A DNA stretch of 64,000 nucleotides. Origin: Rhodothermales bacterium (lineage in GTDB: Bacteria > Bacteroidota > Rhodothermia > Rhodothermales > UBA10348). Below the pieces are notes generated by a model. It ran no database searches and was not told the origin of the DNA. It worked only from the letters and a program-made list of their open reading frames with translations. The position numbers and the translations under genes are program-made. Where the stretch lies: positions 889,806 to 953,805 of the forward strand of contig JAEPNP010000001.1 in assembly GCA_017643395.1 (NCBI GenBank). The letters are read 5' to 3'. This document shows, piece by piece, positions 1 through 64,000 of this stretch. Position 1 is the stretch's first letter. Each line of letters begins with the position of its first letter.

Positions 1-419
1 TTGTAGTCCTCCAAGTCTACAGTAAGTACACCGACTCCCATCAGAATCCACTCTGAGAGAAACACCCTCATTCGGTATTGGAGATCAGAGAAGTGTTCGT
101 CTATGGACTCAAGACTTCTAAGGGTTTGGTGGATGGACAGTAGAAATTCACGGTTACCGTAGACCAATCTCCTCAACCTCTCTTTGGTGAGTTGCTGAAC
201 ATGACCATGATCCACCACGGTGTGGATTCTTCCCGTTTCATCTTGGTCGATGGTCAACCCCTCCCATAACCATTCGACCACTTCGTCCATCTTGGTGAGT
301 GTCTCGTCTGTGGTCTTCAAGAGAGACATCTCTGATACCTTCATCTTGAGATCGTTGTGGTCAAGTCTCAAGAGTGGGGACTCCGTTTCGTGGAGGTAGG
401 TATTGATCATCAGTCCCAT
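1..419 (-). CDS. Unknown protein, 3' end cut by window edge
   Basis: An open frame runs leftward from an ATG at 417-419 to base 1 without a stop, giving at least 139 codons (MGLMINTYLHETESPLLRLD at the start). A Shine-Dalgarno match, GGAGGTGAT, lies at 423-431, four bases from the ATG; this decides the start. The visible product is charged and largely helical-looking, with no signal peptide, membrane segment or motif I recognise. Arginines are mostly AGA/AGG and the base composition is AT-richer than the chromosome right of 2 kb, like the other genes of this block. It diverges from the gene at 704. It is probably a gene of an integrated element (inference from composition and the adjacent tRNA). 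No function can be assigned. Confidence 0.75.
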   Translation of the reverse strand, partial: MGLMINTYLHETESPLLRLDHNDLKMKVSEMSLLKTTDETLTKMDEVVEWLWEGLTIDQDETGRIHTVVDHGHVQQLTKERLRRLVYGNREFLLSIHQTLRSLESIDEHFSDLQYRMRVFLSEWILMGVGVLTVDLEDY

Positions 420-422
420 AGG

Positions 423-431
423 ATCACCTCC
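423..431 (-). promoter_or_regulatory. Strong Shine-Dalgarno site
   Basis: The minus strand reads GGAGGTGAT, matching the usual anti-Shine-Dalgarno tail of 16S rRNA, four bases before the ATG at 419. Few chromosomal genes in this window have a comparable site. Confidence 0.75.
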
Positions 432-562
432 GTCCGATTTGAACCTTTGTGTAGGGGTTCCACCCTCTCATTCCGAGTTGTCGTTGTGTCCGTTACGGTG
501 GACTGACCGTTGGTTGATTCAATCATCTTTAGAACCTCTATTTGTGATTATGCTAACGTTCG

Positions 563-671
563 TTGGGTATAACCAAATACTGTCTTATCATCCCATTGAA
601 CACACTTTTATACGCAAAAAGGTTGACATTGTTGCAATTTATGGGTATGTGTACAGATTCTCGGGTATAAC
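563..671. repeat. Three-part motif module, copy A
   Basis: TTGGGTATAAC (563-573), then TTTTATACGCAA (606-617), then TCGGGTATAAC (661-671). The same three elements recur at 1742-1852 in the same orientation with spacings differing by one base each. The module fills most of the 284-bp intergenic region between the divergent genes starting at 419 and 704. Read on the minus strand, the centre is TTGCGTATAAAA and the flanks are GTTATACCC, so each part contains a TATA-like core. They may be promoters or repressor/iteron sites of the element. The repetition is seen directly; the role is inference. Confidence 0.7.
623..651 (+). promoter_or_regulatory. Candidate promoter for the 704 gene
   Basis: TTGACA at 623-628 is followed after 17 bases by TATGTG at 646-651. 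The first hexamer is a perfect sigma-70 -35 box and the second a weak -10. Transcription would start about 45 bases before the ATG at 704, close to the GGGTATAAC element at 661-671, which would then overlap the start of the transcript as an operator could. Confidence 0.35.
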
Positions 672-703
672 ATTTTGAGATACCAAAGGGTGTCTACAGA
701 ATC

Positions 704-1285
704 ATGAGTGATGACGTATCCGAACTGAGGGAAAAACTCCTCCGTTGGAAAAGGGAGAACGAAGAGAAGAGGATTGGAAAGGGTGTCGATCTACCGATCC
801 CCTTCGAAGAATGGAGTACCGACTTTCGTCAATCCTTTGGTCGTGAGAGAACTCTTGTCAGAATGATTGACAAGAGGATTGCAGAACTTGAACCACTCGT
901 TTCAGAACTGAGTGAGGTTCAAGATTTCAATCGGACGATTAGAGAGACTCTTGGGTACCGACCAAAAACCGCGGTCACGTTCAAACGTGTTCGGGACTAC
1001 CTCTACACCTACGTGCGATTCACTTTGGGAAGGGTGAAACGTGGTGAACGAAAAGGAGAGATAGAAAGGGGTCGTTCGTTCAGACGAGAAAAGATGGTTC
1101 CAACAGATGTGGAACACCGTCTACGACGAAAAACAGGATTCAAGAAGGACCAACGTGGAATTTGGGTCGATGGAGATCTTGAATCCTACAAACGTGAATG
1201 TGTGGATTGGGGAATGGATTGGTGGAAGACCGAAGGGTTCGACAAACACTTCCAATCCATCAAGTTGGATCTACTTGATCATTGA
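704..1285 (+). CDS. Unknown charged protein of the AT-rich block
   Basis: 193 aa, rich in Lys, Arg and Glu, without a signal peptide or membrane segment. The first 25 residues (ELREKLLRWKRENEEKR) look helical. A very basic stretch lies near residues 115-135. The C-terminal part, with several Trp residues (RGIWVDGD, CVDWGMDWW), could be a small folded domain. I recognise no family. Codon use (AGA/AGG arginines, A/T third positions) matches the neighbouring short genes and differs from the chromosome. It is convergent with the 80-aa gene at 1464-1706. No strong Shine-Dalgarno site is present, only AAGGG about ten bases upstream. A DNA- or RNA-binding role would fit the charge but is speculation. 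Confidence 0.65.
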   Translation: MSDDVSELREKLLRWKRENEEKRIGKGVDLPIPFEEWSTDFRQSFGRERTLVRMIDKRIAELEPLVSELSEVQDFNRTIRETLGYRPKTAVTFKRVRDYLYTYVRFTLGRVKRGERKGEIERGRSFRREKMVPTDVEHRLRRKTGFKKDQRGIWVDGDLESYKRECVDWGMDWWKTEGFDKHFQSIKLDLLDH

Positions 1286-1463
1286 GATTCGACGAGCGAA
1301 GAACTTCGGCTACGAGATCCTTCGTTGACCACTCACACAACCACACTCCGACAATCAGTCCTACGTGTTTTAGGACTTGAGTAAACCGTTTCATCCGTTG
1401 ACCTCACAAGGGTTTTCCCATTAGAGGACTACAAAACGAATGATGTAACGGAATCGACCCCAC

Positions 1464-1706
1464 TTAGTGGATTGTGTCCATGTACCGTTGGACTTCTGAC
1501 TTGAGGTCGGTACGTGTGGGAACGTCCAATTTGAACGAGAACCAAAAACCTCGTTTTTCCTCCTTAGTCCCCCACCCTTGTGGGATTTTGATCGTCACCG
1601 AGTCCTTATACCGTCCATACACACGGTAGTCGGTGTTTTCGACGACGTGGTCGAGGAAGTCCATGATCAACTCGACCGCCTCTTTCTTCTGATTCTTATC
1701 CACCAT
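1464..1706 (-). CDS. Small unknown protein of the AT-rich block
   Basis: 80 aa, starting MVDKNQKKEAVELIMDFLDH. The ATG at 1704-1706 is preceded by a full AGGAGGT at 1714-1720, so the start is well supported. The pattern suggests one N-terminal helix, then beta strands (YRVYGRYKDSVTIKIP) and a second helix at the end; no family is recognised. Motif module copy B lies upstream (1742-1852) with its near flank 36 bases from the start codon. Convergent with the 704 gene; the 178 bases between them (1286-1463) show nothing I can name. Confidence 0.7.
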   Translation of the reverse strand: MVDKNQKKEAVELIMDFLDHVVENTDYRVYGRYKDSVTIKIPQGWGTKEEKRGFWFSFKLDVPTRTDLKSEVQRYMDTIH

Positions 1707-1713
1707 AATAGAT

Positions 1714-1720
1714 ACCTCCT
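1714..1720 (-). promoter_or_regulatory. Strong Shine-Dalgarno site
   Basis: The minus strand reads AGGAGGT seven bases before the ATG at 1706. It fixes the start of the 80-aa gene and resembles the site of the gene starting at 419. Confidence 0.75.
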
Positions 1721-1741
1721 ATCTGATTGGTAAATGGCCAT

Positions 1742-1852
1742 TTGGGTATAACATTGGAGTCACTCAATTGGCCCAATAACTGCTATTTTATACGCAACTT
1801 GGGGGTTTTTGTTACAGACACATGGGATGCGAAGGTCTTTCTTGGGTATAAC
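1742..1852. repeat. Three-part motif module, copy B
   Basis: TTGGGTATAAC (1742-1752), TTTTATACGCAA (1786-1797) and TTGGGTATAAC (1842-1852). Start-to-start spacings are 44 and 56 bases, against 43 and 55 in copy A at 563-671. Sequence between the elements is not conserved, so the elements and their spacing appear to be what is kept. It sits upstream of the minus-strand gene starting at 1706. Confidence 0.7.
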
Positions 1853-1864
1853 GCTTGGGTGTAG

Positions 1865-1892
1865 AAAAGGGGGGGCGTCGATCCCCCCCCCC
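1865..1892 (-). terminator. G7/C10 hairpin, probable second terminator
   Basis: A run of seven G (1869-1875), a 7-base loop (CGTCGAT) and a run of ten C (1883-1892) can form a very stable stem. On the minus strand it is followed by TTTT (1868-1865). It lies just beyond the terminator at 1911-1959 in the reading direction of the tRNA, so the two would act in series. Confidence 0.5.
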
Positions 1893-1910
1893 AAGTCAGA
1901 CCCAAGTCAT

Positions 1911-1959
1911 AAAAAAGGGGGACAGAAGAAAGGGTAGATCCCCTAACTCCTTGTCCCCC
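1911..1959 (-). terminator. Intrinsic terminator downstream of tRNA-Gln
   Basis: On the minus strand, GGGGGACA (1959-1952) pairs with TGTCCCCC (1924-1917) and is followed by six T (1916-1911). A smaller AGGG/CCCT hairpin can form inside the loop. It begins four bases past the 3' end of the tRNA gene and would end its transcript before the AT-rich block. Confidence 0.75.
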
Positions 1960-1962
1960 ATG

Positions 1963-2035
1963 TTGCCCTACAAGGATTCGAACCTTGAACCTCCTGATCC
2001 AGAGTCAGGCGCTCTGCCAATTGAGCTATAGGGCA
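1963..2035 (-). tRNA. tRNA-Gln (anticodon CTG)
   Basis: The minus strand folds as a full cloverleaf of 73 bases. The acceptor arms TGCCCTA/TAGGGCA pair over seven bases with discriminator A. The D arm is GCTC/GAGC. The anticodon arm is CCTGA-CTCTGGA-TCAGG with CTG at positions 34-36, reading CAG (Gln). A five-base variable loop follows, then the T arm CAAGG-TTCGAAT-CCTTG. CCA is not encoded. Its 3' end faces the AT-rich block at 1-1962, which starts within a few bases. tRNA 3' ends are the standard target of tyrosine recombinases, so this gene is a likely attachment site. No integrase is visible in the 1.96 kb shown. Confidence 0.95.
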
Positions 2036-2164
2036 AATGATCTCGCGCGTAGCAAGATAGCGTCCCCAAATGTCGATGGGACAACCGCAGTTCCGGGCCT
2101 ACGGCTTTTTCAGCAGACACACACAAACCCAGCCTGTGGTACGTCAACCATCGAATGACCATTT

Positions 2165-2725
2165 CTACGAGCGGCGCGGGCGCCGCGAAACCGGCTGCCC
2201 ATCGGCACACGAAATGACCATCAAGTCATCATTCGTCAATAAGAACAGGGCGATTTGCTCCCACTTTCGCGCGAGGGCCAGGGCCTGCTCCTCTCCCAAT
2301 CCGCACAACGCCACGCTTTCCTCACTCAAGAGGCCATCCTGAGAACTTCCGACCACGGGCCAGTAGGTCCATCCGTGGTCCGCTACTTCGCGTAGCATTG
2401 TCGCCTGACGGTCTTCGTTTTCCATGGCGGAGAGCGGCACGCCGTTAGGATTGTGAGCTGTGACCCCATAGATGGGGTCTCCGGGAAGCTCTTCAACGGC
2501 CCCGTGGCCTGTCCAACGCACTCCAAAAGAGTCTGTGATGATGGTCTGTTGATAGGCCTTCCAGCGGCGATCCTCCGCCTCCGCGGGAAATACCAGCCGC
2601 AGTTCCTGAATCAGCGCGCCCTCTCGACTTCCCTCGACGCTGGCCAAGGCGTCTACGCGTCGCACATACGCTTCGGCAGGTTCGTCCTGACCGTCTGGGG
2701 ATACAACAAGCCAAATTGTGTTCAT
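2165..2725 (-). CDS. DUF3293 domain protein
   Basis: 186 aa, cytoplasmic, no signal peptide. The C-terminal half carries the DUF3293 pattern: a TAHNPNG motif at residues 89-95, a MENEDRQ segment at 101-107, a P-V-x-G turn near 123-126, then EES at 135-137 and a helix ending in the WEQIALFL strand. The function of the family is unknown to me. It lies 129 bases upstream of tRNA-Gln on the same strand; that gap holds nothing recognisable. The gene begins 19 bases after the stop of the cytochrome-LRR gene, so the two may be co-transcribed. Family assignment is fairly confident from the motif order. Confidence 0.8.
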   Translation of the reverse strand: MNTIWLVVSPDGQDEPAEAYVRRVDALASVEGSREGALIQELRLVFPAEAEDRRWKAYQQTIITDSFGVRWTGHGAVEELPGDPIYGVTAHNPNGVPLSAMENEDRQATMLREVADHGWTYWPVVGSSQDGLLSEESVALCGLGEEQALALARKWEQIALFLLTNDDLMVISCADGQPVSRRPRRS

Positions 2726-2744
2726 CGCTCAATCGCTTGGATAG

Positions 2745-4052
2745 TCATAGTTCGCCTGCCGGGCTCCCCCACAGGTACAGCCCCGGCACATGCTCAACCG
2801 CGGAAGCATCCTCCACCGCCGTTTCCGACAGATTCAGGTACTCCAAATACTCCAACCCCGCCAACGCAGACACATCCACCACCCCGGTTTTCTGCAGCCA
2901 AATCTTCTCCAGGTGCCGCATCCCCGCAAGCGCGGACACATCCGTCACATCACTCCGCGCCATATCCAGCCACACCACCTGATCCGCCAGCCCAAGCAGC
3001 GCACGCCCCCCATCGCCCAGACAGGCCTCTGCCGTATCACACCGCACCTGCAGAAACGGCTCCCCCTCCGCCACCGGCTGCACCCGCGCGCCGCGTGAGG
3101 TCAGCGCGTAGATCATCTCCTCCATCGCCGGCTCCACGTCCAGCGCCCAGACACCCGTCCGCACCGCCCCGAGACCGGCCGCCTCCAGAATCTGCTGCAC
3201 GTCCGGCGGCAACCCCGCCTCCGCCAGCGTGCGCTCAAACGACGCTCCGTCCGCCACCCACCACGCCAGCAACCTCGCGTGCGATGGGCTCAGCACCGGC
3301 CCGTCACGCGGCGGCATGACCTTCTCCTCCCCGGGCGGCAGCAGCGTGCGCTGAATCAGCGGACTCGCCTCGGGTCGCCCGGCCAGCACCACAGCCCCGT
3401 CTCCGCCACCGGCCTCAATCCCGTCGCGGGAACGCAGGTCGAGATTGCCGCGCATCCGCCCAGCGCCGTGGCAGGATGTGCAGGACGCCTCGAGAATCGG
3501 CTGCACCACGCCACTAAACACCGTGGTCGTATCGGGATCACCCAGCCGCAGCCCGGGCGCCGGAGAACCCAGCACAGGCCGCAAGGCCGCAGGCGCATGC
3601 TCACTCAGAAAGTCCGGCCCGTGTGTCAGCGATCCGCCCTCATGCCCGACCACCACCAGCAGCGGTAACACCACCAAAGAGGCCAGGCGCGGCAACAGCG
3701 GCATCGCCACCGCAAACACGGTAAGCCCCACCGCTCCGAACTTGTGCCACCGCAGCGTCTCTGCTTCATACCCGCCGGCCTGCGCCATACTCAGCCCGGC
3801 CGCCAGCGCCACGACCCCGATCCACGCCCCCAGCAGATACAACCGCTGCGCCCAGGCTTGCTCCGGTCCGACAAACTCCGCCAGCACCGCCACCACCAGC
3901 ACGCCGATCGGCAGGTGGACCAGCGCCGGATGAAACCGCCCGAAGAACCGCGCCGCATCAGACGGCGAGTCCGCCGGATCCAACCCCAGCAGCAACGCCA
4001 CGACGGCCACCAGAACAGCCGCCAGATGGAATCTCAGAACGCGCACAGACAT
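2745..4052 (-). CDS. Membrane cytochrome c-like protein with leucine-rich repeats
   Basis: About 435 aa from the ATG at 4052; an upstream in-frame start at 4109 would overlap the divergent gene and lacks support. The N-terminal 140 residues contain four or five hydrophobic segments with HPALVHLPIG at 41-50, as in DUF2231-type membrane domains. Residues 175-285 form a planctomycete-type cytochrome domain with one haem-binding CTSCH at 191-195 and a later MPP motif that may supply the distal Met. The C-terminal ~90 residues are leucine-rich-repeat-like (DVTDVSALAGM, VVDVSALAGLEYLEYL). Related proteins in Planctomycetes and Rhodothermota pair such domains; their substrate is unknown. Probably a membrane-bound electron-transfer protein facing the periplasm. 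Confidence 0.8.
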   Translation of the reverse strand: MSVRVLRFHLAAVLVAVVALLLGLDPADSPSDAARFFGRFHPALVHLPIGVLVVAVLAEFVGPEQAWAQRLYLLGAWIGVVALAAGLSMAQAGGYEAETLRWHKFGAVGLTVFAVAMPLLPRLASLVVLPLLVVVGHEGGSLTHGPDFLSEHAPAALRPVLGSPAPGLRLGDPDTTTVFSGVVQPILEASCTSCHGAGRMRGNLDLRSRDGIEAGGGDGAVVLAGRPEASPLIQRTLLPPGEEKVMPPRDGPVLSPSHARLLAWWVADGASFERTLAEAGLPPDVQQILEAAGLGAVRTGVWALDVEPAMEEMIYALTSRGARVQPVAEGEPFLQVRCDTAEACLGDGGRALLGLADQVVWLDMARSDVTDVSALAGMRHLEKIWLQKTGVVDVSALAGLEYLEYLNLSETAVEDASAVEHVPGLYLWGSPAGEL

Positions 4053-4123
4053 GACGTCGCCAGAATCGTCTGCCCCGACGGCTTGGGTCAAGTAGATTGA
4101 AGACCGCATCGCCCGGAGCTGCC

Positions 4124-5164
4124 ATGAATCGCCGCGCTTTCGTCAGGACCGCCGCCACGGGAATCGCCGCGTTGCCGGCGCTGCCCACCATCATCTCGAA
4201 GCGTGCGCTGTCGGGCATCATCATTGGCCACGGCGACTACCGCTACGAGGTGGACCTCGAGTGGGGGAACCTGGACCCGATGGCGCACCCGGTGAAGAAC
4301 TGCCATGAGATGGTGCAGGACGCGGCGGGTCGCCTCATTATGATCACGGATGAGACGCGCAACAACGTGCTGATCTACGATCGCTCGGGCCGGCTCCTGG
4401 ACTCCTGGGGCACTGAGTACCCATACGGCCACGGGCTGACGCTCTCCGGGGACACCCTTTGGATCTGCGACAACGGCTTCGACGGCAACCCGCGCGTGGT
4501 CCAGACCACGCTGGACGGGCGCGTGCTGCAACAACTCCCCACCCCACAGGAAGTCGGCGCCTACGAGACAGACCAGAACTACCGACCAACAGAGACCGCA
4601 GTCGCCCCCAACGGCGACATCTACGTGGCCGACGGCTACGGCTCTCAGTTCGTCCTGCAGTTCTCCCCCACAGGAGACTTCATCCGCAAGTTCGGCGGCA
4701 GCGGCAACGAAGACGCCCAGTTCTCGACGGTGCACGGAGTCGCCATCGACACCAGGGGCGGGGCCGAGCCAACACTGATTTGCACATCGCGCGGACACAA
4801 CGCGTTCAAGCGCTTCACCCTCGACGGGGAGTACCTGGAGACCGTCTTCCTGCCCGGCGCCTACGTGTGCCGACCGGTAATGCATGGCGACATGCTCTTC
4901 AGCGGCGTGTGCTGGTCGCGGCTGCGCTACCTCAACCAGACGCCCAACTCGGGCTTCGTCACGATCCTCGACAGGGACAACCGCGTGGTGTCCAACCCGG
5001 GCGGCACCGCGCCGGAATACCGGGACGGCGAACTCCAGCTGATGGTGCAGCAGGAGGACCTCTTCCGCCACTGTCACGACGTGTGCGTGGACGCGGATAA
5101 AAACCTGTACGTGTGCCAGTGGAACGCCGAGCAGACGTACCCGATCAGGCTGGTGCGGGTCTAG
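4124..5164 (+). CDS. Tat-exported NHL/six-bladed beta-propeller protein
   Basis: 346 aa from the ATG at 4124; an in-frame ATG at 4097 only adds residues before the signal. The N-terminus MNRRAFVRTAATGIAALPAL is a twin-arginine signal. The rest is a run of beta-propeller blades with NHL-type phrases: VQDAAGRLIMITDE, VAPNGDIYVADGYG, KFGGSGNEDAQF, VDADKNLYVCQWN. Similar proteins are annotated as NHL repeat or peptidylglycine-monooxygenase-like lyases, but I see no evidence for a specific reaction. Divergent from the cytochrome-LRR gene (71 bases between). Its stop TAG (5162-5164) overlaps the stop of the convergent peptidase gene in the shared tetranucleotide CTAG. Confidence 0.82.
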   Translation: MNRRAFVRTAATGIAALPALPTIISKRALSGIIIGHGDYRYEVDLEWGNLDPMAHPVKNCHEMVQDAAGRLIMITDETRNNVLIYDRSGRLLDSWGTEYPYGHGLTLSGDTLWICDNGFDGNPRVVQTTLDGRVLQQLPTPQEVGAYETDQNYRPTETAVAPNGDIYVADGYGSQFVLQFSPTGDFIRKFGGSGNEDAQFSTVHGVAIDTRGGAEPTLICTSRGHNAFKRFTLDGEYLETVFLPGAYVCRPVMHGDMLFSGVCWSRLRYLNQTPNSGFVTILDRDNRVVSNPGGTAPEYRDGELQLMVQQEDLFRHCHDVCVDADKNLYVCQWNAEQTYPIRLVRV

Positions 5165-7581
5165 TCGTTTCCGACCGGACCGTCTACCGATACGCGCCGC
5201 GGCACGGCGTCGCGCACGTGGTTGTCCAGCCAGTTCGAGGTCTCCCACAGCATGTGCATCACCGACTCGCGGGCGCGATAACCGTGGCTCTCATGCGGCA
5301 GCATCACCAGGCGCGCGGTGCCGCCGAGGCCCTTGAGCGCGTGGTAGAATCGCTCGCTCTGCACGGGGAAGGTGCCGGAGTTGTTGTCGGCCATGCCGTG
5401 GATCAGCAGGATGGGCTCGTCGACATGGTCCGCATTCATGAAGGGCGACATGGCGAAGTACGTCTCAGGCGCTTCCCAGAAGGTCCTCGGCTCAGCCTGG
5501 AATCCGAACGGCGTCAGTGACCGGTTGTAGGCGCCGCTTCGGGCGATGCCGGCGCGGAAGAGATCCGAATGCGCCAGCAGGTTCGCCGTCATGAACGCAC
5601 CGTAGGAATGGCCGGCGATGGCCACGCGGTCCCGGTCCACGACACCGCGGGAAACGCCCGCATCGATGGCCGCCTCGGCGTTCATGACCAGTTGCTCGAC
5701 AAACGAGTCGTTCGGCTGGGCGTCACCCTCGCCGATCACCGGCATCGCCGCGTTGTTGATGACGGCATAGCCCCGCGTCACAAACGGCACTGCGCCGCTG
5801 GCGGACACGCTCGTGAACCGGAACGGCGATCCGGTGGTCTGGCTGGCCGCGGCGGCCGACTTGAACTCGCGCGGGTAGGCCCAGACCAGCGCCGGAAGCG
5901 GACCATCCCGGTCGCGCTCGTAGCCCGGCGGCAGGTAGAGCGTCGCCGACAGCTTCACGCCGTCCTTGCGCTCGTATGTGATCAGCTCCTTGTGCACGTC
6001 CTTCAGATCCGGGTACGGATGCGGGAAGTCGGTGACGGCGGTTGTCTCCCCACTGCCAAGCTCCACCAGCGCGTAGTTCGGCGGGTCGTCGACCGCCTCT
6101 GTGCGAATCAGCAGGTGCCCATCGCCCACCAGGCCGATGGGTGATTCATACCGGGGATCCCGGGATCGAAAGACCTCCTCCACGGAGCCGTCCGACAGGT
6201 TGCGGAGCTGTACGAAGGGACGCTGCCCATCGGCCGATGCGCCCGCGCCGGTGAAGTACACGGCGTCTCCTCGGGTAGCCAGCACGTAGCCCATCTCGCC
6301 CTCATGGAACATCGGGGAGCCGGGATCTGCGTAGCGGTCCTCGTAGGACACGTCCATGACCAGGGTCTGATCACCGTTGTCATCGACCCGATACATGCGG
6401 CGCGCACGGTTCTGCACCCAGCGCTCCTGCACCAGGAAGTAGCCCTCATCGCTCCAGAAAGCGCCGGCGTAGCGGTACTTCAGGGTGGCGATGCGGGCAG
6501 GATCGCCGTCGAACGGCGCGGCGAGGTGGAACATGGCATCGCGCTCTTCGGCCTCGACCTTGCCGTCGCCGCCGTCAATGGCCTCGACCCAGGCGAGCGT
6601 GGCGGGCTGGTCCTGTCGCCATGCCTCGGAGCGCACGCCGAGGTAGGTGGAGCCGAAGCCCGTGGGGATGTTCTCGATGGCGGGTTGGTCGGCCAGGCGG
6701 AAAACGAGGCTGCCGTCTGTGGCAGCGATGACATCCGAGTAGCTCGGGAAGCGGCTGGCTGGCACCAGGTACGAGTACGGCCGATGCACCGTGCTCACCA
6801 GGAGATACCGTCCGTCGGGCGATGGGGTGAAGCCCATGTAGATGTTGGGATCTCCCAGCGGCGTGACCATGCCGTTCAGGCCCACCCGAGCGAGCTGCGA
6901 GGTGGCGAAATGCTCGAATACGTCCTCGTCATGCGGCGAAGCCAGCAAATCCTGATACGTACGGGCGGCGGCAGCCTGCCCATCGGTCTGCTGTACCACC
7001 GGGGTGGTGGGCACGTCCGGTGCGGCCGGGGCGTCACCGGCGCCATCCGGCACCAGCAGGGCGTAGAGGGATTCCCCGTCCGGCGCCCACCGGTAGGGCC
7101 ATCCGCGCACGGCGTTGACGTCGGTGGTGATGAGGCGACGGGCGCTGCCCGATTCCGCATCGGCCACCCAGAGCTCGATGCCGTCCAGGCGTGTCACTGC
7201 AAACGCCAGGTGCCGACTGTCCGGCGACCAGTTCGCGTACGAGATGCGCACGTCATCGGGCAGGCCGGTCACTCGCTGCGCGTTCCCGGGGGCGACCTCT
7301 TTGAAGCTGATGCCCGTCGTGTAGGTGGTCCGGCTGGGACCAAACGTGCGCGGATTGATGCGCAGACCGCCGAGCCGCAATTCGGGCTGGGCGAGGTCCT
7401 CGATCGTCGGCCGTGCCTGCCGATCCAGGATCGCCATCATCGCGTTGTCGGGGCTGATGCTGACCTGCGGGGCAGAGGGCGCATCGACCAGGCGCGCCAG
7501 CTCATCCGGCGGGGTCTGGTACTGGGCGGTGGCGGTGGCAACCAGAAAGAGGCTGCAGACGAGAAGGCGGAGTCGCAACAT
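5161..7581 (-). CDS. S9 family prolyl-oligopeptidase-like peptidase, exported
   Basis: 806 aa. The start chosen is the ATG at 7581, giving the signal peptide MLRLRLLVCSLFLVATATAQ; the open frame extends 85 codons further but without signal character. An N-terminal propeller (YANWSPDSRHLAF, FTPSPDGRYLLVS) precedes a C-terminal alpha/beta-hydrolase with the catalytic triad visible as GHSYG (Ser659), MADN (Asp732) and ESHG (His766). The closest family type is S9D, glutamyl-endopeptidase-like. It should cleave peptides in the periplasm or outside the cell. Its stop is shared with the convergent propeller gene. No Shine-Dalgarno site is evident. Confidence 0.9.
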   Translation of the reverse strand: MLRLRLLVCSLFLVATATAQYQTPPDELARLVDAPSAPQVSISPDNAMMAILDRQARPTIEDLAQPELRLGGLRINPRTFGPSRTTYTTGISFKEVAPGNAQRVTGLPDDVRISYANWSPDSRHLAFAVTRLDGIELWVADAESGSARRLITTDVNAVRGWPYRWAPDGESLYALLVPDGAGDAPAAPDVPTTPVVQQTDGQAAAARTYQDLLASPHDEDVFEHFATSQLARVGLNGMVTPLGDPNIYMGFTPSPDGRYLLVSTVHRPYSYLVPASRFPSYSDVIAATDGSLVFRLADQPAIENIPTGFGSTYLGVRSEAWRQDQPATLAWVEAIDGGDGKVEAEERDAMFHLAAPFDGDPARIATLKYRYAGAFWSDEGYFLVQERWVQNRARRMYRVDDNGDQTLVMDVSYEDRYADPGSPMFHEGEMGYVLATRGDAVYFTGAGASADGQRPFVQLRNLSDGSVEEVFRSRDPRYESPIGLVGDGHLLIRTEAVDDPPNYALVELGSGETTAVTDFPHPYPDLKDVHKELITYERKDGVKLSATLYLPPGYERDRDGPLPALVWAYPREFKSAAAASQTTGSPFRFTSVSASGAVPFVTRGYAVINNAAMPVIGEGDAQPNDSFVEQLVMNAEAAIDAGVSRGVVDRDRVAIAGHSYGAFMTANLLAHSDLFRAGIARSGAYNRSLTPFGFQAEPRTFWEAPETYFAMSPFMNADHVDEPILLIHGMADNNSGTFPVQSERFYHALKGLGGTARLVMLPHESHGYRARESVMHMLWETSNWLDNHVRDAVPRRVSVDGPVGND

Positions 7582-7646
7582 GGCGTCAGGGGATTGGCGG
7601 GAGCCCAACATATCCGGGGGCGCGGAATCCGGCAACCCGGCGGCGA

Positions 7647-8174
7647 TCACAGAAGCAGATCCCAGTTTGGCACGATGTACAGCTCCCGCTCGCGCCAGTC
7701 GCCTTGATCGGTCTTGAACTCGCCGCGCACGTAGGCCATGGGGTAGGCGCCGCCGGACTTGGTCACGAGCTCCGTCTTGCGCATGCTCACGCTGCCGTCT
7801 TGGCCGACATCGAACGAGGCCCCATCTTCGGCCCACGCGTAGCCGGTCAACGGGATTTCGCTGACCAGGGGCGACGGCAGGTGCAAATCAATGATCTGCC
7901 AGGTCTTGCCCCGTTTGGTAAGCCGCTCCCCGCGGTACCTGGCCTTGCGCACCGTGATAGGTTTGACCACGCCTCCGCGGCTGGCCGGCTTGGGGCCAAA
8001 CTTTCGGAACAGCCGCGTGTGGTCGGTCTGGATGCCGCGCTCCTGCAGGAATTCTGCCACCTGGCGCCAGCTGTATCCCTTGGTGCGGAGCGTTTCGACG
8101 ACTTCGGCCAGGTCGTCGAGGCGATTTTGTTGCGGTGCCTCCCGGGCGGCTGCGAGAAGTTGCTCTGTGTTCAT
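7647..8174 (-). CDS. Unknown protein with N-terminal helix-turn-helix
   Basis: 175 aa, no signal peptide. Residues 20-55 (LAEVVETLRTKGYSWRQVAE and onwards to FLQERG) look like a helix-turn-helix of the kind found in recombinase-like and plasmid-accessory proteins. The remainder is beta-rich and of no family I know. It lies 65 bases upstream of the S9 peptidase on the same strand. A 16-bp palindrome and two direct repeats lie directly before its start (8182-8229), suggesting self-regulation. DNA binding is inferred from the motif; targets are unknown. Confidence 0.6.
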   Translation of the reverse strand: MNTEQLLAAAREAPQQNRLDDLAEVVETLRTKGYSWRQVAEFLQERGIQTDHTRLFRKFGPKPASRGGVVKPITVRKARYRGERLTKRGKTWQIIDLHLPSPLVSEIPLTGYAWAEDGASFDVGQDGSVSMRKTELVTKSGGAYPMAYVRGEFKTDQGDWRERELYIVPNWDLLL

Positions 8175-8181
8175 CGGTCCC

Positions 8182-8229
8182 TGTGGTTGCTACCACAAGA
8201 TGCACCGGTACGCAACAATATGCAACAAT
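8182..8229 (-). promoter_or_regulatory. Operator-like palindrome and direct repeats
   Basis: TGTGGT-TGCT-ACCACA (8182-8197) is a palindrome with 6-base arms starting eight bases before the start codon at 8174. Beyond it GCAACAAT occurs twice, at 8212-8219 and 8222-8229, on a 10-base period, which places both on one face of the helix. The 58-base gap to the preceding DUF1501 gene is nearly filled by these elements. Confidence 0.5.
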
Positions 8230-8232
8230 CGT

Positions 8233-9693
8233 CTACGCCAACAGCCCCTTCACCACCTCCCCATGCACATCGGTCAGCCTGAATCGCCGCCCTTGGTGCA
8301 GATACGTCAGCCGCTCGTGATCGAACCCGAGCAGGTGCAGCATCGTGGCCTGGAAATCATGCACGTGCACGGGATCGCTGGCCACGTTGTAGCCAAAATC
8401 ATCCGTGCTGCCGTACACCGTGCCGGCCGCCACACCGGCGCCGGCCATCCAGATGGAGAAGCATCGCGGGTGGTGGTCACGCCCGTAGTTGTCTGGCCGC
8501 AGCTTGCCCTGTGAGTAGCTGGTGCGGCCGAACTCGCCGCCCCAAATCACGAGCGTGTCGTCGAGCAGGCCGCGTCGCTTGAGATCCTTCACCAGCGCGG
8601 CAGACGGCTGGTCCGTGTCGTCCGCCATGAGCTTGATGTCGTTCGGCAGGTTGCCGTGCTGGTCCCAGCCCTGGTGGTAGAGCTGGATGAAGCGCACGTC
8701 GCGCTCCGCCAGACGACGCGCCAGCAGGCAATTCGCAGCAAAGGTGCCGGGGGTGCGTGCGCGCTCGCCGTAGAGCTCAAAGACCTCGTCGGGCTCACCG
8801 GACAGATCCATGGCCCCCGGCACGGACGCCTGCATGCGGTAGGCCATTTCATACTGGGCGATGCGCGTATCGAGCTCCTGATCCATCACGCGGGCATGCT
8901 CGGCCAGGTGCATCTCACGCAGCGCGTCCAGCATCTTGCGGCGCATGGTGCGGTCCATGCCGTCGGGGTCGTTCAGGTACAGCACGGGGTCGGCGCCGCT
9001 CCGGAACTGCACGCCCTGATGCTGGGACGCCAGAAAGCCGTTGCCCCAGAGCCGGGAGTAGAGCGGCTGGTCCCCGTCGCGCGTGCGGGAAAGCAGCACG
9101 CAGAACGCCGGCAGATCCTTGTTTTCGGAGCCCAGGCCGTAGCTGATCCAGGAGCCGATCGACGGCCGGCCGGTCTGCTGGCTGCCCGTCTGGAAAAACG
9201 TGATCGCCGGGTCGTGGTTGATGGCCTCGGTGTGCATGGAGCGCACCACACAGAGCTCATCGGCAATGCTCATGGTGTGCGGCATGAGCTCCGAGAACCA
9301 GCCGCCGGTGCGCGGATCCTGCACGAAGTCGTAGTGCGACCCGGCCATCGGCAGCGAACTCTGGTGGGCCGACATGCCGGTCAGGCGCTGGCCGCGGCGC
9401 ACGGAGTCCGGTAGCTCCTGCCCGTTGAGTTCGCGCAGGCGGGGCTTGTAGTCGAAGAGCTCGAGGTGCGAGGGGCCGCCGGACTGGAAGAGGTAGATGA
9501 CGCGGCGGGCTTTGGGCACGAAGTGCGGGCCGAGCGGGTCTGCCATCCGCGGCGAGGCGCTGACGGTTGTTGGCAGGCCCAAGAGCTTCGCCAACGCCAT
9601 CGCCCCGACACCCATGCTGGCGCGCGACAGGAAGTGCCGCCGCGTCGACAGAAACTTCAGGTCCTCGAGCGGATGGTCACAGTCACACTTCAT
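8233..9693 (-). CDS. DUF1501 protein (alkaline-phosphatase-fold, Tat-exported)
   Basis: 486 aa. It begins with a twin-arginine region (TRRHFLSRASMGVGAMAL), then the DUF1501 pattern: VIYLFQSGGPSHLELFDYKP near 68-87, later TGSQQTGRPSIGSW, LWGGEFGRT and GRDHHP. DUF1501 belongs to the sulfatase/alkaline-phosphatase superfamily and in Planctomycetes and Verrucomicrobia is almost always paired with a PSCyt1/DUF1549/DUF1553 protein, as here. The pair is thought to act in the periplasm on polysaccharides or other exported substrates, but no reaction is established. Its ATG overlaps the stop of the upstream gene (ATGA, 9690-9693), indicating translational coupling. Confidence 0.9.
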   Translation of the reverse strand: MKCDCDHPLEDLKFLSTRRHFLSRASMGVGAMALAKLLGLPTTVSASPRMADPLGPHFVPKARRVIYLFQSGGPSHLELFDYKPRLRELNGQELPDSVRRGQRLTGMSAHQSSLPMAGSHYDFVQDPRTGGWFSELMPHTMSIADELCVVRSMHTEAINHDPAITFFQTGSQQTGRPSIGSWISYGLGSENKDLPAFCVLLSRTRDGDQPLYSRLWGNGFLASQHQGVQFRSGADPVLYLNDPDGMDRTMRRKMLDALREMHLAEHARVMDQELDTRIAQYEMAYRMQASVPGAMDLSGEPDEVFELYGERARTPGTFAANCLLARRLAERDVRFIQLYHQGWDQHGNLPNDIKLMADDTDQPSAALVKDLKRRGLLDDTLVIWGGEFGRTSYSQGKLRPDNYGRDHHPRCFSIWMAGAGVAAGTVYGSTDDFGYNVASDPVHVHDFQATMLHLLGFDHERLTYLHQGRRFRLTDVHGEVVKGLLA

Positions 9694-12600
9694 CGCAAGG
9701 TGGTCGCCCCGTCGAAGTTCATGATGGTGGACGCCACCACGGCCCAGGTGGCAGCTTCTGAAGGCCTCAGCGAGCGGTCGCGGGGGTACTCCCCGACCTC
9801 GAGGAGCGCCCGGGCGTCACGGGGACTCCGGGCGTAGGCGGCAGCCTGCTCGGTGGCCAGGGTCAGGAGCGCGTCCTGCTCCTCCGTACTCGGCGGCCGT
9901 CCGGTGAGAGCCAGGAATCCATGGCGCACTCGGGCGATGGGCTCATCGTATTCCCGAACCAGCTTCTCACCCAGCACCCGTGCGGCCTCGACAAACTGCG
10001 GGTCATTCATCAGCACCAGTGCCTGCAGCGGCGTGCTGGTGGACTGGCGCTGCACCGTGCAGAGGTTGCGCTCGGTGGCGTCGAAGGTGAGCATCATCGG
10101 CGGCGGCACGGTGCGCTTCCAGATGGTGTACAGGCTGCGGCGGTACAACTTCTCCCCGGAGTCGGCCTCGTAGCGCACGGCGTTGCGGGTTGCGAGCTGC
10201 GCCCAGAGACCTTCGGGCTGGTAGGGCCTGACCGGCGGGCCTCCGATGTCCCGGACCAGCAGGCCGGAGGCGGCAAGCGCTTGGTCCCGCATCATCTCGG
10301 CGGACAGGCGGCGCACCGGCGCGCGGGCCAGCCAGGTGTTGTCGGAGTCTTCAGCGGTGTCGCCTAAGGACGACTGCGCGAACGTCTCGCTGAGCAGCAT
10401 CAGCCGCAGCATGTGCTGGATGTCCCAGCCGGACTCCTGGAATTCCACGGCCAGCCAGTCGAGCAGCTCAGGGTGGGATGGAAGGGCGCCCTGGCTGCCG
10501 AAGTTGTCGCTGGTGCTGACGAGGCCGATGCCAAAGACCTGCTGCCAGAGGCGGTTCACGGCGACGCGGGCGGTGAGCGGATGGTCAGGCTGGAACAGCC
10601 ACTCGGCGAGGCCGAGGCGGTTGCGCGGGGCGTCATCGGGGTAAGGCACGAGCGGCGTGGCGTGCTCGACACGTTGGCGCGGCTCGTCATACGCGCCGCG
10701 GTTCAGCAGGTGGGTCTGCCGGGGCGCGTTGCGCTCACGCATGACCATCGTGCTCGGCGTGTGGGTCAGGAGCCGGTTTTTGCGGGCCCGGAGGGCGGTG
10801 AGGCGTGCGTGGAGTTCGGGGTAATCCTCGCCGTAGACCGTTACAAAAAACGCGCGAGCCTCCTCTGCACTTGGGGGGTGGCCCGAAATTTCTCCCGCCG
10901 TCAGCGCCCTATCCCACACCCTGAACTCATCCAGCGCCGCCTCCTTCAACATCGGCTGATTCGTCTCCGTGAATCCCAGCCTGAGGTTGCCCGGATCGCC
11001 CCAATTCGTCGAGTCCTGCGTGAACGGATCCACCGTGTAGGCGATGCTCTGCTCCAGCCGATCCACCAGCACGTCGGTCTCCATCAGCAGGCCGTTGCGA
11101 TAGAGCCGGAGCCCATCGGCCGTGCCCGATCCGTCCCAGGTCATGGTGATGCGCTCCCAATCCCCCGTGCCCACCGTGTCCCGAGACACCACCTCCAGCC
11201 CGTTGTCCGGCGCCACGTGGAACAGCCCCGCCCGCAGCCGACCGTCCGGATCGATGTACATCATGTACCCGCGGTTGCCGTTCATCAGGCCCCCGCTCTT
11301 GCCCATGAGTGGGCCAATGGCGTTGTGGGACAACCGCTTGACCTGCACCTCGATCGAAAACGGGTCCTGCCAGTCGAACCGGAAGCGCTGATTGCCCGTG
11401 TCGAGCCAACCGTCGCCGCGCAGAACCAGCGCGCTATCCACGACGCCGGCGACCACGTGCGGCAGCTTGTCCGTGTCGCCCCAGAAGTAGGCCGTTTCGT
11501 CTGAGGCCCGGTCCTCCAACCGGTAGATGTCGTCCACGAGCTCAAACCCGTCCAGCGGGAAGTGCCCGATCAATCCGACCGGCTCCAGCCGACCCGGAGC
11601 GTCCCACCGAGAAAAGCCCAAATCCCACCGCGCATGCGACGGATCCACCAGCCCCTCCAACTCCGCGATCTCCTCCCGCAAGCCAGCCAGCTCCGCCTCC
11701 GTCAGCGAGTCCGTCAGCACCACCGTCGGCGACGCCTCCCCCGCATACGGAATGTTGCCGACCTCGTTGACGCTGTTAAAGAACGCGAACAGCCCGAAGT
11801 ACTCCTCCTGCGACATGGGGTCGTACTTGTGGTCGTGACACCGCGCGCACTCCGCCGTCAGCCCCAGAAACGCCTTGCCAAACGTGTTCGTGCGGTCCGC
11901 CACATAATCCACGCGGTACTCCTCCAGCACGATGCCGCCTTCCTGGCTCTGCAGGTGGTTCCGGTTGAAGCCCGTCGCCAGAAGCTGCTCACGTGTGGGC
12001 TCCGGCAACAGGTCTCCCGCCAGCTGCCACGTCACGAACTGGTCATACGGCATGTTGCGGTTGAACGCCGAGATGACCCAGTCCCGCCACGGCCACATGT
12101 TACGCCAGCCGTCATCCTGGTATCCGTGACTGTCCGCGTAGCGCGCCAGATCCAGCCAGTCCACAGCCATGCGCTCGCCGTACGCCGGGCTGGCGAAGAG
12201 CGCATCGACCACCTCTTCCCGGGTCTCTTCACCGGCCATGAAGGACTCCACGGCCGATGGACTTGGCGGCAGTCCGGTCAGGACAAAGTGCACCCGGCGC
12301 AGCCACGTTTCCGGGGCGGCGGGCGGGGCGGGCTCCAGGCCCCGCTGCTCCTGCGCGGCGCGCAGAAAACGGTCGATGGGCTGCGCAGGCCACTCCGAGC
12401 CCGCCGATAGACCGGCGGCCCGGGCAGGCACCGGGACGACTGGACGGACCGGGGTTTCATGCGCCCAGTGATCCGCGTACGGCGCACCCTGATCCACCCA
12501 TCTGAGCAGCACCGCCTTGTCCCGCGCAGACAGCGTCAGGTTGGACTCCGGTGGCGGCATGCGCACCTCCGGATCCTCGGCCAGAATGCGCCGGGCGATG

Positions 12601-12830
12601 TGCTTCCTGCTCGCCCGGATCCCACGAGGCGTGTCGAACCGGATGTCCTCCACCCGGGTGTTTGCATCCGGGCCGTGGCACTTGAAGCACCGGTCCGACA
12701 GCACCGGCTTGACGTGGAAGTTGAAGTCCACGCGCTCTGGCAGCAGAGCGATCTCCCGCGACACGTCCTCCGGCACCGGCGCCGCGCAGGCGACCAGGAG
12801 CAAGAGAACGATGGGGGCTGCGCGCTTCAT
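9690..12830 (-). CDS. PSCyt1-DUF1549-LamG-DUF1553 lipoprotein
   Basis: 1046 aa. Lipoprotein signal [18 protein letters not shown] with the lipobox Cys at 15. Domains in order: a planctomycete cytochrome (PSCyt1) with CFKCH at 48-52 and MPPPE near 90; DUF1549 (about 150-370), including a second CARCH motif; a LamG/concanavalin-type insert (about 430-650, [20 protein letters not shown]); and DUF1553 (about 690-1000, [20 protein letters not shown]). The two CxxCH motifs predict haem attachment after export. First gene of a two-gene unit with the coupled DUF1501 gene. It probably works as an outer-membrane- or periplasm-anchored redox enzyme; the substrate is unknown. Confidence 0.9.
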
Positions 12831-12928
12831 TCCGCAATCAAACTCACGGGGTGTGGGCGGGTCAAGCGTTACACACTTCAGGCCTGAGGCCTCTGAATGG
12901 GTATGGAACTCAAGCTAACTGAGTAGGT

Positions 12929-12941
12929 AACCAAAATGGTT
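12929..12941 (+). promoter_or_regulatory. Candidate toxin-antitoxin operator
   Basis: AACCA-AAA-TGGTT is a 13-base palindrome 22 bases before the preferred antitoxin start at 12963. VapB/FitA proteins repress their own operons through such short dyads. The alternative antitoxin start at 12936 lies inside it. Confidence 0.4.
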
Positions 12942-12962
12942 TCACTTCGGCACCATTCGGCC

Positions 12963-13202
12963 ATGCCCAACCTGACCATCAAGCAGATCCCGGAGGAACT
13001 GCTCCAGGCACTGCGAGAGCGTGCGGAGATCACTGGCCGCAGCATGAACAGGGAGGTCATCGCCTGCCTGCAAAGTGCTGTGATGCCTGCCAAACAGACG
13101 GCACAGGAGATCATCGCCGAACGAAAGGCGCTCTGGCAGGACCTTGGCATGGAGGGACTGCCACCCTATCACCCGTCCATGAAACGGGAGGGACAGAAGT
13201 GA
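12963..13202 (+). CDS. VapB/FitA-type ribbon-helix-helix antitoxin
   Basis: 79 aa from the ATG at 12963. The sequence MPNLTIKQIPEELLQALRER followed by AEITGRSMNREVIACL is a typical Arc/FitA ribbon-helix-helix DNA-binding domain; the C-terminal ~35 residues would bind and neutralise the toxin. An in-frame ATG at 12936 adds nine residues and has a fair ribosome site (AGTAGGT), so that start cannot be excluded. The stop overlaps the toxin start (GTGA, 13199-13202). It should repress its own operon; a 13-bp palindrome lies at 12929-12941. Confidence 0.85.
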   Translation: MPNLTIKQIPEELLQALRERAEITGRSMNREVIACLQSAVMPAKQTAQEIIAERKALWQDLGMEGLPPYHPSMKREGQK

Positions 13203-13606
13203 TTGTTGTCGACACGGATGTGCTCTGCTACGCCTATCTGAGGCTGGACCCCGAGCGCTCCGAGTTGGCCGACAGGGTCACGGAGAAGGACGACGAGTGG
13301 GCCATGCCGACCGTCTGGCCGCACGAGTTCTGGAACGTGCTCGCATCCTACGTACGCTTCCACGGCATGCCGGTGAGGACAGCCCGCCGCCTGGCTGCCG
13401 CCGTCAGTGACCGCTTTCGGGTCAGGACGATTCCTGTGCCGGCCCGTGAGGTGCTCAACGCCGTAGCGGAAGGCAACCGGACCGCCTACGACGCGCAGTA
13501 CATCGCACTGGCCCGGCGACTCGGCATCACGCTCGTCACCGGTGACCGCAAGCTGGCCCAGGCTTTCCCTGACTGCGCGGTGACCATGGAGGCGTTCACC
13601 TCCTGA
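13199..13606 (+). CDS. VapC-type PIN-domain toxin
   Basis: 135 aa with GTG start inside the overlap with the antitoxin stop. PIN-domain acidic residues are visible: Asp5 and Asp7 (VVDTDVL), Glu in PHEFWN near residue 40, Asp in YDAQYIALAR, and Asp in TLVTGDRKL. PIN toxins are Mg-dependent ribonucleases, commonly of initiator tRNA or rRNA; the target here cannot be read from sequence. The chromosomal context, next to a MerR gene and proBA, shows no further mobile-element genes. Confidence 0.88.
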   Translation: MIVVDTDVLCYAYLRLDPERSELADRVTEKDDEWAMPTVWPHEFWNVLASYVRFHGMPVRTARRLAAAVSDRFRVRTIPVPAREVLNAVAEGNRTAYDAQYIALARRLGITLVTGDRKLAQAFPDCAVTMEAFTS

Positions 13607-13727
13607 CACTGGCCGGGCCGATCATTGCGGCACGCGCCCACAAGTCCCGCTGCCTGAAAAACGCCGGGAACCCTGTACCATACTACGCGCCGTTTGCGTG
13701 CCCTCCCCGGGCCTTGGAGCGCCACAA

Positions 13728-13761
13728 GGGTGTGAGCGGCGGAGGATGGCCGCTCACACCC
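13728..13761. other. 13-bp perfect inverted repeat (hairpin)
   Basis: GGGTGTGAGCGGC (13728-13740) and its exact complement (13749-13761) flank an 8-base loop. No T-tract follows on either side. It lies between the PIN toxin and the merR start at 13806. It could end vapC transcription, or lie in the merR leader; it does not look like the 19-20 bp spacer dyad of mer promoters. Confidence 0.6.
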
Positions 13762-13805
13762 TGGCCGCCCAGCGTTACCTTGGCACCCCCCTTCATCACG
13801 CTGCA

Positions 13806-14204
13806 ATGACCCGAAGTCAACTTGCCGCGCGCGCCGGCGTGAATCCTGAAACGGTGCGCTATTACGAGCGACGAGGCCTCATGCCGGAGCCGCCGCGCAG
13901 CCACACCTCGTACCGCGTCTACAGCGACGAGCATGTGGCACGGCTGCTCTTCATCAAACGCTCCCAGGACCTTGGTTTTACCCTGAACGAGGCCGCAGTC
14001 CTGCTGGAGTTGTATGACTCCGGCGGCAACCCCTGCAACCAGGTACGCGAACAGGCCCTGCAAAAAATCCAGGTCGTGCGGTCTCGCATCGCAGACCTGC
14101 AGCGCATAGAGACAGCCCTCTCCAACCTGGCCAGCTGCTGCGCCGCCTCCACCAAGGACGATCCCTGCTCGATCCTCAAGTCCCTGACTGCCCCGGAGGC
14201 CTAG
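13806..14204 (+). CDS. merR: MerR-family regulator with mercury-type cysteine triad
   Basis: 132 aa from the ATG at 13806; the open frame continues 36 codons upstream but without MerR similarity. It has the N-terminal winged helix of MerR ([20 protein letters not shown]), the dimerisation helix and the C-terminal metal-binding region. Cysteines at 77, 112 and 121 match Cys82, Cys117 and Cys126 of Tn501/Tn21 MerR with the same spacing, so Hg(II) or another thiophilic metal is the likely signal. No merT, merP or merA lies beside it. Its stop overlaps that of the convergent proA in a shared CTAG. Whether it controls a distant mer operon is unknown. Confidence 0.85.
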
Positions 14205-15442
14205 ACGCGCACGAGCCAGTCCCCGCGCCCGACCCACTTGTAGGTTGTCAGCGCCTCCAGGCCCATAGGCCCACGTGCGTGCAGCTTCTGCGTTGATACG
14301 GCCACTTCCGCGCCCAATCCGAACTGCCCACCATCGGTGAATCGGGTACTGGCATTCACGTATACCGCGGCCGAGTCCACTTCGGCAACAAATCGCTCGG
14401 CGTTCTCCGCAGACTGCGTGAGAATGCAGTCTGAGTGGCCGGAGCTGTGACAGTCGATGTGGTCCAGAGCGTCCTCCAGCCCCTCAACCACATGCACGCT
14501 CAGACTGAGCGACAACCATTCTCGGTCGAAGTCGCCGTCTTTGACCTCCTCGGCCTGGGGCAACCAGTGCGCGGCCGCCGGAGAGGCGTGCAGCGACACG
14601 CCGGGCAGGCGCCCGGGTAGCCGCGGCAGAAAATCGTCAGCAATGCCTCGATGCACCAGGACCGTATCCAGCGCATTGCAGACACTGGGCCGCTGCGTCT
14701 TGGCATTGTGAATCACCGCGAAGGCCTTGTCCAGGTCAGCCGTCTCATCCACAAAGGCGTGGCAAATGCCGATACCGCCGGTGATCACCGGAATCGTGCC
14801 TGCCTCGACACACAACCGGTGCAGCCCAGCACCGCCGCGAGGAATGATCATGTCGACGAAACGGTCCAGTCGCAGCAAGTCCTGCACGTAGGCACGGTCC
14901 GTGGAGTCAACGAATTGCACCGCGTCAGCGGAAACGCCTGCGTCCCGCAGCGCCTGACGAATGACGCGTACCAGAGCCCGATTCGTTAGCAACGTCTCCT
15001 TGCCGCCCCGCAGGATGGATGCATTGCCGGTGCGCATGCACAACGCCGCGATGTCCACCGTGACGTTGGGGCGGGCCTCGTAGATCACGCCCACCACCCC
15101 GAGCGGCACGCGCACGCGGCTGAGGTCGAGGCCACTCTCGAGTTCGCGCCGGTCCATCACCTTCCCGACCGGATCCGGAATATCTGCCACACGATCGACG
15201 TCTGCTGCCAACATCTCCAACCTGGGCGCATCAAGCCGCAGGCGATCCATCAGCGCAGCGCCGAGCACGCCCTCTGCCGCCGCACAGTCGGCCTGATTGG
15301 CCTCGAGGATTTCCTTACTGGCGGCTCGCAGTCCTTTGGCCATGGCCCGCACCGAGGCAGCCCGCTCATCGCCCGTCAGCCGAGCCAGAACGCGAGACGC
15401 CGCGCGGGCCTGCCGACCCATCAACTCCAGATCAACACTCAT
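14201..15442 (-). CDS. proA: Gamma-glutamyl phosphate reductase
   Basis: 413 aa, full family length. It catalyses the NADPH-dependent reduction of gamma-glutamyl phosphate to glutamate semialdehyde, the second step of proline synthesis. Visible hallmarks are [38 protein letters not shown] and the catalytic Cys in [11 protein letters not shown]. The C-terminus has [20 protein letters not shown] and [18 protein letters not shown]. Its ATG overlaps the stop of proB (ATGA, 15439-15442), so the two enzymes, which act in sequence, are translationally coupled. Confidence 0.97.
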
Positions 15443-16533
15443 TCCTGCACCACAAAATCATTCCTGTGTATTGCTACCGGGCCCCGGGAGTAGCCCAGAA
15501 TCTGCTCGATCTCAGTGGACCGCCGGCCGACCAACTGCATCAGTTCCGCGTGGTCATATTGCACTATGCCTCGTCCGAGCTCGCGGCCACCTTCGGCCCT
15601 GACCCGGACCGTGTCACCTCGCGAAAACGCCCCGTCCACGTGAAGGATACCCGCCGGCAATAGGCTGCGCCCGTTCGACAACACGGCATTGGCGGCTCCT
15701 GCATCCACCACGATCGACGCCCGCGCCGCCGGCCCCGCCAGAATCCAACGTTTGCGGTGCTCGAGCGGCGTGTTTGTCGGTGCGAATCGGGTGCCCACGG
15801 GCTCCCCGGCGGTGGCTCGGATGATCACGTCCGGCGCATGCCCTGATGCCACCACAACCGCCGCCCCGGCGCGGCCGGCGATCTCGGCCGCCAGCACCTT
15901 GGTGGCCATGCCGCCGGTACCTACGTCTGAGGCCGCGCCACCAGCCGTGGCCCGGAGCCTGTCGTCCACGCGAGATACATCCGTGATCAGCCGCGCCTCC
16001 GGATTGGAACGCGGATCTGCGGTGAACAAGCCGGGCTGATCCGTCAGAAGGATCAGGAGGTCCGCACCGCAAAGCCCGGCCAGAAGTGCGGAGAGTGCGT
16101 CGTTGTCGCCGAGCCGGATTTCGGCCGTGGCGACGGCATCATTCTCGTTGGCAATCGGCAGCACGCCGTGCCCCAGCATGGCCTCCAGCGCATCGCGCGC
16201 GTTCAGGTAGCGACGACGGTCTTCGACATCGGCGCGGGTGAACAGGAGCTGACCCACCACGACGTCAAAAGGCACAAAGCACGTTTGCCAGGCCTGCATG
16301 AGATGGGTTTGTCCGACGGCGGCAAGCATCTGCCGGGACGGTAGCCCTGAGGGTGCCAGGCCTGTGCGCGCGCGTCCAGCGGCGATCGCGCCGGAAGAAC
16401 ACAGCAGCACCTGGTGCCCATCGGCCATCAAGCGGGCGCATTGCCCGGCGAGCTCCGCCATATGTGCCGTGTCCAGGGACAGCCCGCCTCCGGTGAGCAC
16501 GCTCGTACCGATTTTGACTACAATTCGGGCCAT
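15439..16533 (-). CDS. proB: Glutamate 5-kinase with PUA domain
   Basis: 364 aa. It phosphorylates glutamate at the gamma-carboxylate to begin proline synthesis. The amino-acid-kinase domain starts [16 protein letters not shown] and contains [22 protein letters not shown] and [20 protein letters not shown]. Residues from about 270 form the C-terminal PUA domain ([20 protein letters not shown]). The feedback site for proline lies in the kinase domain in the E. coli enzyme. First gene of proBA; divergent from the sensor kinase, with 68 bases between. Confidence 0.97.
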
Positions 16534-16601
16534 GCAGCCTGCAACCCCGGCCCGCGCCGCGTGTGCCGCAGAAAGCGCATCCAGGCGGCTATATTCGAGG
16601 C

Positions 16602-19568
16602 ATGCCCCCCCGCTTGCTGCCCCTCCTGGTCCTTTGTCTGGTGTGCGTTCGCGCCTCCGGACAGAACCTTCAGGTGCGCACGCTCTCGGTTTCGGAGGGC
16701 CTGTCCCAATCCAGTGCGCAGGTCATCTACCAGGACCGCCTGGGCATCGTGTGGATCGGCACGGAAGTCGGCCTGAACCGCTTCGACGGTCACGAAGTGA
16801 CGCGCTTCAACCATCGACCGGATGAGCCAGGATCGCTGCCGGGGGCATCGGTCGTTGACATCACCGAAGATGAGGCGGGCAGCCTGTGGGTGGCCACAGA
16901 GCCCGGCGGGCTTGCGCGCTTTGACCGGGAAGCCCGCACGTTCTCACGAGTCGCCTTGCCGGACATCCTGATCTCGGCGGTCGCACCCGACACTTCAGGA
17001 GCACTATGGCTCGGCACTGACAACGGTCTGCTCCGGCTGAACCCGGCGACGGGTGACACCACACGCTACAGCGAAGGGCTGGCGGGCGCGTGGGTCATCG
17101 ATCTGCGCACGGCCGTTGACGGCAGCCTACTGATCACGAGTGAAGGGGGTGGGCTCACACGCATGGCCGGCGGACTCCGATTTGAAGGGCTCTGGCCGAC
17201 CGACGGCGACACCACCTACTTGCCCGTGGGCATCGAAGCGGACACCGACCCCTCCGGCGGCATCTGGCTGGGCACGCCGGAAGGGCTCGTGCACCTCGAT
17301 GCCGCTTCGGAAACCGTGCACCGCACGCCAGGTCTCGAGAACGAGTTCGTGCTTTCGGTGCTGGCGCACTCGGACGGCACGGTCTGGGTGGGCACGGGAG
17401 ACGGTGGGCTCTACACCATACCTCCCGGCGGCACGGCGGTGCGGGTCGATGAACTGCTCGAGCTTGGAGACGACACCATCTACAGCCTCCTCGAGGATGC
17501 CTCCGGCCTGGTCTGGGTGGGAACGAGTTCGGCGGGAGCCAAGCTGCTCACGCCGGTCTCCCGGCGATTTGATGCGCTAGGTAGGGCCATGCAGAACCGG
17601 GAGGTATGGAGCCTTCTGGAGACCCGCGGCGGCGAGATCTGGGCCGGTTCCAGCGACACCGGCGTTGACGTACTGACTCCCGCCGGCGAGGTCTTGCGCA
17701 AGTATCGCACCCCCGACGAAGATGAGGAAGGCGCAATCCCCTGGGGTCTGGTGCTGGCCATGGCCGAACACCCGGACGGCGCTGTCTGGCTGGGCATGGA
17801 TGGGGAGGGCTTCGCGCGTTGGGACCCTGACACGGACCAATTCACCCACTACCTCCCGGGCGAAGCGGCAGGGCTCGAAGCGGACATGATCACCGCGATT
17901 CACATCGCCCGTGACAGCTCCGTATGGCTGGCCACAGCGGGTTGGGGACTGGCGCGTATGGTGGACGATGAGGTCCGTGAACACCTCATCCACCCGGACT
18001 CCCTGCACGGGGCAAACTGGGTATTGTCGATCGCCGAGGATGCGGCCGGTGCGCTGTGGCTGGGCACCGAAGGCGGCGTGGCCCGCTTCGACCCCGAGAC
18101 GCTTCAGGCGACGGTGAGCGATGACGGCCTGCTCGGCCCCACCGCCTTTTCAGTCTGGCCGGCGGAAGACGGTACCCAGTGGGCCGGTACTCCCCACGGA
18201 CTCGTACATCTAGCAGGCCCCGACACGCGTGTCTACACTGAAGCGGACGGCCTGCCCAACCACGTGATCTACGCCGTGCGTCCGGACGAAGACGGCCGAC
18301 TCTGGATGAGCACCAACGCCGGCCTGGCTGTGCTGGATCGGGCCACCGGAGACATCCGGGCCTTTGATCCGGGCGATGGGCTGCCCGGCCACGAGTTCAA
18401 CCATGGTGCTCACACCACGGCACCCGACGGCTCCCTGCTCTTCGGCGGCATCGAGGGCATCACGCGGGTGAATCCGGAGGTATGGTCCTTCCGCGCCTAC
18501 GACCCGCCCCTCATGGTCACGACCGTGGACGTGTTTGGAGAGCCCATCGCCCACGACCTGACGGACGGAGCGGCCCTGCGGCTTGCCCATGACCGCAACT
18601 ATGTGTCGCTGGAATTCGCGGCGCTCGACTTTGTCGCTCCGGAAAACCACCGGTTTGCCTACAGGCTGGAGCCGGATGAAACCGAGTGGACACAGGCCGG
18701 CACCCGACGCTACCAGAGCTACAACAACCTGGCCCCGGGAGACTACACGTTCCGGCTGCGCGGCACGAATGGCGATGGGTTGTGGAGCGCCCAGACGCTG
18801 GCGCTGGACATCTCCATCGTGCCACCCTTCTGGCAACGCTGGTGGTTCAGGCTCATGGGTGGGCTGGTGCTGCTGGGGCTCGCCGTGCAGGGCGTGCGGG
18901 CCTGGACGCGGTATCGCGTGCGCGAGCGGGATGCGCGTATCCTGGTGCAGCAGCGCATCAATCAGCGACTGGAGGAGGAACGCGTGCACATTGCCCGCGA
19001 ACTGCACGACGGGCCTTTACAGCAACTGCAGCTGTCCGGTTTTGAGCTGCAGGCGCTGCAGGACACCGCGCCCGGCAAGGTGGAGGGCCTGCGCGGTGCC
19101 ATTGGCGAGGCCATGAATGAGCTACGCGCCATCTGCGGCGAACTCAGACCCCCGGCGCTGGTGCATTTCGGGTTGGGGCCGGCCATTCGCAGCCACGCCG
19201 AACGGCTGCTGGAACGGTACGACGACCTCGAAATGGACCTGGACCTGCCCGCCGAGGGTACCATGCTGCCCGAGCGCGCACGCCTCGGCCTGTTTCGCAT
19301 GTACCAGGAGAGCATGAGCAACGTGATTCGCCATGCCCGGCCGTGCCGGGTGCGGGTGTCCCTGCGCGTCGGCGATGACGGCACGGTGCTCGAAGTGTCG
19401 GACAACGGGCCAGGATTCCGCGTGCCTTCGGGTTTTGCCGCACTGGCGGCCGATGGACACTTTGGCCTGCTCGGCGCGCAGGAGCGGGTTGTCGCGCTTG
19501 GAGGCTCCATGGAGGTGGATTCGCGACCGGGCAGCGGAACGCGGCTCGTATTCAGGGTGCCGGCATGA
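16602..19568 (+). CDS. Propeller sensor histidine kinase (Reg_prop-Y_Y_Y-HisKA_3)
   Basis: 988 aa from the ATG at 16602, which opens a signal peptide (MPPRLLPLLVLCLVCVRASG). Residues 25-640 are two-component-regulator propeller repeats (YQDRLGIVWIGTEVGLNRFD and similar), then a Y_Y_Y domain (YRLEPDETEWTQAG) and one membrane helix near 750. The cytoplasmic part is a HisKA_3 dimerisation domain with ARELHDGPLQQL (phosphoacceptor His802) and an HATPase_c domain with NVIRHA and DNGPGF. In Bacteroidota this layout usually senses extracellular ligands, often glycans. It overlaps its response regulator by ATGA (19565-19568) and would phosphorylate it. Confidence 0.93.
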   Translation: MPPRLLPLLVLCLVCVRASGQNLQVRTLSVSEGLSQSSAQVIYQDRLGIVWIGTEVGLNRFDGHEVTRFNHRPDEPGSLPGASVVDITEDEAGSLWVATEPGGLARFDREARTFSRVALPDILISAVAPDTSGALWLGTDNGLLRLNPATGDTTRYSEGLAGAWVIDLRTAVDGSLLITSEGGGLTRMAGGLRFEGLWPTDGDTTYLPVGIEADTDPSGGIWLGTPEGLVHLDAASETVHRTPGLENEFVLSVLAHSDGTVWVGTGDGGLYTIPPGGTAVRVDELLELGDDTIYSLLEDASGLVWVGTSSAGAKLLTPVSRRFDALGRAMQNREVWSLLETRGGEIWAGSSDTGVDVLTPAGEVLRKYRTPDEDEEGAIPWGLVLAMAEHPDGAVWLGMDGEGFARWDPDTDQFTHYLPGEAAGLEADMITAIHIARDSSVWLATAGWGLARMVDDEVREHLIHPDSLHGANWVLSIAEDAAGALWLGTEGGVARFDPETLQATVSDDGLLGPTAFSVWPAEDGTQWAGTPHGLVHLAGPDTRVYTEADGLPNHVIYAVRPDEDGRLWMSTNAGLAVLDRATGDIRAFDPGDGLPGHEFNHGAHTTAPDGSLLFGGIEGITRVNPEVWSFRAYDPPLMVTTVDVFGEPIAHDLTDGAALRLAHDRNYVSLEFAALDFVAPENHRFAYRLEPDETEWTQAGTRRYQSYNNLAPGDYTFRLRGTNGDGLWSAQTLALDISIVPPFWQRWWFRLMGGLVLLGLAVQGVRAWTRYRVRERDARILVQQRINQRLEEERVHIARELHDGPLQQLQLSGFELQALQDTAPGKVEGLRGAIGEAMNELRAICGELRPPALVHFGLGPAIRSHAERLLERYDDLEMDLDLPAEGTMLPERARLGLFRMYQESMSNVIRHARPCRVRVSLRVGDDGTVLEVSDNGPGFRVPSGFAALAADGHFGLLGAQERVVALGGSMEVDSRPGSGTRLVFRVPA

Positions 19569-20215
19569 GTGCGAAAATCCGGGTCGTGATTGCCGATGAC
19601 CATCCGCTCATTCGGGCGGGGATTCGCGGCGTTCTGGATGACGCCGCGGATATCGAGGTGGTCGAAGAGGCGGCGGACGGGGAGGCGGCGCTGGAAGCCG
19701 CCCGCCGGGTGGAGCCCGACGTACTGCTACTCGACGTGGAAATGCCCCGCATGGAGGGCATCGAGGTCGCGCGGCAACTGGTGGCCGAAGGATCGTCCGT
19801 ACGCATCCTTGCTCTCAGCGCGCACGATGACGAGCAGTACGTGTTCGGCCTGCTGGAAGCCGGGGCTGCAGGCTATCTGGTCAAGGATGAGGTGCCCGCC
19901 ACCATCGCCGACGCCGTGCGCGGCGTAGCGCGTGGCGAGGACGGGTGGCTGAGCCGGCGCATCGCCGCGCGGCTGATGAAGCGTCGCACCGCGGGTGGTG
20001 GCGGCACGGACGATGCGGTCCTCTCGGATCGCGAGCGCGAGGTGCTCGGGCTGGTTGCTGCCGGGCTGGACAACCAGGAGATCGGCGAGCGTCTGTTCAT
20101 TGCCGAGAACACGGTCAAGAGCCACTGCTACAGCATCTACGCCAAGATCGGCGTCAAGAATCGCGTGCAGGCCGCGGCGTGGGCGTGGCGGCGAGGGCTG
20201 TCGGGGCCGGTGTGA
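19565..20215 (+). CDS. NarL/LuxR-type response regulator
   Basis: 216 aa. The receiver domain (IRVVIADDHPLIRAGIRGVL) has the phosphorylation site Asp57 in PDVLLLDVEMPRMEG, a Ser in LALSAHD and Lys in GYLVKDE. The C-terminal LuxR/GerE helix-turn-helix contains LSDREREVLGLVAAGLDNQE and NTVKSHCYSIYAKI. It is coupled to the upstream sensor kinase by a four-base overlap, and the pair forms a complete two-component system. Target genes cannot be deduced. Confidence 0.95.
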   Translation: MSAKIRVVIADDHPLIRAGIRGVLDDAADIEVVEEAADGEAALEAARRVEPDVLLLDVEMPRMEGIEVARQLVAEGSSVRILALSAHDDEQYVFGLLEAGAAGYLVKDEVPATIADAVRGVARGEDGWLSRRIAARLMKRRTAGGGGTDDAVLSDREREVLGLVAAGLDNQEIGERLFIAENTVKSHCYSIYAKIGVKNRVQAAAWAWRRGLSGPV

Positions 20216-20218
20216 GGG

Positions 20219-21499
20219 CTACGCGCCGAGCAGAGCGGCGGGCACAACGGCGATACCGTCTGGACGCCGATACGCTGCCGGACCCGTGTTGACGACAACC
20301 GCATCCAGCAGATCGTCCCCCAGCTGTTCCTTGAGCCAAGTCAGGTGCTTCACGTCGGAATCGTCCACCGTGCCGCCCAGCTTGACCTCCAGCGCGACAA
20401 CGCGCTGATCTCTCCGTTCTACGATCAGGTCTATTTCTCTCCTGCCACCCTTGGTGCGCAAGTGCCAGACCCTGGCTTCGGCTTGCTGCGCATAGACCCG
20501 CACACTCTGCGTCACGAGACTCTCAAACAAGTGCCCCAGCAGCGTGCCGTCACGCGGAAATTCCACCGCGCCCCCGACGCCAGTTAGCAGGGATTCCTCA
20601 TCCACCCCGAGTAGCACTGCTGCCAACGCGGGGTCGGCCAGGTGGTGTTTCGGCGGGCGCGTCAACCGTGCGATGGGGTTCCGGCTGGGAAGCCACGCGG
20701 GCAGGCTGTCCAGCACCCACATGCGTTCCAGCGCATCTCGATAGGGCTCCAGCGCGGCACGGGTCGGTTTGGTTGACAGACCGGGCGTTGCCGCATCCCG
20801 AATGGTCTCGTAGCTGGCCGAAGTTGCCGTGCCAGCAGCATAAGCCGCCAACCACGCCTTGAGGACTTGCGGGCGCCGGACCGAGTAGCCCGCCTCTGGA
20901 AAATCGCGATCAACCAGCCGCTGGATGTAGCTGTCCAACTGCGCCCGGAGCGCGCGACCCGAATAGCGTCGGATTGCGGGGAAGCCCGATCGAACGATTT
21001 CTTCCGTGTAGTCGCGCAGCTCCAGGTCGCAAGCACCAGAGACTCTGGCTGCCTCACCCCTCAGCAACTCGGACAGGCTCACTGTGCACGATGCCAGGTC
21101 GCGCTCCTGAAGGGAATAGGGGCGCATGCGCACGCTCACGATGCGGGCCGCGCCGGAGTGGGTCGGCGGTGTGCTCGGGGATGCAGAGCCGGTCAGCAGA
21201 AACCTCCCGGGTGCCGGATTGTCGTCGACGGCCCTGCGCACGGCATCCCAACTTTCCGGGATACGCTGCCACTCGTCGATCAGGATAGGCGGAGTCCCCT
21301 CGGTCAGAAGGTCGGGCGATGCGCGCATCACCTCGAACTGGGCCTGCCTGTCCAGCTGGTACGTCGTGGCCGCGCGTCTCGACGCGGTTTCAGTCTTGCC
21401 GACTCCTTTCGGGCCTTCCAGTGAAATGGCCGGCAGCTGCGGCAGCAGTTCGTCGAGCTCTTTGTCGACTATGCGTGTTCTATAGGCAGCTGATTCCAC
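20219..21499 (-). CDS. AAA ATPase with DUF4143 domain
   Basis: 426 aa. The N-terminal AAA_14 ATPase has Walker A GPKGVGKT (29-36), Walker B PPILIDEWQ and a TGSAS sensor motif. The DUF4143 C-terminal half ends with a PD-(D/E)XK-like segment, GGRREIDLIVERRDQRVVAL then EVKLG, so a nuclease-like fold is possible. Such proteins are common, usually single genes in bacteria and archaea, with unclear function; some may be toxin or defence related. Upstream lies an unusual array of 23-bp repeats (21579-21692). It is convergent with the response regulator, with three bases between stops. Confidence 0.88.
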   Translation of the reverse strand: MESAAYRTRIVDKELDELLPQLPAISLEGPKGVGKTETASRRAATTYQLDRQAQFEVMRASPDLLTEGTPPILIDEWQRIPESWDAVRRAVDDNPAPGRFLLTGSASPSTPPTHSGAARIVSVRMRPYSLQERDLASCTVSLSELLRGEAARVSGACDLELRDYTEEIVRSGFPAIRRYSGRALRAQLDSYIQRLVDRDFPEAGYSVRRPQVLKAWLAAYAAGTATSASYETIRDAATPGLSTKPTRAALEPYRDALERMWVLDSLPAWLPSRNPIARLTRPPKHHLADPALAAVLLGVDEESLLTGVGGAVEFPRDGTLLGHLFESLVTQSVRVYAQQAEARVWHLRTKGGRREIDLIVERRDQRVVALEVKLGGTVDDSDVKHLTWLKEQLGDDLLDAVVVNTGPAAYRRPDGIAVVPAALLGA

Positions 21500-21523
21500 G
21501 GGATCCGTCTTGATTGGTCCTAA

Positions 21524-21545
21524 ATCGCGCTTTTGGGTACGCGAT
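21524..21545. other. Inverted repeat upstream of the ATPase gene
   Basis: ATCGCG (21524-21529) and CGCGAT (21540-21545) form a dyad with a 10-base spacer, 25 bases before the ATPase start at 21499. It may be an operator or part of the promoter. Between it and the subtilase start at 21823 lie the tandem repeats and about 130 bases in which I see nothing else. Confidence 0.35.
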
Positions 21546-21578
21546 AAAGCGAATAGAAATCGAGGAAGGGCGATGAAA

Positions 21579-21692
21579 AATACGGATGGACCACATTGTA
21601 ATATACAGATGGACCACTTTCAACTATACAGATGGACCACTTTCAACTATACAGATGGACCACCTTCTACTATACAGATGGTCCACCCCGCC
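21579..21692. repeat. Tandem array of 23-bp repeats
   Basis: Units begin at 21579, 21602, 21625, 21648 and 21671. The two central units (21602-21624 and 21625-21647) are identical, beginning TATACAGATGGACCAC; the third differs at two positions and the outer ones are partly degenerate. The constant core is GATGGACCAC (GATGGTCCAC in the last). The period of 23 is not a multiple of three, so the repeat passes through all frames and cannot encode a protein repeat. It occupies the 323-bp region between the divergent DUF4143 ATPase and subtilase genes. There are no spacers, so it is not a CRISPR array. Confidence 0.85.
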
Positions 21693-21822
21693 TAGCCCGC
21701 CCCAACTAAAGTGTGACCCGCATTTCCCACTCCGGTCGCACCCCGTTTCCGCCCTGTGCCTCAGGCGCATTGGAGACCCGCACAGATAGGTTGAGCCATG
21801 TTTCAATAGCTCTCCTGGAGTC

Positions 21823-24800
21823 ATGCGTGTCTTACTGCTGCTACTCGCCGCGATTCTGACGGCCCCGGCTGTGTTTGCCCAGGGCGTCGAACGATCCTTT
21901 CTCATCAAGCTGACGCCGGAGGCCGATCGGGCCCTGCGCATCAGCACCACCAAGGCCGGGGTACGCACCGGCATCCCCTCCCTGGACAGCCTGCACCGTG
22001 AGTTTGGTGCGGCCGAGATGGTGCGCGTCTTCCCGGACGCTGGCCGTCACGAGGCGCGGCACCGGGCATTCGGCCTGCACCGCTGGTACAAGCTGCGTGT
22101 CAAGGAGGTCGACGTGTCCGAAGCGCTGCTGGACCGCTACCGGAGCAGCCTGAGCGTGGAGCGTGTGGACCGGGTGCGCAAGCGCTCGATGCGGGGCGGA
22201 TCCTCTGGAGCGCCGCTGCGCCCGGACGCAACACCGCGGCCCGGCCGCTCGGAGACACCGCTGCGCCGGGGCACCGAGATCCGAGCCACCACCGGAGCCG
22301 CTGCGGCCCGCACGCCGGACGACCCGTCCTTTTCGGCACAGTGGCAGTACAACGCCGCCAATGACGCCGACATCGACCTCGTCGAGGCCTGGGACCTGAC
22401 CACCGGCTCGCCGGATGTCATCGTTGCGGTCCTGGATTCCGGGGCCGACCTGGACCACCCGGATCTTGTCAACAATCTCTGGACCAACCCGGGCGAAATC
22501 GCCGGGAACGGCATCGACGACGACAACAACGGCTTCGTGGACGACATCCACGGCTGGGATTTCTCTGACGGCGACAACAGTCCGCAGGATGTGGACGGCC
22601 ACGGCACCCACACCGCAGGGACCATCGCCGCCTCGACCAACAACGGCGTCGGTGTGGCCGGCGTGGCCGGGGGCTTTGACGGCGGCGGTGCGCGCGTCAT
22701 GCCGCTGAAGATTTTTGAGAACGCGCTGGATGACCTGATCGCAAATGCGTTCGTCTATGCCGCCGATAACGGCGCTGTCATCGCCTCCAACAGCTGGGGC
22801 GGTGGCGACCAGAGCTCCCTCATCGAGGACGCGATCAACTACTTCAACCAGAATGCCGGCGGCCAGGGCCAGCCCATGGTGGGGGGCCTTGTGGTCTTTG
22901 CCTCCGGAAACGACGGCTCCAACGACCCTTCCTGGGGCTATCCGGCTTCCTTGCCCAGCGTCATGGGCGTGGCCGCCTCAGACCAGGGGGACCGCATTCC
23001 GAACTGGTCCAATTACGGCAGCTACGTCGACATCTCCGCACCCGGCGCGGGCATCCTGAGCACCGTCGTGAACGGGTACGACACCTACGACGGCACCTCC
23101 ATGGCCTGCCCGCACGTGGCCGGTGTGGCCGCCCTCGTGGCCTCCTATGCACCCGGCATGACGGCCGCACAGGTGCGCTCAATTCTGGAGCAGTCTGCCG
23201 ACAACATCGACAGTCTGAACCCGTCCAGAGTGGGGCAACTCGGTGCAGGTCGGCTGAACGCCGCGGCAGCCCTGGCGCTCGCCGTGCCCCCGGCCCCGGA
23301 CCATGAAGCGCCGGGTGCCATTGCCGCGCTCTCCGTGTCGGGTGCCACATCGGGCTCGCTGGCCCTGACGTGGACGGCAACCGGCGACGACGGCTCGACC
23401 GGTCGGGCGCATCACTACGACATCCGGTACGCCACGACCCCCATCGGCGATTTCGAAGCAGCCGCCTCCGCAGTGGGACCGACTCCGGCAAACGCAGGCC
23501 AGCAGGAAGCCTGGAGCCTGACCGGTCTGCAATCCAGCACCACGTACTACGTGGCCCTGCGCGCCGTGGACGAGGCCGGCAACAAAGGCCCCGTTTCGGC
23601 GCAGGTCAGCGGCACCACCGCGGACGGGCCGTCGCTGGTCGCTCAGCCCACCAGTCTCAGCGCCTCGGTCGAGGCCGGTGGGACCACATCGCTCGAACTG
23701 AACCTTCAGAACACGGGCTCTGCATCGCTGACCTTCACGGCCGCAGTCGTGCCGCCGTCTACCAACGCGCGCAGGGACGTGCTTCGCCGCGACAAGGAGC
23801 ACCTGCGACGACAGGTTCGCGCCCTCAGAGACGTGACGCTGCGTTCCGGTGGCTCGGTGCTCGTGTGGGATCCCTCCGGGGTCGGGGCAGACCTTCCGAA
23901 CGATCTCGCCGCGCTGGGCCATCAGACGGACTACGTCACCTCCCTCGGAGCGGCCGGCGACCTCGGTAGCTACCAGATGGTGCTCGTCACGCTGGGTTCG
24001 TTTCCGTACAACCACGTGCTGACACGCGGGCAGGCCAATACGCTGTCGAACTATCTGGACGGCGGCGGAGCGCTCTACATGGAGGGCGGTGATACGTGGG
24101 CCTACGACACCCCTCGCTCGGTGCATGACTACTTCGGCGCGGTAGGCGTCGACGACGGCACGAACGACCTGGATCGCATTTCGGGCGTCTCCGGCACCTG
24201 GGCCGCCGGGGCCGACTGGACCTACACGACCGACCCGGACCTCGCGGATTTCGTGGACCACCTGGAGCCCGTGAACGGTGGCGAGCCCGTGCTCACGAAT
24301 ACGCCGGGGGGCTACCACGTAGCGGTAGCCCTTGACGCCGGCTCCTATCGCACGCTGGCTGCCTCGTTCGCGGCGGCTCACCTGGGCGATGCGGACCGCG
24401 CCGAGTTCCTGTCCGGTGCCGTGAACTTCCTGACCGGTGGTGCCGGCGGACCCGCTCCCGGGCCCTGGATTGCGGTCTCGTCAGAGTCCGGTTCGCTGGC
24501 GGCCGGCGCTGCCGCGACGCTGACTGTGTCGATAGATGCCGCGACACTGGCCGAGGGCACCCATCAGGCGGTGATCGCCATCTCGGCCGACGGCGGGGCG
24601 CTGCGGGTGGATGTGCCCGTCACCTTGACCGTCACAGGAGGCGGCACGACGCCATCGCCCGATCCCACGCCTGATCCGACGCCCGATCCAGTCCTCCAGT
24701 TCGAGGCGACGGACCTGGTGGACCTTGACGGCGATACGCTGGACCTCTGGCCTGACGCGACCGGCAACGGGCACGATGCCGCGCAAGGAAGTGGGGGCCG

Positions 24801-25743
24801 GCAGCCCTGGGTGCTCACTGGGTGGATTGGCGATGCGCCGGCTGTGGTCTTCGACGGCCACAATGATTACTTGCGGTTGAGCAACCATCAGGACATCAAC
24901 CTGGGTGGACCGTACGCCGCGAAGACCGTTGCAATGGTGTTCGAGACCGGCCCCGACACGCAGGCTAGGGAGGTCATTTTCGAGGAAGGCGGTGCGTCTC
25001 GTGGCCTGGCCGTGTATCAGGATCAGGGGCAGGTTCACCTGTCCGCCTGGAATCTCCCGGCAGACGGCGGCGCCGGAAACTGGGGACCGGTGACGGTTTC
25101 CGGCTCGGTGGAGCACTACACGCTCTACACGGTGGTGCTGACGCTGGACGGCGAGAACGGTACGTTATCAGGCCGCCTCAACGGAACCAGTCTCGGTTCG
25201 GTGGCGGGTGCCGGACAGCTGTTCGCGCACAGCGGGCGAGTCGGCCTCGGGGCGATGTGGAACGCCACAAGATTCCACGACGGCCCCTCAAGCGGCACCG
25301 GTCACTACTTCTCCGGGTCCATCGCCGGCATGCGGTACTTCAATGAAGCGCTAACCGAGTCGCAGGCAGCCGCCGTTGAGGGCGAGTTTCGCGATGACTA
25401 CTTCGGCGGCCTGTCCTCCCTGACGCGCAAACGGCCGGCGACCGTGGAGCCGGAGGCCCTCCCGGCAGCCTTCACGCTGGACCAGAACTACCCGAACCCG
25501 TTCAACCCGACGACCTCCATCGCCTTTACGCTGTCCGAGGGATCGGCCGTGCGGCTGGAGATATTCGACGCGCTGGGTCGCCGTGTGCGCACCCTCTCGA
25601 GCGGTCAACTGCCTGCTGGCGCTCACAGCGTGACCTGGGATGCGCGCGACGCCTCCGGGCGACACGTGGCCTCGGGCACCTATCTCTACCGGCTCGAGGT
25701 TGGTGGACAGGTACAGACACGCACGATGCTGCTGCTGAAATAG
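21823..25743 (+). CDS. Secreted S8 subtilase with T9SS sorting domain
   Basis: 1306 aa with signal peptide MRVLLLLLAAILTAPAVFAQ and a GGAG ribosome site. A propeptide of about 160 residues precedes a subtilisin domain with Asp205 (VLDSGADLDHPD), His260 (DGHGTHTAG), Asn near 322 (ASNSWGGG) and Ser426 (DGTSMACPHVAG). Then follow a fibronectin type III domain (about 490-600), an unassigned alpha/beta segment (about 670-860), a LamG-like beta-sandwich (about 955-1200), and a C-terminal Por sorting domain starting LDQNYPNPFNPTTSIAF and ending TYLYRLEVGGQ. The sorting domain predicts export by the type IX system and attachment or release at the cell surface. A terminator follows. Confidence 0.95.
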   Translation: MRVLLLLLAAILTAPAVFAQGVERSFLIKLTPEADRALRISTTKAGVRTGIPSLDSLHREFGAAEMVRVFPDAGRHEARHRAFGLHRWYKLRVKEVDVSEALLDRYRSSLSVERVDRVRKRSMRGGSSGAPLRPDATPRPGRSETPLRRGTEIRATTGAAAARTPDDPSFSAQWQYNAANDADIDLVEAWDLTTGSPDVIVAVLDSGADLDHPDLVNNLWTNPGEIAGNGIDDDNNGFVDDIHGWDFSDGDNSPQDVDGHGTHTAGTIAASTNNGVGVAGVAGGFDGGGARVMPLKIFENALDDLIANAFVYAADNGAVIASNSWGGGDQSSLIEDAINYFNQNAGGQGQPMVGGLVVFASGNDGSNDPSWGYPASLPSVMGVAASDQGDRIPNWSNYGSYVDISAPGAGILSTVVNGYDTYDGTSMACPHVAGVAALVASYAPGMTAAQVRSILEQSADNIDSLNPSRVGQLGAGRLNAAAALALAVPPAPDHEAPGAIAALSVSGATSGSLALTWTATGDDGSTGRAHHYDIRYATTPIGDFEAAASAVGPTPANAGQQEAWSLTGLQSSTTYYVALRAVDEAGNKGPVSAQVSGTTADGPSLVAQPTSLSASVEAGGTTSLELNLQNTGSASLTFTAAVVPPSTNARRDVLRRDKEHLRRQVRALRDVTLRSGGSVLVWDPSGVGADLPNDLAALGHQTDYVTSLGAAGDLGSYQMVLVTLGSFPYNHVLTRGQANTLSNYLDGGGALYMEGGDTWAYDTPRSVHDYFGAVGVDDGTNDLDRISGVSGTWAAGADWTYTTDPDLADFVDHLEPVNGGEPVLTNTPGGYHVAVALDAGSYRTLAASFAAAHLGDADRAEFLSGAVNFLTGGAGGPAPGPWIAVSSESGSLAAGAAATLTVSIDAATLAEGTHQAVIAISADGGALRVDVPVTLTVTGGGTTPSPDPTPDPTPDPVLQFEATDLVDLDGDTLDLWPDATGNGHDAAQGSGGRQPWVLTGWIGDAPAVVFDGHNDYLRLSNHQDINLGGPYAAKTVAMVFETGPDTQAREVIFEEGGASRGLAVYQDQGQVHLSAWNLPADGGAGNWGPVTVSGSVEHYTLYTVVLTLDGENGTLSGRLNGTSLGSVAGAGQLFAHSGRVGLGAMWNATRFHDGPSSGTGHYFSGSIAGMRYFNEALTESQAAAVEGEFRDDYFGGLSSLTRKRPATVEPEALPAAFTLDQNYPNPFNPTTSIAFTLSEGSAVRLEIFDALGRRVRTLSSGQLPAGAHSVTWDARDASGRHVASGTYLYRLEVGGQVQTRTMLLLK

Positions 25744-25761
25744 TCCGGGCAGCCGATGGAG

Positions 25762-25802
25762 CGGGCGGGTAGGCTACGGTCGGCCCGCCCGTTTCCGTTT
25801 TT
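25762..25802 (+). terminator. Intrinsic terminator after the subtilase
   Basis: CGGGCGGG (25762-25769) pairs with CCCGCCCG (25784-25791), followed by TTTCCGTTTTT. It ends transcription 20 bases past the subtilase stop. Confidence 0.7.
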
Positions 25803-25843
25803 GCGCTTTTCCTGCCCATCGCCCGCGAGACTACCTTCCCCGG

Positions 25844-26959
25844 GTGCTTACCCCCCAGGAACGAAATCGCTATGCCCGCCACCTGCTCCTGCCGGGAGTC
25901 GGCGTCGAGGGGCAGGAGAAACTGAAAGCCGCGTCCGTGCTGATCGTTGGAGCGGGCGGGCTGGGATCCCCACTGGCGCTGTATCTCGCCGCTGCGGGTG
26001 TGGGCCGCCTGGGCATCGTGGATTTCGACACGGTGGACGCCACCAACCTGCAGCGGCAAATCCTGCACGGGACTTCCGACATCGGCCGGTCGAAGCTTGA
26101 TTCGGCTGAGGATCGGCTCCGAGAGATCAATCCGCATGTCGAGATCGTGCGGTTTGACACGCGCTTGCATGCCGGCAATGCGCTGGAGGTGCTGCAGGGC
26201 TTCGATGTCGTCGCAGACGGCACCGACAACTTCCCCACCCGCTACCTGGTGAATGACGCCTGCGTGCTGCTCGGCATTCCGAACGTGCACGCCAGCGTAT
26301 TTCGATTTGAGGGGCAGGTGTCAGTGTTTGGTATGCCGGACGGGCCGTGCTACCGGTGCGTGTATCCCGTGCCGCCGCCGCCCGAGCTGATGCCTTCCTG
26401 CGCCGAAGGTGGGGTCCTGGGCGTTCTGCCCGGCACGGTAGGCACCCTGCAGGCCACCGAGGTGCTGAAGCTGCTGCTCGGTATTGGGGAGGCGCTAGTG
26501 GGGCAGCTTCTGATTTTTGATGCACTGACGATGGACGTGCAGCTCTTGGGCGTGCCCCGCAGCGCGGATTGCCCGGTGTGTGGGCCGTCACCAAGCATCA
26601 CGGTGCTGGTTGATTATGAAGCTTTCTGCGGTGTGCAGGCTGATCCGCCGCAGGTGCCGGGCATTTCCGCCCGCGAGCTCGCCGCCAGCCGGGAGGAATA
26701 CCTCCTGCTGGACGTGCGTCAGCCGGAGGAGCGAGACATCGCCTCCCTGGGCGGTGTGCTGATTCCGTTGGCGGAGTTGGCAGCGCGCGTCCACGAAATA
26801 CCGGGAGGTCGAGGTATTGTCGTCTACTGTCGAACCGGTGTGCGCTCCGCGCGGGCAGTGGCGCTGCTTGCGGATCGCGGGGTGGAAGGGGTGCTGAACC
26901 TTGAGGGCGGCATCCGGGCGTGGAGCCGCGAGGTCGATCCAACCATTCCCGAGTACTAG
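25844..26959 (+). CDS. MoeB/ThiF-type E1-like adenylyltransferase with rhodanese domain
   Basis: 371 aa, GTG start. The N-terminal E1-like domain has the ATP loop GAGGLGSPLALYLAAAGVG, DFDTVDATNLQRQIL, and two zinc-binding CxxC pairs (CYRC, CPVC); Cys186 (PSCAEGGVLG) is in the position of the conserved catalytic-type Cys. The C-terminal rhodanese domain carries Cys329 in VVYCRTGVRSARA. This fusion adenylates and can thiolate the C-terminus of a small sulfur carrier (MoaD or ThiS) for molybdopterin, thiamine or tRNA thiolation. No carrier gene is adjacent, so the pathway is open. It precedes the haem operon by 118 bases. Confidence 0.92.
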   Translation: MLTPQERNRYARHLLLPGVGVEGQEKLKAASVLIVGAGGLGSPLALYLAAAGVGRLGIVDFDTVDATNLQRQILHGTSDIGRSKLDSAEDRLREINPHVEIVRFDTRLHAGNALEVLQGFDVVADGTDNFPTRYLVNDACVLLGIPNVHASVFRFEGQVSVFGMPDGPCYRCVYPVPPPPELMPSCAEGGVLGVLPGTVGTLQATEVLKLLLGIGEALVGQLLIFDALTMDVQLLGVPRSADCPVCGPSPSITVLVDYEAFCGVQADPPQVPGISARELAASREEYLLLDVRQPEERDIASLGGVLIPLAELAARVHEIPGGRGIVVYCRTGVRSARAVALLADRGVEGVLNLEGGIRAWSREVDPTIPEY

Positions 26960-27077
26960 AATCTCCCGCCAATCCCCCGCCAAGGCGGCATGAATCGCGT
27001 TCGGCGGTCAAACCTGCCGGCATGCGTTGCGTGCAGGGCGGCCGATCGCCATTTTCCGGCCGTCATCTCCCCATCGC

Positions 27078-28358
27078 ATGACACCTGTCGCTCCGTATTT
27101 CTGTCTGGGTATAAGCCATCACCGCGCCCCGGTGAAGGTGCGGGAGCGGTTGGCGCTCACCTCGGCGGAGATGCGCGCCCTGCTCGGGCTGGCTTTTCAC
27201 GAAAGCGGCCTGACCGGACTGGTCGCACTGAGCACCTGCAACCGGGTGGAGTTCTACGCGAGCGTGCCGGAGAATCGTGTGGACGATGGAGTGAAGACTC
27301 TGGAGCGCATGCTCGGGGAGCGCATCAAGGGACTGGAGCCGCACCTGTACCGCTTGAACGGCCTCGCCGCCGCCCAGCACCTTGCCCGCGTCGCCGCGGG
27401 ACTCGACGCTCTCGTGCTTGGTGAAGCCCAGATTCTGGGGCAGATCGATGCCGCGTGGCGACTGGCCCAGGAGAATCATGCCTCCAGCCCTGCCCTGGAT
27501 GACCTCTTCCGATCCGCCCTGAAAGCGGGGCGCCGTGCTCGTGCCGAAACCGACATCGCCACCAACCCGGTCAGTGTCAGTTCAGTGGCCGTGCGCAAGG
27601 CCGAACAGGCCCTCGGCACCCTGGAAGGCAAGCGTGCAGCCGTCGTCGGGTTGGGCGAGACCGGCCGCCTGGTGATCAAGGTGCTGCGTCGCAAGCGCAC
27701 AGAAGATCTGTTGTTCGTCAACAGAACGCTTTCGATTGCGCAGGAGCAGGCCGAGCGCGAACAGGGACGCGCCCTCGACTTCATGGAGCTTCCGGAGGTG
27801 CTTCGGCAGGCGGACGTGGTGTTCTGCTGCACCGGCTGCCCCTATCCGCTGGTCAAGCGTGCGCTTGTTGATCGGGCGATGGCGTCCCGGCCCGACCGAC
27901 CTCTGGTGCTGGTGGACCTCGCCGTACCGCATGACATAGAGCCCGAAGTCAGCGAAATCGCCGGCGTGCAGCGGCTTGATGTGGACGCCATGCAGGTCGA
28001 GATCTCCGGATCTCTGGAGAAGCGCCAGACCGCGATCCCTGCAGTGGAGAACATCCTGGAAGATGAACTGGCGCGGTATGAGCGTTTCCTGCTCGAGGCG
28101 CGCGTGCAGCCGCTGATCACGGACCTGCGCAGGCAGGCGGACGACATTCGTCGCACGGAGCTCGAACGATTGGCGGATCGGCTTCCGGATTTGCCGGATG
28201 ATGTGCTGCAGCACATCGAACGATTCTCGCAGGCCCTGGTGCAGAAGCTGTATCACCACCCGACGACCGGCCTGCGCCGCGAGGCAGGCCAGGGGGAGGC
28301 CGAGGAGCTGGCCCGGACGGTACGCGCCCTGTTTCAGTTGCGCGAGCGCGCCGGCTGA
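27078..28358 (+). CDS. hemA: Glutamyl-tRNA reductase
   Basis: 426 aa from the ATG at 27078; the frame is open for 17 more codons upstream. It reduces Glu-tRNA(Glu) to glutamate-1-semialdehyde with NADPH, the first committed step of C5 tetrapyrrole synthesis. The catalytic Cys54 is in LSTCNRVEFYA; GEAQILGQI follows at about 117. The NADPH site is VVGLGETGRLVIKVL, and the C-terminal dimerisation helices include FSQALVQKLYHHPTTGLR. First gene of the haem operon; hemC begins three bases after the stop. No Shine-Dalgarno site is seen; CCCATCGC directly abuts the ATG. Confidence 0.96.
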   Translation: MTPVAPYFCLGISHHRAPVKVRERLALTSAEMRALLGLAFHESGLTGLVALSTCNRVEFYASVPENRVDDGVKTLERMLGERIKGLEPHLYRLNGLAAAQHLARVAAGLDALVLGEAQILGQIDAAWRLAQENHASSPALDDLFRSALKAGRRARAETDIATNPVSVSSVAVRKAEQALGTLEGKRAAVVGLGETGRLVIKVLRRKRTEDLLFVNRTLSIAQEQAEREQGRALDFMELPEVLRQADVVFCCTGCPYPLVKRALVDRAMASRPDRPLVLVDLAVPHDIEPEVSEIAGVQRLDVDAMQVEISGSLEKRQTAIPAVENILEDELARYERFLLEARVQPLITDLRRQADDIRRTELERLADRLPDLPDDVLQHIERFSQALVQKLYHHPTTGLRREAGQGEAEELARTVRALFQLRERAG

Positions 28359-28361
28359 ATC

Positions 28362-29247
28362 ATGACGCTCAGGGCGGGCACCCGAACGTCCCGGCTGGCA
28401 CGCTGGCAGACTGCGCACGTGTGCGCGCTGCTGAAGCAGGCATGGCCGGACCTTGAGATCGAGGTCGTGGAGTTCGTTACCCGTGGGGATCGCACGCTCG
28501 ATGCGCCCCTGCCCGAAATCGGCGGCAAGGGCCTGTTTACGGCCGAACTGGAAGGCGCGCTGCTGGACGGCCGCATCGACATCGCGGTGCACTCGCTCAA
28601 GGACCTTCCGACGGCCGCAGTGGAGGGAATCGCCGTTGGAGCGGTGCCTGCCCGCGGAGACGCGCGGGATGTCATGGTCGGCGATCCCCTGCATGCACTC
28701 CCGCCCGGTTCCGTGGTCGGAACCAGCAGTCCGCGCCGCGCAGCGCAGATTCTGTCCATGCGTGCAGACCTGGAGGTCCGCTCCATTCGCGGCAACGTGC
28801 CGACGCGCGTGGCGAAAGTGGACCGCGGCGAGTACGCCGCGGCGGTACTCGCCCGTGCCGGCCTCGAGCGACTCGACATGGAAGACCGTATTGCCCAGAC
28901 GTTTGAGCCCTCCATCATGCTGCCGGCGCCCGGTCAGGGCGCCATCGGCGTGCAGTGTCGCGCGAACGATCAGCGGGTCACGGAGCTGTTGGGCGCTATC
29001 CATGACGACGCGTGCGCGGCCGAAACGAGCGCAGAGCGGTCCTTCCTTGCGGCCTTGCAGGCCGGTTGCTCCAGTCCAGTGGGCGCCTTTGCCGTGCGTG
29101 ATTCGGGCGACATTGCCCTAACTGGTGCAGTGTTCTCTGAGGACGGCTCCCGCGTGGTGCGCGTCTCGGGCCGCGGTAGCCAGGCCGAGGCACTTGGAAA
29201 GGAATTGGCCGCGCAGGCGCTGCATGCGGGCGCGGCGGCTCTGATGC

Positions 29248-29255
<8 letters not shown>
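28362..29255 (+). CDS. hemC: Hydroxymethylbilane synthase (porphobilinogen deaminase)
   Basis: 297 aa. It joins four porphobilinogen molecules into hydroxymethylbilane. Seen: GTRTSRLARWQT at the start, the catalytic Asp81 in HSLKDLPT, TSSPRRAAQIL, IRGNVPTRVAKVD, and Cys236 in LQAGCSSPVGAFA, the attachment point of the dipyrromethane cofactor. The end overlaps hemD by eight bases (29248-29255). Confidence 0.96.
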
Positions 29256-30955
<1,700 letters not shown>

Positions 30956-30956
<1 letters not shown>

Positions 30957-31699
30957 TGGCACTGGAAATCGCCGTAGAGAAACCCTCCGGAATCAACGTG
31001 GCCGAGAAAGGCCGTAACGCCGAGGGAGAAACCACCTACCTGGACGCCCGCCTGTTCATGCAGCTACAGGTGTTTACGGGCGCCCGCAGCCTGGAGCCAC
31101 TCCAGGAGGCCATGGAGGATTCCGGCCTTGGCGGAACACTGTACGCCGATGTGCTGAACCCGCAGGGTGTCGGGCTACTGACGTACAGCCAGGACCCCTC
31201 CTGGTTTGTCGATGGGCTCCGCAACCTGCTGAACGCGGCCCCCTTTTCCGGGCTGACCCGTCGGCCGGAGATGACCATGACCGGGCGCACCTACTCCATC
31301 GGCTATGAAAAGGACCTGGAGGATGTCCTGCTCCGCCGGCCCGTTCGACACGCCTGCAACCCGGCCTGGCCCTGGGTCATCTGGTATCCGCTGCGTCGAA
31401 GTGGCGAGTTCTCCATGCTGAGTGCGGACGAGCAGCGCACGATGCTCATGGAGCACGGAGGGATTGGGCGGGCCTACGGCAAGGCCGATCTGGCGCACGA
31501 CGTGCGACTGTCCTGTCACGGCCTCGATCAGAATGACAACGACTTCCTGGTGGCCCTGATGGGCAAGGAGTTGGCCCCGCTTTCGAAAGTGGTCGAGCAC
31601 ATGCGTTCGACCAGGCAGACGGCCGGTTTCATCACCCAGATGGGACCGTTCTTCGTGGGCAAGGCGGTGTGGCAGCGCGCGCGGATGCCGGGCGAATGA
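30956..31699 (+). CDS. hemQ: Coproheme decarboxylase (chlorite-dismutase family)
   Basis: 247 aa from the ATG at 30956; an open frame upstream lies wholly within hemB. The C-terminal half matches the chlorite-dismutase/HemQ family: WVIWYPLRRSGEF with Tyr144, the residue that carries the radical in Gram-positive HemQ; MLMEHGGIGRAYG with His167 as likely proximal haem ligand; then HMRSTRQTAGFITQMGPFFV. In the coproporphyrin-dependent pathway it decarboxylates coproheme III to haem b. The placement between hemB and hemE, and the absence of hemF or hemN, favour this role over chlorite dismutation. The Lys of the Gram-positive YPMSK motif is Arg here. Confidence 0.88.
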
Positions 31700-32727
31700 A
31701 GCGAGGCACCTCCCGATTTCTCGAAGCATGTCATGGCCGCCGGGCCGACTGCACGCCCATCTGGTTGATGCGGCAGGCGGGGCGCTACATGCCGGAGTAT
31801 CGCGCGTTGCGCGAGCGCTTCTCGATGCTGGACTGCATCAACACGCCCCATCTGGCCGCCGAGATCACGCTCCAGCCGATTGAGGCCTTCGACCTGGATG
31901 CGGCCATCATCTTTTCGGACATCCTGCCTCCGCTGCAGGGCATGGGTCTGCCTCTCGAGTTTGTGAAGGGCGTGGGACCTCGCCTGGACAACCCCGTGCG
32001 GAACAGAGGCGACATCGAGCGCCTGGCCACTCCCCCGATGGCGGACGTGATGAGCGGTACACTTGAAGCCATTCGGCTGGTTCGGCAGGAGCTGCGCGTA
32101 CCCCTCATCGGGTTCTCCGGTGCTCCGTTCACGCTTGCCAGCTACGCGATTGAGGGTGGCGGCTCCAAGAGTTACGCGCATGCGAAGGGGCTGATGTACA
32201 GCGACCCGGAGGCCTGGCACGAACTCATGGGCAAGTTGAGCGATGTGGTTGCAGACTATCTGACGGCCCAGGCGGAGGCCGGGGTAGACGCACTCCAGGT
32301 GTTTGACTCCTGGGCCGGCGCAGTCGGACGGCTTGATTACGAAAGATTCGTACAACCATATACGAGACGTGTGATTGAAGCAGCCCAGGAGACGGGGCTG
32401 CCGGTCATCAATTTCTCGACCGGCACGTCGGGCCACCTGGATGCGGTGGCGGCCGCGGGTGGCGATGTGGTCGGGGTCGACTTCCGTCTTCCGCTCGACA
32501 GCGCCTGGGAGCAGGTTGGCCTGGACCGGAACGTGATGGGCAACCTCGATCCCGTGCTGCTGCATGCGCCGTGGGAGACGCTGCGCGGCGGGGCAGAGGA
32601 TGTGCTGCGTCGAGCGGCGGCGCGGCCGGGCCACGTATTCAACGTGGGACACGGCATTCTGCCTCACACGCCGGTCGACAACGTGAGGCGCCTGGTAGAC
32701 TACGTGCACGAATCCAGCGCCGGGTGA
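31696..32727 (+). CDS. hemE: Uroporphyrinogen decarboxylase
   Basis: 343 aa from the ATG at 31696, which overlaps the hemQ stop (ATGA). It removes four carboxyl groups from uroporphyrinogen III to give coproporphyrinogen III. Hallmarks: PIWLMRQAGRYMPEYRALRE near the start, IFSDILPPLQGMGL with the catalytic Asp, GFSGAPFTLASYAIEGG, VFDSWAG, and FNVGHGILPHTPVDNV at the end. Its stop overlaps the GTG of the oxidase (GTGA). Confidence 0.97.
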   Translation: MKRGTSRFLEACHGRRADCTPIWLMRQAGRYMPEYRALRERFSMLDCINTPHLAAEITLQPIEAFDLDAAIIFSDILPPLQGMGLPLEFVKGVGPRLDNPVRNRGDIERLATPPMADVMSGTLEAIRLVRQELRVPLIGFSGAPFTLASYAIEGGGSKSYAHAKGLMYSDPEAWHELMGKLSDVVADYLTAQAEAGVDALQVFDSWAGAVGRLDYERFVQPYTRRVIEAAQETGLPVINFSTGTSGHLDAVAAAGGDVVGVDFRLPLDSAWEQVGLDRNVMGNLDPVLLHAPWETLRGGAEDVLRRAAARPGHVFNVGHGILPHTPVDNVRRLVDYVHESSAG

Positions 32728-34055
32728 CTCTTCCGCATGTGGTCATAGTCGGCGGTGGAATTGCCGGCCTCACCGTGGCATATCGACTCCGGGGTAAGGC
32801 CCGCGTCACCGTGCTGGAAAAGGCACGCCGCACCGGCGGCAAGCTCATGACCGAGCGGGCAGACGGGTTCGTGATCGAGCACGGTCCGGACGTCTTCCTG
32901 ACGCGCAAACCATGGGCGGCGGAGTTGTGCGAGGAGCTGGGGCTGGCCATGCAGCCCACCAACCCCGAGTCCCGCGGCAGCTTCATTCGCTGGAAGGAGA
33001 AGCTCCACCCGTTGCCTGAGGGCTTTGGCGGTCTGGTGCCTACGCGATGGATTCCGGTTCTCAGATCTCGGCTGCTCTCGCCGCGGGGCAAGCTGCGCCT
33101 GCTCCTGGAGCCGCTGGCGCCCACTCGCGAGGGCGACGGGGACGAGCCTCTCGGCCAGTTCGTGCGGCGGCGCCTGGGGAATGAGGCCTTTGAGCGCATT
33201 GTCGGGCCGCTGCTCTCAGGCATCTATGGAGGCGATCCTGATGCCTTGAGCCTGGAGGCGACATTCCCGCAACTCAGGCGCATGGAGCAGGAGACGGGCA
33301 GTCTCGTGCGAGGTGCCCGCGCGCGTCGACGCAAGGGAGTGAAAGGCGCGATGGTCTTTGCGACCCTTTCGGAAGGACTGGGAGCGCTACCGGAATCTTT
33401 GCTTGAGCGCTGTGAGGCAGATATTCGGTGCAGCGTACAGGTGCAGTCCGTCGAGAAGGATCTGAGCGCATGGAGCATCGAGACCGCTGATTCCACCCTG
33501 GTGGCTCAGGCGGTTGTCGTTGCTACCCCGGCCCGTGCAGCAGCCGATATGCTTCCGGAAACGGTCTCCCGGACCTTGAACGAGTTCACGACGGGCAGCA
33601 CGGTCACCGTCACGCTTGGCTGGCGTGAGGGCCCCGAACTCGAGGGCTACGGATTTCTGGCTCCCGAGGGGGACGTTCGCGCATGCACGTGGTCCAGCAC
33701 CAAGATCCTGGGCCGCGCTCCCAAAGGTGGCGGGCTCGCGCGGGTGTTCTTCGGCCGCGGGCCCGAGGATCCCTGGCTCTCGGCTTCCGACGGAAAACTG
33801 ATCGAGCGGGCTCACGCGGAGGTCAGGCGGGTGACAGGTCATGCAGCATCGCCAGACCTTGCGCGGGTGACCCGCTGGATCGATGCTCAGCCGTTATACA
33901 CCCTCGGTCATCCCGAGCGTCTCGACCGGATTGAAGGGCATCTCGCCGATTGCCCCGGACTCTTTCTGACCGGGGCGTCGTACCGGGGTGTCGGAATTCC
34001 GGACGTCATCCACCACGCCAATCAGACCGCACGCAGGGTGCTGGCCTACCTATGA
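32724..34055 (+). CDS. hemY: Protoporphyrinogen/coproporphyrinogen oxidase (HemY/CgoX)
   Basis: 443 aa with GTG start in the GTGA overlap with hemE; a longer open frame lies inside hemE. It is an FAD flavoprotein with dinucleotide-binding VVIVGGGIAGLTVAYRL, then GGKLMTERADGFVIEHGPDVF and a C-terminal LFLTGASYRGVGIPDVIHH. The family contains both protoporphyrinogen oxidase (HemY) and the coproporphyrinogen oxidase CgoX of the coproporphyrin pathway; sequence alone does not separate them. The neighbouring hemQ and missing hemF/hemN favour CgoX activity. It overlaps hemL by ATGA. Confidence 0.93.
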   Translation: MTLPHVVIVGGGIAGLTVAYRLRGKARVTVLEKARRTGGKLMTERADGFVIEHGPDVFLTRKPWAAELCEELGLAMQPTNPESRGSFIRWKEKLHPLPEGFGGLVPTRWIPVLRSRLLSPRGKLRLLLEPLAPTREGDGDEPLGQFVRRRLGNEAFERIVGPLLSGIYGGDPDALSLEATFPQLRRMEQETGSLVRGARARRRKGVKGAMVFATLSEGLGALPESLLERCEADIRCSVQVQSVEKDLSAWSIETADSTLVAQAVVVATPARAAADMLPETVSRTLNEFTTGSTVTVTLGWREGPELEGYGFLAPEGDVRACTWSSTKILGRAPKGGGLARVFFGRGPEDPWLSASDGKLIERAHAEVRRVTGHAASPDLARVTRWIDAQPLYTLGHPERLDRIEGHLADCPGLFLTGASYRGVGIPDVIHHANQTARRVLAYL

Positions 34056-35338
34056 ACCGATCACTGTCCGACGCGCTGTTTGCAGAGGCGCAGAGTCTGC
34101 TTCCTGGTGGCGTGGACTCCCCGGCACGGGCCTTCCGCAGCGTTGGGGGAAATCCACACTTCATGGCCTCCGGCAAGGGCGCCTGGATGACCGATGTGGA
34201 TGGGAACCGCTTTGTGGACTACGTGCTGAGCTTTGGACCGCTGATTCTTGGCCACGCTCCAGAAGTTCTGACTTCCGCGCTGGCCGAGGCGGCGGCCAAA
34301 GGGACCTCTTTTGGCGCGCCCAGCCCGCTTGAGCTGGAACTGGCCCGGCTGGTGCAGGCCTTCATGCCGTCGCTGGAGTTGGTCCGCTTTGTGAACTCGG
34401 GGACGGAAGCGACCATGAGCGCTATCCGTGTGGCCCGGGCGTTCACCGGCCGCGACAAAGTCATCAAGTTCGAGGGCAACTACCACGGTCACGCCGATCT
34501 GCTTCTGGTCCAGGCCGGCTCCGGACAGGCCACCCTGGGACTGCCCGACTCTCCAGGCGTGCCCGCAGCGACGGTCGCAAACACGCTGGTTCTTCCATTC
34601 AACGACCTCGCGGCCGTAGAGCGCTGCCTCGATGCCCACCGGGGTGAGGTAGCCGCCGTAATCATGGAGCCCGTCGCCGGCAACATGGGCGTCATTCCTC
34701 CCGTGGAGGGCTATCTGGAGGGCGTTCGATCCTTGACCCGGCACCACGGCAGCCTGCTCATCTTTGACGAGGTGATGACCGGCTGGCGGGTACACCCCGG
34801 AGGAGCACAAACACTGTATGGTGTCACCCCGGACCTGACAGCCCTGGGCAAAGTGATCGGTGGAGGCCTGCCGGTCGGCGCATATGGCGGCCGCCGCGGC
34901 ATTATGGAGATGGTGGCGCCGGCCGGACCGGTGTACCAGGCGGGCACGCTTTCCGGCAACCCGCTGGCGATGACGGGTGGCATCATCACGCTACGCAAAC
35001 TGCAGGAAGCCGGCCTCTGGCAGCAGATTGCGGAGGCCACCATCCAAATCGAGAACGTGATTGCAGATGCGGCCAGTCAGGCAGGCGTGCCCGTGACCCA
35101 GAACCGGGTAGGTACCATGTTCTGCACCTACTTCACTGACAGACCAGTACGTGCCTACCGGGACGTTCAGGCCTGCGACCTGCAGCGCTTCTCCGCGTTC
35201 TTCCGGCGGTTGCTGGAAGAGGGCGTGTATCTGCCGCCCTCGCAGTTTGAGGCCTGTTTCGTATCGAGCGAGCACGGAGACAAGGAAATCGAAACTACTC
35301 ACCGCGCGGCCCTGGCCGCCTTCAGAGCGGTAGCCTGA
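34052..35338 (+). CDS. hemL: Glutamate-1-semialdehyde 2,1-aminomutase
   Basis: 428 aa from the ATG at 34052, overlapping the oxidase stop. It converts glutamate-1-semialdehyde to 5-aminolevulinate with pyridoxal phosphate; the cofactor Lys is Lys267 in TALGKVIGGGLPVGAYGG. Other marks: LLPGGVDSPARAFRSVGG, VRFVNSGTEATMSAIRVARA, FEGNYHGHAD and FDEVMTGWR. It is the partner of HemA, which is at the start of the same operon. Confidence 0.97.
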   Translation: MNRSLSDALFAEAQSLLPGGVDSPARAFRSVGGNPHFMASGKGAWMTDVDGNRFVDYVLSFGPLILGHAPEVLTSALAEAAAKGTSFGAPSPLELELARLVQAFMPSLELVRFVNSGTEATMSAIRVARAFTGRDKVIKFEGNYHGHADLLLVQAGSGQATLGLPDSPGVPAATVANTLVLPFNDLAAVERCLDAHRGEVAAVIMEPVAGNMGVIPPVEGYLEGVRSLTRHHGSLLIFDEVMTGWRVHPGGAQTLYGVTPDLTALGKVIGGGLPVGAYGGRRGIMEMVAPAGPVYQAGTLSGNPLAMTGGIITLRKLQEAGLWQQIAEATIQIENVIADAASQAGVPVTQNRVGTMFCTYFTDRPVRAYRDVQACDLQRFSAFFRRLLEEGVYLPPSQFEACFVSSEHGDKEIETTHRAALAAFRAVA

Positions 35339-35340
35339 CC

Positions 35341-36405
35341 ATGCCCATCGGCGTCCTGATGCTGAACTTCGGCGAGCCCGAGCAGCCCGTCATGGAGGAG
35401 GTGCTACCATTTCTGGAGCGCATCTTCCTGAACAATACCCCCCTGGAGCGCTTCCCGTCCGAGGAGGCCTGGCGTGCGCGCTGCCTCGACCTGGCCCGGA
35501 AGCGCGCGCCGGGGCTGATTGAGGACTACAAGCGCATTGGCGGCTCGCCTCTCAATGCCCAGGCCCGAGCCGAGGGTGAGGCTCTGCAGGCCGAGTTGGA
35601 TCGTCGCGACCTGGACGCCCACGTGTACGTGGCTTTCCAGTTCATGGAGCCGTCGATTGAAGCATCGGTCCGGCTAGCCCGTGAGGACGGAGTGACCGCG
35701 TTGGTCGCGCTGCCCGTTTACCCGCTGTGCGGGTTCTCGACCAATGTGGCTGCCATTCGCTCCGTCCGTGCTGCCGCGGGAGATCTGCCCGTGCAGGCGG
35801 TCACCGCGTTCCACCATGATGATGCTTACGTACGGTATCGCGCAGATAACCTGAGAGCGTTTTGTGCGCAGGAGGACCTCGATCTGCGCGATCCGGATAC
35901 GTTGCTCTACTTCTCGGCCCACGGCACTCCTGTCAAGTATCTGGAGCTGGGGAGCCGGTACGACGGCTACGTAGAGGAGCATTGCGCCCGCATTGCCCAT
36001 CTGATGGGCGACGTGAACTATACGCTGGCCTATCAGAACCACTCCAATCGCGGCATCGCCTGGACTGAGCCGTCAAATGAAACGCGTCTGCCCACGGTCG
36101 TCGAGCGACGCCTTGTGGTAGAACCCATCAGCTTCATCCACGAGCAATCCGAGACGCTTGCCGAGTTGGATATCGATTTCCGTAGCGAGGCCGATGCGCT
36201 TGGCAAGCAGGTTTTCCGTGTGCCGACTCCGCAGGATCACGATCGCCTGGCGGGCATCCTTGCCGACCTGATCGAGCCGGCTCTTGTCGGAGCGCCTGCA
36301 GAGACTGCAGGGCTGCACGCATGCCGATGTGCGCCCGGCTCCTTCTGCCCCAACGGCCATCGCGAGGTGGATTGCCACCACGCCCGGCACCAACCACAGG
36401 CATGA
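35341..36405 (+). CDS. hemH: Ferrochelatase with C-terminal cysteine cluster
   Basis: 354 aa. It inserts Fe(II) into a porphyrin, either protoporphyrin IX or coproporphyrin III (CpfC role). Seen: LMLNFGEPEQP, NNTPL, YKRIGGSPLN, PVYPLCGFSTN, and the metal-site His194 in LYFSAHGTPVKY; a conserved Glu probably lies in HEQSETLAELD. The last 30 residues hold four cysteines (328, 330, 336, 345; CRCAPGSFCPNG), which could bind an iron-sulfur cluster as in some bacterial and animal ferrochelatases. Begins two bases after hemL and overlaps the next gene by ATGA. Confidence 0.93.
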   Translation: MPIGVLMLNFGEPEQPVMEEVLPFLERIFLNNTPLERFPSEEAWRARCLDLARKRAPGLIEDYKRIGGSPLNAQARAEGEALQAELDRRDLDAHVYVAFQFMEPSIEASVRLAREDGVTALVALPVYPLCGFSTNVAAIRSVRAAAGDLPVQAVTAFHHDDAYVRYRADNLRAFCAQEDLDLRDPDTLLYFSAHGTPVKYLELGSRYDGYVEEHCARIAHLMGDVNYTLAYQNHSNRGIAWTEPSNETRLPTVVERRLVVEPISFIHEQSETLAELDIDFRSEADALGKQVFRVPTPQDHDRLAGILADLIEPALVGAPAETAGLHACRCAPGSFCPNGHREVDCHHARHQPQA

Positions 36406-37097
36406 GGGTCCTGCTTCTACGCAGTCCGGAAGGCGCGGAAGCGTATCTGGAAGCGTTCGAAACGTCTGGAATCCGGGCCGATGTGCTCGACGTGGTGCAG
36501 TTCGAGTATCTGGATCCTGCGCCTGTGCGACGCCGCCTCGCCGAACCTGAGCGGTACTCGGGTCTGGTAGTGCTCTCTCCGCGAACCACGGAGGCGTGGC
36601 GAAGGGACGAGCCGTCCCGCCTGCTGCTCCAGCAGTGGCGACACCTGCCGAGCTACGTGGTTGGTCCGCGAACGGAGCGTGAGGCCCGCCAGCTGGGTCT
36701 GTCGACGCACGCGAACCCTGGGCAGGGCGCGGTAGACCTGGCTCGGCACATTGTGAGCCGAAACCCCGAGAAGCCGCTTCTTTTCTGCTGCGGCGATCCG
36801 CGTCGCCCGGAATTGCCGGAGATTCTCGAGCGGGAAGGCGTGCCGCTTGTTGAGGTCCCGGTGTACGCATCACACCTGAAATCAGAGCCACCCGAGGGAC
36901 CTCCGCCGGATTGGGTGGTCTTCTTCAGTCCTCGAGCGATGGGCGTGAGGCGCCTCTGGGACTGGCCGTGGCACGCGATTCGCACGGGTGTGGTCGGCGA
37001 CTCGGCCATGCGGCTGGAGCCGCATGCCGAGGCGGCGGCCCCTTACCACGACGTGTCCGGCCTCGTCGACACCATCACCCGCGCGGCGGCCCGCTAG
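36402..37097 (+). CDS. Second uroporphyrinogen-III synthase-like protein, eukaryote-type
   Basis: 231 aa from the ATG at 36402, inside the ATGA overlap with hemH. The sequence MRVLLLRSPEGAEAYLEAFE, then VVQFEYLDPAPVRRRLAEPE, YSGLVVLSPRTTEAW, SYVVGPRTEREARQLGL, PLLFCCGDPRRPELPEIL and WVVFFSPRAM follows human UROS phrase by phrase (from memory of the family) more closely than it follows the bacterial HemD at 29248. It may be a second synthase, a replacement, or a protein with a changed role. Last gene of the operon; a GC-only hairpin covers its stop. Confidence 0.8.
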   Translation: MRVLLLRSPEGAEAYLEAFETSGIRADVLDVVQFEYLDPAPVRRRLAEPERYSGLVVLSPRTTEAWRRDEPSRLLLQQWRHLPSYVVGPRTEREARQLGLSTHANPGQGAVDLARHIVSRNPEKPLLFCCGDPRRPELPEILEREGVPLVEVPVYASHLKSEPPEGPPPDWVVFFSPRAMGVRRLWDWPWHAIRTGVVGDSAMRLEPHAEAAAPYHDVSGLVDTITRAAAR

Positions 37098-37109
37098 GCC
37101 GCCGCGCGG
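37079..37109. terminator. GC-only hairpin between convergent genes
   Basis: Arms of 13 bases, CCGCGCGGCGGCC (37079-37091) and its exact complement (37097-37109), flank the loop CGCTA. The stop codon TAG of the last haem-operon gene is at 37095-37097, within the loop and stem. There is no T-tract. It lies 14 bases from the end of the convergent DUF2911 gene and may terminate from both sides. Confidence 0.55.
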
Positions 37110-37123
37110 TGATGATCGGTCAG

Positions 37124-37717
37124 CTAGTGTACCTGGAAGGGTACCATGGCCATGGTGTTGCCCCACACGACGCCCATCAGGCCGCCGTTGGCGCTCACGT
37201 CCATGAAGACAATGGAGAGCTGGTCCACGGAGGCGTCCACCGAAGTGGTTTGCATGGTTGCCCGGGCCACGTCCATGTCCGGGGAGTATCCGTAGGAGCC
37301 CCAGATGCCCTCTTCATTCTCGTCCCTAGGGTTGACCTTGCCCTTGTGGTTTGAAATGATCAGCGTCCAGGAGGTCGGGCTGTTCAGCTCGGCGAACATG
37401 GTGTACGTGCCGGCCGGCACATGCTGCCCGCCAATCATCAGGTCCGTCTCCGTCATCAGGCTGGTGGACTGGTTCGCCCCGAGACGCCAGACCGGCGCAC
37501 CCGCGTACAGGCTCTTTCCGTACTCCTCGCCAGAACCGAAGATGTTGGTGCGTCCGCGCAGGATCGGCCGACCGTAGTCAACAGTGATCCACGGGCCTTC
37601 CCGGCTTCCGATCTGGGTCTGAGCCTGTCCACGCGGCGATGCCGGTAACTGGGCGTGGGCTACATCGGCAAAGCCGAGCAGGAGGGCAAAAAAGACGGCT
37701 ACGTAAGAGAGTCGCAT
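37124..37717 (-). CDS. DUF2911 protein, exported
   Basis: 197 aa with signal peptide MRLSYVAVFFALLLGFADVAHA. The DUF2911 pattern is clear: ITVDYGRPILRGRTNIFG, LYAGAPVWRLGANQSTSL, VPAGTYTMFAELNSPTSW and FMDVSANGGLMGVVWGNTMA. The family is common in Bacteroidota and of unknown function, predicted beta-rich and periplasmic. Last of a four-gene minus-strand run (cytochrome lipoprotein, YceI, DUF5777, DUF2911). Confidence 0.88.
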   Translation of the reverse strand: MRLSYVAVFFALLLGFADVAHAQLPASPRGQAQTQIGSREGPWITVDYGRPILRGRTNIFGSGEEYGKSLYAGAPVWRLGANQSTSLMTETDLMIGGQHVPAGTYTMFAELNSPTSWTLIISNHKGKVNPRDENEEGIWGSYGYSPDMDVARATMQTTSVDASVDQLSIVFMDVSANGGLMGVVWGNTMAMVPFQVH

Positions 37718-37734
37718 CGGAGTGAGGGAAGGAT

Positions 37735-38592
37735 TTACAGGGCAAACACCCGGTTGATGTTGAATCCCCAGCGGAAGTCGCCGGAGAAGAAGTCGTCGTC
37801 GTTGCGGGCGAGCATGTGCTGCTCGATCAGCCAGTCGCTCGAGCTGAAGAACAACTGGAACACATGTCCCCCGGTTTCGAGGTCCAGGCCGATCGAGAAC
37901 GCATCGGTGGTGCCGTCCGAGCGCTCGCCGAGTACCGGCATGTACTCCACGATCAGCGCCACCTGCTCGTTGAGCTCCCAGGAAGCAGCAAGACCAAGCC
38001 CGAGGTGGGTATTCTCCTCAACCACCCGCTGCCCCTGCGCGTCCCGCTCGATGTACACCGTGTTCAGATGGCTGACCATCGGTGACACCTGCACACTCAC
38101 CTTGTCAGACAGCCGCCGAGCCAGCATCACCATGCCGGCGTAGCTCAACCGGTCCTGGAAGCTGAAGCCATTCTCGAGTGTGGTGATCCCCACATCGCCC
38201 ATCACCGCCAGCTCAACCGGACTGGAGCCGCTGACGGTCTGCCGGAGCAGGTTGGCCTTGACGCGGAAGTCGTAGACTTTGTCGTAGCGGGATCGGCCCA
38301 TGCCGAGCGTGATGCGATCCGTCAGGCCGTAGTCCAGCCCGAAGCGAATATTGGCCGCTCCGTCCAGGCCCCACAGGTTCTCGACGCCGGATGACACCAG
38401 CCCGAAGGAATGCTTGATGCTGTAGTTCAGGTTGCCCGATCCAAGAGGCGTCACCGACTGAAGTCCGATCAGCGTGGGTGCCCAGAACAGCTCCTTCACG
38501 GGCCTGTTCGGGTCTGCCCGCTCGCGGGACATCTGGGCGATGGCGTCTGTGGCGGTCAGAACCGCCAGGAGGGAAAGGACGGCAGCGCGCAT
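37735..38592 (-). CDS. DUF5777 beta-barrel-like outer-membrane protein
   Basis: 285 aa with signal peptide MRAAVLSLLAVLTATDAIAQ. Alternating hydrophobic strands, GGHVFQLFFSSSDWLIEQ and DDFFSGDFRWGFNINRVF at the C-terminus are those of the DUF5777 family of Bacteroidota, likely an outer-membrane barrel. Its start is one base past the stop of the YceI gene, so they are co-transcribed. The recurrent grouping with YceI and a small cytochrome suggests a shared envelope role, not known. Confidence 0.82.
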   Translation of the reverse strand: MRAAVLSLLAVLTATDAIAQMSRERADPNRPVKELFWAPTLIGLQSVTPLGSGNLNYSIKHSFGLVSSGVENLWGLDGAANIRFGLDYGLTDRITLGMGRSRYDKVYDFRVKANLLRQTVSGSSPVELAVMGDVGITTLENGFSFQDRLSYAGMVMLARRLSDKVSVQVSPMVSHLNTVYIERDAQGQRVVEENTHLGLGLAASWELNEQVALIVEYMPVLGERSDGTTDAFSIGLDLETGGHVFQLFFSSSDWLIEQHMLARNDDDFFSGDFRWGFNINRVFAL

Positions 38593-38593
38593 G

Positions 38594-39133
38594 TCAGGTA
38601 CCAGGTTCGGGTGGAAGCAGAGCAGAAATCTGGATTTTCTGCTGGGGATCGACCTTTACAATCAAGAGGCTGGGTGGCTTGATGTCGTAATCGTCCAGAT
38701 TCAGCACCCAGGCGGCATTGAGCACCATGCCGTCGGCCGTCGGCTCCAGGGTACCCTCCACCGTCAGCGGCCGGGAGACGCCGTGGATGGTGAAGGTGCC
38801 TTCTACCGATACGTCCTGCACGCCGCCCGCCGGATCGAAGTCCGAAGTCAGTTTGCCGAAGAACTCCGCAAACGGAAACTCGTCCGTTTTCAGCGTTTTG
38901 CGCATGTCCTTGTCGCGCTTGCGGATGCCGGTGTCCAGTGTCTCCAGGTCCAGGTAGAAGTCCACCGTGGAGTCAGGCAGCGATATCCGCCCGACAAGGG
39001 CATCGCTCTCCCCCACGAACGAATGCAAGGGCACGCTTGACTCAAATTCTGCGTGCCCCGTCTCCGTCAGAAAGCTTTGTGCCGCCACGGGGGCGACCAG
39101 AACGAGTGCAGCAAGGAGGGTTATGAGGCGCAT
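38594..39133 (-). CDS. YceI-family lipid-binding protein
   Basis: 179 aa with signal peptide MRLITLLAALVLVAPVAA. It shows the YceI pattern: HAEFESSVPLHSFVGES, FYLDLETLDTGIRKRDKDM, FPFAEFFGKLTSDF, VEGTFTIHGVSRPLTVEG. YceI proteins form a lipocalin-like barrel that can bind isoprenoid chains in the periplasm. The gene starts directly at the end of the upstream cytochrome gene with no gap. Confidence 0.9.
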   Translation of the reverse strand: MRLITLLAALVLVAPVAAQSFLTETGHAEFESSVPLHSFVGESDALVGRISLPDSTVDFYLDLETLDTGIRKRDKDMRKTLKTDEFPFAEFFGKLTSDFDPAGGVQDVSVEGTFTIHGVSRPLTVEGTLEPTADGMVLNAAWVLNLDDYDIKPPSLLIVKVDPQQKIQISALLPPEPGT

Positions 39134-39535
39134 CTAGTTGTCCTCCGCGCCGTCGTCGATCCACTGACGAATGAGCGCAATGTCGGATGCGGACAGGGGC
39201 GCCGCGCCAAGTGGCATCCGGGATCCCTGTGAAGGATTGGGACTGATCTTATCCACCAGGGGACTGGCGTCCGCGTCGCCGGCCACCACGGTCGGACCGC
39301 TGTACTGGAAACCAACGCTGGCCATCACATCTGCATACGTGCTCAGGTTGATCCCGTTGGTGGTCTCACCGACATGACAACCGAAACCGCCGCAACCGCG
39401 ATTGAATATCGGCTGCACATCCGCCGCAAAGCCTACCGACGGCCCCGGGTCCACGATCATACTGTTGTCGATCTGTTTGCTTTGGCAGCCTGCAAGCAGA
39501 AGCAGGGCCAGCGTCGGGGGGAATAATCGCTGCAT
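39134..39535 (-). CDS. Small c-type cytochrome-like lipoprotein (CX4CH)
   Basis: 133 aa with lipoprotein signal MQRLFPPTLALLLLAGCQSK. The haem-binding region is VQPIFNRGCGGFGCHVG, where two Cys are separated by four residues before His (CX4CH rather than CXXCH). The C-terminal part has SRMPLG, with the Met expected as distal ligand, and DIALIRQWIDDGA. Similar domains in Bacteroidota have Cys-x4-CysHis. First gene of the envelope cluster that ends at 37124. Confidence 0.75.
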   Translation of the reverse strand: MQRLFPPTLALLLLAGCQSKQIDNSMIVDPGPSVGFAADVQPIFNRGCGGFGCHVGETTNGINLSTYADVMASVGFQYSGPTVVAGDADASPLVDKISPNPSQGSRMPLGAAPLSASDIALIRQWIDDGAEDN

Positions 39536-39601
39536 GGAGGCAATTGTAACCGTTCCGGCGGTAATTGGCGGCTGGGGTCATGGGTTCCGGCCGCAGGTCG
39601 C

Positions 39602-40348
39602 TCAAACGACTGAAACGTCGGGCTCTGCGGCTGTGCCGTACTGCCGACGCCACCAAAAGGGCAGGTACATGAGCAGAAAGAGACCCAGCGCGATGGCCTC
39701 GAGGACCAGGATGTAGTAGGGCCAATCCGGCATCAGATCGAGCGCGCTCGCTATGTCCGGCTTGCCGTTTACGTAGAGGTAATTCGAGCCCAACCCCGCA
39801 TTGACGAAATAGACAAAGAGCGCGTACACGTTGAGGCCGGCAAAGGTCTCCCACAGGTCGCGCATCGTCGGGAAGGCACGCTCGACGATCACCACCCAGA
39901 ATCCCGCCAGCACGAGCACTCCGTGAGAAAACATGGCCTCCCAATAGCGGAAGTGCGGATACCCGTACTCGGCGGCGTCTGGCGTGATGATGGCCTGAAT
40001 GGCACCGCCGATTCCCAGGAAGTAGACCAGCGGATACAGCCGACGCAGGTCGAAGACCAGGGCCGCCATGCTCACGTAGGTCATGATGCCACACATGTGC
40101 AGTGGCAGAAGCGTTTGGGCAGACCACGCGCCCCCCATCGCCCAAAAACTGTGTGAGGCGATCTCCATGACCGCCATGGACGCGGCCATCGTCCAGCGCG
40201 CGGTACGGCGTCCCGTCTCCGTCATCCCGCGACCGGCCCGCACAATGAGCCAGATCGCGAGCGCCATGCCCAGAACGGTCCAGAGATGCGCTGGACCGAA
40301 GAGTTCAAACGGCGCGCCGCTGTAGTCGAATTCGAAGTACCGCCCCAT
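39602..40348 (-). CDS. TIGR02206 family integral membrane protein
   Basis: 248 aa from the ATG at 40348; a TTG three codons upstream (40357) is in frame. About six or seven membrane helices. The pattern FGPAHLWTVLGMALAIWLIV, LLPLHMCGIMTYVSMAAL, YFLGIGGAIQAIITPDA, FSHGVLVLAGFW and FAGLNVYALFVYFVNAGLGSNY matches the TIGR02206 (YwaF-like) family of unknown function. Single gene, 66 bases upstream of the envelope cluster. Confidence 0.85.
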   Translation of the reverse strand: MGRYFEFDYSGAPFELFGPAHLWTVLGMALAIWLIVRAGRGMTETGRRTARWTMAASMAVMEIASHSFWAMGGAWSAQTLLPLHMCGIMTYVSMAALVFDLRRLYPLVYFLGIGGAIQAIITPDAAEYGYPHFRYWEAMFSHGVLVLAGFWVVIVERAFPTMRDLWETFAGLNVYALFVYFVNAGLGSNYLYVNGKPDIASALDLMPDWPYYILVLEAIALGLFLLMYLPFWWRRQYGTAAEPDVSVV

Positions 40349-40428
40349 CGTTCGCAAGTATCGTTTGCGGGACGGGGCGGGTCAACGCGGCATCACTAGG
40401 GGCGCTGGGCTTGCGGGGCCTCCAGCAG

Positions 40429-41589
40429 TCAGGCCTTGGGCAGTTCGATGGTGAATCGCGCACCGACACCCGGCGTGCCCGTGGCCCAGATCAGCCCGTT
40501 GTGGCGTTCCACAATCAGTCGGCAAAGCCCCAGACTCAGGCCAGGGGTCGATCCGGACGGGCGGGCCTGCGTGGTCTCGAACATATGGAAGATGTGTCGC
40601 GCCATATCCCGGGAAAAGCCGACGCCGTTGTCAGCGACGCTGACCCTGACCTTGTTGTCCTCAAGCCCCGGCTGGCTGGGCATGGGCTCGGAGGCAATTC
40701 TGATCACGGGCTTTACGCTGTCCCGTCTGAATTTCAGCGCGTTCGCCATCAGGTTGCTGAACAGCTGGCGCAACAGGGTCGGATCTCCGGGTACCGTGGC
40801 AAGGCGGCCTACCTCGACGGTCGCCTCAAGCGCATCGATTTCCAGGCGACGTTCCGCCACGACTGCGCGCACGAGCCCGGTCAGATTAACGTCGCGGAAG
40901 ACCATTTCCTGGCCCCGCACACGTGCGAGCGTCGTCACGTCGTCGATACGCTCTTTCATGGAGCCGACCGACGCGCGGATATGGGCGATGTACTCTCCGG
41001 CTGGGTGCGGCAGTTTCTGGGACTCGTCCTTGAAGAGCAGATCGGCGGCCAGCTTGATGCTGCCCACCGGCTCGCGAAGCTCCTGGGCAACCCGCACGGC
41101 AAGACTGTCCAGCTGTGCGCCATCCCCGCCTGTCCCCTCCCCGGGAAGTTGCTCGACGTGGCCTGTAATGTTCTCAAAGGAGATGAGCAGGAGGTTGTCT
41201 TCGAGCGGAACGACATCGCCCGTGAACACAGTCTGCGGTCCGGAGGGCGGCCTGTACTCGATGGCGCCCAGATGAACCTTGCTGTTTGTGTCCAGCGATT
41301 CATTCAGCCGGCCGTTCAGGCCCATGGCAGAGATGCCAGGCAGCACTTCCTCAAGGCTGCACCCGGCAGCTGCTCGTGACCCCGCCGAGCCCGAGCCTAT
41401 GGCGCGCTCTGCGGCGCGGTTGTAGTCCTTGATGCGGAACGTGCCGTCAGTCCTGCGCTCGAGTATCGCCATTCCGTGGCCGGACAACTGGAACACAGCC
41501 TCATACGGCGATCCCTCGTCACGACCCAACCTTGAGCCGTTCTGGGGAAAAACCCTGCTTAGCGTGGTTTCTGCCGGAAACGAGGCCAT
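40429..41589 (-). CDS. Histidine-kinase-like protein lacking the phosphoacceptor His
   Basis: 386 aa from the ATG at 41589 (a TTG at 41640 is in frame). Residues 25-145 form a PAS-like domain (YEAVFQLSGHGMAILER). The dimerisation helix reads VRVAQELREPVGSIKLAADL, where Gln169 (codon CAG at 41083-41085) stands at the usual His. The ATPase domain has the N box (NLMANALKF), DNGVGFS (G1) and LSLGLCRLIVERHNGLI (G2), so nucleotide binding looks possible. No response regulator is adjacent and no membrane segment is present. Either a pseudokinase or a kinase that uses another residue. Confidence 0.82.
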   Translation of the reverse strand: MASFPAETTLSRVFPQNGSRLGRDEGSPYEAVFQLSGHGMAILERRTDGTFRIKDYNRAAERAIGSGSAGSRAAAGCSLEEVLPGISAMGLNGRLNESLDTNSKVHLGAIEYRPPSGPQTVFTGDVVPLEDNLLLISFENITGHVEQLPGEGTGGDGAQLDSLAVRVAQELREPVGSIKLAADLLFKDESQKLPHPAGEYIAHIRASVGSMKERIDDVTTLARVRGQEMVFRDVNLTGLVRAVVAERRLEIDALEATVEVGRLATVPGDPTLLRQLFSNLMANALKFRRDSVKPVIRIASEPMPSQPGLEDNKVRVSVADNGVGFSRDMARHIFHMFETTQARPSGSTPGLSLGLCRLIVERHNGLIWATGTPGVGARFTIELPKA

Positions 41590-41681
41590 TAAAGCCGATA
41601 ATCGTCGTAGTGCCTGAACGAGAATCGTACAAACCTTCAAATCCGCTGTCTATCGGGGCAATCACCTGCCTCGGTGTAGGC

Positions 41682-42596
41682 TCAGTCTGATAAGCTCGTA
41701 GGATTCGTCCTACGCGAGCCGACAAACCGCAGGCGGCCGGGCTCGATGCGACAGGCGACACGGGTGGCCGATCGCGCCAGAATCTCACCGTCGGCATGCA
41801 CCGGCAGGCCGGCCGGACAGCCGATGAGGAATTCGGTCCCCTCCGCCAGCGTGACGGCCGGAATCGAGCGGTGGCTGCCTTCAATCACACGCGGAATCAC
41901 CCGCATTGCCGTCAGTGCCGGCAGGTGGTCCACCAGGCACGCCTGGAACACCCCGTCGCAGGGGTCGGCATCGGGGGTGATCAGGAAGGCCCCACCGGAT
42001 CGGGCCCCGTTTCCGATTGTGCCGAACATCATGGACCCGGACCATGCCTGTCCGTTCACTGTGGCTTCGGGAGACCTCCAAACGGCAAGCGTGTGCATGG
42101 TAGCCACGAGATATCGTGCAAGACCCGGAAGGAAGCGCCAGGTCCGGGAACGAATGGACGCGGCCGCATCAAATCCGGCGCCGACGGCATTCAGGAAGGG
42201 CTCCTCCTGCCCATCGTCGATACGCACCCAGCCGAGGTCCACCTGTGTGCTCTCCCCGCGGGCAATGGACTGGATGGCAGGCTGCGGGCCCGCGGGCAAC
42301 CCCATGGCATGGGCGAAGTCATTGCCCGTACCCACCGGAATGATGCCCAGTCCTGCCCGAAATCCCGATCGTGCCAGCCCCATCAGGGTGACGTGCACGG
42401 TTCCGTCACCTCCGGCCGCCACAACGGTATCGCCTGCGCCCGCCTCGGCGGCAGCAACGCGTGCCTCTTCGGCTGTATGTGTTTCGATCCATTGCACGTC
42501 CGGAATCGCCTCAGACACCATCGCCCGAATCGTGCGCCGCAGTCGGCGCACCCGGCCCCCGCGGGCTCTTGCGTTGAAAATGACCCGGGTGGCCAA
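41682..42596 (-). CDS. Diacylglycerol-kinase-family lipid kinase
   Basis: About 304 aa. The catalytic domain begins at RVIFNARARGGRVRRLRRTI and has GDTVVAAGGDGTVHVTLMGL with the GGDGT nucleotide motif, GIIPVGTGNDFAHAMGLPAG, and LVDHLPALTAMRVIPRVIEG. It is related to DgkB/YegS/BmrU kinases that phosphorylate diacylglycerol or similar lipids. No ATG fits; TTG codons at 42596 and 42611 are the candidates, both touching the end of the upstream ada gene, so the start is uncertain. Confidence 0.85.
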   Translation of the reverse strand: MATRVIFNARARGGRVRRLRRTIRAMVSEAIPDVQWIETHTAEEARVAAAEAGAGDTVVAAGGDGTVHVTLMGLARSGFRAGLGIIPVGTGNDFAHAMGLPAGPQPAIQSIARGESTQVDLGWVRIDDGQEEPFLNAVGAGFDAAASIRSRTWRFLPGLARYLVATMHTLAVWRSPEATVNGQAWSGSMMFGTIGNGARSGGAFLITPDADPCDGVFQACLVDHLPALTAMRVIPRVIEGSHRSIPAVTLAEGTEFLIGCPAGLPVHADGEILARSATRVACRIEPGRLRFVGSRRTNPTSLSD

Positions 42597-42597
42597 A

Positions 42598-43659
42598 TCA
42601 GGCGGATCCAAGCACAAAAAGGCCCTGCTCGTGATCCAGCAGCTTGCGCTTGCGCCAGAGCCCGCCACCGTACCCGGTGAGCTTGCCGTCCTTGCCAATG
42701 ACCCGATGGCAGGGAATGATGATGGCAATGCGGTTGTCGCCGTTCGCCCGCGCCACAGCGCGCATCCCGGTCGGCATGCCGATGCCTTCTGCGATGGCCC
42801 CGTAGTGCGTGGTGGTTCCGAAAGGGATCTCCAGGAGCGCGTGCCAGACCTTCTCCTGAAACTCGGTTCCGGTCATCTTGAGCGGGACCTCGAAGCGCTG
42901 GAGGGTGCCTTCGAAATAGGCGTCCAGTTCCCTCTGGAGCTGTTCGAGGATGGCGTTTGTACCCGGCGCCATGGGGGCGCCCAGTCGTTTCTGGATGCGT
43001 GAGACCTGGGTCTCCAGCATGCGTCGATCGGCGAACTCAAGAAGCAGCAGAGCCTCGTCGTCTGCGGCGGCGATCATCGGTCCGACCGGCGTCTCGATAC
43101 GCTGGCTGACGATGACGGCCGGTGTGTCAGTGGGCGTGGTGCCGGTCATCTTGCGCACGGCAGAGCCAAAGCCGGAGAGGGATTCATAGCCGGAATCATA
43201 CGCCGCCGCCGTGACGGATGCGCCCTCCCGGATCTGCCCCAGCGCCTGCTGTAGACGGCGCGCCCGGGCGTAGGCGTGAAAGGTCATGCCGTGCACCGAC
43301 TGGAACCACCGGCGAACGCGCTCCGGGCTGAGGTTCATGGCGCGCAGGTCCCGGTCCCGCCACCGTTTGTCCGGGTCCTGATCCACGGCGCGGAGCAGCG
43401 GCCGAAGCCACTCAGGTACCGTTGTCTCGCCCTCCATGGGCCGGCACCTTTTGCAGGGCCGGTAGCCGCTGAACAGCGCGTCGCGCTGGGTGGGAAAGAA
43501 TTCCACGTTCTCCGGCTTCGGTTTGCGCGCCGGGCATGAGGGCAGACAGAAAATCCCGGTAGTGCGCACGGCCGTGTAAAACAGTCCGTCAAAGGAGGCA
43601 TCACGGCCCATGAACGCCCGAATCATCTCATCGCGTTCGGGCAGCGTCTGCGTGATCAT
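42598..43659 (-). CDS. ada: Bifunctional Ada: AraC-type activator and O6-alkylguanine-DNA methyltransferase
   Basis: 353 aa. With the ATG at 43659, the zinc-site cysteines fall at 38, 42, 69 and 72 (GIFCLPSCPARK, YRPCKRCRP), exactly the E. coli Ada numbering, which supports this start over the TTG at 43695. An AraC helix-turn-helix region follows (RWFQSVHGMTFHAYARARRL), then the methyltransferase domain with the acceptor Cys317 in IIIPCHRVIG. Ada repairs methylphosphotriesters and O6-methylguanine, and when methylated at Cys38 activates its own gene. Divergent from tryptophanase by 89 bases. Confidence 0.95.
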   Translation of the reverse strand: MITQTLPERDEMIRAFMGRDASFDGLFYTAVRTTGIFCLPSCPARKPKPENVEFFPTQRDALFSGYRPCKRCRPMEGETTVPEWLRPLLRAVDQDPDKRWRDRDLRAMNLSPERVRRWFQSVHGMTFHAYARARRLQQALGQIREGASVTAAAYDSGYESLSGFGSAVRKMTGTTPTDTPAVIVSQRIETPVGPMIAAADDEALLLLEFADRRMLETQVSRIQKRLGAPMAPGTNAILEQLQRELDAYFEGTLQRFEVPLKMTGTEFQEKVWHALLEIPFGTTTHYGAIAEGIGMPTGMRAVARANGDNRIAIIIPCHRVIGKDGKLTGYGGGLWRKRKLLDHEQGLFVLGSA

Positions 43660-43748
43660 GCTGGAAGCGGTTTCAGTTTCGCAGAAGATGCCCAACGCGC
43701 CAGGGCAGCGCTACCGATTTTCAGGCGTCGAATTTTCGGGTATGGGTC

Positions 43749-45119
43749 ATGCGCATCATCGAGCCATTTCGCATCAAGGTCGTCGAGCCAATCCACTTCA
43801 CCACGCGGGAGGAGCGAGAGACCGTGCTGGAGAAGGCCGGGTTCAACCTCTTCAAGGTGCCCTCCCGGTCAGTGATCATAGATCTGCTGACGGACTCCGG
43901 AACCGGCGCGATGAGCGCCGAGCAGTGGGCCGCCATCATGCGCGGAGACGAAGCGTACGCAGGAAGTCCGAGCTTTGACCGGTTCGAGGCAGCCGTCAAG
44001 GACATTTTCGGGTTCAGGCACGTCATCCCCACCCACCAGGGGCGGGCTGCAGAACGCATCCTCGCGGCGACGCTGGTCAAGGCGGGGGATGTGGTGCCCA
44101 ACAACACGCACTTCGACACCACACGCGCCAACATCGAAGCCGTTGGCGCAACTGCGCTGGACTTGCCCTGCGCCGAGTCCGCGGACCTGTTCCGACCTGC
44201 GGACTTCAAGGGCAACATCGACCTGGATGCCCTGCAGCGCACGGTTGCGGAGCATCGGGAGCGCATTCCGTTCGTGATGATCACCGTGACAAACAACGGA
44301 GGCGGTGGTCAGCCGGTATCCATGGCCAACATTCGTGCGGCCTCCGAAATAGCTCGCGAAGCAGGCATTCCGTTCTACATCGATGCGTGCCGCTTTGCTG
44401 AGAACGCCTTCTTTATTCGGGAACGGGAAGCCGGCTACGGTGAACACGAACTGATCGACATCGCCCGGGAGATGTTCTCCTACGCCGATGGATGCACCAT
44501 GAGCGCCAAGAAGGACGGCATGGTGAACATCGGCGGCATCCTGTGCACGAACGATGAGCGCCTGGCCAAGCAGGAGGAGGAACTGCTCATCCTGACGGAG
44601 GGATTTCCAACCTACGGGGGGTTGGCCGGCAGGGACCTCGAGGCTGTCGCGGTCGGGCTTTATGAGGCTGTGCGCCTGGACTACCAGCGCTATCGGTTCT
44701 CGTCCACGGAATACCTGGGCAATCACATTGCCGCCGAAGGCATTCCCGTTCTGCAGCCGCCGGGCGGCCACGCCATTTATGTCGATGCGGGCTCCATGCT
44801 GCCCCACATCCCGGCGTCACAGTACCCGGGCCAGGCGCTTGTGGTTGAGCTCTATCGCCAGGGCGGAATCCGCACGGTGGAGATCGGGTCGGTAATGTTC
44901 GGCGCGGTGGATCCGGAGACCGGCAGCGAAAAGCCCGCCCGGTTCGAGCTGGTGCGGCTGGCGATCCCGCGGCGCACCTATACCAAGAGCCAGATCGACT
45001 ACGTGGTAGACGTGTTTCGCGAGCTGAAGGAGCGGTCCGACGGGATTCGTGGGGTGCGCATTGTGGAGCAGCCCAAGCGGCTTCGGCACTTCAGCGCGAA
45101 GTTCGCGCCCGCAGGGTAA
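43749..45119 (+). CDS. tnaA: Tryptophanase (beta-eliminating lyase)
   Basis: 456 aa. It aligns along its length with E. coli TnaA: EPFRIKVVEPIHFTTREERE, IDLLTDSGTGAMSAEQWAAI, MRGDEAYAGSPSF, PTHQGRAAERI, the PLP Lys in MSAKKDGMVNIGG, and the C-terminal LRHFSAKF. TnaA splits tryptophan to indole, pyruvate and ammonia; tyrosine phenol-lyase is the close alternative. The His in LRHFSAKF corresponds to a residue I recall as typical of tryptophanase rather than tyrosine phenol-lyase, so tryptophanase is preferred. No tnaC leader or tnaB permease is seen. Confidence 0.9.
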   Translation: MRIIEPFRIKVVEPIHFTTREERETVLEKAGFNLFKVPSRSVIIDLLTDSGTGAMSAEQWAAIMRGDEAYAGSPSFDRFEAAVKDIFGFRHVIPTHQGRAAERILAATLVKAGDVVPNNTHFDTTRANIEAVGATALDLPCAESADLFRPADFKGNIDLDALQRTVAEHRERIPFVMITVTNNGGGGQPVSMANIRAASEIAREAGIPFYIDACRFAENAFFIREREAGYGEHELIDIAREMFSYADGCTMSAKKDGMVNIGGILCTNDERLAKQEEELLILTEGFPTYGGLAGRDLEAVAVGLYEAVRLDYQRYRFSSTEYLGNHIAAEGIPVLQPPGGHAIYVDAGSMLPHIPASQYPGQALVVELYRQGGIRTVEIGSVMFGAVDPETGSEKPARFELVRLAIPRRTYTKSQIDYVVDVFRELKERSDGIRGVRIVEQPKRLRHFSAKFAPAG

Positions 45120-45137
45120 ACGCCAGGCGTTCTTGCC

Positions 45138-47078
45138 TCAGTCCGTGCCCTGAACCGCCGCCGATACCGCTTGATAGAACTGCCGGTACTCGGCATTCTG
45201 CGGATCCAGGAACAGAAGCCTGCTGGCATACGGAAGGGATTCCTGCACACGGCCGGTGTTCAACAGCAGACTCGCCATGTTGCCCAGTGCCTCGGGCATG
45301 TCCGGGTCCAGTGCCAATGCCTGCAGGAAATCTGCCTCCCCGCCCTCCAGGTCACCCTGATTCAGGCGCAGGAAGCCTCGGTTGTTCCAGGTGAAGGCGA
45401 ACGTCGAATCCCGGTCCAACACCTCGCGGAAGGCGTTCTCGGCCAGGTCGAGTTGTCCGTAGGCCAAATACGCCGTGCCGAGCTTGTCCCGAAATCGCAG
45501 GTGGTCCGGTGCCAGATCCACGGCATGCTCCAGCCAGGAAACGGCTTTGGGCACATCACCCCGGGTCAGAAACGCCTCTCCGATGCGGTAGGCAGTCCAC
45601 GCATCGCCCGTGAACCCGGGGGTGCGCACCGTGCCGAGGCCCACCAGGGCATCCCAGTCTTCCTGGAGGAAGGCCAACCGGACCCGCTCGCGAATGGCCT
45701 CATCGGACGGCAGGCGACCCAGAACGGCCTGCGCGGAGTCCAGATAGAACGGGCGATGGGCAAATTCCTCATAGAAGGTGAGGTAGGCCGCGGCCATGGT
45801 CGGCGCGTCGACGCTGTCGCTGAGCAAACTCGCCATACGCACGAGGTCCGTACGAGCCGCCGCCTGACGGCCCGACTCGCTGCGCTCGGGCTCCACCACC
45901 CGGATGTAGTGATCCGTGATGCGCACATTCGGAATGTCGATCGTACCGGATTCCGGCATGTGACATGAGAAGCAATTGTCGTTCACGGCCCCGCGCGCGT
46001 CCAGGCTCTCCGTGCATTCGGTGACCTGCTGCGCCTCGTGGCACGTGGTGCACGTTGCGTTGTACGCGTCTAGCCCCTTGGATTGAACCGGCTCGTGAGG
46101 GTCATGGCAGGTGATGCACGTGATCGGAGCCATGCCCGAATCCGGGGCGCGGGATGCCTCAAAGCATTCACTCATTTGCAGCCGGTCCGGGTGGCTGGCC
46201 ATCAGGAACTGGCTGGTAGAGTCCGGGAAGCGCGGCCAGAACACGTCCATGTGGTCCGTGAGCTTCTGTCCCGGTCTGAAGTCGAACGGCGAAACGCCCT
46301 CCTTCATGACCGCCGCCCCCTGCATGTGACACTTCTGGCAGACATCGTCCAGGCGCGGGATCTCAAGCTTGGCCGGGTTGACGATGGTGCGCTCCAGATC
46401 GTCCAGTTGGCCGGTGCGAACCGCCTCTACGTGCACCGAGCCCGGTCCGTGACAGTTCTCGCATTCAATGCCATGCGGGATGTTCGAAAAACGATTTTCC
46501 GAGGCCGGCGCGAAGTCCGACGGGCCGTCATGGCAGGCCATGCACTGGTCGGTGATGGGCCGGTCAAATCGGAAGGAATCGCCACCATCGAATCCGGGTG
46601 GCAGCGACCACTTGGCATCCTGGGCGTACCACGTGACCGGGATCTGGTAGAGGTACCCGTTTTCCTCCCGGATGTGGCTGTTGGTGTGCTGCCCGGAGCC
46701 TACGATCCAGTCAATCTGCTCCTCGCGTTTGTATGTGGTGTCCCGGCCGCTGAGCCGGAACTCGCGGACAAACAGGTCCTCCCCCCGGCGGAAGGGCTGG
46801 TAGTAGAGATTACGCTCCGAATCGCGGATCGGGGCGATACCGTCCCACCGAGCGTCTGACTCAGAGAAGACGGCCGGACGGAAGGAGCGCCCCATCTGGG
46901 CGGTGGCAAACGTGGTGGCCTGCTCCTGATGACACGTGGCGCAGGTGGCCTTGCCGACATAGTGGGCGTCCGGCGACCAATTGAGGTAGGCACCTTCGGG
47001 GAGCTCCTCCGCCGGTTCGCCTGCAGGGGTACAGGCAGCAGTTGAGATCAGTAGAAGGGCGATGGGGATCAGGCGCAT
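45138..47078 (-). CDS. Heptahaem cytochrome c lipoprotein with TPR domain
   Basis: 646 aa. The ATG at 47078 gives a lipoprotein signal (MRLIPIALLLISTAACTPAG); a frame open for 67 more codons upstream has no signal and overlaps the divergent promoter region. Seven CXXCH motifs are present: CATCH, CMACH, CENCH, CQKCH, CITCH, CTTCH, CFSCH, all in the first ~400 residues. Residues from about 450 are tetratricopeptide repeats (AVSWLEHAVDLAPDHLRFRD). This resembles cytochrome c554/NrfA-superfamily or doubled-CXXCH proteins with TPR tails; the redox partner is unknown. Convergent with tnaA. Confidence 0.9.
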   Translation of the reverse strand: MRLIPIALLLISTAACTPAGEPAEELPEGAYLNWSPDAHYVGKATCATCHQEQATTFATAQMGRSFRPAVFSESDARWDGIAPIRDSERNLYYQPFRRGEDLFVREFRLSGRDTTYKREEQIDWIVGSGQHTNSHIREENGYLYQIPVTWYAQDAKWSLPPGFDGGDSFRFDRPITDQCMACHDGPSDFAPASENRFSNIPHGIECENCHGPGSVHVEAVRTGQLDDLERTIVNPAKLEIPRLDDVCQKCHMQGAAVMKEGVSPFDFRPGQKLTDHMDVFWPRFPDSTSQFLMASHPDRLQMSECFEASRAPDSGMAPITCITCHDPHEPVQSKGLDAYNATCTTCHEAQQVTECTESLDARGAVNDNCFSCHMPESGTIDIPNVRITDHYIRVVEPERSESGRQAAARTDLVRMASLLSDSVDAPTMAAAYLTFYEEFAHRPFYLDSAQAVLGRLPSDEAIRERVRLAFLQEDWDALVGLGTVRTPGFTGDAWTAYRIGEAFLTRGDVPKAVSWLEHAVDLAPDHLRFRDKLGTAYLAYGQLDLAENAFREVLDRDSTFAFTWNNRGFLRLNQGDLEGGEADFLQALALDPDMPEALGNMASLLLNTGRVQESLPYASRLLFLDPQNAEYRQFYQAVSAAVQGTD

Positions 47079-47215
47079 GGGACCGCTGAAAGCGCGATGG
47101 GTGTCGAGGTTTCGCCCGCCCATCGCCCGTGAATTCGACAGCCAGGATGTTACTGCGGCAGGGGCAACGCGCGGCTTCCCCCGCCGAGTAGTTGTATCAC
47201 CCACCGGTTTCCGGT

Positions 47216-47704
47216 ATGCGAAAGCACCTTCTTCTTCTCGTTCCTGTCGTTCTGTTTCTCGCCGCATGCGAGGGCGCACCTTATCCCGTTTCCAAAGCCG
47301 GAGAAGTGCCCGTCCGGGCCGATGTGCCCGGATACTGGTTCATGGTAGACGAGGACGGAGAAGAAGTCACGCTCGAACTGTATGCCTTCAACGACGCCGA
47401 ATATGTCGGCTACATGTCCGGCGATGAAGACGATGAGTCCATGTTGGTGCGCGTCTTTGAGAGCCCCGTAGGAGGCGTGGACATAGCGAATGTGCGTTGT
47501 CTCAACTGCGACCCCGACGAAGGCTACATGTTTGGTTTGGTGATCGCTGATGACCGCACCCTCTCCGTCCAGTGGGTGTCCGACGACTTCTACGAAGAGG
47601 TCGAGGATGCCAGTTCTTCGGAGCAGGTGCGAGCGGCGCTGGAGGCCGACCTGGACGGATGGCTGACTGGAGAAACCTGGATCTGGACGCGAGGGGAGTC
47701 TTAA
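47216..47704 (+). CDS. Unknown lipoprotein
   Basis: 162 aa from the ATG at 47216, which starts a lipoprotein signal (MRKHLLLLVPVVLFLAACEG); an ATG eight codons upstream is less suitable. The mature part is acidic (DEDDES, DDFYEEVEDASSSE) with beta-type phrases (GYWFMVDEDGEEVTLELYAF) and two cysteines (RCLNCDP) that could bind metal. No family recognised. Divergent from the heptahaem cytochrome. The stop codon TAA at 47702-47704 is part of the first operator of the following regulator gene. Confidence 0.7.
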   Translation: MRKHLLLLVPVVLFLAACEGAPYPVSKAGEVPVRADVPGYWFMVDEDGEEVTLELYAFNDAEYVGYMSGDEDDESMLVRVFESPVGGVDIANVRCLNCDPDEGYMFGLVIADDRTLSVQWVSDDFYEEVEDASSSEQVRAALEADLDGWLTGETWIWTRGES

Positions 47705-47725
47705 TGTGACAAAAAAGTCACATTA
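47702..47725. promoter_or_regulatory. Operator O1 of the ArsR-SRPBCC gene
   Basis: TAATGTGAC-AAAAAA-GTCACATTA, a perfect dyad with 9-base arms and a 6-base spacer. It ends four bases before the -35 box of the regulator promoter. Its core GTGAC-N6-GTCAC is repeated 60 bases downstream as O2. Confidence 0.75.
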
Positions 47726-47729
47726 GGTA

Positions 47730-47758
47730 TTGACTCCCCCTGGGGAAGCTCCTATTGT
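47730..47758 (+). promoter_or_regulatory. Sigma-70-like promoter of the ArsR-SRPBCC gene
   Basis: TTGACT (47730-47735), 17-base spacer, TATTGT (47753-47758). Transcription should begin about 47765, which is the first base of the GTG start codon, predicting a leaderless message. The promoter lies between the two identical dyads. Confidence 0.65.
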
Positions 47759-47764
47759 TGCTAC

Positions 47765-47780
47765 GTGACCAAAAAGTCAC
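47765..47780. promoter_or_regulatory. Operator O2 overlapping the start codon
   Basis: GTGAC-CAAAAA-GTCAC repeats the core of O1. Its first three bases are the GTG start codon of the regulator, so bound protein would block both transcription start and the first codons. Confidence 0.7.
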
Positions 47781-48559
47781 ATATCAACCCGCAGCCGAAT
47801 GAGGACCTGATCTATCGAGCGCTGGCCAACCCCCTGCGTCGACGGATCCTGGACATCGTTCGCAGGGAACCGGGCGTTACTCTGGGCGAGATTGCGGCGT
47901 CCTTTGACGTTTCCCGGTTTGCCATCCGCAAGCATCTTCAGATGCTTCTGGATGCCACCCTGCTCTCGGTAGAGCCGGACGGCACAGCCAAGCGGCACCA
48001 CCTCAATCCGGTTGCGATTCAGTTCATCTATGACCGGTGGCTCTCCGAATACTCGGGGCGATGGGCTTCTGCCCTGACCGGTCTCAAGTACACACTGGAG
48101 GGGGAGCTCATGAACCCACTGCAACACCGTTACGAGGTGTACATCCGCGCCTCGGCGGACCAGGTCTGGCGCGCCATCACGGACCCTGACTTCACCCAGC
48201 AGTTCTACTACAACATGCGCATCGACAGCTCTTTTGAAGAGGGCGCCTCGCTGCAGTACGTGAGTGGAAAGCCGGGAGACGGTCCCGTCATCACGGGAGA
48301 GGTCCTGGAGGCCAACCCGCCAACGCGACTCGTACACACCTTCGACTTCGGCAACGGAGACGGCCCTTCCAGGGTCACCTACGACATCGAGGACCTCGGT
48401 GGCGTGTCGAAGCTCACGTTGGTGCATGACGAGTTCGACTCCGAAACCAAGACCTATCAGGAAGTCGGGCCCGGGTGGAACCCCATCCTCAGCGGCATGA
48501 AGACGTTCCTCGAGACGGGTCGCGCGCTCGAAATTCCCCAACCCGCGCATACGAACTGA
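47765..48559 (+). CDS. ArsR-type regulator fused to SRPBCC (AHSA1-like) domain
   Basis: 264 aa with GTG start. The N-terminal ~95 residues are an ArsR-family winged helix (LIYRALANPLRRRILDIV, ASFDVSRFAIRKHLQMLLDA). The C-terminal half is an SRPBCC/AHSA1 ligand-binding domain (YEVYIRASADQVWRAITDPD and PGWNPILSGMKTFLETG). This fusion is a known single-component architecture: the SRPBCC fold may bind a small hydrophobic ligand. The regulator probably represses itself through the dyads at 47702-47725 and 47765-47780; O2 covers its own first codons. An intrinsic terminator follows at 48609. Confidence 0.9.
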   Translation: MTKKSHINPQPNEDLIYRALANPLRRRILDIVRREPGVTLGEIAASFDVSRFAIRKHLQMLLDATLLSVEPDGTAKRHHLNPVAIQFIYDRWLSEYSGRWASALTGLKYTLEGELMNPLQHRYEVYIRASADQVWRAITDPDFTQQFYYNMRIDSSFEEGASLQYVSGKPGDGPVITGEVLEANPPTRLVHTFDFGNGDGPSRVTYDIEDLGGVSKLTLVHDEFDSETKTYQEVGPGWNPILSGMKTFLETGRALEIPQPAHTN

Positions 48560-48608
48560 CGCCTGCCTGGCGTTAGTACGATGCGACTTAGGGAGGGTCG
48601 TGTCAGAT

Positions 48609-48653
48609 CGGGGCGGCTGCGCTACAGGCGTGGTCGCCCCGGTCCGTTTTTTT
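48609..48653 (+). terminator. Intrinsic terminator of the ArsR-SRPBCC gene
   Basis: CGGGGCG (48609-48615) pairs with CGCCCCG (48635-48641); a T7 tract follows at 48647-48653. The remaining bases to the porin start at 48803 contain a GTAGGG/CCCTAC dyad (48709-48725) and the 12-base palindrome CCCAAGCTTGGG (48768-48779), of unknown role. Confidence 0.75.
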
Positions 48654-48802
48654 GGGGTTTGACTGGGAGCACAGGCACCCATCATGATTGCTGCGACAGG
48701 GTCGCCACGTAGGGTCCGGCCCTACAGCACGACGCAGGGTTACGCCGCGCCCCGGGAGCGTAGAGCGCCCAAGCTTGGGGGACCTGAATCCCATCGCCCG
48801 TC

Positions 48803-50002
48803 ATGCGCAGTATCTTTCTCGTTCTCGCACTCCTCCTGATCCCTTCCGCGACGAAGGCCCAGACCACCCGTGACATCCTCACGGCATTCCGCCAGGGAAC
48901 GCCCGTAGTTAATCTCCGCTTGCGAGGAGAGCACGTCACCCGGGACGGGATCGATGATCCGGCTCGCGCCCTCACGCTGCGCTCCGCATTCGGGTACCGT
49001 AGCGGCTCGTATCAGGGCCTCACGGCCTTCATCGAAGCGGAGGCCGTGACCGCTTTGCCGGATGATGACGGATACGCAAACGCCGGCGCGGGAGCGCTCA
49101 ACAACCGCGTGACCGACCGGCCGGTAATCGCCGATCCTGTTGCCACCGAAGTCAACCAGGCCTACCTGCGCTACGCCGCGGAGAAGGCCACGGTGACCCT
49201 GGGCCGTCAGGAGATCATCTTTTCCGACTCGCGCCTGGTGGGCAACGTCGGCTGGCGCCAGAACCACCAGAGCTTCGACGCTGCCCGCATAGACATTTCC
49301 CCGGACGATGGGCTCTCCATGAGCTACGCGCTGGTGCGCGAGGCCCACCGGATCACTGGCCAGGACGCCGCCATGCAGTCTCATCTCGCCGAGGCACGGG
49401 TGCGCATAGCGGATTTCGGATCGGCCATCGCGTACGCCACGCTGCTGGACTACGATGATGCGGTCGGACTGTCACGCAGCACGTTCGGCGGACGCTTTGA
49501 GGGCTCGCGCGCGCTGGGCGACGACTTCCTGGGGCGCATCGAGGTGGGCTATGCTCTCCAGTCCGACGCGTTCGACAATCCCGAAGACATCACGACGGAC
49601 TACATGCTGTTCGGCGGTCGCGTAGGCCGGGGCTCCTCTGCCTTGCACCTGCGATGGGAGCGGCTCGGCGGCAGTGAGGCAGACGGTGCCTTCGTGACGC
49701 CGCTGGCCACCCTGCACAAGTTCAACGGCTGGGCCGATGCCTTCCTGGCCACCCCTCCCCGGGGTCTGGTGGACCTCGAGGTGGGTTTTGCAACCGAGCT
49801 CAGGGGAGCGCGCATGGCGCTCATCCTCCACGACTTCTCGTCGGACGAGGGCGGCCTTCACTACGGACGGGAGCTTGACTTCTCGGCCGCGTACGCAACG
49901 GCGGCCGGGCTTAAGCTGGGCGCAAAGGTGGCGCATTATGTGGCCGATGAGGGCGGGGCCGACACTACAAAACTCTGGATCTGGACCGTCATCGGCCTCT
50001 GA
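48803..50002 (+). CDS. Alginate-export-like outer-membrane porin
   Basis: 399 aa with signal peptide MRSIFLVLALLLIPSATKAQ. The segments NLRLRGEHVTRDG, YLRYAAEKATVTLGRQEIIF, DSRLVGNVGWRQNHQSFDA and the strand-rich C-terminus ending TTKLWIWTVIGL fit the alginate export (AlgE-like) porin family. It probably forms an outer-membrane channel for anionic or sugar-acid substrates. The start follows a CCCATCGCCC element by three bases. Followed 38 bases later by an M20 amidohydrolase, possibly in one transcript. Confidence 0.8.
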   Translation: MRSIFLVLALLLIPSATKAQTTRDILTAFRQGTPVVNLRLRGEHVTRDGIDDPARALTLRSAFGYRSGSYQGLTAFIEAEAVTALPDDDGYANAGAGALNNRVTDRPVIADPVATEVNQAYLRYAAEKATVTLGRQEIIFSDSRLVGNVGWRQNHQSFDAARIDISPDDGLSMSYALVREAHRITGQDAAMQSHLAEARVRIADFGSAIAYATLLDYDDAVGLSRSTFGGRFEGSRALGDDFLGRIEVGYALQSDAFDNPEDITTDYMLFGGRVGRGSSALHLRWERLGGSEADGAFVTPLATLHKFNGWADAFLATPPRGLVDLEVGFATELRGARMALILHDFSSDEGGLHYGRELDFSAAYATAAGLKLGAKVAHYVADEGGADTTKLWIWTVIGL

Positions 50003-50040
50003 ACCAGGCACTGATTACCTTTGCGGGCTCACCACACAAC

Positions 50041-51339
50041 ATGTCCATGCCCCGCTCCCTTTGCCTGGTGCTCACATGCGCGGTTGCCCTCCCGATTGCC
50101 GCCCAGACCTTCGACGTCGATGCAGCCGCCGATGCCATCGAATCCAGCGTGATCGAATGGCGACGCGACTTCCACCAGAACCCTGAACTGGGCAACCGGG
50201 AGTTCCGCACGGCCGGTGTTATCGCTGCGCATCTCGAGCGGCTGGGGATCGAGGTCCAGACGGGGGTTGCCCACACCGGCGTGGTGGGCGTGTTGCGCGG
50301 GGGTGGCGATGGTCCGGTCGTCGGGCTGCGGGCCGACATGGATGGACTGCCTGTGGTCGAGCGCGTTGACCTGCCCTTCAAGTCGGAGGTGACCACCACC
50401 TACCGCGGCCAGGAGGTCGGCGTGATGCACGCGTGCGGTCATGACACGCACATGGCCATCCTCATGGGCGTCGCCGAGATCCTCGCCGAGAACCGGGAGG
50501 AGCTGCAGGGCACGGTCAAGTTTCTCTTCCAGCCGGCCGAGGAAGGTCCGCCCGAAGGCGAAGAGGGCGGCGCCGAACTCATGGTCAAAGAAGGTGCTCT
50601 CAAGAACCCGGATGTCGATGTGGTCTTCGGCCTGCACATCTGGGCTGCGCGCGACATCGGCACGATTGGCTACCGGCCGCGCGGCATCATGGCAGGCGTG
50701 CAGGACTTCCGCATGGAGGTGCATGGTGTGCAGGCCCATGGCTCAGCGCCCTGGCTCGGCATCGACCCCATCGTCACGGCTGCGCAAATCGTGAACGGTC
50801 TTCAGACCATTGTATCTCGCTCCTTGGAGTTGACCGCGGACGCCGCCGTCGTCACGGTCGGCAGCATCCATGGCGGCGTTCGCTCCAACATCATCCCGGA
50901 GAACCTGGAGATGACGGGCACTATCCGCACGTTCTCTGACGAGCACAGGGATTTGGTGCATCGGCGGATCCGTGAGGTCGCGGGTGGGGTGGCCGATGCG
51001 ATGGGTGCCCGTGTGGACGTGCAGATACCCCACACCACCAGCTATCCGGTCACGTACAATGACCCGGAACTGACCGCGCGCATGGTGCCGACACTGATCC
51101 GCACTGCAGGCGAGGACCACGTGGAATTGGTCGATGCGGTCACGGGTGCTGAGGACTTCTCCTTCTTTGCGCGCGAGGTGCCGGGCCTGTACTTCTTCCT
51201 GGGCGGAAAGTCGCTGGACCAGGCCGCAGAGGACACGCCGTCACATCATACCCCGGACTTCCACATTGACGAGGCGGGCATGAAACTGGGCGTACGCACA
51301 ATGGTCAACCTGACGCTGGACTACCTCAGCGGCCAGTAG
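50041..51339 (+). CDS. M20D-family amidohydrolase, exported
   Basis: 432 aa with signal peptide MSMPRSLCLVLTCAVALPIA. The M20D metal-site pattern is visible: RRDFHQNPELGNREFRTA, LRADMDGLP, VMHACGHDTHMAILMGVAE, FLFQPAEEGPPEGEEGGA, FGLHIWAARDIGT and DAVTGAEDFSFFAREVPG. Members hydrolyse N-acyl or amide bonds of amino acids (hippurate, IAA-amino acids, N-acetyl-diaminopimelate). The signal peptide places this one in the periplasm. Ends before a bidirectional terminator. Confidence 0.93.
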   Translation: MSMPRSLCLVLTCAVALPIAAQTFDVDAAADAIESSVIEWRRDFHQNPELGNREFRTAGVIAAHLERLGIEVQTGVAHTGVVGVLRGGGDGPVVGLRADMDGLPVVERVDLPFKSEVTTTYRGQEVGVMHACGHDTHMAILMGVAEILAENREELQGTVKFLFQPAEEGPPEGEEGGAELMVKEGALKNPDVDVVFGLHIWAARDIGTIGYRPRGIMAGVQDFRMEVHGVQAHGSAPWLGIDPIVTAAQIVNGLQTIVSRSLELTADAAVVTVGSIHGGVRSNIIPENLEMTGTIRTFSDEHRDLVHRRIREVAGGVADAMGARVDVQIPHTTSYPVTYNDPELTARMVPTLIRTAGEDHVELVDAVTGAEDFSFFAREVPGLYFFLGGKSLDQAAEDTPSHHTPDFHIDEAGMKLGVRTMVNLTLDYLSGQ

Positions 51340-51374
51340 GCGGCGCCGGATCGGGCACAGACTCCATCGCACGG

Positions 51375-51411
51375 AAAAAGGCCCGACCGTGTGTGACGGT
51401 CGGGCCTTTTT
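51375..51411. terminator. Bidirectional intrinsic terminator
   Basis: AAAAA (51375-51379), then GGCCCGACCGT (51380-51390), loop GTGTG, ACGGTCGGGCC (51396-51406), then TTTTT (51407-51411). An 11-bp perfect stem with A- and T-tracts serves both the M20 gene and the convergent gene ending at 51480. Confidence 0.9.
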
Positions 51412-51479
51412 GCACTGTGGCTATCAAAGTGCGCCCACGAAATCGGGTGTCGCTCGATAGCGATCTATGTCAATCCGGG

Positions 51480-51941
51480 TCAGAGTCTGAACAGGACACC
51501 AAGGCCGCCGCCGACCTGACCGTCCGTGTCTGGAGTCAGGGACAGGCGCGGTGTCACCGAGAGATAAATGCGGTAGTCGCGCCCGCCGTATCCAACGCCG
51601 AAGCGGCCGCTGATGCCGAGGATGGCCTCATCGTCTCCATTGTCCTCGAAGCCGACAAAGGCTCCGGGGCCGAACATGAAGTAGAGTGGACGATTGGGCT
51701 CGATCGGCGTCTCGATCATCCGGTGCACGTTCAGGAAAAAGAACTCGTCGAGATCCCACGCGGCCAGGAATTCGAGTGAGCCGCGACCATCGTAGTCGGG
51801 CCGCAGAACCAGGCCGGAGGGATCTCCGAGTTCACCACCGATCCAGGTGGTCGACTGCGCCTTGACTTCCGTAGAACCAACCGAAAGAAGAAAGATCAGG
51901 CCCAGTGCAAACGATAGAATTTTGGACCGAGGCGTACGCAT
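51480..51941 (-). CDS. Small outer-membrane beta-barrel protein
   Basis: 153 aa from the ATG at 51941 (an ATG at 51965 is in frame). Signal peptide MRTPRSKILSFALGLIFLLS. The mature part alternates polar and hydrophobic residues in about eight strands (LEFLAAWDLDEFFFLNVHRM, ISGRFGVGYGGRDYRIYLSV) and ends in VGGGLGVLFRL with a C-terminal Leu preceded by Phe-Arg, as in outer-membrane barrels. No precise family recognised. Confidence 0.65.
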   Translation of the reverse strand: MRTPRSKILSFALGLIFLLSVGSTEVKAQSTTWIGGELGDPSGLVLRPDYDGRGSLEFLAAWDLDEFFFLNVHRMIETPIEPNRPLYFMFGPGAFVGFEDNGDDEAILGISGRFGVGYGGRDYRIYLSVTPRLSLTPDTDGQVGGGLGVLFRL

Positions 51942-52125
51942 GGGTAAACATGGTGGGTTGTACAATTCATCACCCCGGGAGGAGTTGTAATCATTGATCC
52001 CGAGGGCGATGCCAATATGATCCCATCCCGTAGCCGACCGCAGTCGGCGGGCCCCGCATACAGACGTCGGAACGGTTCGAATCAGCTTGTAGGCCCGTTC
52101 CTACGTGCTTTTCGCCTCGAGGGGC

Positions 52126-52905
52126 CTAGTTGAGCCGAAACGTCACCGGGATGTTCATGGACACCTTGACGGCGCGGCCCCGCTGTTTGCCCGGCGTGTA
52201 GCGCTGCTTCATGACGGCGCGCACGGCCTCCTCATCGAGCAGCTTGTGCACGGACTTCATGACCGTGGGCTGGGAGGGATTCCCCTGCTCGTCAATGATG
52301 ATCTGAACCACGACAATGCCTTCCAGACCGGCTTTGCGGGCCAGTTCCGGGTACGCCAGATCGGAGAGGAGCGCGGCAAGACCGCCAATCATCTCCGGCA
52401 TCTGTTCGACGACCACAAAGACGTCCGGCTCGGGCGCCGCCTCGACGACGGGTGCCGGTGGAGGAGGCGGCAGCGTCGTGATCGCCTCGTCCAGATCCAG
52501 CGTCATATCCAGATCCAGCTCAATGTCCTCCAGCAGGTCATCATTGGGCACCTCGACGGGTACCGGCGGGCGCGGCGGTGGAGGGGGCTTCTCGAAGTGT
52601 GTGGTCTGCAGGATCTCCTCAAACTGAACGAGATCCGTGGACTCAAGCACGTAATCCGGGGCTCGGTCCAGATCCACGCGCAGGTTGAACGCACCGACCA
52701 CCAGCAGCAGCGACGCAATCAACCCTGCCTGGAATCCGCTGAGATACGAGTCTCGACGCACGCGATACCGGAAGGCTCGCTGCTGAAAACTGCGCTTCAG
52801 TTGCTCGGCCGGAATGTCACCGGACTCGGGGGGCGGTGTTCTGAGGCGGCCCAGGCTCTGGCCGTATGCAGGAAGGAAATTGCCCTTGAGGAAGTTGCGA
52901 CGCAT
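52126..52905 (-). CDS. TonB-family energy transducer
   Basis: 259 aa. A cytoplasmic N-terminus of about 52 residues precedes one membrane helix (SGFQAGLIASLLLVVGAF, about 56-73), a proline-rich periplasmic linker (PPPPPRPPVPVEVPNDD, TLPPPPPAPVVEAAPEP) and the C-terminal TonB domain (YPELARKAGLEGIVVVQIII, VHKLLDEEAVRAVMKQRYTP). It transmits proton-motive energy to outer-membrane receptors with ExbBD, which are not in this window. The region 51942-52125 upstream of its end shows no gene. Confidence 0.93.
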   Translation of the reverse strand: MRRNFLKGNFLPAYGQSLGRLRTPPPESGDIPAEQLKRSFQQRAFRYRVRRDSYLSGFQAGLIASLLLVVGAFNLRVDLDRAPDYVLESTDLVQFEEILQTTHFEKPPPPPRPPVPVEVPNDDLLEDIELDLDMTLDLDEAITTLPPPPPAPVVEAAPEPDVFVVVEQMPEMIGGLAALLSDLAYPELARKAGLEGIVVVQIIIDEQGNPSQPTVMKSVHKLLDEEAVRAVMKQRYTPGKQRGRAVKVSMNIPVTFRLN

Positions 52906-53118
52906 GGTTCTCGAACGCTGGCTTTGAGGGCCGTTACGTAAAGTGGAACCGCGCGGTTACGGTTGGTTGCCGTCGGCCGGCGGAAGACGGCGGTCGCGGC
53001 GTGTGCCCACCGTCGAGCGCTCCGCCCTCCGGCTGACTGGAACCGCTTCCACCCCGGATGCAGGTTGCCTCTATCGGACCCACGTGCATAAATACTGCCT
53101 CTCCAAACCCCCTCCGGG

Positions 53119-54348
53119 ATGAGCACTTCCAATCTCTCCGCGCGCCTCAGCGTGATGATGTTCCTCCAGTTTTTTATCTGGGGGGCGTGGTACACCACGA
53201 TTGCCGTCTACATGTCCAACCATGACATGCAGACGCTCACTCACTGGCCCTATACGGTGAACCCGCTGGCCGCCATCGTCGCCCCGTTCTTCCTGGGGCT
53301 GATCGCGGACCGCTACTTCGCTACCGAAAAGGTGCTCGGCGTGCTCCACCTGCTGGGCGGCGCGTTCATGTTTCTCGTGCCACAGGTGTCGGCCAACCCG
53401 GTGCTCTTCATTGTACTGCTGGCGGCCTATAACCTGTGCTACATGCCCACGCTGGGCCTTTCGAACTCCCTCGCGTTCCACCACATCACGGACCAGGAGA
53501 AGCAGTTCCCGCTTATTCGTGTCTTCGGCACCATCGGCTGGATCGTGGCCGGGCTGGCCATCAGCTTTGTCCTCAGCGGCATGGTCTCCGGTGCGGCTGA
53601 AGCCACAGCGCTTCCGCTTTACATGGCGGCCGGCGCCAGCATCGTGCTGGGTTTCTACAGCTTCAGCCTGCCGAACACGCCTCCCGCCGCCAAGGGCAAG
53701 CCCGTCTCGATCTCCAGCATCGTCGGTGTGGATGCCTTCCGCCAGCTGGGCAGCCGTGCGTTCTACGTCTTCCTGGCTGCCTCTTTCCTGCTCTGCATCC
53801 CGCTGGCCGCCTACTACAACTTCACGCAGCTCTTCCTGGAAGCCAGCGGCGTAGAGCGCATCGCCGCCACGCAGACGCTGGGTCAAATGTCGGAGGTGGT
53901 CTTCATGCTGCTCATGCCGTTCTTCTTCCGTCGATTGGGGGTGAAGTGGATGCTGGTCGTCGGCATGGGCGCATGGGTGCTCCGTTATGTGCTGTTTGCC
54001 CTCGCGGCGCCGGCAGGGGTGTTCTGGATGATTGTCATCGGCATCCTGCTGCACGGCATCTGCTACGACTTCTTCTTCGTCACCGGCCAGATCTACGTGG
54101 ACAAGAAGTCCACCCCGGAAATCCGCGGTCAGGCGCAGGGTATGCTGGTCTTGATCACCTACGGGGCCGGCATGTTTATCGGCGCCCAGGTGGCCGGCAA
54201 CGTCTTCAATGCCTTACTGGGAGGGGCCGAAGCCCTCAGCGCTACGCAATGGCAGGAGTTCTGGTATCTGCCCGCCTTGTTTGCCGGGGCTATCCTGCTG
54301 TTCTTCGTGTTCACATTCAAGGATGAGGTCGACCGGTCCACGACATGA
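53119..54348 (+). CDS. NupG-like MFS permease (nucleoside:H+ symporter family)
   Basis: 409 aa with about twelve membrane helices. The start LSVMMFLQFFIWGAWYTTIA and segments PFFLGLIADRYFATEKVLGV, RVFGTIGWIVAGLAISFVL and LLHGICYDFFFVTGQIYVDK are typical of the nucleoside:H+ symporter/LacY-like family, which in Bacteroidota and Planctomycetes is often encoded with sugar-metabolism genes. The link to the downstream TIM-barrel and DUF1080 genes, with which it overlaps (ATGA), suggests sugar or keto-sugar uptake rather than nucleosides. The 213 bases upstream hold no gene. Confidence 0.9.
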   Translation: MSTSNLSARLSVMMFLQFFIWGAWYTTIAVYMSNHDMQTLTHWPYTVNPLAAIVAPFFLGLIADRYFATEKVLGVLHLLGGAFMFLVPQVSANPVLFIVLLAAYNLCYMPTLGLSNSLAFHHITDQEKQFPLIRVFGTIGWIVAGLAISFVLSGMVSGAAEATALPLYMAAGASIVLGFYSFSLPNTPPAAKGKPVSISSIVGVDAFRQLGSRAFYVFLAASFLLCIPLAAYYNFTQLFLEASGVERIAATQTLGQMSEVVFMLLMPFFFRRLGVKWMLVVGMGAWVLRYVLFALAAPAGVFWMIVIGILLHGICYDFFFVTGQIYVDKKSTPEIRGQAQGMLVLITYGAGMFIGAQVAGNVFNALLGGAEALSATQWQEFWYLPALFAGAILLFFVFTFKDEVDRSTT

Positions 54349-55346
54349 GAAGACGACAGTTTATCAAGACGGGGCTGCTGGGCTCGGCCGCTGTGCTGGC
54401 CGGGTGCGCGGAAGCTCGCCGCGACCTCAAGGAGGGGTACGATGCCGGGCGCGCCGCGGCCGACGGGGATGCGCGCGATGTGCTCTACACCATCTCCCTG
54501 GCTCAGTGGTCCCTGCACAAGGCCATCTTTGCGGGCGAGCTCGACCCGCTGGACTTTCCCGTCATCTCCCGCGATGAGTTCGCTATAGACGGCATCGAAT
54601 ACGTGAACGGCCTGTTCACCGACCGCCGCACCGATGAGGAGTACCTCACCGAGCTGCGAAACCGCTGCGACGGCGCTGGTGTGCAAAGTCTGCTCATCAT
54701 GTGCGATGGCGAAGGTCGCATCGGCGACCCGGATGAAAATGCGCGCACCCAGACCATCGACAATCACCGTCGCTGGCTTGACGCGGCATCCTTCCTGGGC
54801 TGCCATTCCATTCGGGTAAACGCCTCGAGTGAAGGTGACTGGGAGACCCAGAAAGCCCTGGCCGCGGACGGACTGCGCCGCCTGACCGAGGTGGCGGCCG
54901 AGCAAAACCTCAACGTCATCGTCGAAAATCACGGCGGCATCTCCTCCAACGGTCAGTGGTTGGCTGAAGTGATGCAGGCGGTGGATCACCCGCGATGTGG
55001 CACGTTGCCGGACTTCGGCAACTGGCATATGGGCGATGCGCTCGGTGGCGAATACGACCCCTACGAAGGCACCGAGGAGCTGATGCCGTTTGCCAAGGCC
55101 GTCAGCTTCAAGACGCACCGACTGGCAGAGGACCCCGGCGGGCCGCATTTCCGCTACAACTACGCCACGCAGGAGTACTTCCCGGTGGACTTTGACCGTC
55201 TCATGCGACTGACTCTGGACGCTGGTTATCGCGACTGGGTGGGCATCGAGTATGAAGGCTCGGATGTAGACGAGATTACCGGGATCAAGCGCTCGAAGGC
55301 TATCCTCGAGCATCTGCACGAAACGCTCAAAAGCGACTACTCATGA
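54345..55346 (+). CDS. Exported sugar phosphate isomerase/epimerase-like TIM barrel
   Basis: 333 aa. N-terminus MRRRQFIKTGLLGSAAVLAGCAEA is a twin-arginine signal with a lipobox Cys at 21. The body is a xylose-isomerase-like TIM barrel: IDGIEYVNGLF, LLIMCDGEGRIGD, LGCHSIRVNASSEGDWETQK, NLNVIVENHGGISSNGQW, LPDFGNWHMGD, VGIEYEGSD. The Glu, His and Asp residues in these strand ends are the likely metal site. Related proteins isomerise or dehydrate keto-sugars. Overlaps both neighbours by ATGA. Confidence 0.88.
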   Translation: MRRRQFIKTGLLGSAAVLAGCAEARRDLKEGYDAGRAAADGDARDVLYTISLAQWSLHKAIFAGELDPLDFPVISRDEFAIDGIEYVNGLFTDRRTDEEYLTELRNRCDGAGVQSLLIMCDGEGRIGDPDENARTQTIDNHRRWLDAASFLGCHSIRVNASSEGDWETQKALAADGLRRLTEVAAEQNLNVIVENHGGISSNGQWLAEVMQAVDHPRCGTLPDFGNWHMGDALGGEYDPYEGTEELMPFAKAVSFKTHRLAEDPGGPHFRYNYATQEYFPVDFDRLMRLTLDAGYRDWVGIEYEGSDVDEITGIKRSKAILEHLHETLKSDYS

Positions 55347-56089
55347 GACTGCTTTCCCTTTTTCTGCTCTCGCTGTTCCTGGTCGCCTGCCAGGGAGAAG
55401 GCTCGCACGCCGAGGGCGCCGAGGACCATGCCGAAGAGAACGCCGAGGAGCATGCCGAGGACCACCCGGAGGACAACCCTACCGGCGAGTGGATCGTGCT
55501 GTTTGACGGCACCTCTCTGGACAACTTCCGAGGCTTCAAGCGCGACACCGTACCGGAGTCCTGGACCATCGATGACGATGGCGCGCTCACCTTTGCCGTG
55601 TCCGACGACCGCGGCGACCTGGTGACCCGCGACACCTTCGGGGACTTTGAACTGGAGCTCGAGTGGAAGATCTCCCCGGCCGGCAACTCAGGCATCATCT
55701 ATCGCGCCTCCGAGGAGTTCGATGCTCCCTGGATGACGGGCCCGGAATATCAGATCCTGGACAATACCGCACACCCGGACGCGAACTTCGGGGACGACCG
55801 AAAGGCCGGGGCCAACTACGACATGCATCCCGCGAATCCGGATGCCGTTGCCGAAGTCGGCGAGTGGAACACCACGCGCATCGTGGCGCGGGGCAACAAT
55901 GTTGAACACTGGCTGAACGGCGAGATGGTGGTCTCCTATGAGCTCTACTCCGACGACTGGAACGAGCGGCTGGCGAACAGCAAATGGACGGATTTCCCGG
56001 AGTACGGCCGCCGTATGTCCGGCGTGATTGCCTTTCAGGACCACGACGACCCGGTCTACTACCGCAACATCCGCGTCAAGCCGCTCTGA
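55343..56089 (+). CDS. DUF1080 (3-keto-disaccharide hydrolase) lipoprotein
   Basis: 248 aa. Lipoprotein signal MRLLSLFLLSLFLVACQGEG, then an acidic His/Glu linker (AEDHAEENAEEHAEDHPEDN). The DUF1080 jelly-roll follows: WIVLFDGTSLDNFRGFK, DLVTRDTFGDFELELEWKIS, GNSGIIYRASEE, GPEYQILDNTAHPDA, GVIAFQDHDDPVYYRNIRVK. Members of the family cleave 3-keto-glycosides. The linker could bind metal or act as a spacer. Coupled to the TIM-barrel gene by ATGA. Confidence 0.9.
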   Translation: MRLLSLFLLSLFLVACQGEGSHAEGAEDHAEENAEEHAEDHPEDNPTGEWIVLFDGTSLDNFRGFKRDTVPESWTIDDDGALTFAVSDDRGDLVTRDTFGDFELELEWKISPAGNSGIIYRASEEFDAPWMTGPEYQILDNTAHPDANFGDDRKAGANYDMHPANPDAVAEVGEWNTTRIVARGNNVEHWLNGEMVVSYELYSDDWNERLANSKWTDFPEYGRRMSGVIAFQDHDDPVYYRNIRVKPL

Positions 56090-56092
56090 CCG

Positions 56093-56971
56093 ATGCACAT
56101 GGGGTTGGTCGGACTGGGCAGGATGGGTGCCGGCATGGCCCGGCGCCTCCGCCGGGCCGGCCACCAGGTGACCGGATACGATCCCTCGAGTGAGGCCTCC
56201 GTGGCCTCACTCGCGGCCCTGGTTGATGCGCTGCCTGCTCCCCGACACATCTGGGTGATGGTGCCGGCCGGAGCCCCCACCCGGGAATCGCTCGACGAAC
56301 TGGCCCGGCTGCTCGGATCCGGCGACCATCTTGTTGACGGCGGGAACAGCCATTACGTCGAAGCCGCCCCGCGCGCGGCCCGTCTGGCGGAACAGGGCGT
56401 TGATATGCTGGACGTGGGCACCTCCGGCGGGGTGCTCGGCGAAGAGCACGGCTACTCCCTCATGGTCGGCGGATCCGAGCAGGGCGTGGCGGCCTGGAGG
56501 CCGGTCCTTGAGGCGCTGGCACCGTCGCCTGAAAAGGGGTGGGCGCACGTGGGGGCAAGCGGTGCCGGGCACTTTGCCAAGATGATCCACAATGGGATCG
56601 AGTACGGCATGATGCAGGCTATCGCCGAGGGCGTGGCGGTCATGCAGGCCGATGGCGAACCGCGCGTCGATGTGCCCGCCGCCTTGCACGCATGGCGGTC
56701 CGGCAGCATCGTATCCTCGATGCTGCTGGACCTTACGGAGGAGATACTGGGCGCGAATCCGGCGCTCTCCGGAGTCGGCCACGAAGTGGCGGACTCCGGG
56801 GAGGGGCGGTGGGCGGTGGCTGCGGCAATCGAGCGGGATGTGGCGGCTCCTGTGATCACGCAGGCGCTTCTGGAGCGGCTGCGATCGCGGGATGAGGCCC
56901 GGTTTGCTGACCGGCTGCTGGCGGCGATGCGTGGTGGGTTCGGCGGCCACCATGTGCCGGATGCCTCATGA
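56093..56971 (+). CDS. gnd: 6-phosphogluconate dehydrogenase, decarboxylating, short type
   Basis: 292 aa. NAD(P) fold MHMGLVGLGRMGAGMARRLR, substrate motif DGGNSHYVEAAPRAARL, VGTSGGVLGEEHGYSLMVGG, and the catalytic helix AGHFAKMIHNGIEYGMMQAI with Lys. The length and form match the short GndA/YqeC-type enzymes, commonly NAD-preferring, which convert 6-phosphogluconate to ribulose-5-phosphate and CO2. Begins three bases after DUF1080 and overlaps gntP by ATGA. Confidence 0.93.
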   Translation: MHMGLVGLGRMGAGMARRLRRAGHQVTGYDPSSEASVASLAALVDALPAPRHIWVMVPAGAPTRESLDELARLLGSGDHLVDGGNSHYVEAAPRAARLAEQGVDMLDVGTSGGVLGEEHGYSLMVGGSEQGVAAWRPVLEALAPSPEKGWAHVGASGAGHFAKMIHNGIEYGMMQAIAEGVAVMQADGEPRVDVPAALHAWRSGSIVSSMLLDLTEEILGANPALSGVGHEVADSGEGRWAVAAAIERDVAAPVITQALLERLRSRDEARFADRLLAAMRGGFGGHHVPDAS

Positions 56972-58290
56972 CTGCGGGCTTCCTGCTCGTCCTGGCCGCG
57001 TTGGCCATCGTCCTGATTCTGGTGCAGGTCAGCCTGCTGCGCATTCCTGCGTTCGTAGCGCTGATGGTGGCAACGATCGGTGTTGCTCTGCTTGCCGGCA
57101 TCCCCGCTGCGGACGTGGCACAGGTGGTGCAGGACGGCATGGGGTCCGCGTTGGGCTACATCGCCGTCGTCATCGGGCTTGGCGCCATGTTCGGCGGGCT
57201 TCTGGAACGGTCCGGAGGGGCGCATGCCATGGCAGATGCGCTGCTCGACCGATTCGGCCCCGAACGTGCACCGTGGGCCCTCGCCATCTCGGGCATCGTC
57301 ATTGCCACGCCAGTGTTCTTTGACGTGGCGGTCGTGCTTCTGATGCCGCTGGCCTACGCGGTCTCGAGGGACGCAAGGCGACCACTGCTCTTCTTCGCCG
57401 TGCCCATGATCGCGGGGATCGGAGTCGCCCATGCGTTCATACCGCCCACGCCCGGCCCCGTCGCCGTGGCTGCGCTCCTGGGGGCAGACCTCGGTCTTGT
57501 ACTGCTCTTCGGCCTGGTGGCTGGTTTTCCGGCGATGGCCGTTGGTGGCATTCTGTTCGCACGGTGGATCACGCCACGAATCACGCCAGAGCTCGAACTC
57601 CCCTCACTGGGAGACCCGCCCTCCGGCGTGCGTCCCGTGTCTGCCCTGACCGCAGCCTCCGTGCTCGCGCTTCCGCTGGTGCTCATCGTATCCGGATCGA
57701 TCGCGAAAGCCGTGATGGATATCGCACCCGGCTGGCTGGTCTTGCTGTCCCACCCGTTCTCCGCTCTGATTATGGCAGTTTTGCTGTCCCTGTGGGCGTT
57801 CGGCCTTCGGGCGGGTATTCCCATGGCCGAGGTGTCGCGCATCTGTACGAAAGCGCTTGAGCCCGTCGGGCTGATAATTCTGGTTACCGGCGCCGGTGGT
57901 GCATTGGGCAAGGTGCTCGTGGCCGCGGGCGCGAGCGACGTGATCGCCGGCGCGTCGAGTGGGGCGGGAGCGCCGACGTTGGTACTCGCCTTCCTCGTTG
58001 CCGCCGCGGTTCGCGTCGTGCAGGGCTCAGCCACCGTGGCCATGATCACCGCGGCGGGATTGGTGTCGCCGCTGCTCCTGGGCGCGTCGGGCGTCACCGC
58101 AGCGCTGGCGACCATCGCGATTGCCTGCGGCGCAACGGTCGTGTCTCACGTCAATGACTCCGGCTTCTGGCTCGTAGGCCGCTACACTGGTCTGTCGGAA
58201 CGCCAGAACTTCTGGGTTTGGACGGTAGCGTCGACACTGATCGGAGTGAGCGGTTTTGCGGTGGTTCTGCTGCTGGCCGCGCTGCTCTGA
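56968..58290 (+). CDS. gntP: GntP-family gluconate permease
   Basis: 440 aa with 12 or more membrane helices. GntP features: VVIGLGAMFGGLLERSGGAH, VFFDVAVVLLMPLAYAVSRD, HAFIPPTPGPVAVAALLGAD, AVRVVQGSATVAMITAAGLV and VSHVNDSGFWLVGRYTGLSE. Imports gluconate or related sugar acids with protons. Last gene of the plus-strand unit; gluconokinase and gluconolactonase follow on the other strand beyond a 51-bp repeat array. Confidence 0.94.
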   Translation: MTAGFLLVLAALAIVLILVQVSLLRIPAFVALMVATIGVALLAGIPAADVAQVVQDGMGSALGYIAVVIGLGAMFGGLLERSGGAHAMADALLDRFGPERAPWALAISGIVIATPVFFDVAVVLLMPLAYAVSRDARRPLLFFAVPMIAGIGVAHAFIPPTPGPVAVAALLGADLGLVLLFGLVAGFPAMAVGGILFARWITPRITPELELPSLGDPPSGVRPVSALTAASVLALPLVLIVSGSIAKAVMDIAPGWLVLLSHPFSALIMAVLLSLWAFGLRAGIPMAEVSRICTKALEPVGLIILVTGAGGALGKVLVAAGASDVIAGASSGAGAPTLVLAFLVAAAVRVVQGSATVAMITAAGLVSPLLLGASGVTAALATIAIACGATVVSHVNDSGFWLVGRYTGLSERQNFWVWTVASTLIGVSGFAVVLLLAALL

Positions 58291-58496
58291 GCAGTTTGCG
58301 GCCGCGTCCTGCTCGTGGAGGCGGGCGGTACCCGCAGTGTAGGCGGCCAGCGCCTCGTCGCATCGAGGCACGGGTCTGTCTCTCACGACCCGAGGCCCTG
58401 GGCTGGGGCTCCGGGCGCAACTCGGCCCAAGCGTCGGCGTGGCGGCGTGCAATCCGCCGCCTTCAGCCCCTTGACCCGGGTTGATGCCGCCAACAT

Positions 58497-58950
58497 CAGA
58501 GGCCCCGAAGGTTCAAAACAGAGCCGAATGGAACCTCTCCACCCGAAAAGCGGCCTCGAAGGTTCAAAACAGGGCCGAATGGAACCTCTTCACCCGAAAA
58601 GCGGCCCCGAAGGTTCAAAACAGGGCCGAATGGAACCTATTCACCCAAAAAGAGGCCTCGAAGGTTTAAAACAGGGCCGAATGGAACCTATTCACCCAAA
58701 AAGAGGCCTCGAAGGTTCAAAACGGGGCCGAATGGAACCTCTTGAGCCGAAAAGGGGCCCCAAAGGTTGAAAACAGGGCCGAATGGAACCTCTTCACCCC
58801 AAAAGAGGCCCGGAAGGTTCAAAACAGAGCCGAATGGAACCTCTTCACCCAAAAAGCGGCCCCAAAGGTTGAAAACAGGCCGCAATGGAACCTCTTCACC
58901 CGAAATGAGGCTTCAAAGGTTGAAAACGGGGCCCGGAGCCAACCTCCCGC
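58497..58950. repeat. Array of 51-bp tandem repeats with internal inverted repeat
   Basis: Units start at 58507, 58558, 58609, 58660, 58711, 58762, 58813, 58864 and 58915 (the last degenerate), preceded by a ten-base remnant. Each begins (G/A)AAGGTT(C/G)AAAAC and contains AGGTTC-N16-GAACCT. In the last unit the arms are AGGTTG and CAACCT: both sides changed together. Units 6 and 8 have changed only one side. There are no spacers. The array lies between convergent gntP and gntK; the 206 bases from 58291 to 58496 and 68 from 58951 to 59018 hold nothing I recognise. Confidence 0.9.
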
Positions 58951-59018
58951 CCTGGGTCAAGGCCACAACTGCGAGGTACCCGAGCGCGCAGCACCGGTCC
59001 CCCGACTCGACCGACGAT

Positions 59019-59567
59019 TCAGCTTGCCCCGGCCAGACCTCCGTTTCTGTCGCCCACCCGGCCCTCGCCCAGCCGGCCATCGCCCAGCCGGCGCACTACC
59101 TCAGCCACAACCACCGAAGGCGCGGCAGACACATCCACCTCCACCGCCGCGGCAGGGCGCTCCAGGTCCGCCAACTGGCTCTCCAGCAGCCCGGCAGGCA
59201 TGTAGTGCCCCCTCCGCTCTTCCAGTCGCCGCCGGATCACCTCCGCCGGGGCGGTCAGGTGCACAAAGAGCACATCGCCCGAATCCCGGCGCAAGGTCTG
59301 TCGGTACCGCTCCTTGAGCGCCGAGCAGGCGACGACCCTGCCGTCGGGGCTTTCGTGCAGGACCTCCCGGACCCGCTCGAGCCAGGGTGCGCGATCGGCA
59401 TCAGTCAGAGGAATGCCGGCCGCCATTTTCGCCCTGGCCTGAGCGCTGTGCAGATCATCCGCGTCTCGAAACGGCACCCCCAACTCCCGCGCGAGCAGGC
59501 GCCCCACGGTGGTTTTTCCGCACCCGGACACCCCCATGACCACGATCCGTCGTGGCGCGCTGCCCAT
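59019..59567 (-). CDS. gntK: Gluconokinase
   Basis: 182 aa. P-loop VVMGVSGCGKTTVGRLLARE, substrate region PFRDADDLHSAQARAKMAAG IPLTDADRAPWL, ACSALKERYRQTLRRD and FVHLTAPAEVIRRRLEERRG. It phosphorylates gluconate to 6-phosphogluconate with ATP, feeding the dehydrogenase at 56093. The C-terminal tail (VRRLGDGRLGEGRVGDRNGG) is repetitive and extends beyond usual length. Begins two bases after the gluconolactonase gene on the same strand. Confidence 0.95.
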   Translation of the reverse strand: MGSAPRRIVVMGVSGCGKTTVGRLLARELGVPFRDADDLHSAQARAKMAAGIPLTDADRAPWLERVREVLHESPDGRVVACSALKERYRQTLRRDSGDVLFVHLTAPAEVIRRRLEERRGHYMPAGLLESQLADLERPAAAVEVDVSAAPSVVVAEVVRRLGDGRLGEGRVGDRNGGLAGAS

Positions 59568-59569
59568 CG

Positions 59570-60583
59570 TCAGAATCCCATGCCCGTTACCTGGGTCGGG
59601 ATGCGCGCGAAGTACATATGGCTCGTGAGGTACAGGGTGCCGTCGGGGCCGAATGCCAGATTGGCGGTTTGCACATCGGTTCGAACGGTGCCAAGGTGCT
59701 CACCATCCGGTGTAAACACCCAGACTCCGCCCGGACCTGTGGCCCAAATGCGTCCGTCGGTATCCACCTTCAATCCGTCGGGTAGTCCGGGCATGTCTTC
59801 CGCCACATGGGCGGTGGCATCGTAAAACACACGGCTGGAGGTCACCGCTCCATTCTCAATGTCGTAGGCCATCCAGATCGCACGGGCGGGGTCCGAATTG
59901 CCAACGTAGAGCGTGCCGCCATCGGGCGAAAACGCGAGTCCGTTGGGCCGGGTAAGGGTCGAATCGAGCACGGTCACCTCCCCGTCCCCCGACACTCGAA
60001 AGAGACCCGCGAAATCCAGCTCCGCCAGATCCGGCGAGGCCAGGCCGTACGTGGGGTCGGTGAAATACCACCCGCCGTCCGGACCCTGCACCACATCGTT
60101 GGGACTGTTGAACCGCTTGCCGTCGAAGCGGTCGACAATGGTCGCAAAGTCGGGCGCCGGGGAAGCCCAGCCCGATTCCAGGCGCGCGATACGGCGGTCA
60201 CCATGCTGCGCGAGCACCAGTTGGCCTGCATTGTCCAGAGTCAGCCCATTCGAGCCCAACCCGCCGCCACGCTCCTCCTCCCCGGTGTACCCGGACGGGT
60301 TGAGCCACGCCGTAGTGCCGGTGTCCGGGTGCCACCTATGCAAGGTATTGCCCCGCACATCGGAGAAGAGCACCCCGACCTCATCGCTCACGAACACAGG
60401 CCCTTCACTCCAGCCGTACCCCTCGGAGAGCACTTCCGGGCGTGCGCCGGGGTCTACCACGTCCTCCATGTCCGGCGATACGACCTCGACGCTGCCGATG
60501 TACAGCGCATCATCCGCCTCCGGCGACGCGCAGGCAGAAAGCAACAGAATCACGACCAGGGAAAGACGAACGGATTGCACCAC
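59570..60583 (-). CDS. SMP-30/gluconolactonase-like lipoprotein
   Basis: 337 aa. Lipoprotein signal MVQSVRLSLVVILLLSACAS. The six-bladed SMP-30 propeller shows metal-site residues: WSEGPVFVSDEVGVLFSDVR, GLGSNGLTLDNAGQLVLAQH, RFNSPNDVVQGPDGGWYFTD, TRPNGLAFSPDGGTLYVGNS and MPGLPDGLKVDTDGRIWATG. It should hydrolyse gluconolactone or another aldonolactone in the periplasm, giving gluconate for GntP. Co-transcribed with gntK. Divergent from the GMC oxidoreductase, with 75 bases between. Confidence 0.92.
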   Translation of the reverse strand: MVQSVRLSLVVILLLSACASPEADDALYIGSVEVVSPDMEDVVDPGARPEVLSEGYGWSEGPVFVSDEVGVLFSDVRGNTLHRWHPDTGTTAWLNPSGYTGEEERGGGLGSNGLTLDNAGQLVLAQHGDRRIARLESGWASPAPDFATIVDRFDGKRFNSPNDVVQGPDGGWYFTDPTYGLASPDLAELDFAGLFRVSGDGEVTVLDSTLTRPNGLAFSPDGGTLYVGNSDPARAIWMAYDIENGAVTSSRVFYDATAHVAEDMPGLPDGLKVDTDGRIWATGPGGVWVFTPDGEHLGTVRTDVQTANLAFGPDGTLYLTSHMYFARIPTQVTGMGF

Positions 60584-60658
60584 GTGACCAACTCGGATAT
60601 ACTCTGCAACGGCCCATGATCAGCCGCACCTCCGTCGATTGCAACCTTGCGCACCCAC

Positions 60659-62371
60659 ATGGAAGCACCCTTCATAGCCCGCAAACAGGAGCCCTACGAT
60701 GCCATCGTCGTCGGCTCGGGCATTTCCGGCGGCTGGGCCGCAAAGGAACTGACGGAGCGCGGCCTGCGCACCCTTGTTCTGGAGCGTGGCGCACCGACCG
60801 TACACTCCGATGACTACATCACGGAGCACGTTCCGGCTCACCGATTGCCACTGCGCGGGCGCCTGACGTTGCAGGAACGACAGGACACCTACCGTGTGCA
60901 GGCACGCAGTTGGGTGTCCGGTGCGAACAAGCACTTCTATATCAAGGACCCCGACCAGCCGTACGTAGAGGACAAACCGTTCACCTGGATCCGGGGTGGC
61001 CGGGTAGGCGGCAAGAGCCTGATCTGGGGGCGCCAGAGCTACCGATGGGGTCCACAGGACTTCACGGCGAATGCGGAGGACGGGGCAGGTGTAGACTGGC
61101 CCATCCGCTACGACGACCTGGCCCCTTGGTACGAGCACGTGGAGCGCTTTGCAGGCATCAGCGGGCAGTCCGAGGGTCTGCCGCAGCTTCCCGACAGTGT
61201 GTTTCAGCCCCCCATGCCGCTCAATCATGTGGAGCGCATTGCGAAGGGTGGTATCGAGCGGGTTTTCCCCGATCGTCGCATGACCATCGGCCGATCAGCC
61301 GTGCTCACGCAACCTCTGCCGGGCCGGGCACCCTGTCACTATTGCAACGCCTGTGACCGGGGCTGTTCTCCGGGGGCGTACTTCTCGAGCCTCAGCTCCA
61401 CCCTGCCCGCGGCCGAGGCCACCGGGTTGATGACACTGCGACCCAACTCGATTGTGCACTCGGTGATCTACAACCGGGAGACCGGTCGCGCGTCCGGAGT
61501 CCGGGTGATCGACAAGGAGAGCAGGGAGACCATGGAGTTTGAGGCCCGCCTCATATTCCTCTGCGCATCCGCGCTGGGCTCGACGCAGATCATGCTGAAC
61601 TCCACCTCGCCCACGTTTCCGGAGGGCATTGCGAATTCCAGTGGCGCGCTGGGGCGCTATCTGATGGACCATCATTTCCAGGTCGGCGCAAGCGGGCGAT
61701 TCCCGGGGCACCTGGACGTCTATCATGCGGGCGGGCGGCCCAACGGGTTTTATATCCCGCGATTCCGAAATCTGGCCGGATCGCGTCGGAGTTACGTGCG
61801 CGGGTTTGGCTACCAGGGCGGTGCGAGCCGTGCGGGCCTCTTCCGCCCAGCGGAAGCTGCTTTCGGGGCCGCGCTCAAGGAGGAAATGACGCACCCGGGT
61901 CACTGGACGATCGGCATGACCGCTTTCGGCGAGGTGTTGCCGCAGGAGGGCAATCGCGTCTATCTGCACCCGGACAGAACCGACCCCTGGGGAATCCCTC
62001 AACTCGTGACGGATGCGAAACTGGGCCCGAACGAGCTCGAAATGCGCAAGGACATGGCCAACGACGCCGCCGAAATGCTGGACGCGGCCGGCGCCGTGGA
62101 CGTGCACACGTGGGACAATCACACACCCGGTGGCTACGGCGCGGAACTTGGGCTCGGCATTCACGAAATGGGCACTGCCCGCATGGGCCGGGATCCCCGC
62201 ACCAGCGTGCTCAATGGCTGGAATCAAGCCCACGACGTGCCAAACCTGCTGGTAACCGACGGTGCGTGCATGACATCCGCGGCATGCCAGAACCCATCGC
62301 TCACCTACATGGCTCTGACAGCGCGGGCCGTCGACCATGCCGCGGACGAACTCAAACGACGCAATCTGTGA
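60659..62371 (+). CDS. GMC-family sugar oxidoreductase
   Basis: 570 aa from the ATG at 60659; a TTG four codons upstream is in frame. FAD-binding YDAIVVGSGISGGWAAKELT, then WIRGGRVGGKSLIWGRQSYR, a cysteine segment CHYCNACDRGCSPGAYF that may hold an iron-sulfur or disulfide site, and the C-terminal GMC catalytic region GLGIHEMGTARMGRDPRTSV and NPSLTYMALTARA. With the subunit-3 partner encoded next (1-base overlap) it resembles gluconate 2-dehydrogenase and glucose/lactose 3-dehydrogenase complexes, which oxidise sugars in the periplasm and pass electrons to a cytochrome c. No cytochrome gene follows directly. Confidence 0.92.
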   Translation: MEAPFIARKQEPYDAIVVGSGISGGWAAKELTERGLRTLVLERGAPTVHSDDYITEHVPAHRLPLRGRLTLQERQDTYRVQARSWVSGANKHFYIKDPDQPYVEDKPFTWIRGGRVGGKSLIWGRQSYRWGPQDFTANAEDGAGVDWPIRYDDLAPWYEHVERFAGISGQSEGLPQLPDSVFQPPMPLNHVERIAKGGIERVFPDRRMTIGRSAVLTQPLPGRAPCHYCNACDRGCSPGAYFSSLSSTLPAAEATGLMTLRPNSIVHSVIYNRETGRASGVRVIDKESRETMEFEARLIFLCASALGSTQIMLNSTSPTFPEGIANSSGALGRYLMDHHFQVGASGRFPGHLDVYHAGGRPNGFYIPRFRNLAGSRRSYVRGFGYQGGASRAGLFRPAEAAFGAALKEEMTHPGHWTIGMTAFGEVLPQEGNRVYLHPDRTDPWGIPQLVTDAKLGPNELEMRKDMANDAAEMLDAAGAVDVHTWDNHTPGGYGAELGLGIHEMGTARMGRDPRTSVLNGWNQAHDVPNLLVTDGACMTSAACQNPSLTYMALTARAVDHAADELKRRNL

Positions 62372-62943
62372 TGAAGGACACCATGGACAGACGCGAGGCG
62401 CTCCGGCGCATTACGATGCTTGCCGGCGGCACGCTGTGCGCTACGTCGGCGTCCGCCATCCTGTCTGGCTGCACCCCGAGGCAGACCTCCGACTATGCGA
62501 GCCTCAGCGGGGATGAAGCGCGCCTCCTGGACGCGTTGGTGGAGACCATTATCCCCACTACGGACACGCCGGGCGCTGCAGAGGCAGGCGTCTCCGCCTT
62601 CCTCGACGACGCCCTGACCCACGTCATGAGCCCGGAGGATGCAGCCTTCTTCAAGGCCGGCCTGACCGATGCGGACGGCCGGGCAGGTGGATCCTTCGCG
62701 GCGCTCTCGGGCGATGAGCAGGCCGCCGTGATGCAGGACCTGCTGGACAATCCGGGTCCGGAACGATCCCAGGGAGGAGGCACCTTCTTCAATGTGCTGC
62801 GCGACCTCACACTGGCCGGCTACTTCTCCTCAGAAATCGGTGCCACGCAGGTGCACCGCCTTCAGATGACGTTTCCGAACTACGATGGGGCGCTGCCCTA
62901 CAATGGCGAGGGTGCCTGGGCCGTACACCACATCGCGCGCTGA
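62371..62943 (+). CDS. Gluconate 2-dehydrogenase subunit 3-like protein
   Basis: 190 aa; the ATG overlaps the stop of the GMC gene (TGATG). The N-terminus MKDTMDRREALRRITMLAGG then CATSASAILSGC is a twin-arginine signal. The body follows the subunit-3 family: LSGDEARLLDALVETIIPTT, PGAAEAGVSAFLDDAL, FFNVLRDLTLAGYFSSEIGA, FPNYDGALPYNGEGAW. Its Tat signal is thought to carry the signal-less catalytic GMC subunit across the membrane and help its maturation. The two proteins should form one complex. Confidence 0.92.
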   Translation: MKDTMDRREALRRITMLAGGTLCATSASAILSGCTPRQTSDYASLSGDEARLLDALVETIIPTTDTPGAAEAGVSAFLDDALTHVMSPEDAAFFKAGLTDADGRAGGSFAALSGDEQAAVMQDLLDNPGPERSQGGGTFFNVLRDLTLAGYFSSEIGATQVHRLQMTFPNYDGALPYNGEGAWAVHHIAR

Positions 62944-63432
62944 TCAGTCGGAGTTTTCGCCGCCCTGCACCCGCGCGAAGACCGAAAGCTCGCCTTCGTT
63001 GGTGAACGCCACCACGTCATAGGTGTCGTAGTCCGCGGGGTCTCCCTGCTCCATGCCCGGCGATCCGATGGGCATGCCCGGCACGGCCAGCCCGCGAATG
63101 GCCGGCTGCTCCGCAAGCAGCCGCGTAACGTGCTCTGCGGGGACATGGCCCTCCAGCACGTAGCCTCCCACAGTCGCCGTGTGGCAGGAGCGCAGTTGCG
63201 GGTATACGCCCTCGCGGTCCTTGACCGGGGAAACGTCATTCAGGTCGTGCACCTCGACCTCATATCCGGAGTCCTCCATGTGGTCTATCCACGCGGCGCA
63301 GCAACCGCACGTGGGCGACTTGTAGACGACAACGGTATTCGCGGCGACAGCCTCAGACTCGACTCCGAGGAACAGGTAAGCGGCGCCGGCCAGCAGGACT
63401 ATGGCACCGATAACAATCGAACGAGCAGACAT
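62944..63432 (-). CDS. DUF411 metal-binding protein
   Basis: 162 aa from the ATG at 63432, which starts a signal anchor (MSARSIVIGAIVLLAGAAYL); the frame is open 57 codons further upstream without sense. DUF411 pattern: VVVYKSPTCGCCAAWIDHME with Cys42, Cys44 and Cys45, LRSCHTATVGGYVLEGHVPA, and LAVPGMPIGSPGMEQGD. Family members are periplasmic and usually lie with copper or mercury resistance genes. Here it stands alone; the merR-like gene is 49 kb away. Confidence 0.9.
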   Translation of the reverse strand: MSARSIVIGAIVLLAGAAYLFLGVESEAVAANTVVVYKSPTCGCCAAWIDHMEDSGYEVEVHDLNDVSPVKDREGVYPQLRSCHTATVGGYVLEGHVPAEHVTRLLAEQPAIRGLAVPGMPIGSPGMEQGDPADYDTYDVVAFTNEGELSVFARVQGGENSD

Positions 63433-63509
63433 GGCGGGGACGTTTTTCTCTGCGGAGGTCTCGCCAGCATGGTAGCTTGGCGTGCTGTCCAAACGCCGCA
63501 CCCCCGGGG

Positions 63510-64000
63510 ATGTTGTTGATTCGCGCGCTCTTTCTCGCTGCTTTCGTTTTGCCGGTTGTCGGCTGCGGGGGCACCTCCGAACCGGAGCCGTGGGCACACG
63601 CATTCTGGGTCCAGCAGTCGGTCAATACCGATACCCGTCTGCAGGCCGTGAGCGCCGTTTCGAATGACGTGGTTTGGGTCAGCGGGGCACAGGGCGTGTT
63701 CGGCCGCACTGTGGACGGGGGACGTATCTGGCAATCGGGTACCGTCACAGGCGCCGAGTCGCTCGAATTCCGCGATGTGCACGGGATCGATCAGGACCTC
63801 GCGTTCCTGATGAGTGCCGGACCCGGCGAGCAGTCGCGGATCCTGCGTACCACCAACGGGGGTGCCTCCTGGGAAACCGTGTACCGCAACACCGAACCCG
63901 ATGGGTTCTTTGACTGCATGTCCTTCTGGGATGCGCAACGGGGCATTGTCTTCTCCGATGCGCCGGACTCCGACTTCATGCTGTTGCTAACCGAAGACGG
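63510..64000 (+). CDS. YCF48/BNR-like repeat lipoprotein, 3' end cut by window edge
   Basis: An open frame from the ATG at 63510 to the window end gives at least 163 codons. The N-terminus MLLIRALFLAAFVLPVVGCG is a lipoprotein signal with Cys19. Blades of the YCF48/sortilin/BNR type follow: QAVSAVSNDVVWVSGAQGVF, RTVDGGRIWQSG, RILRTTNGGASWETVYRN, SFWDAQRGIVFSDAPDS. Such proteins form seven-bladed propellers on the cell surface or in the periplasm; function is unknown. Divergent from DUF411, with 77 bases between. Confidence 0.85.
   Translation, partial: MLLIRALFLAAFVLPVVGCGGTSEPEPWAHAFWVQQSVNTDTRLQAVSAVSNDVVWVSGAQGVFGRTVDGGRIWQSGTVTGAESLEFRDVHGIDQDLAFLMSAGPGEQSRILRTTNGGASWETVYRNTEPDGFFDCMSFWDAQRGIVFSDAPDSDFMLLLTED

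Follow-up and report, generated by a model that had tools for sequence, protein, structure and literature searches.

Palindromes scattered between genes are a common feature of bacterial genomes, and a function is known for few of them. A distinct kind of palindromic site is the res site of Tn3-type resolvases, which comprises three dyad sites of ~25-34 bp, each bound by a dimer. Sequences of the REP, BIME and REPIN type are extragenic palindromes that number more than 100 in a genome and are often grouped into composite clusters with regular spacing, and tandem clusters of REPs together with their flanks occur as well (PMC3116915). In the BOX element of Streptococcus pneumoniae, which prefers convergent gaps, terminal modules enclose tandem middle modules, and the number of the latter varies and determines the length of the element (PMC3049150). 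The repeat described here, from a Rhodothermales bacterium, has features in common with each of these. The reading that is preferred, with an estimated probability of about 0.6, is that it represents a dispersed, modular, lineage-specific intergenic element of the BIME/BOX kind, composed of phased predicted binding sites for a dimeric protein, of which nine are present at the locus studied. This locus lies within the window (i.e. the whole stretch of 64,000 nucleotides that was analysed) and has the following features:

56968..58290, + strand: gntP, gluconate:H+ symporter (TIGR00791, NCBIfam); neighbour, outside the element
58291..59018, no strand: 728-bp gap between the convergent gntP and gntK
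58498..58956, no strand: whole tandem array, nine 51-bp units, with 27-bp linkers between successive cores
58511..58534, + strand: dyad 1, core of 24 bp (GTTC...GAAC), flanks AG/CT
58562..58585, + strand: dyad 2, core of 24 bp
58613..58636, + strand: dyad 3, core of 24 bp
58664..58687, + strand: dyad 4, core of 24 bp; left arm AGGTTT, right arm as before
58715..58738, + strand: dyad 5, core of 24 bp
58766..58789, + strand: dyad 6, core of 24 bp; left arm AGGTTG, right arm as before
58817..58840, + strand: dyad 7, core of 24 bp
58868..58891, + strand: dyad 8, core of 24 bp; left arm AGGTTG, right arm as before
58919..58943, + strand: dyad 9, terminal and diverged, core of 25 bp (AGGTTG-N17-CAACCT)
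59019..59567, - strand: gntK, gluconokinase (TIGR01313, NCBIfam); neighbour, outside the element

The array at 58498-58956, which does lie between convergent gntP and gntK as had been proposed (the gene identities now following from NCBIfam), consists of nine head-to-tail units with a period of exactly 51 bp, for which Tandem Repeats Finder reports a period of 51, 8.5 copies, 88% matches, no indels and a score of 639. The original prediction held that all nine units carry AGGTTC-N16-GAACCT, which is too strict, as the exact motif is present in only five of them (units 1, 2, 3, 5 and 7). Its observation that units 6 and 8 are changed in one arm only was recovered (both have AGGTTG on one arm), while the similar change in unit 4 (AGGTTT) had been missed. 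The matched double change described for the last unit is partly upheld: AGGTTG and CAACCT are indeed present, but they are separated by N17 rather than N16, and this one diverged unit stands against three one-sided changes. An Rfam search over the gap, with the curated cut-offs and also with E-values up to 1, gave no match above cut-off for the array.

With eight cores of 24 bp and a last one of 25 bp, the array looks like an internal unit that has been expanded in tandem. In two related genera (G010 and G005), orthologous gntP and gntK likewise converge, the two genes overlap by ~20 bp and the array is missing; it was therefore most likely gained in the lineage of the present genome. Two further repeats were observed in the window. 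A 15-bp tandem repeat at 59050-59092, inside the 3' end of gntK, gives rise to a repetitive C-terminal extension past the end of the alignment with the G010 relative, and a second, intergenic tandem array at 21580-21686 has a period of 23 bp (ATACAGATGGACCACTTTCAACT) and 4.7 copies, and shows no relation to the 51-bp family.

The search for related 51-bp units elsewhere in the genome (4.5 Mb in 21 contigs), which had been suggested originally, yielded at least 88 arrays, nearly all of them intergenic, a count that is a lower bound because the catalogue was drawn from stretches of the genome (including a continuous sample of 400 kb). When the array was compared with the rest of the genome by BLAST, further arrays emerged that resemble it in core and pitch and differ in their linkers, and a unit model gave 145 matches, mostly clustered (palindromic units can match on both strands). 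The pattern of the commoner class, GTGGAA...ATTNCAC, has 155 + 140 matches on the two strands (so that one site may count twice) versus 5 + 4 for the reversed control, and the family is therefore not due to chance. When units were clustered without a 51-bp constraint, the gap between neighbours was 51 bp in 88 cases, 52 bp in 36, and 50, 53 or 54 bp in 4 together, the remainder being only longer, which means that the spacing is not a product of the search. Predicted genes are avoided almost completely, with 188 of 190 units falling outside them.

Every dyad consists of two half-sites in inverted orientation, approximately A-N-GT-K-S-M-A-W. Triplets of such dyads are the commonest form in the present genome (57 of 88 arrays) and account for 75 of the 108 arrays that were collected across four genomes. 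In these 108 arrays the dyad cores (from GT to AC) measure 24 or 25 bp, and 214 of 243 linkers are 27 bp long. The modal triplet plan is 25-27-24-27-25 (~128 bp; 35 of the 75 triplets), and in triplets the dyad centres are 51-52 bp apart, i.e. about five turns of B-DNA. Core length depends on position in the present genome, where 134 of 148 terminal cores measure 25 bp and 66 of 115 internal ones 24 bp (P = 4e-18), with exceptions among the long arrays, some of which have 25-bp cores throughout. The number of internal units per array ranges from 1 to 8. The outermost half-site is often ATGGAA and the middle one often GTCGAA, as a result of which the ~128-bp element tends to two-fold symmetry overall.

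Among the relatives, the commoner pattern matches 69 times in G010 (Rhodothermales bacterium RX1_metabat.bin.83, of another genus), 28 times in the congener G001 (Bacteroidota bacterium OFTM201) and 18 times (a slight elevation) in the congener G002, compared to 295 times in the present genome, and is near background in the remaining relatives. Among 394 genomes sampled from the phylum, it is elevated only in the present genome and in RX1_metabat.bin.83. The triplet geometry, partly with other arm sequences, was found in the two congeners (OFTM201 and G002) and in one other genus of the family (RX1_metabat.bin.83). All six triplets found in G002 belong to the GTT class, while the repertoire of RX1_metabat.bin.83 consists of GTGGAA triplets with longer arms, GTTGAA arrays and GTGCAC triplets, the GTGCAC pattern having 20 + 20 matches there and a single match in all other 59 genomes. 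The geometry is kept while the presumably recognised sequence changes between relatives. In another genus (G004), the architecture with other arms was absent from 28.6 kb of intergenic DNA, a small sample.

The exact double-dyad pattern, searched against ~85,000 species, matched many genomes; among the matches inspected, the architecture is common to OFTM201 and RX1_metabat.bin.83 only. A spread beyond the family was rejected, since the outside matches that were inspected are either fortuitous or belong to other repeats, one example being the GTAG-type palindromes of a Thiotrichaceae genome. In that genome, Thiotrichaceae STC_44 (L228, L257, L263, L266), many inverted pairs of the GTAG-type palindrome GTAGGGTGGAATAGCGTAGCGTATTCCACC were observed, which resemble ordinary REP elements, and WOR-3 UBA3073 (L278) has tandem units with GTGGAATAGTTAACACATTCCAC at two places ~1.5 kb apart, which is a different repeat. 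A viral origin was rejected as well, as the exact-pattern matches in viral contigs have no chain of spaced units, and those that were read resemble chance matches in coding DNA.

Local tandem duplications of ~190-340 bp are frequent around the elements (L098, L326, L329, L351, L352, L353, L359 and others), each copy containing a whole triplet and a GC-rich low-complexity flank. Aligned duplicates differ by 5.5% in the arms, 17.5% in the linkers and 9.9% in the flanks, and 17 clean triplet comparisons show differences at 13 of 714 arm positions versus 131 of 923 linker positions (~2% vs 14%), a contrast that is partly biased because the arms served to detect one or both copies of every pair, and in which multi-copy families are entered more than once. 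By sequence comparison, the half-sites are conserved in place while the linkers drift.

Whether the two arms of a dyad also change together bears on the choice between hairpins in RNA and proteins on DNA. Covariation of the arms over many units, for which the original prediction had seen a first sign, is absent within class: in class 2 (182 non-redundant units) as well as class 1 (35), arm positions match their partners no more than in a shuffled pairing, with z at most 2.5 in class 2, at a nearly invariant position. Pooling the classes gives a single strong signal (position 2, z 14), which is class identity, because the two arms of a unit share one class, and a separate test on 34 units gave 72.5% paired cells versus 70.8% after shuffling. 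As the units were detected by a two-arm score, which would favour matching arms, the missing covariation does not stem from the way in which they were selected. A transcribed multi-hairpin region in the 3' ends of the gntP and gntK messages (i.e. a terminator, stabiliser or RNase barrier), which was one of the original guesses, would agree with inverted repeats in a convergent gap and with the whole 453-nt array folding modestly better than shuffles (z -2.4), and the RX1_metabat.bin.83 triplets with longer arms do fold (one unit z -2.75). It is nevertheless very improbable, because (besides the missing covariation) single units of the nine-unit array fold no better than shuffles, no excess of terminator-like sites was found, the pitch is fixed at 51-52 bp despite a free linker sequence, and elements are present in divergent gaps too (9 of 66). 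A neutral slippage minisatellite, with the inverted repeat as an accident of the founding unit, fares slightly worse still. The units of the nine-unit array are alike, and the intergenic DNA of this genome is rich in GC-rich tandem repeats, but the same pitch and core lengths are found despite unrelated linkers and different arms, many triplets consist of three non-identical units, and the arms change far less than the linkers; the constant geometry throughout the genome refutes such an origin, unless it is an assembly artefact. From the mobile minisatellite that had been suggested, the dispersal, the occasional MITE-like carriage and the long arrays resembling tandem expansion can be retained. 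Finally, despite its place between two gluconate genes, the array is not an operator of these genes: an operator array for their regulator is the least probable reading of all, as the array is 3' of both gntP and gntK, like elements adjoin unrelated genes, and orthologous gene pairs are without it. A common regulon was rejected too, the 30 neighbouring genes tested having no shared function. These 30 neighbours (of ~100) include no common DNA-binding gene, no recombinase and no transposase; a LexA-like gene was observed next to a threefold repeated triplet (L329:3279-3911).

A stronger competitor, although still rather unlikely, is a purely parasitic non-autonomous mobile element (MITE- or BOX-like) without host function, the dyads of which would bind its transposase or recombinase (cf. 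the three-dimer res site). Dispersed copies with clean ends speak for it, several elements at unrelated loci of RX1_metabat.bin.83 being 79-84% alike with the similarity stopping at the element ends, as do the orthologous gene pairs without the array and the strongly different copy numbers of congeners. Some triplets are also carried by IS-derived or MITE-like pieces. OFTM201 (L395-L399) has five copies of a truncated IS element, presumably IS1182-like, which start with CTAG-CAGTCTGTCGGACT and end in a dyad triplet followed by CTAG, so that CTAG flanks these carriers on both sides wherever both ends were seen. In RX1_metabat.bin.83 (L405, L408, L410, L412), some GTGCAC triplets lie within a MITE-like element that is 280-390 bp long and has CAGGGCGTGTTCACGC as its terminal inverted repeats, whereas the other GTGCAC triplets are bare. 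REP palindromes are known targets of IS elements (PMC1525189), and the carriage of triplets may therefore be secondary. With genes called by a purpose-written simple codon-usage caller and background gaps of 200 bp or more as the reference, convergent gaps are over-represented among the distinct element-bearing regions (22 of 66 versus 8 of 60; P = 0.012) and divergent gaps under-represented (9 of 66 versus 19 of 60; P = 0.019), and in the 66 intergenic regions no element was found at 58 bp or less from a predicted gene start. Pneumococcal BOX, RUP and IS elements are distributed in a similar manner (PMC3049150), and the preference for convergent gaps is also expected of a parasite that is merely tolerated. 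On the other hand, conservation of the half-sites after local tandem duplication is poorly explained by transposition competence alone, and the 30 neighbours tested include neither a recombinase nor a transposase. Moreover, in an analysis of ends that rests on flank profiles, 75 triplets revealed no conserved end (or terminal inverted repeat) beyond the outer half-site and, for bare triplets, no target duplication.

Half-sites that vary independently and yet are conserved are the trace expected of a dimeric protein on duplex DNA, and the protein-binding array, of the original guesses, seems the best supported, given these half-sites, the pitch of about five turns and the conservation in place. 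According to this preferred reading, one protein dimer would bind each dyad as duplex DNA, and the dimers would align on one face of the helix, the basic complex consisting of three dimers and the gntP-gntK array accommodating as many as nine. The element would be a small repeat that spreads by its own mobility or by being carried, and long arrays would grow through tandem duplication of a unit. Once bound, it may have an architectural or insulating role between genes, which is the weakest step and follows what has been proposed for protein-binding BIME/REP arrays. More tentatively, and with the odds against it, the family might be the visible part of an undescribed genome-wide DNA-binding system, in which a dimeric protein, with lineage-specific versions for each arm class (GTGGAA, GTTSMA, GTGCAC), would form complexes of three or more dimers on symmetric three-dyad sites with a pitch of about five turns, at about a hundred intergenic places; the system would serve as an insulator or organiser of the chromosome, and its site sequence would change in step with the protein. 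It seems that sequence alone can separate the two usual readings of such repeats here, conserved non-covarying arms with a fixed pitch and symmetry pointing to proteins on duplex DNA. The ~128-bp element would be a concrete bait for a DNA-binding protein in Rhodothermales, and the family offers a case of one geometry that is retained by related genera with different putative recognition sequences.

No description of such an element was found in the literature searched, which covered few subscription journals. With CRISPRs the array shares short repeats at intervals of similar length, but, as stated originally, it is not one, because the repeats are imperfect, the intervals are themselves repeated within homogeneous arrays, and arrays often have three units only. 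Some arms resemble integron attC boxes (GTTRRRY/RYYYAAC), a candidate that was dropped because other arm classes do not fit. The basic triplet has three dyad sites, as res has, yet the subsites of res are spaced unevenly and adjoin a recombinase gene, while the spacing here is constant over about a hundred copies, with no recombinase among 30 neighbours. ERIC (127 bp) and MITEs are approached by the size (~128 bp), the dispersed intergenic distribution, the largely symmetric build and the presence of some triplets inside MITE-like carriers; ERIC is, however, a simple repeat (PMC3049150), and the bare triplet shows no terminal inverted repeat beyond its own dyads in the flank profiles. REPs of the kind described above accompany a RAYT (Y1) transposase, which is likely absent from the present genome (98% complete), and a RAYT-driven REP was rejected, as no match to PF01797 was found in this genome while the same search gave matches in 5 of 14 control genomes. 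A REPIN is an inverted REP doublet with a predicted hairpin, whereas the modal unit here is a head-to-tail triplet (57 of 88) with a pitch of 51-52 bp and no covariation. Many regularly spaced extragenic palindromic units per genome, as in BIMEs, are found in the present family as well, although BIME units alternate in orientation and the dyads here repeat head to tail. BOX, for its part, has terminal inverted repeats, target duplications and a predicted RNA fold (PMC3049150), whereas bare triplets show no such ends in the flank profiles, and no selected pairing. The organisation into end and middle modules is nevertheless shared with BOX, terminal cores being 25 bp and internal ones mostly 24 bp, and the two kinds of module differ here by one base pair and an arm preference rather than being wholly different.
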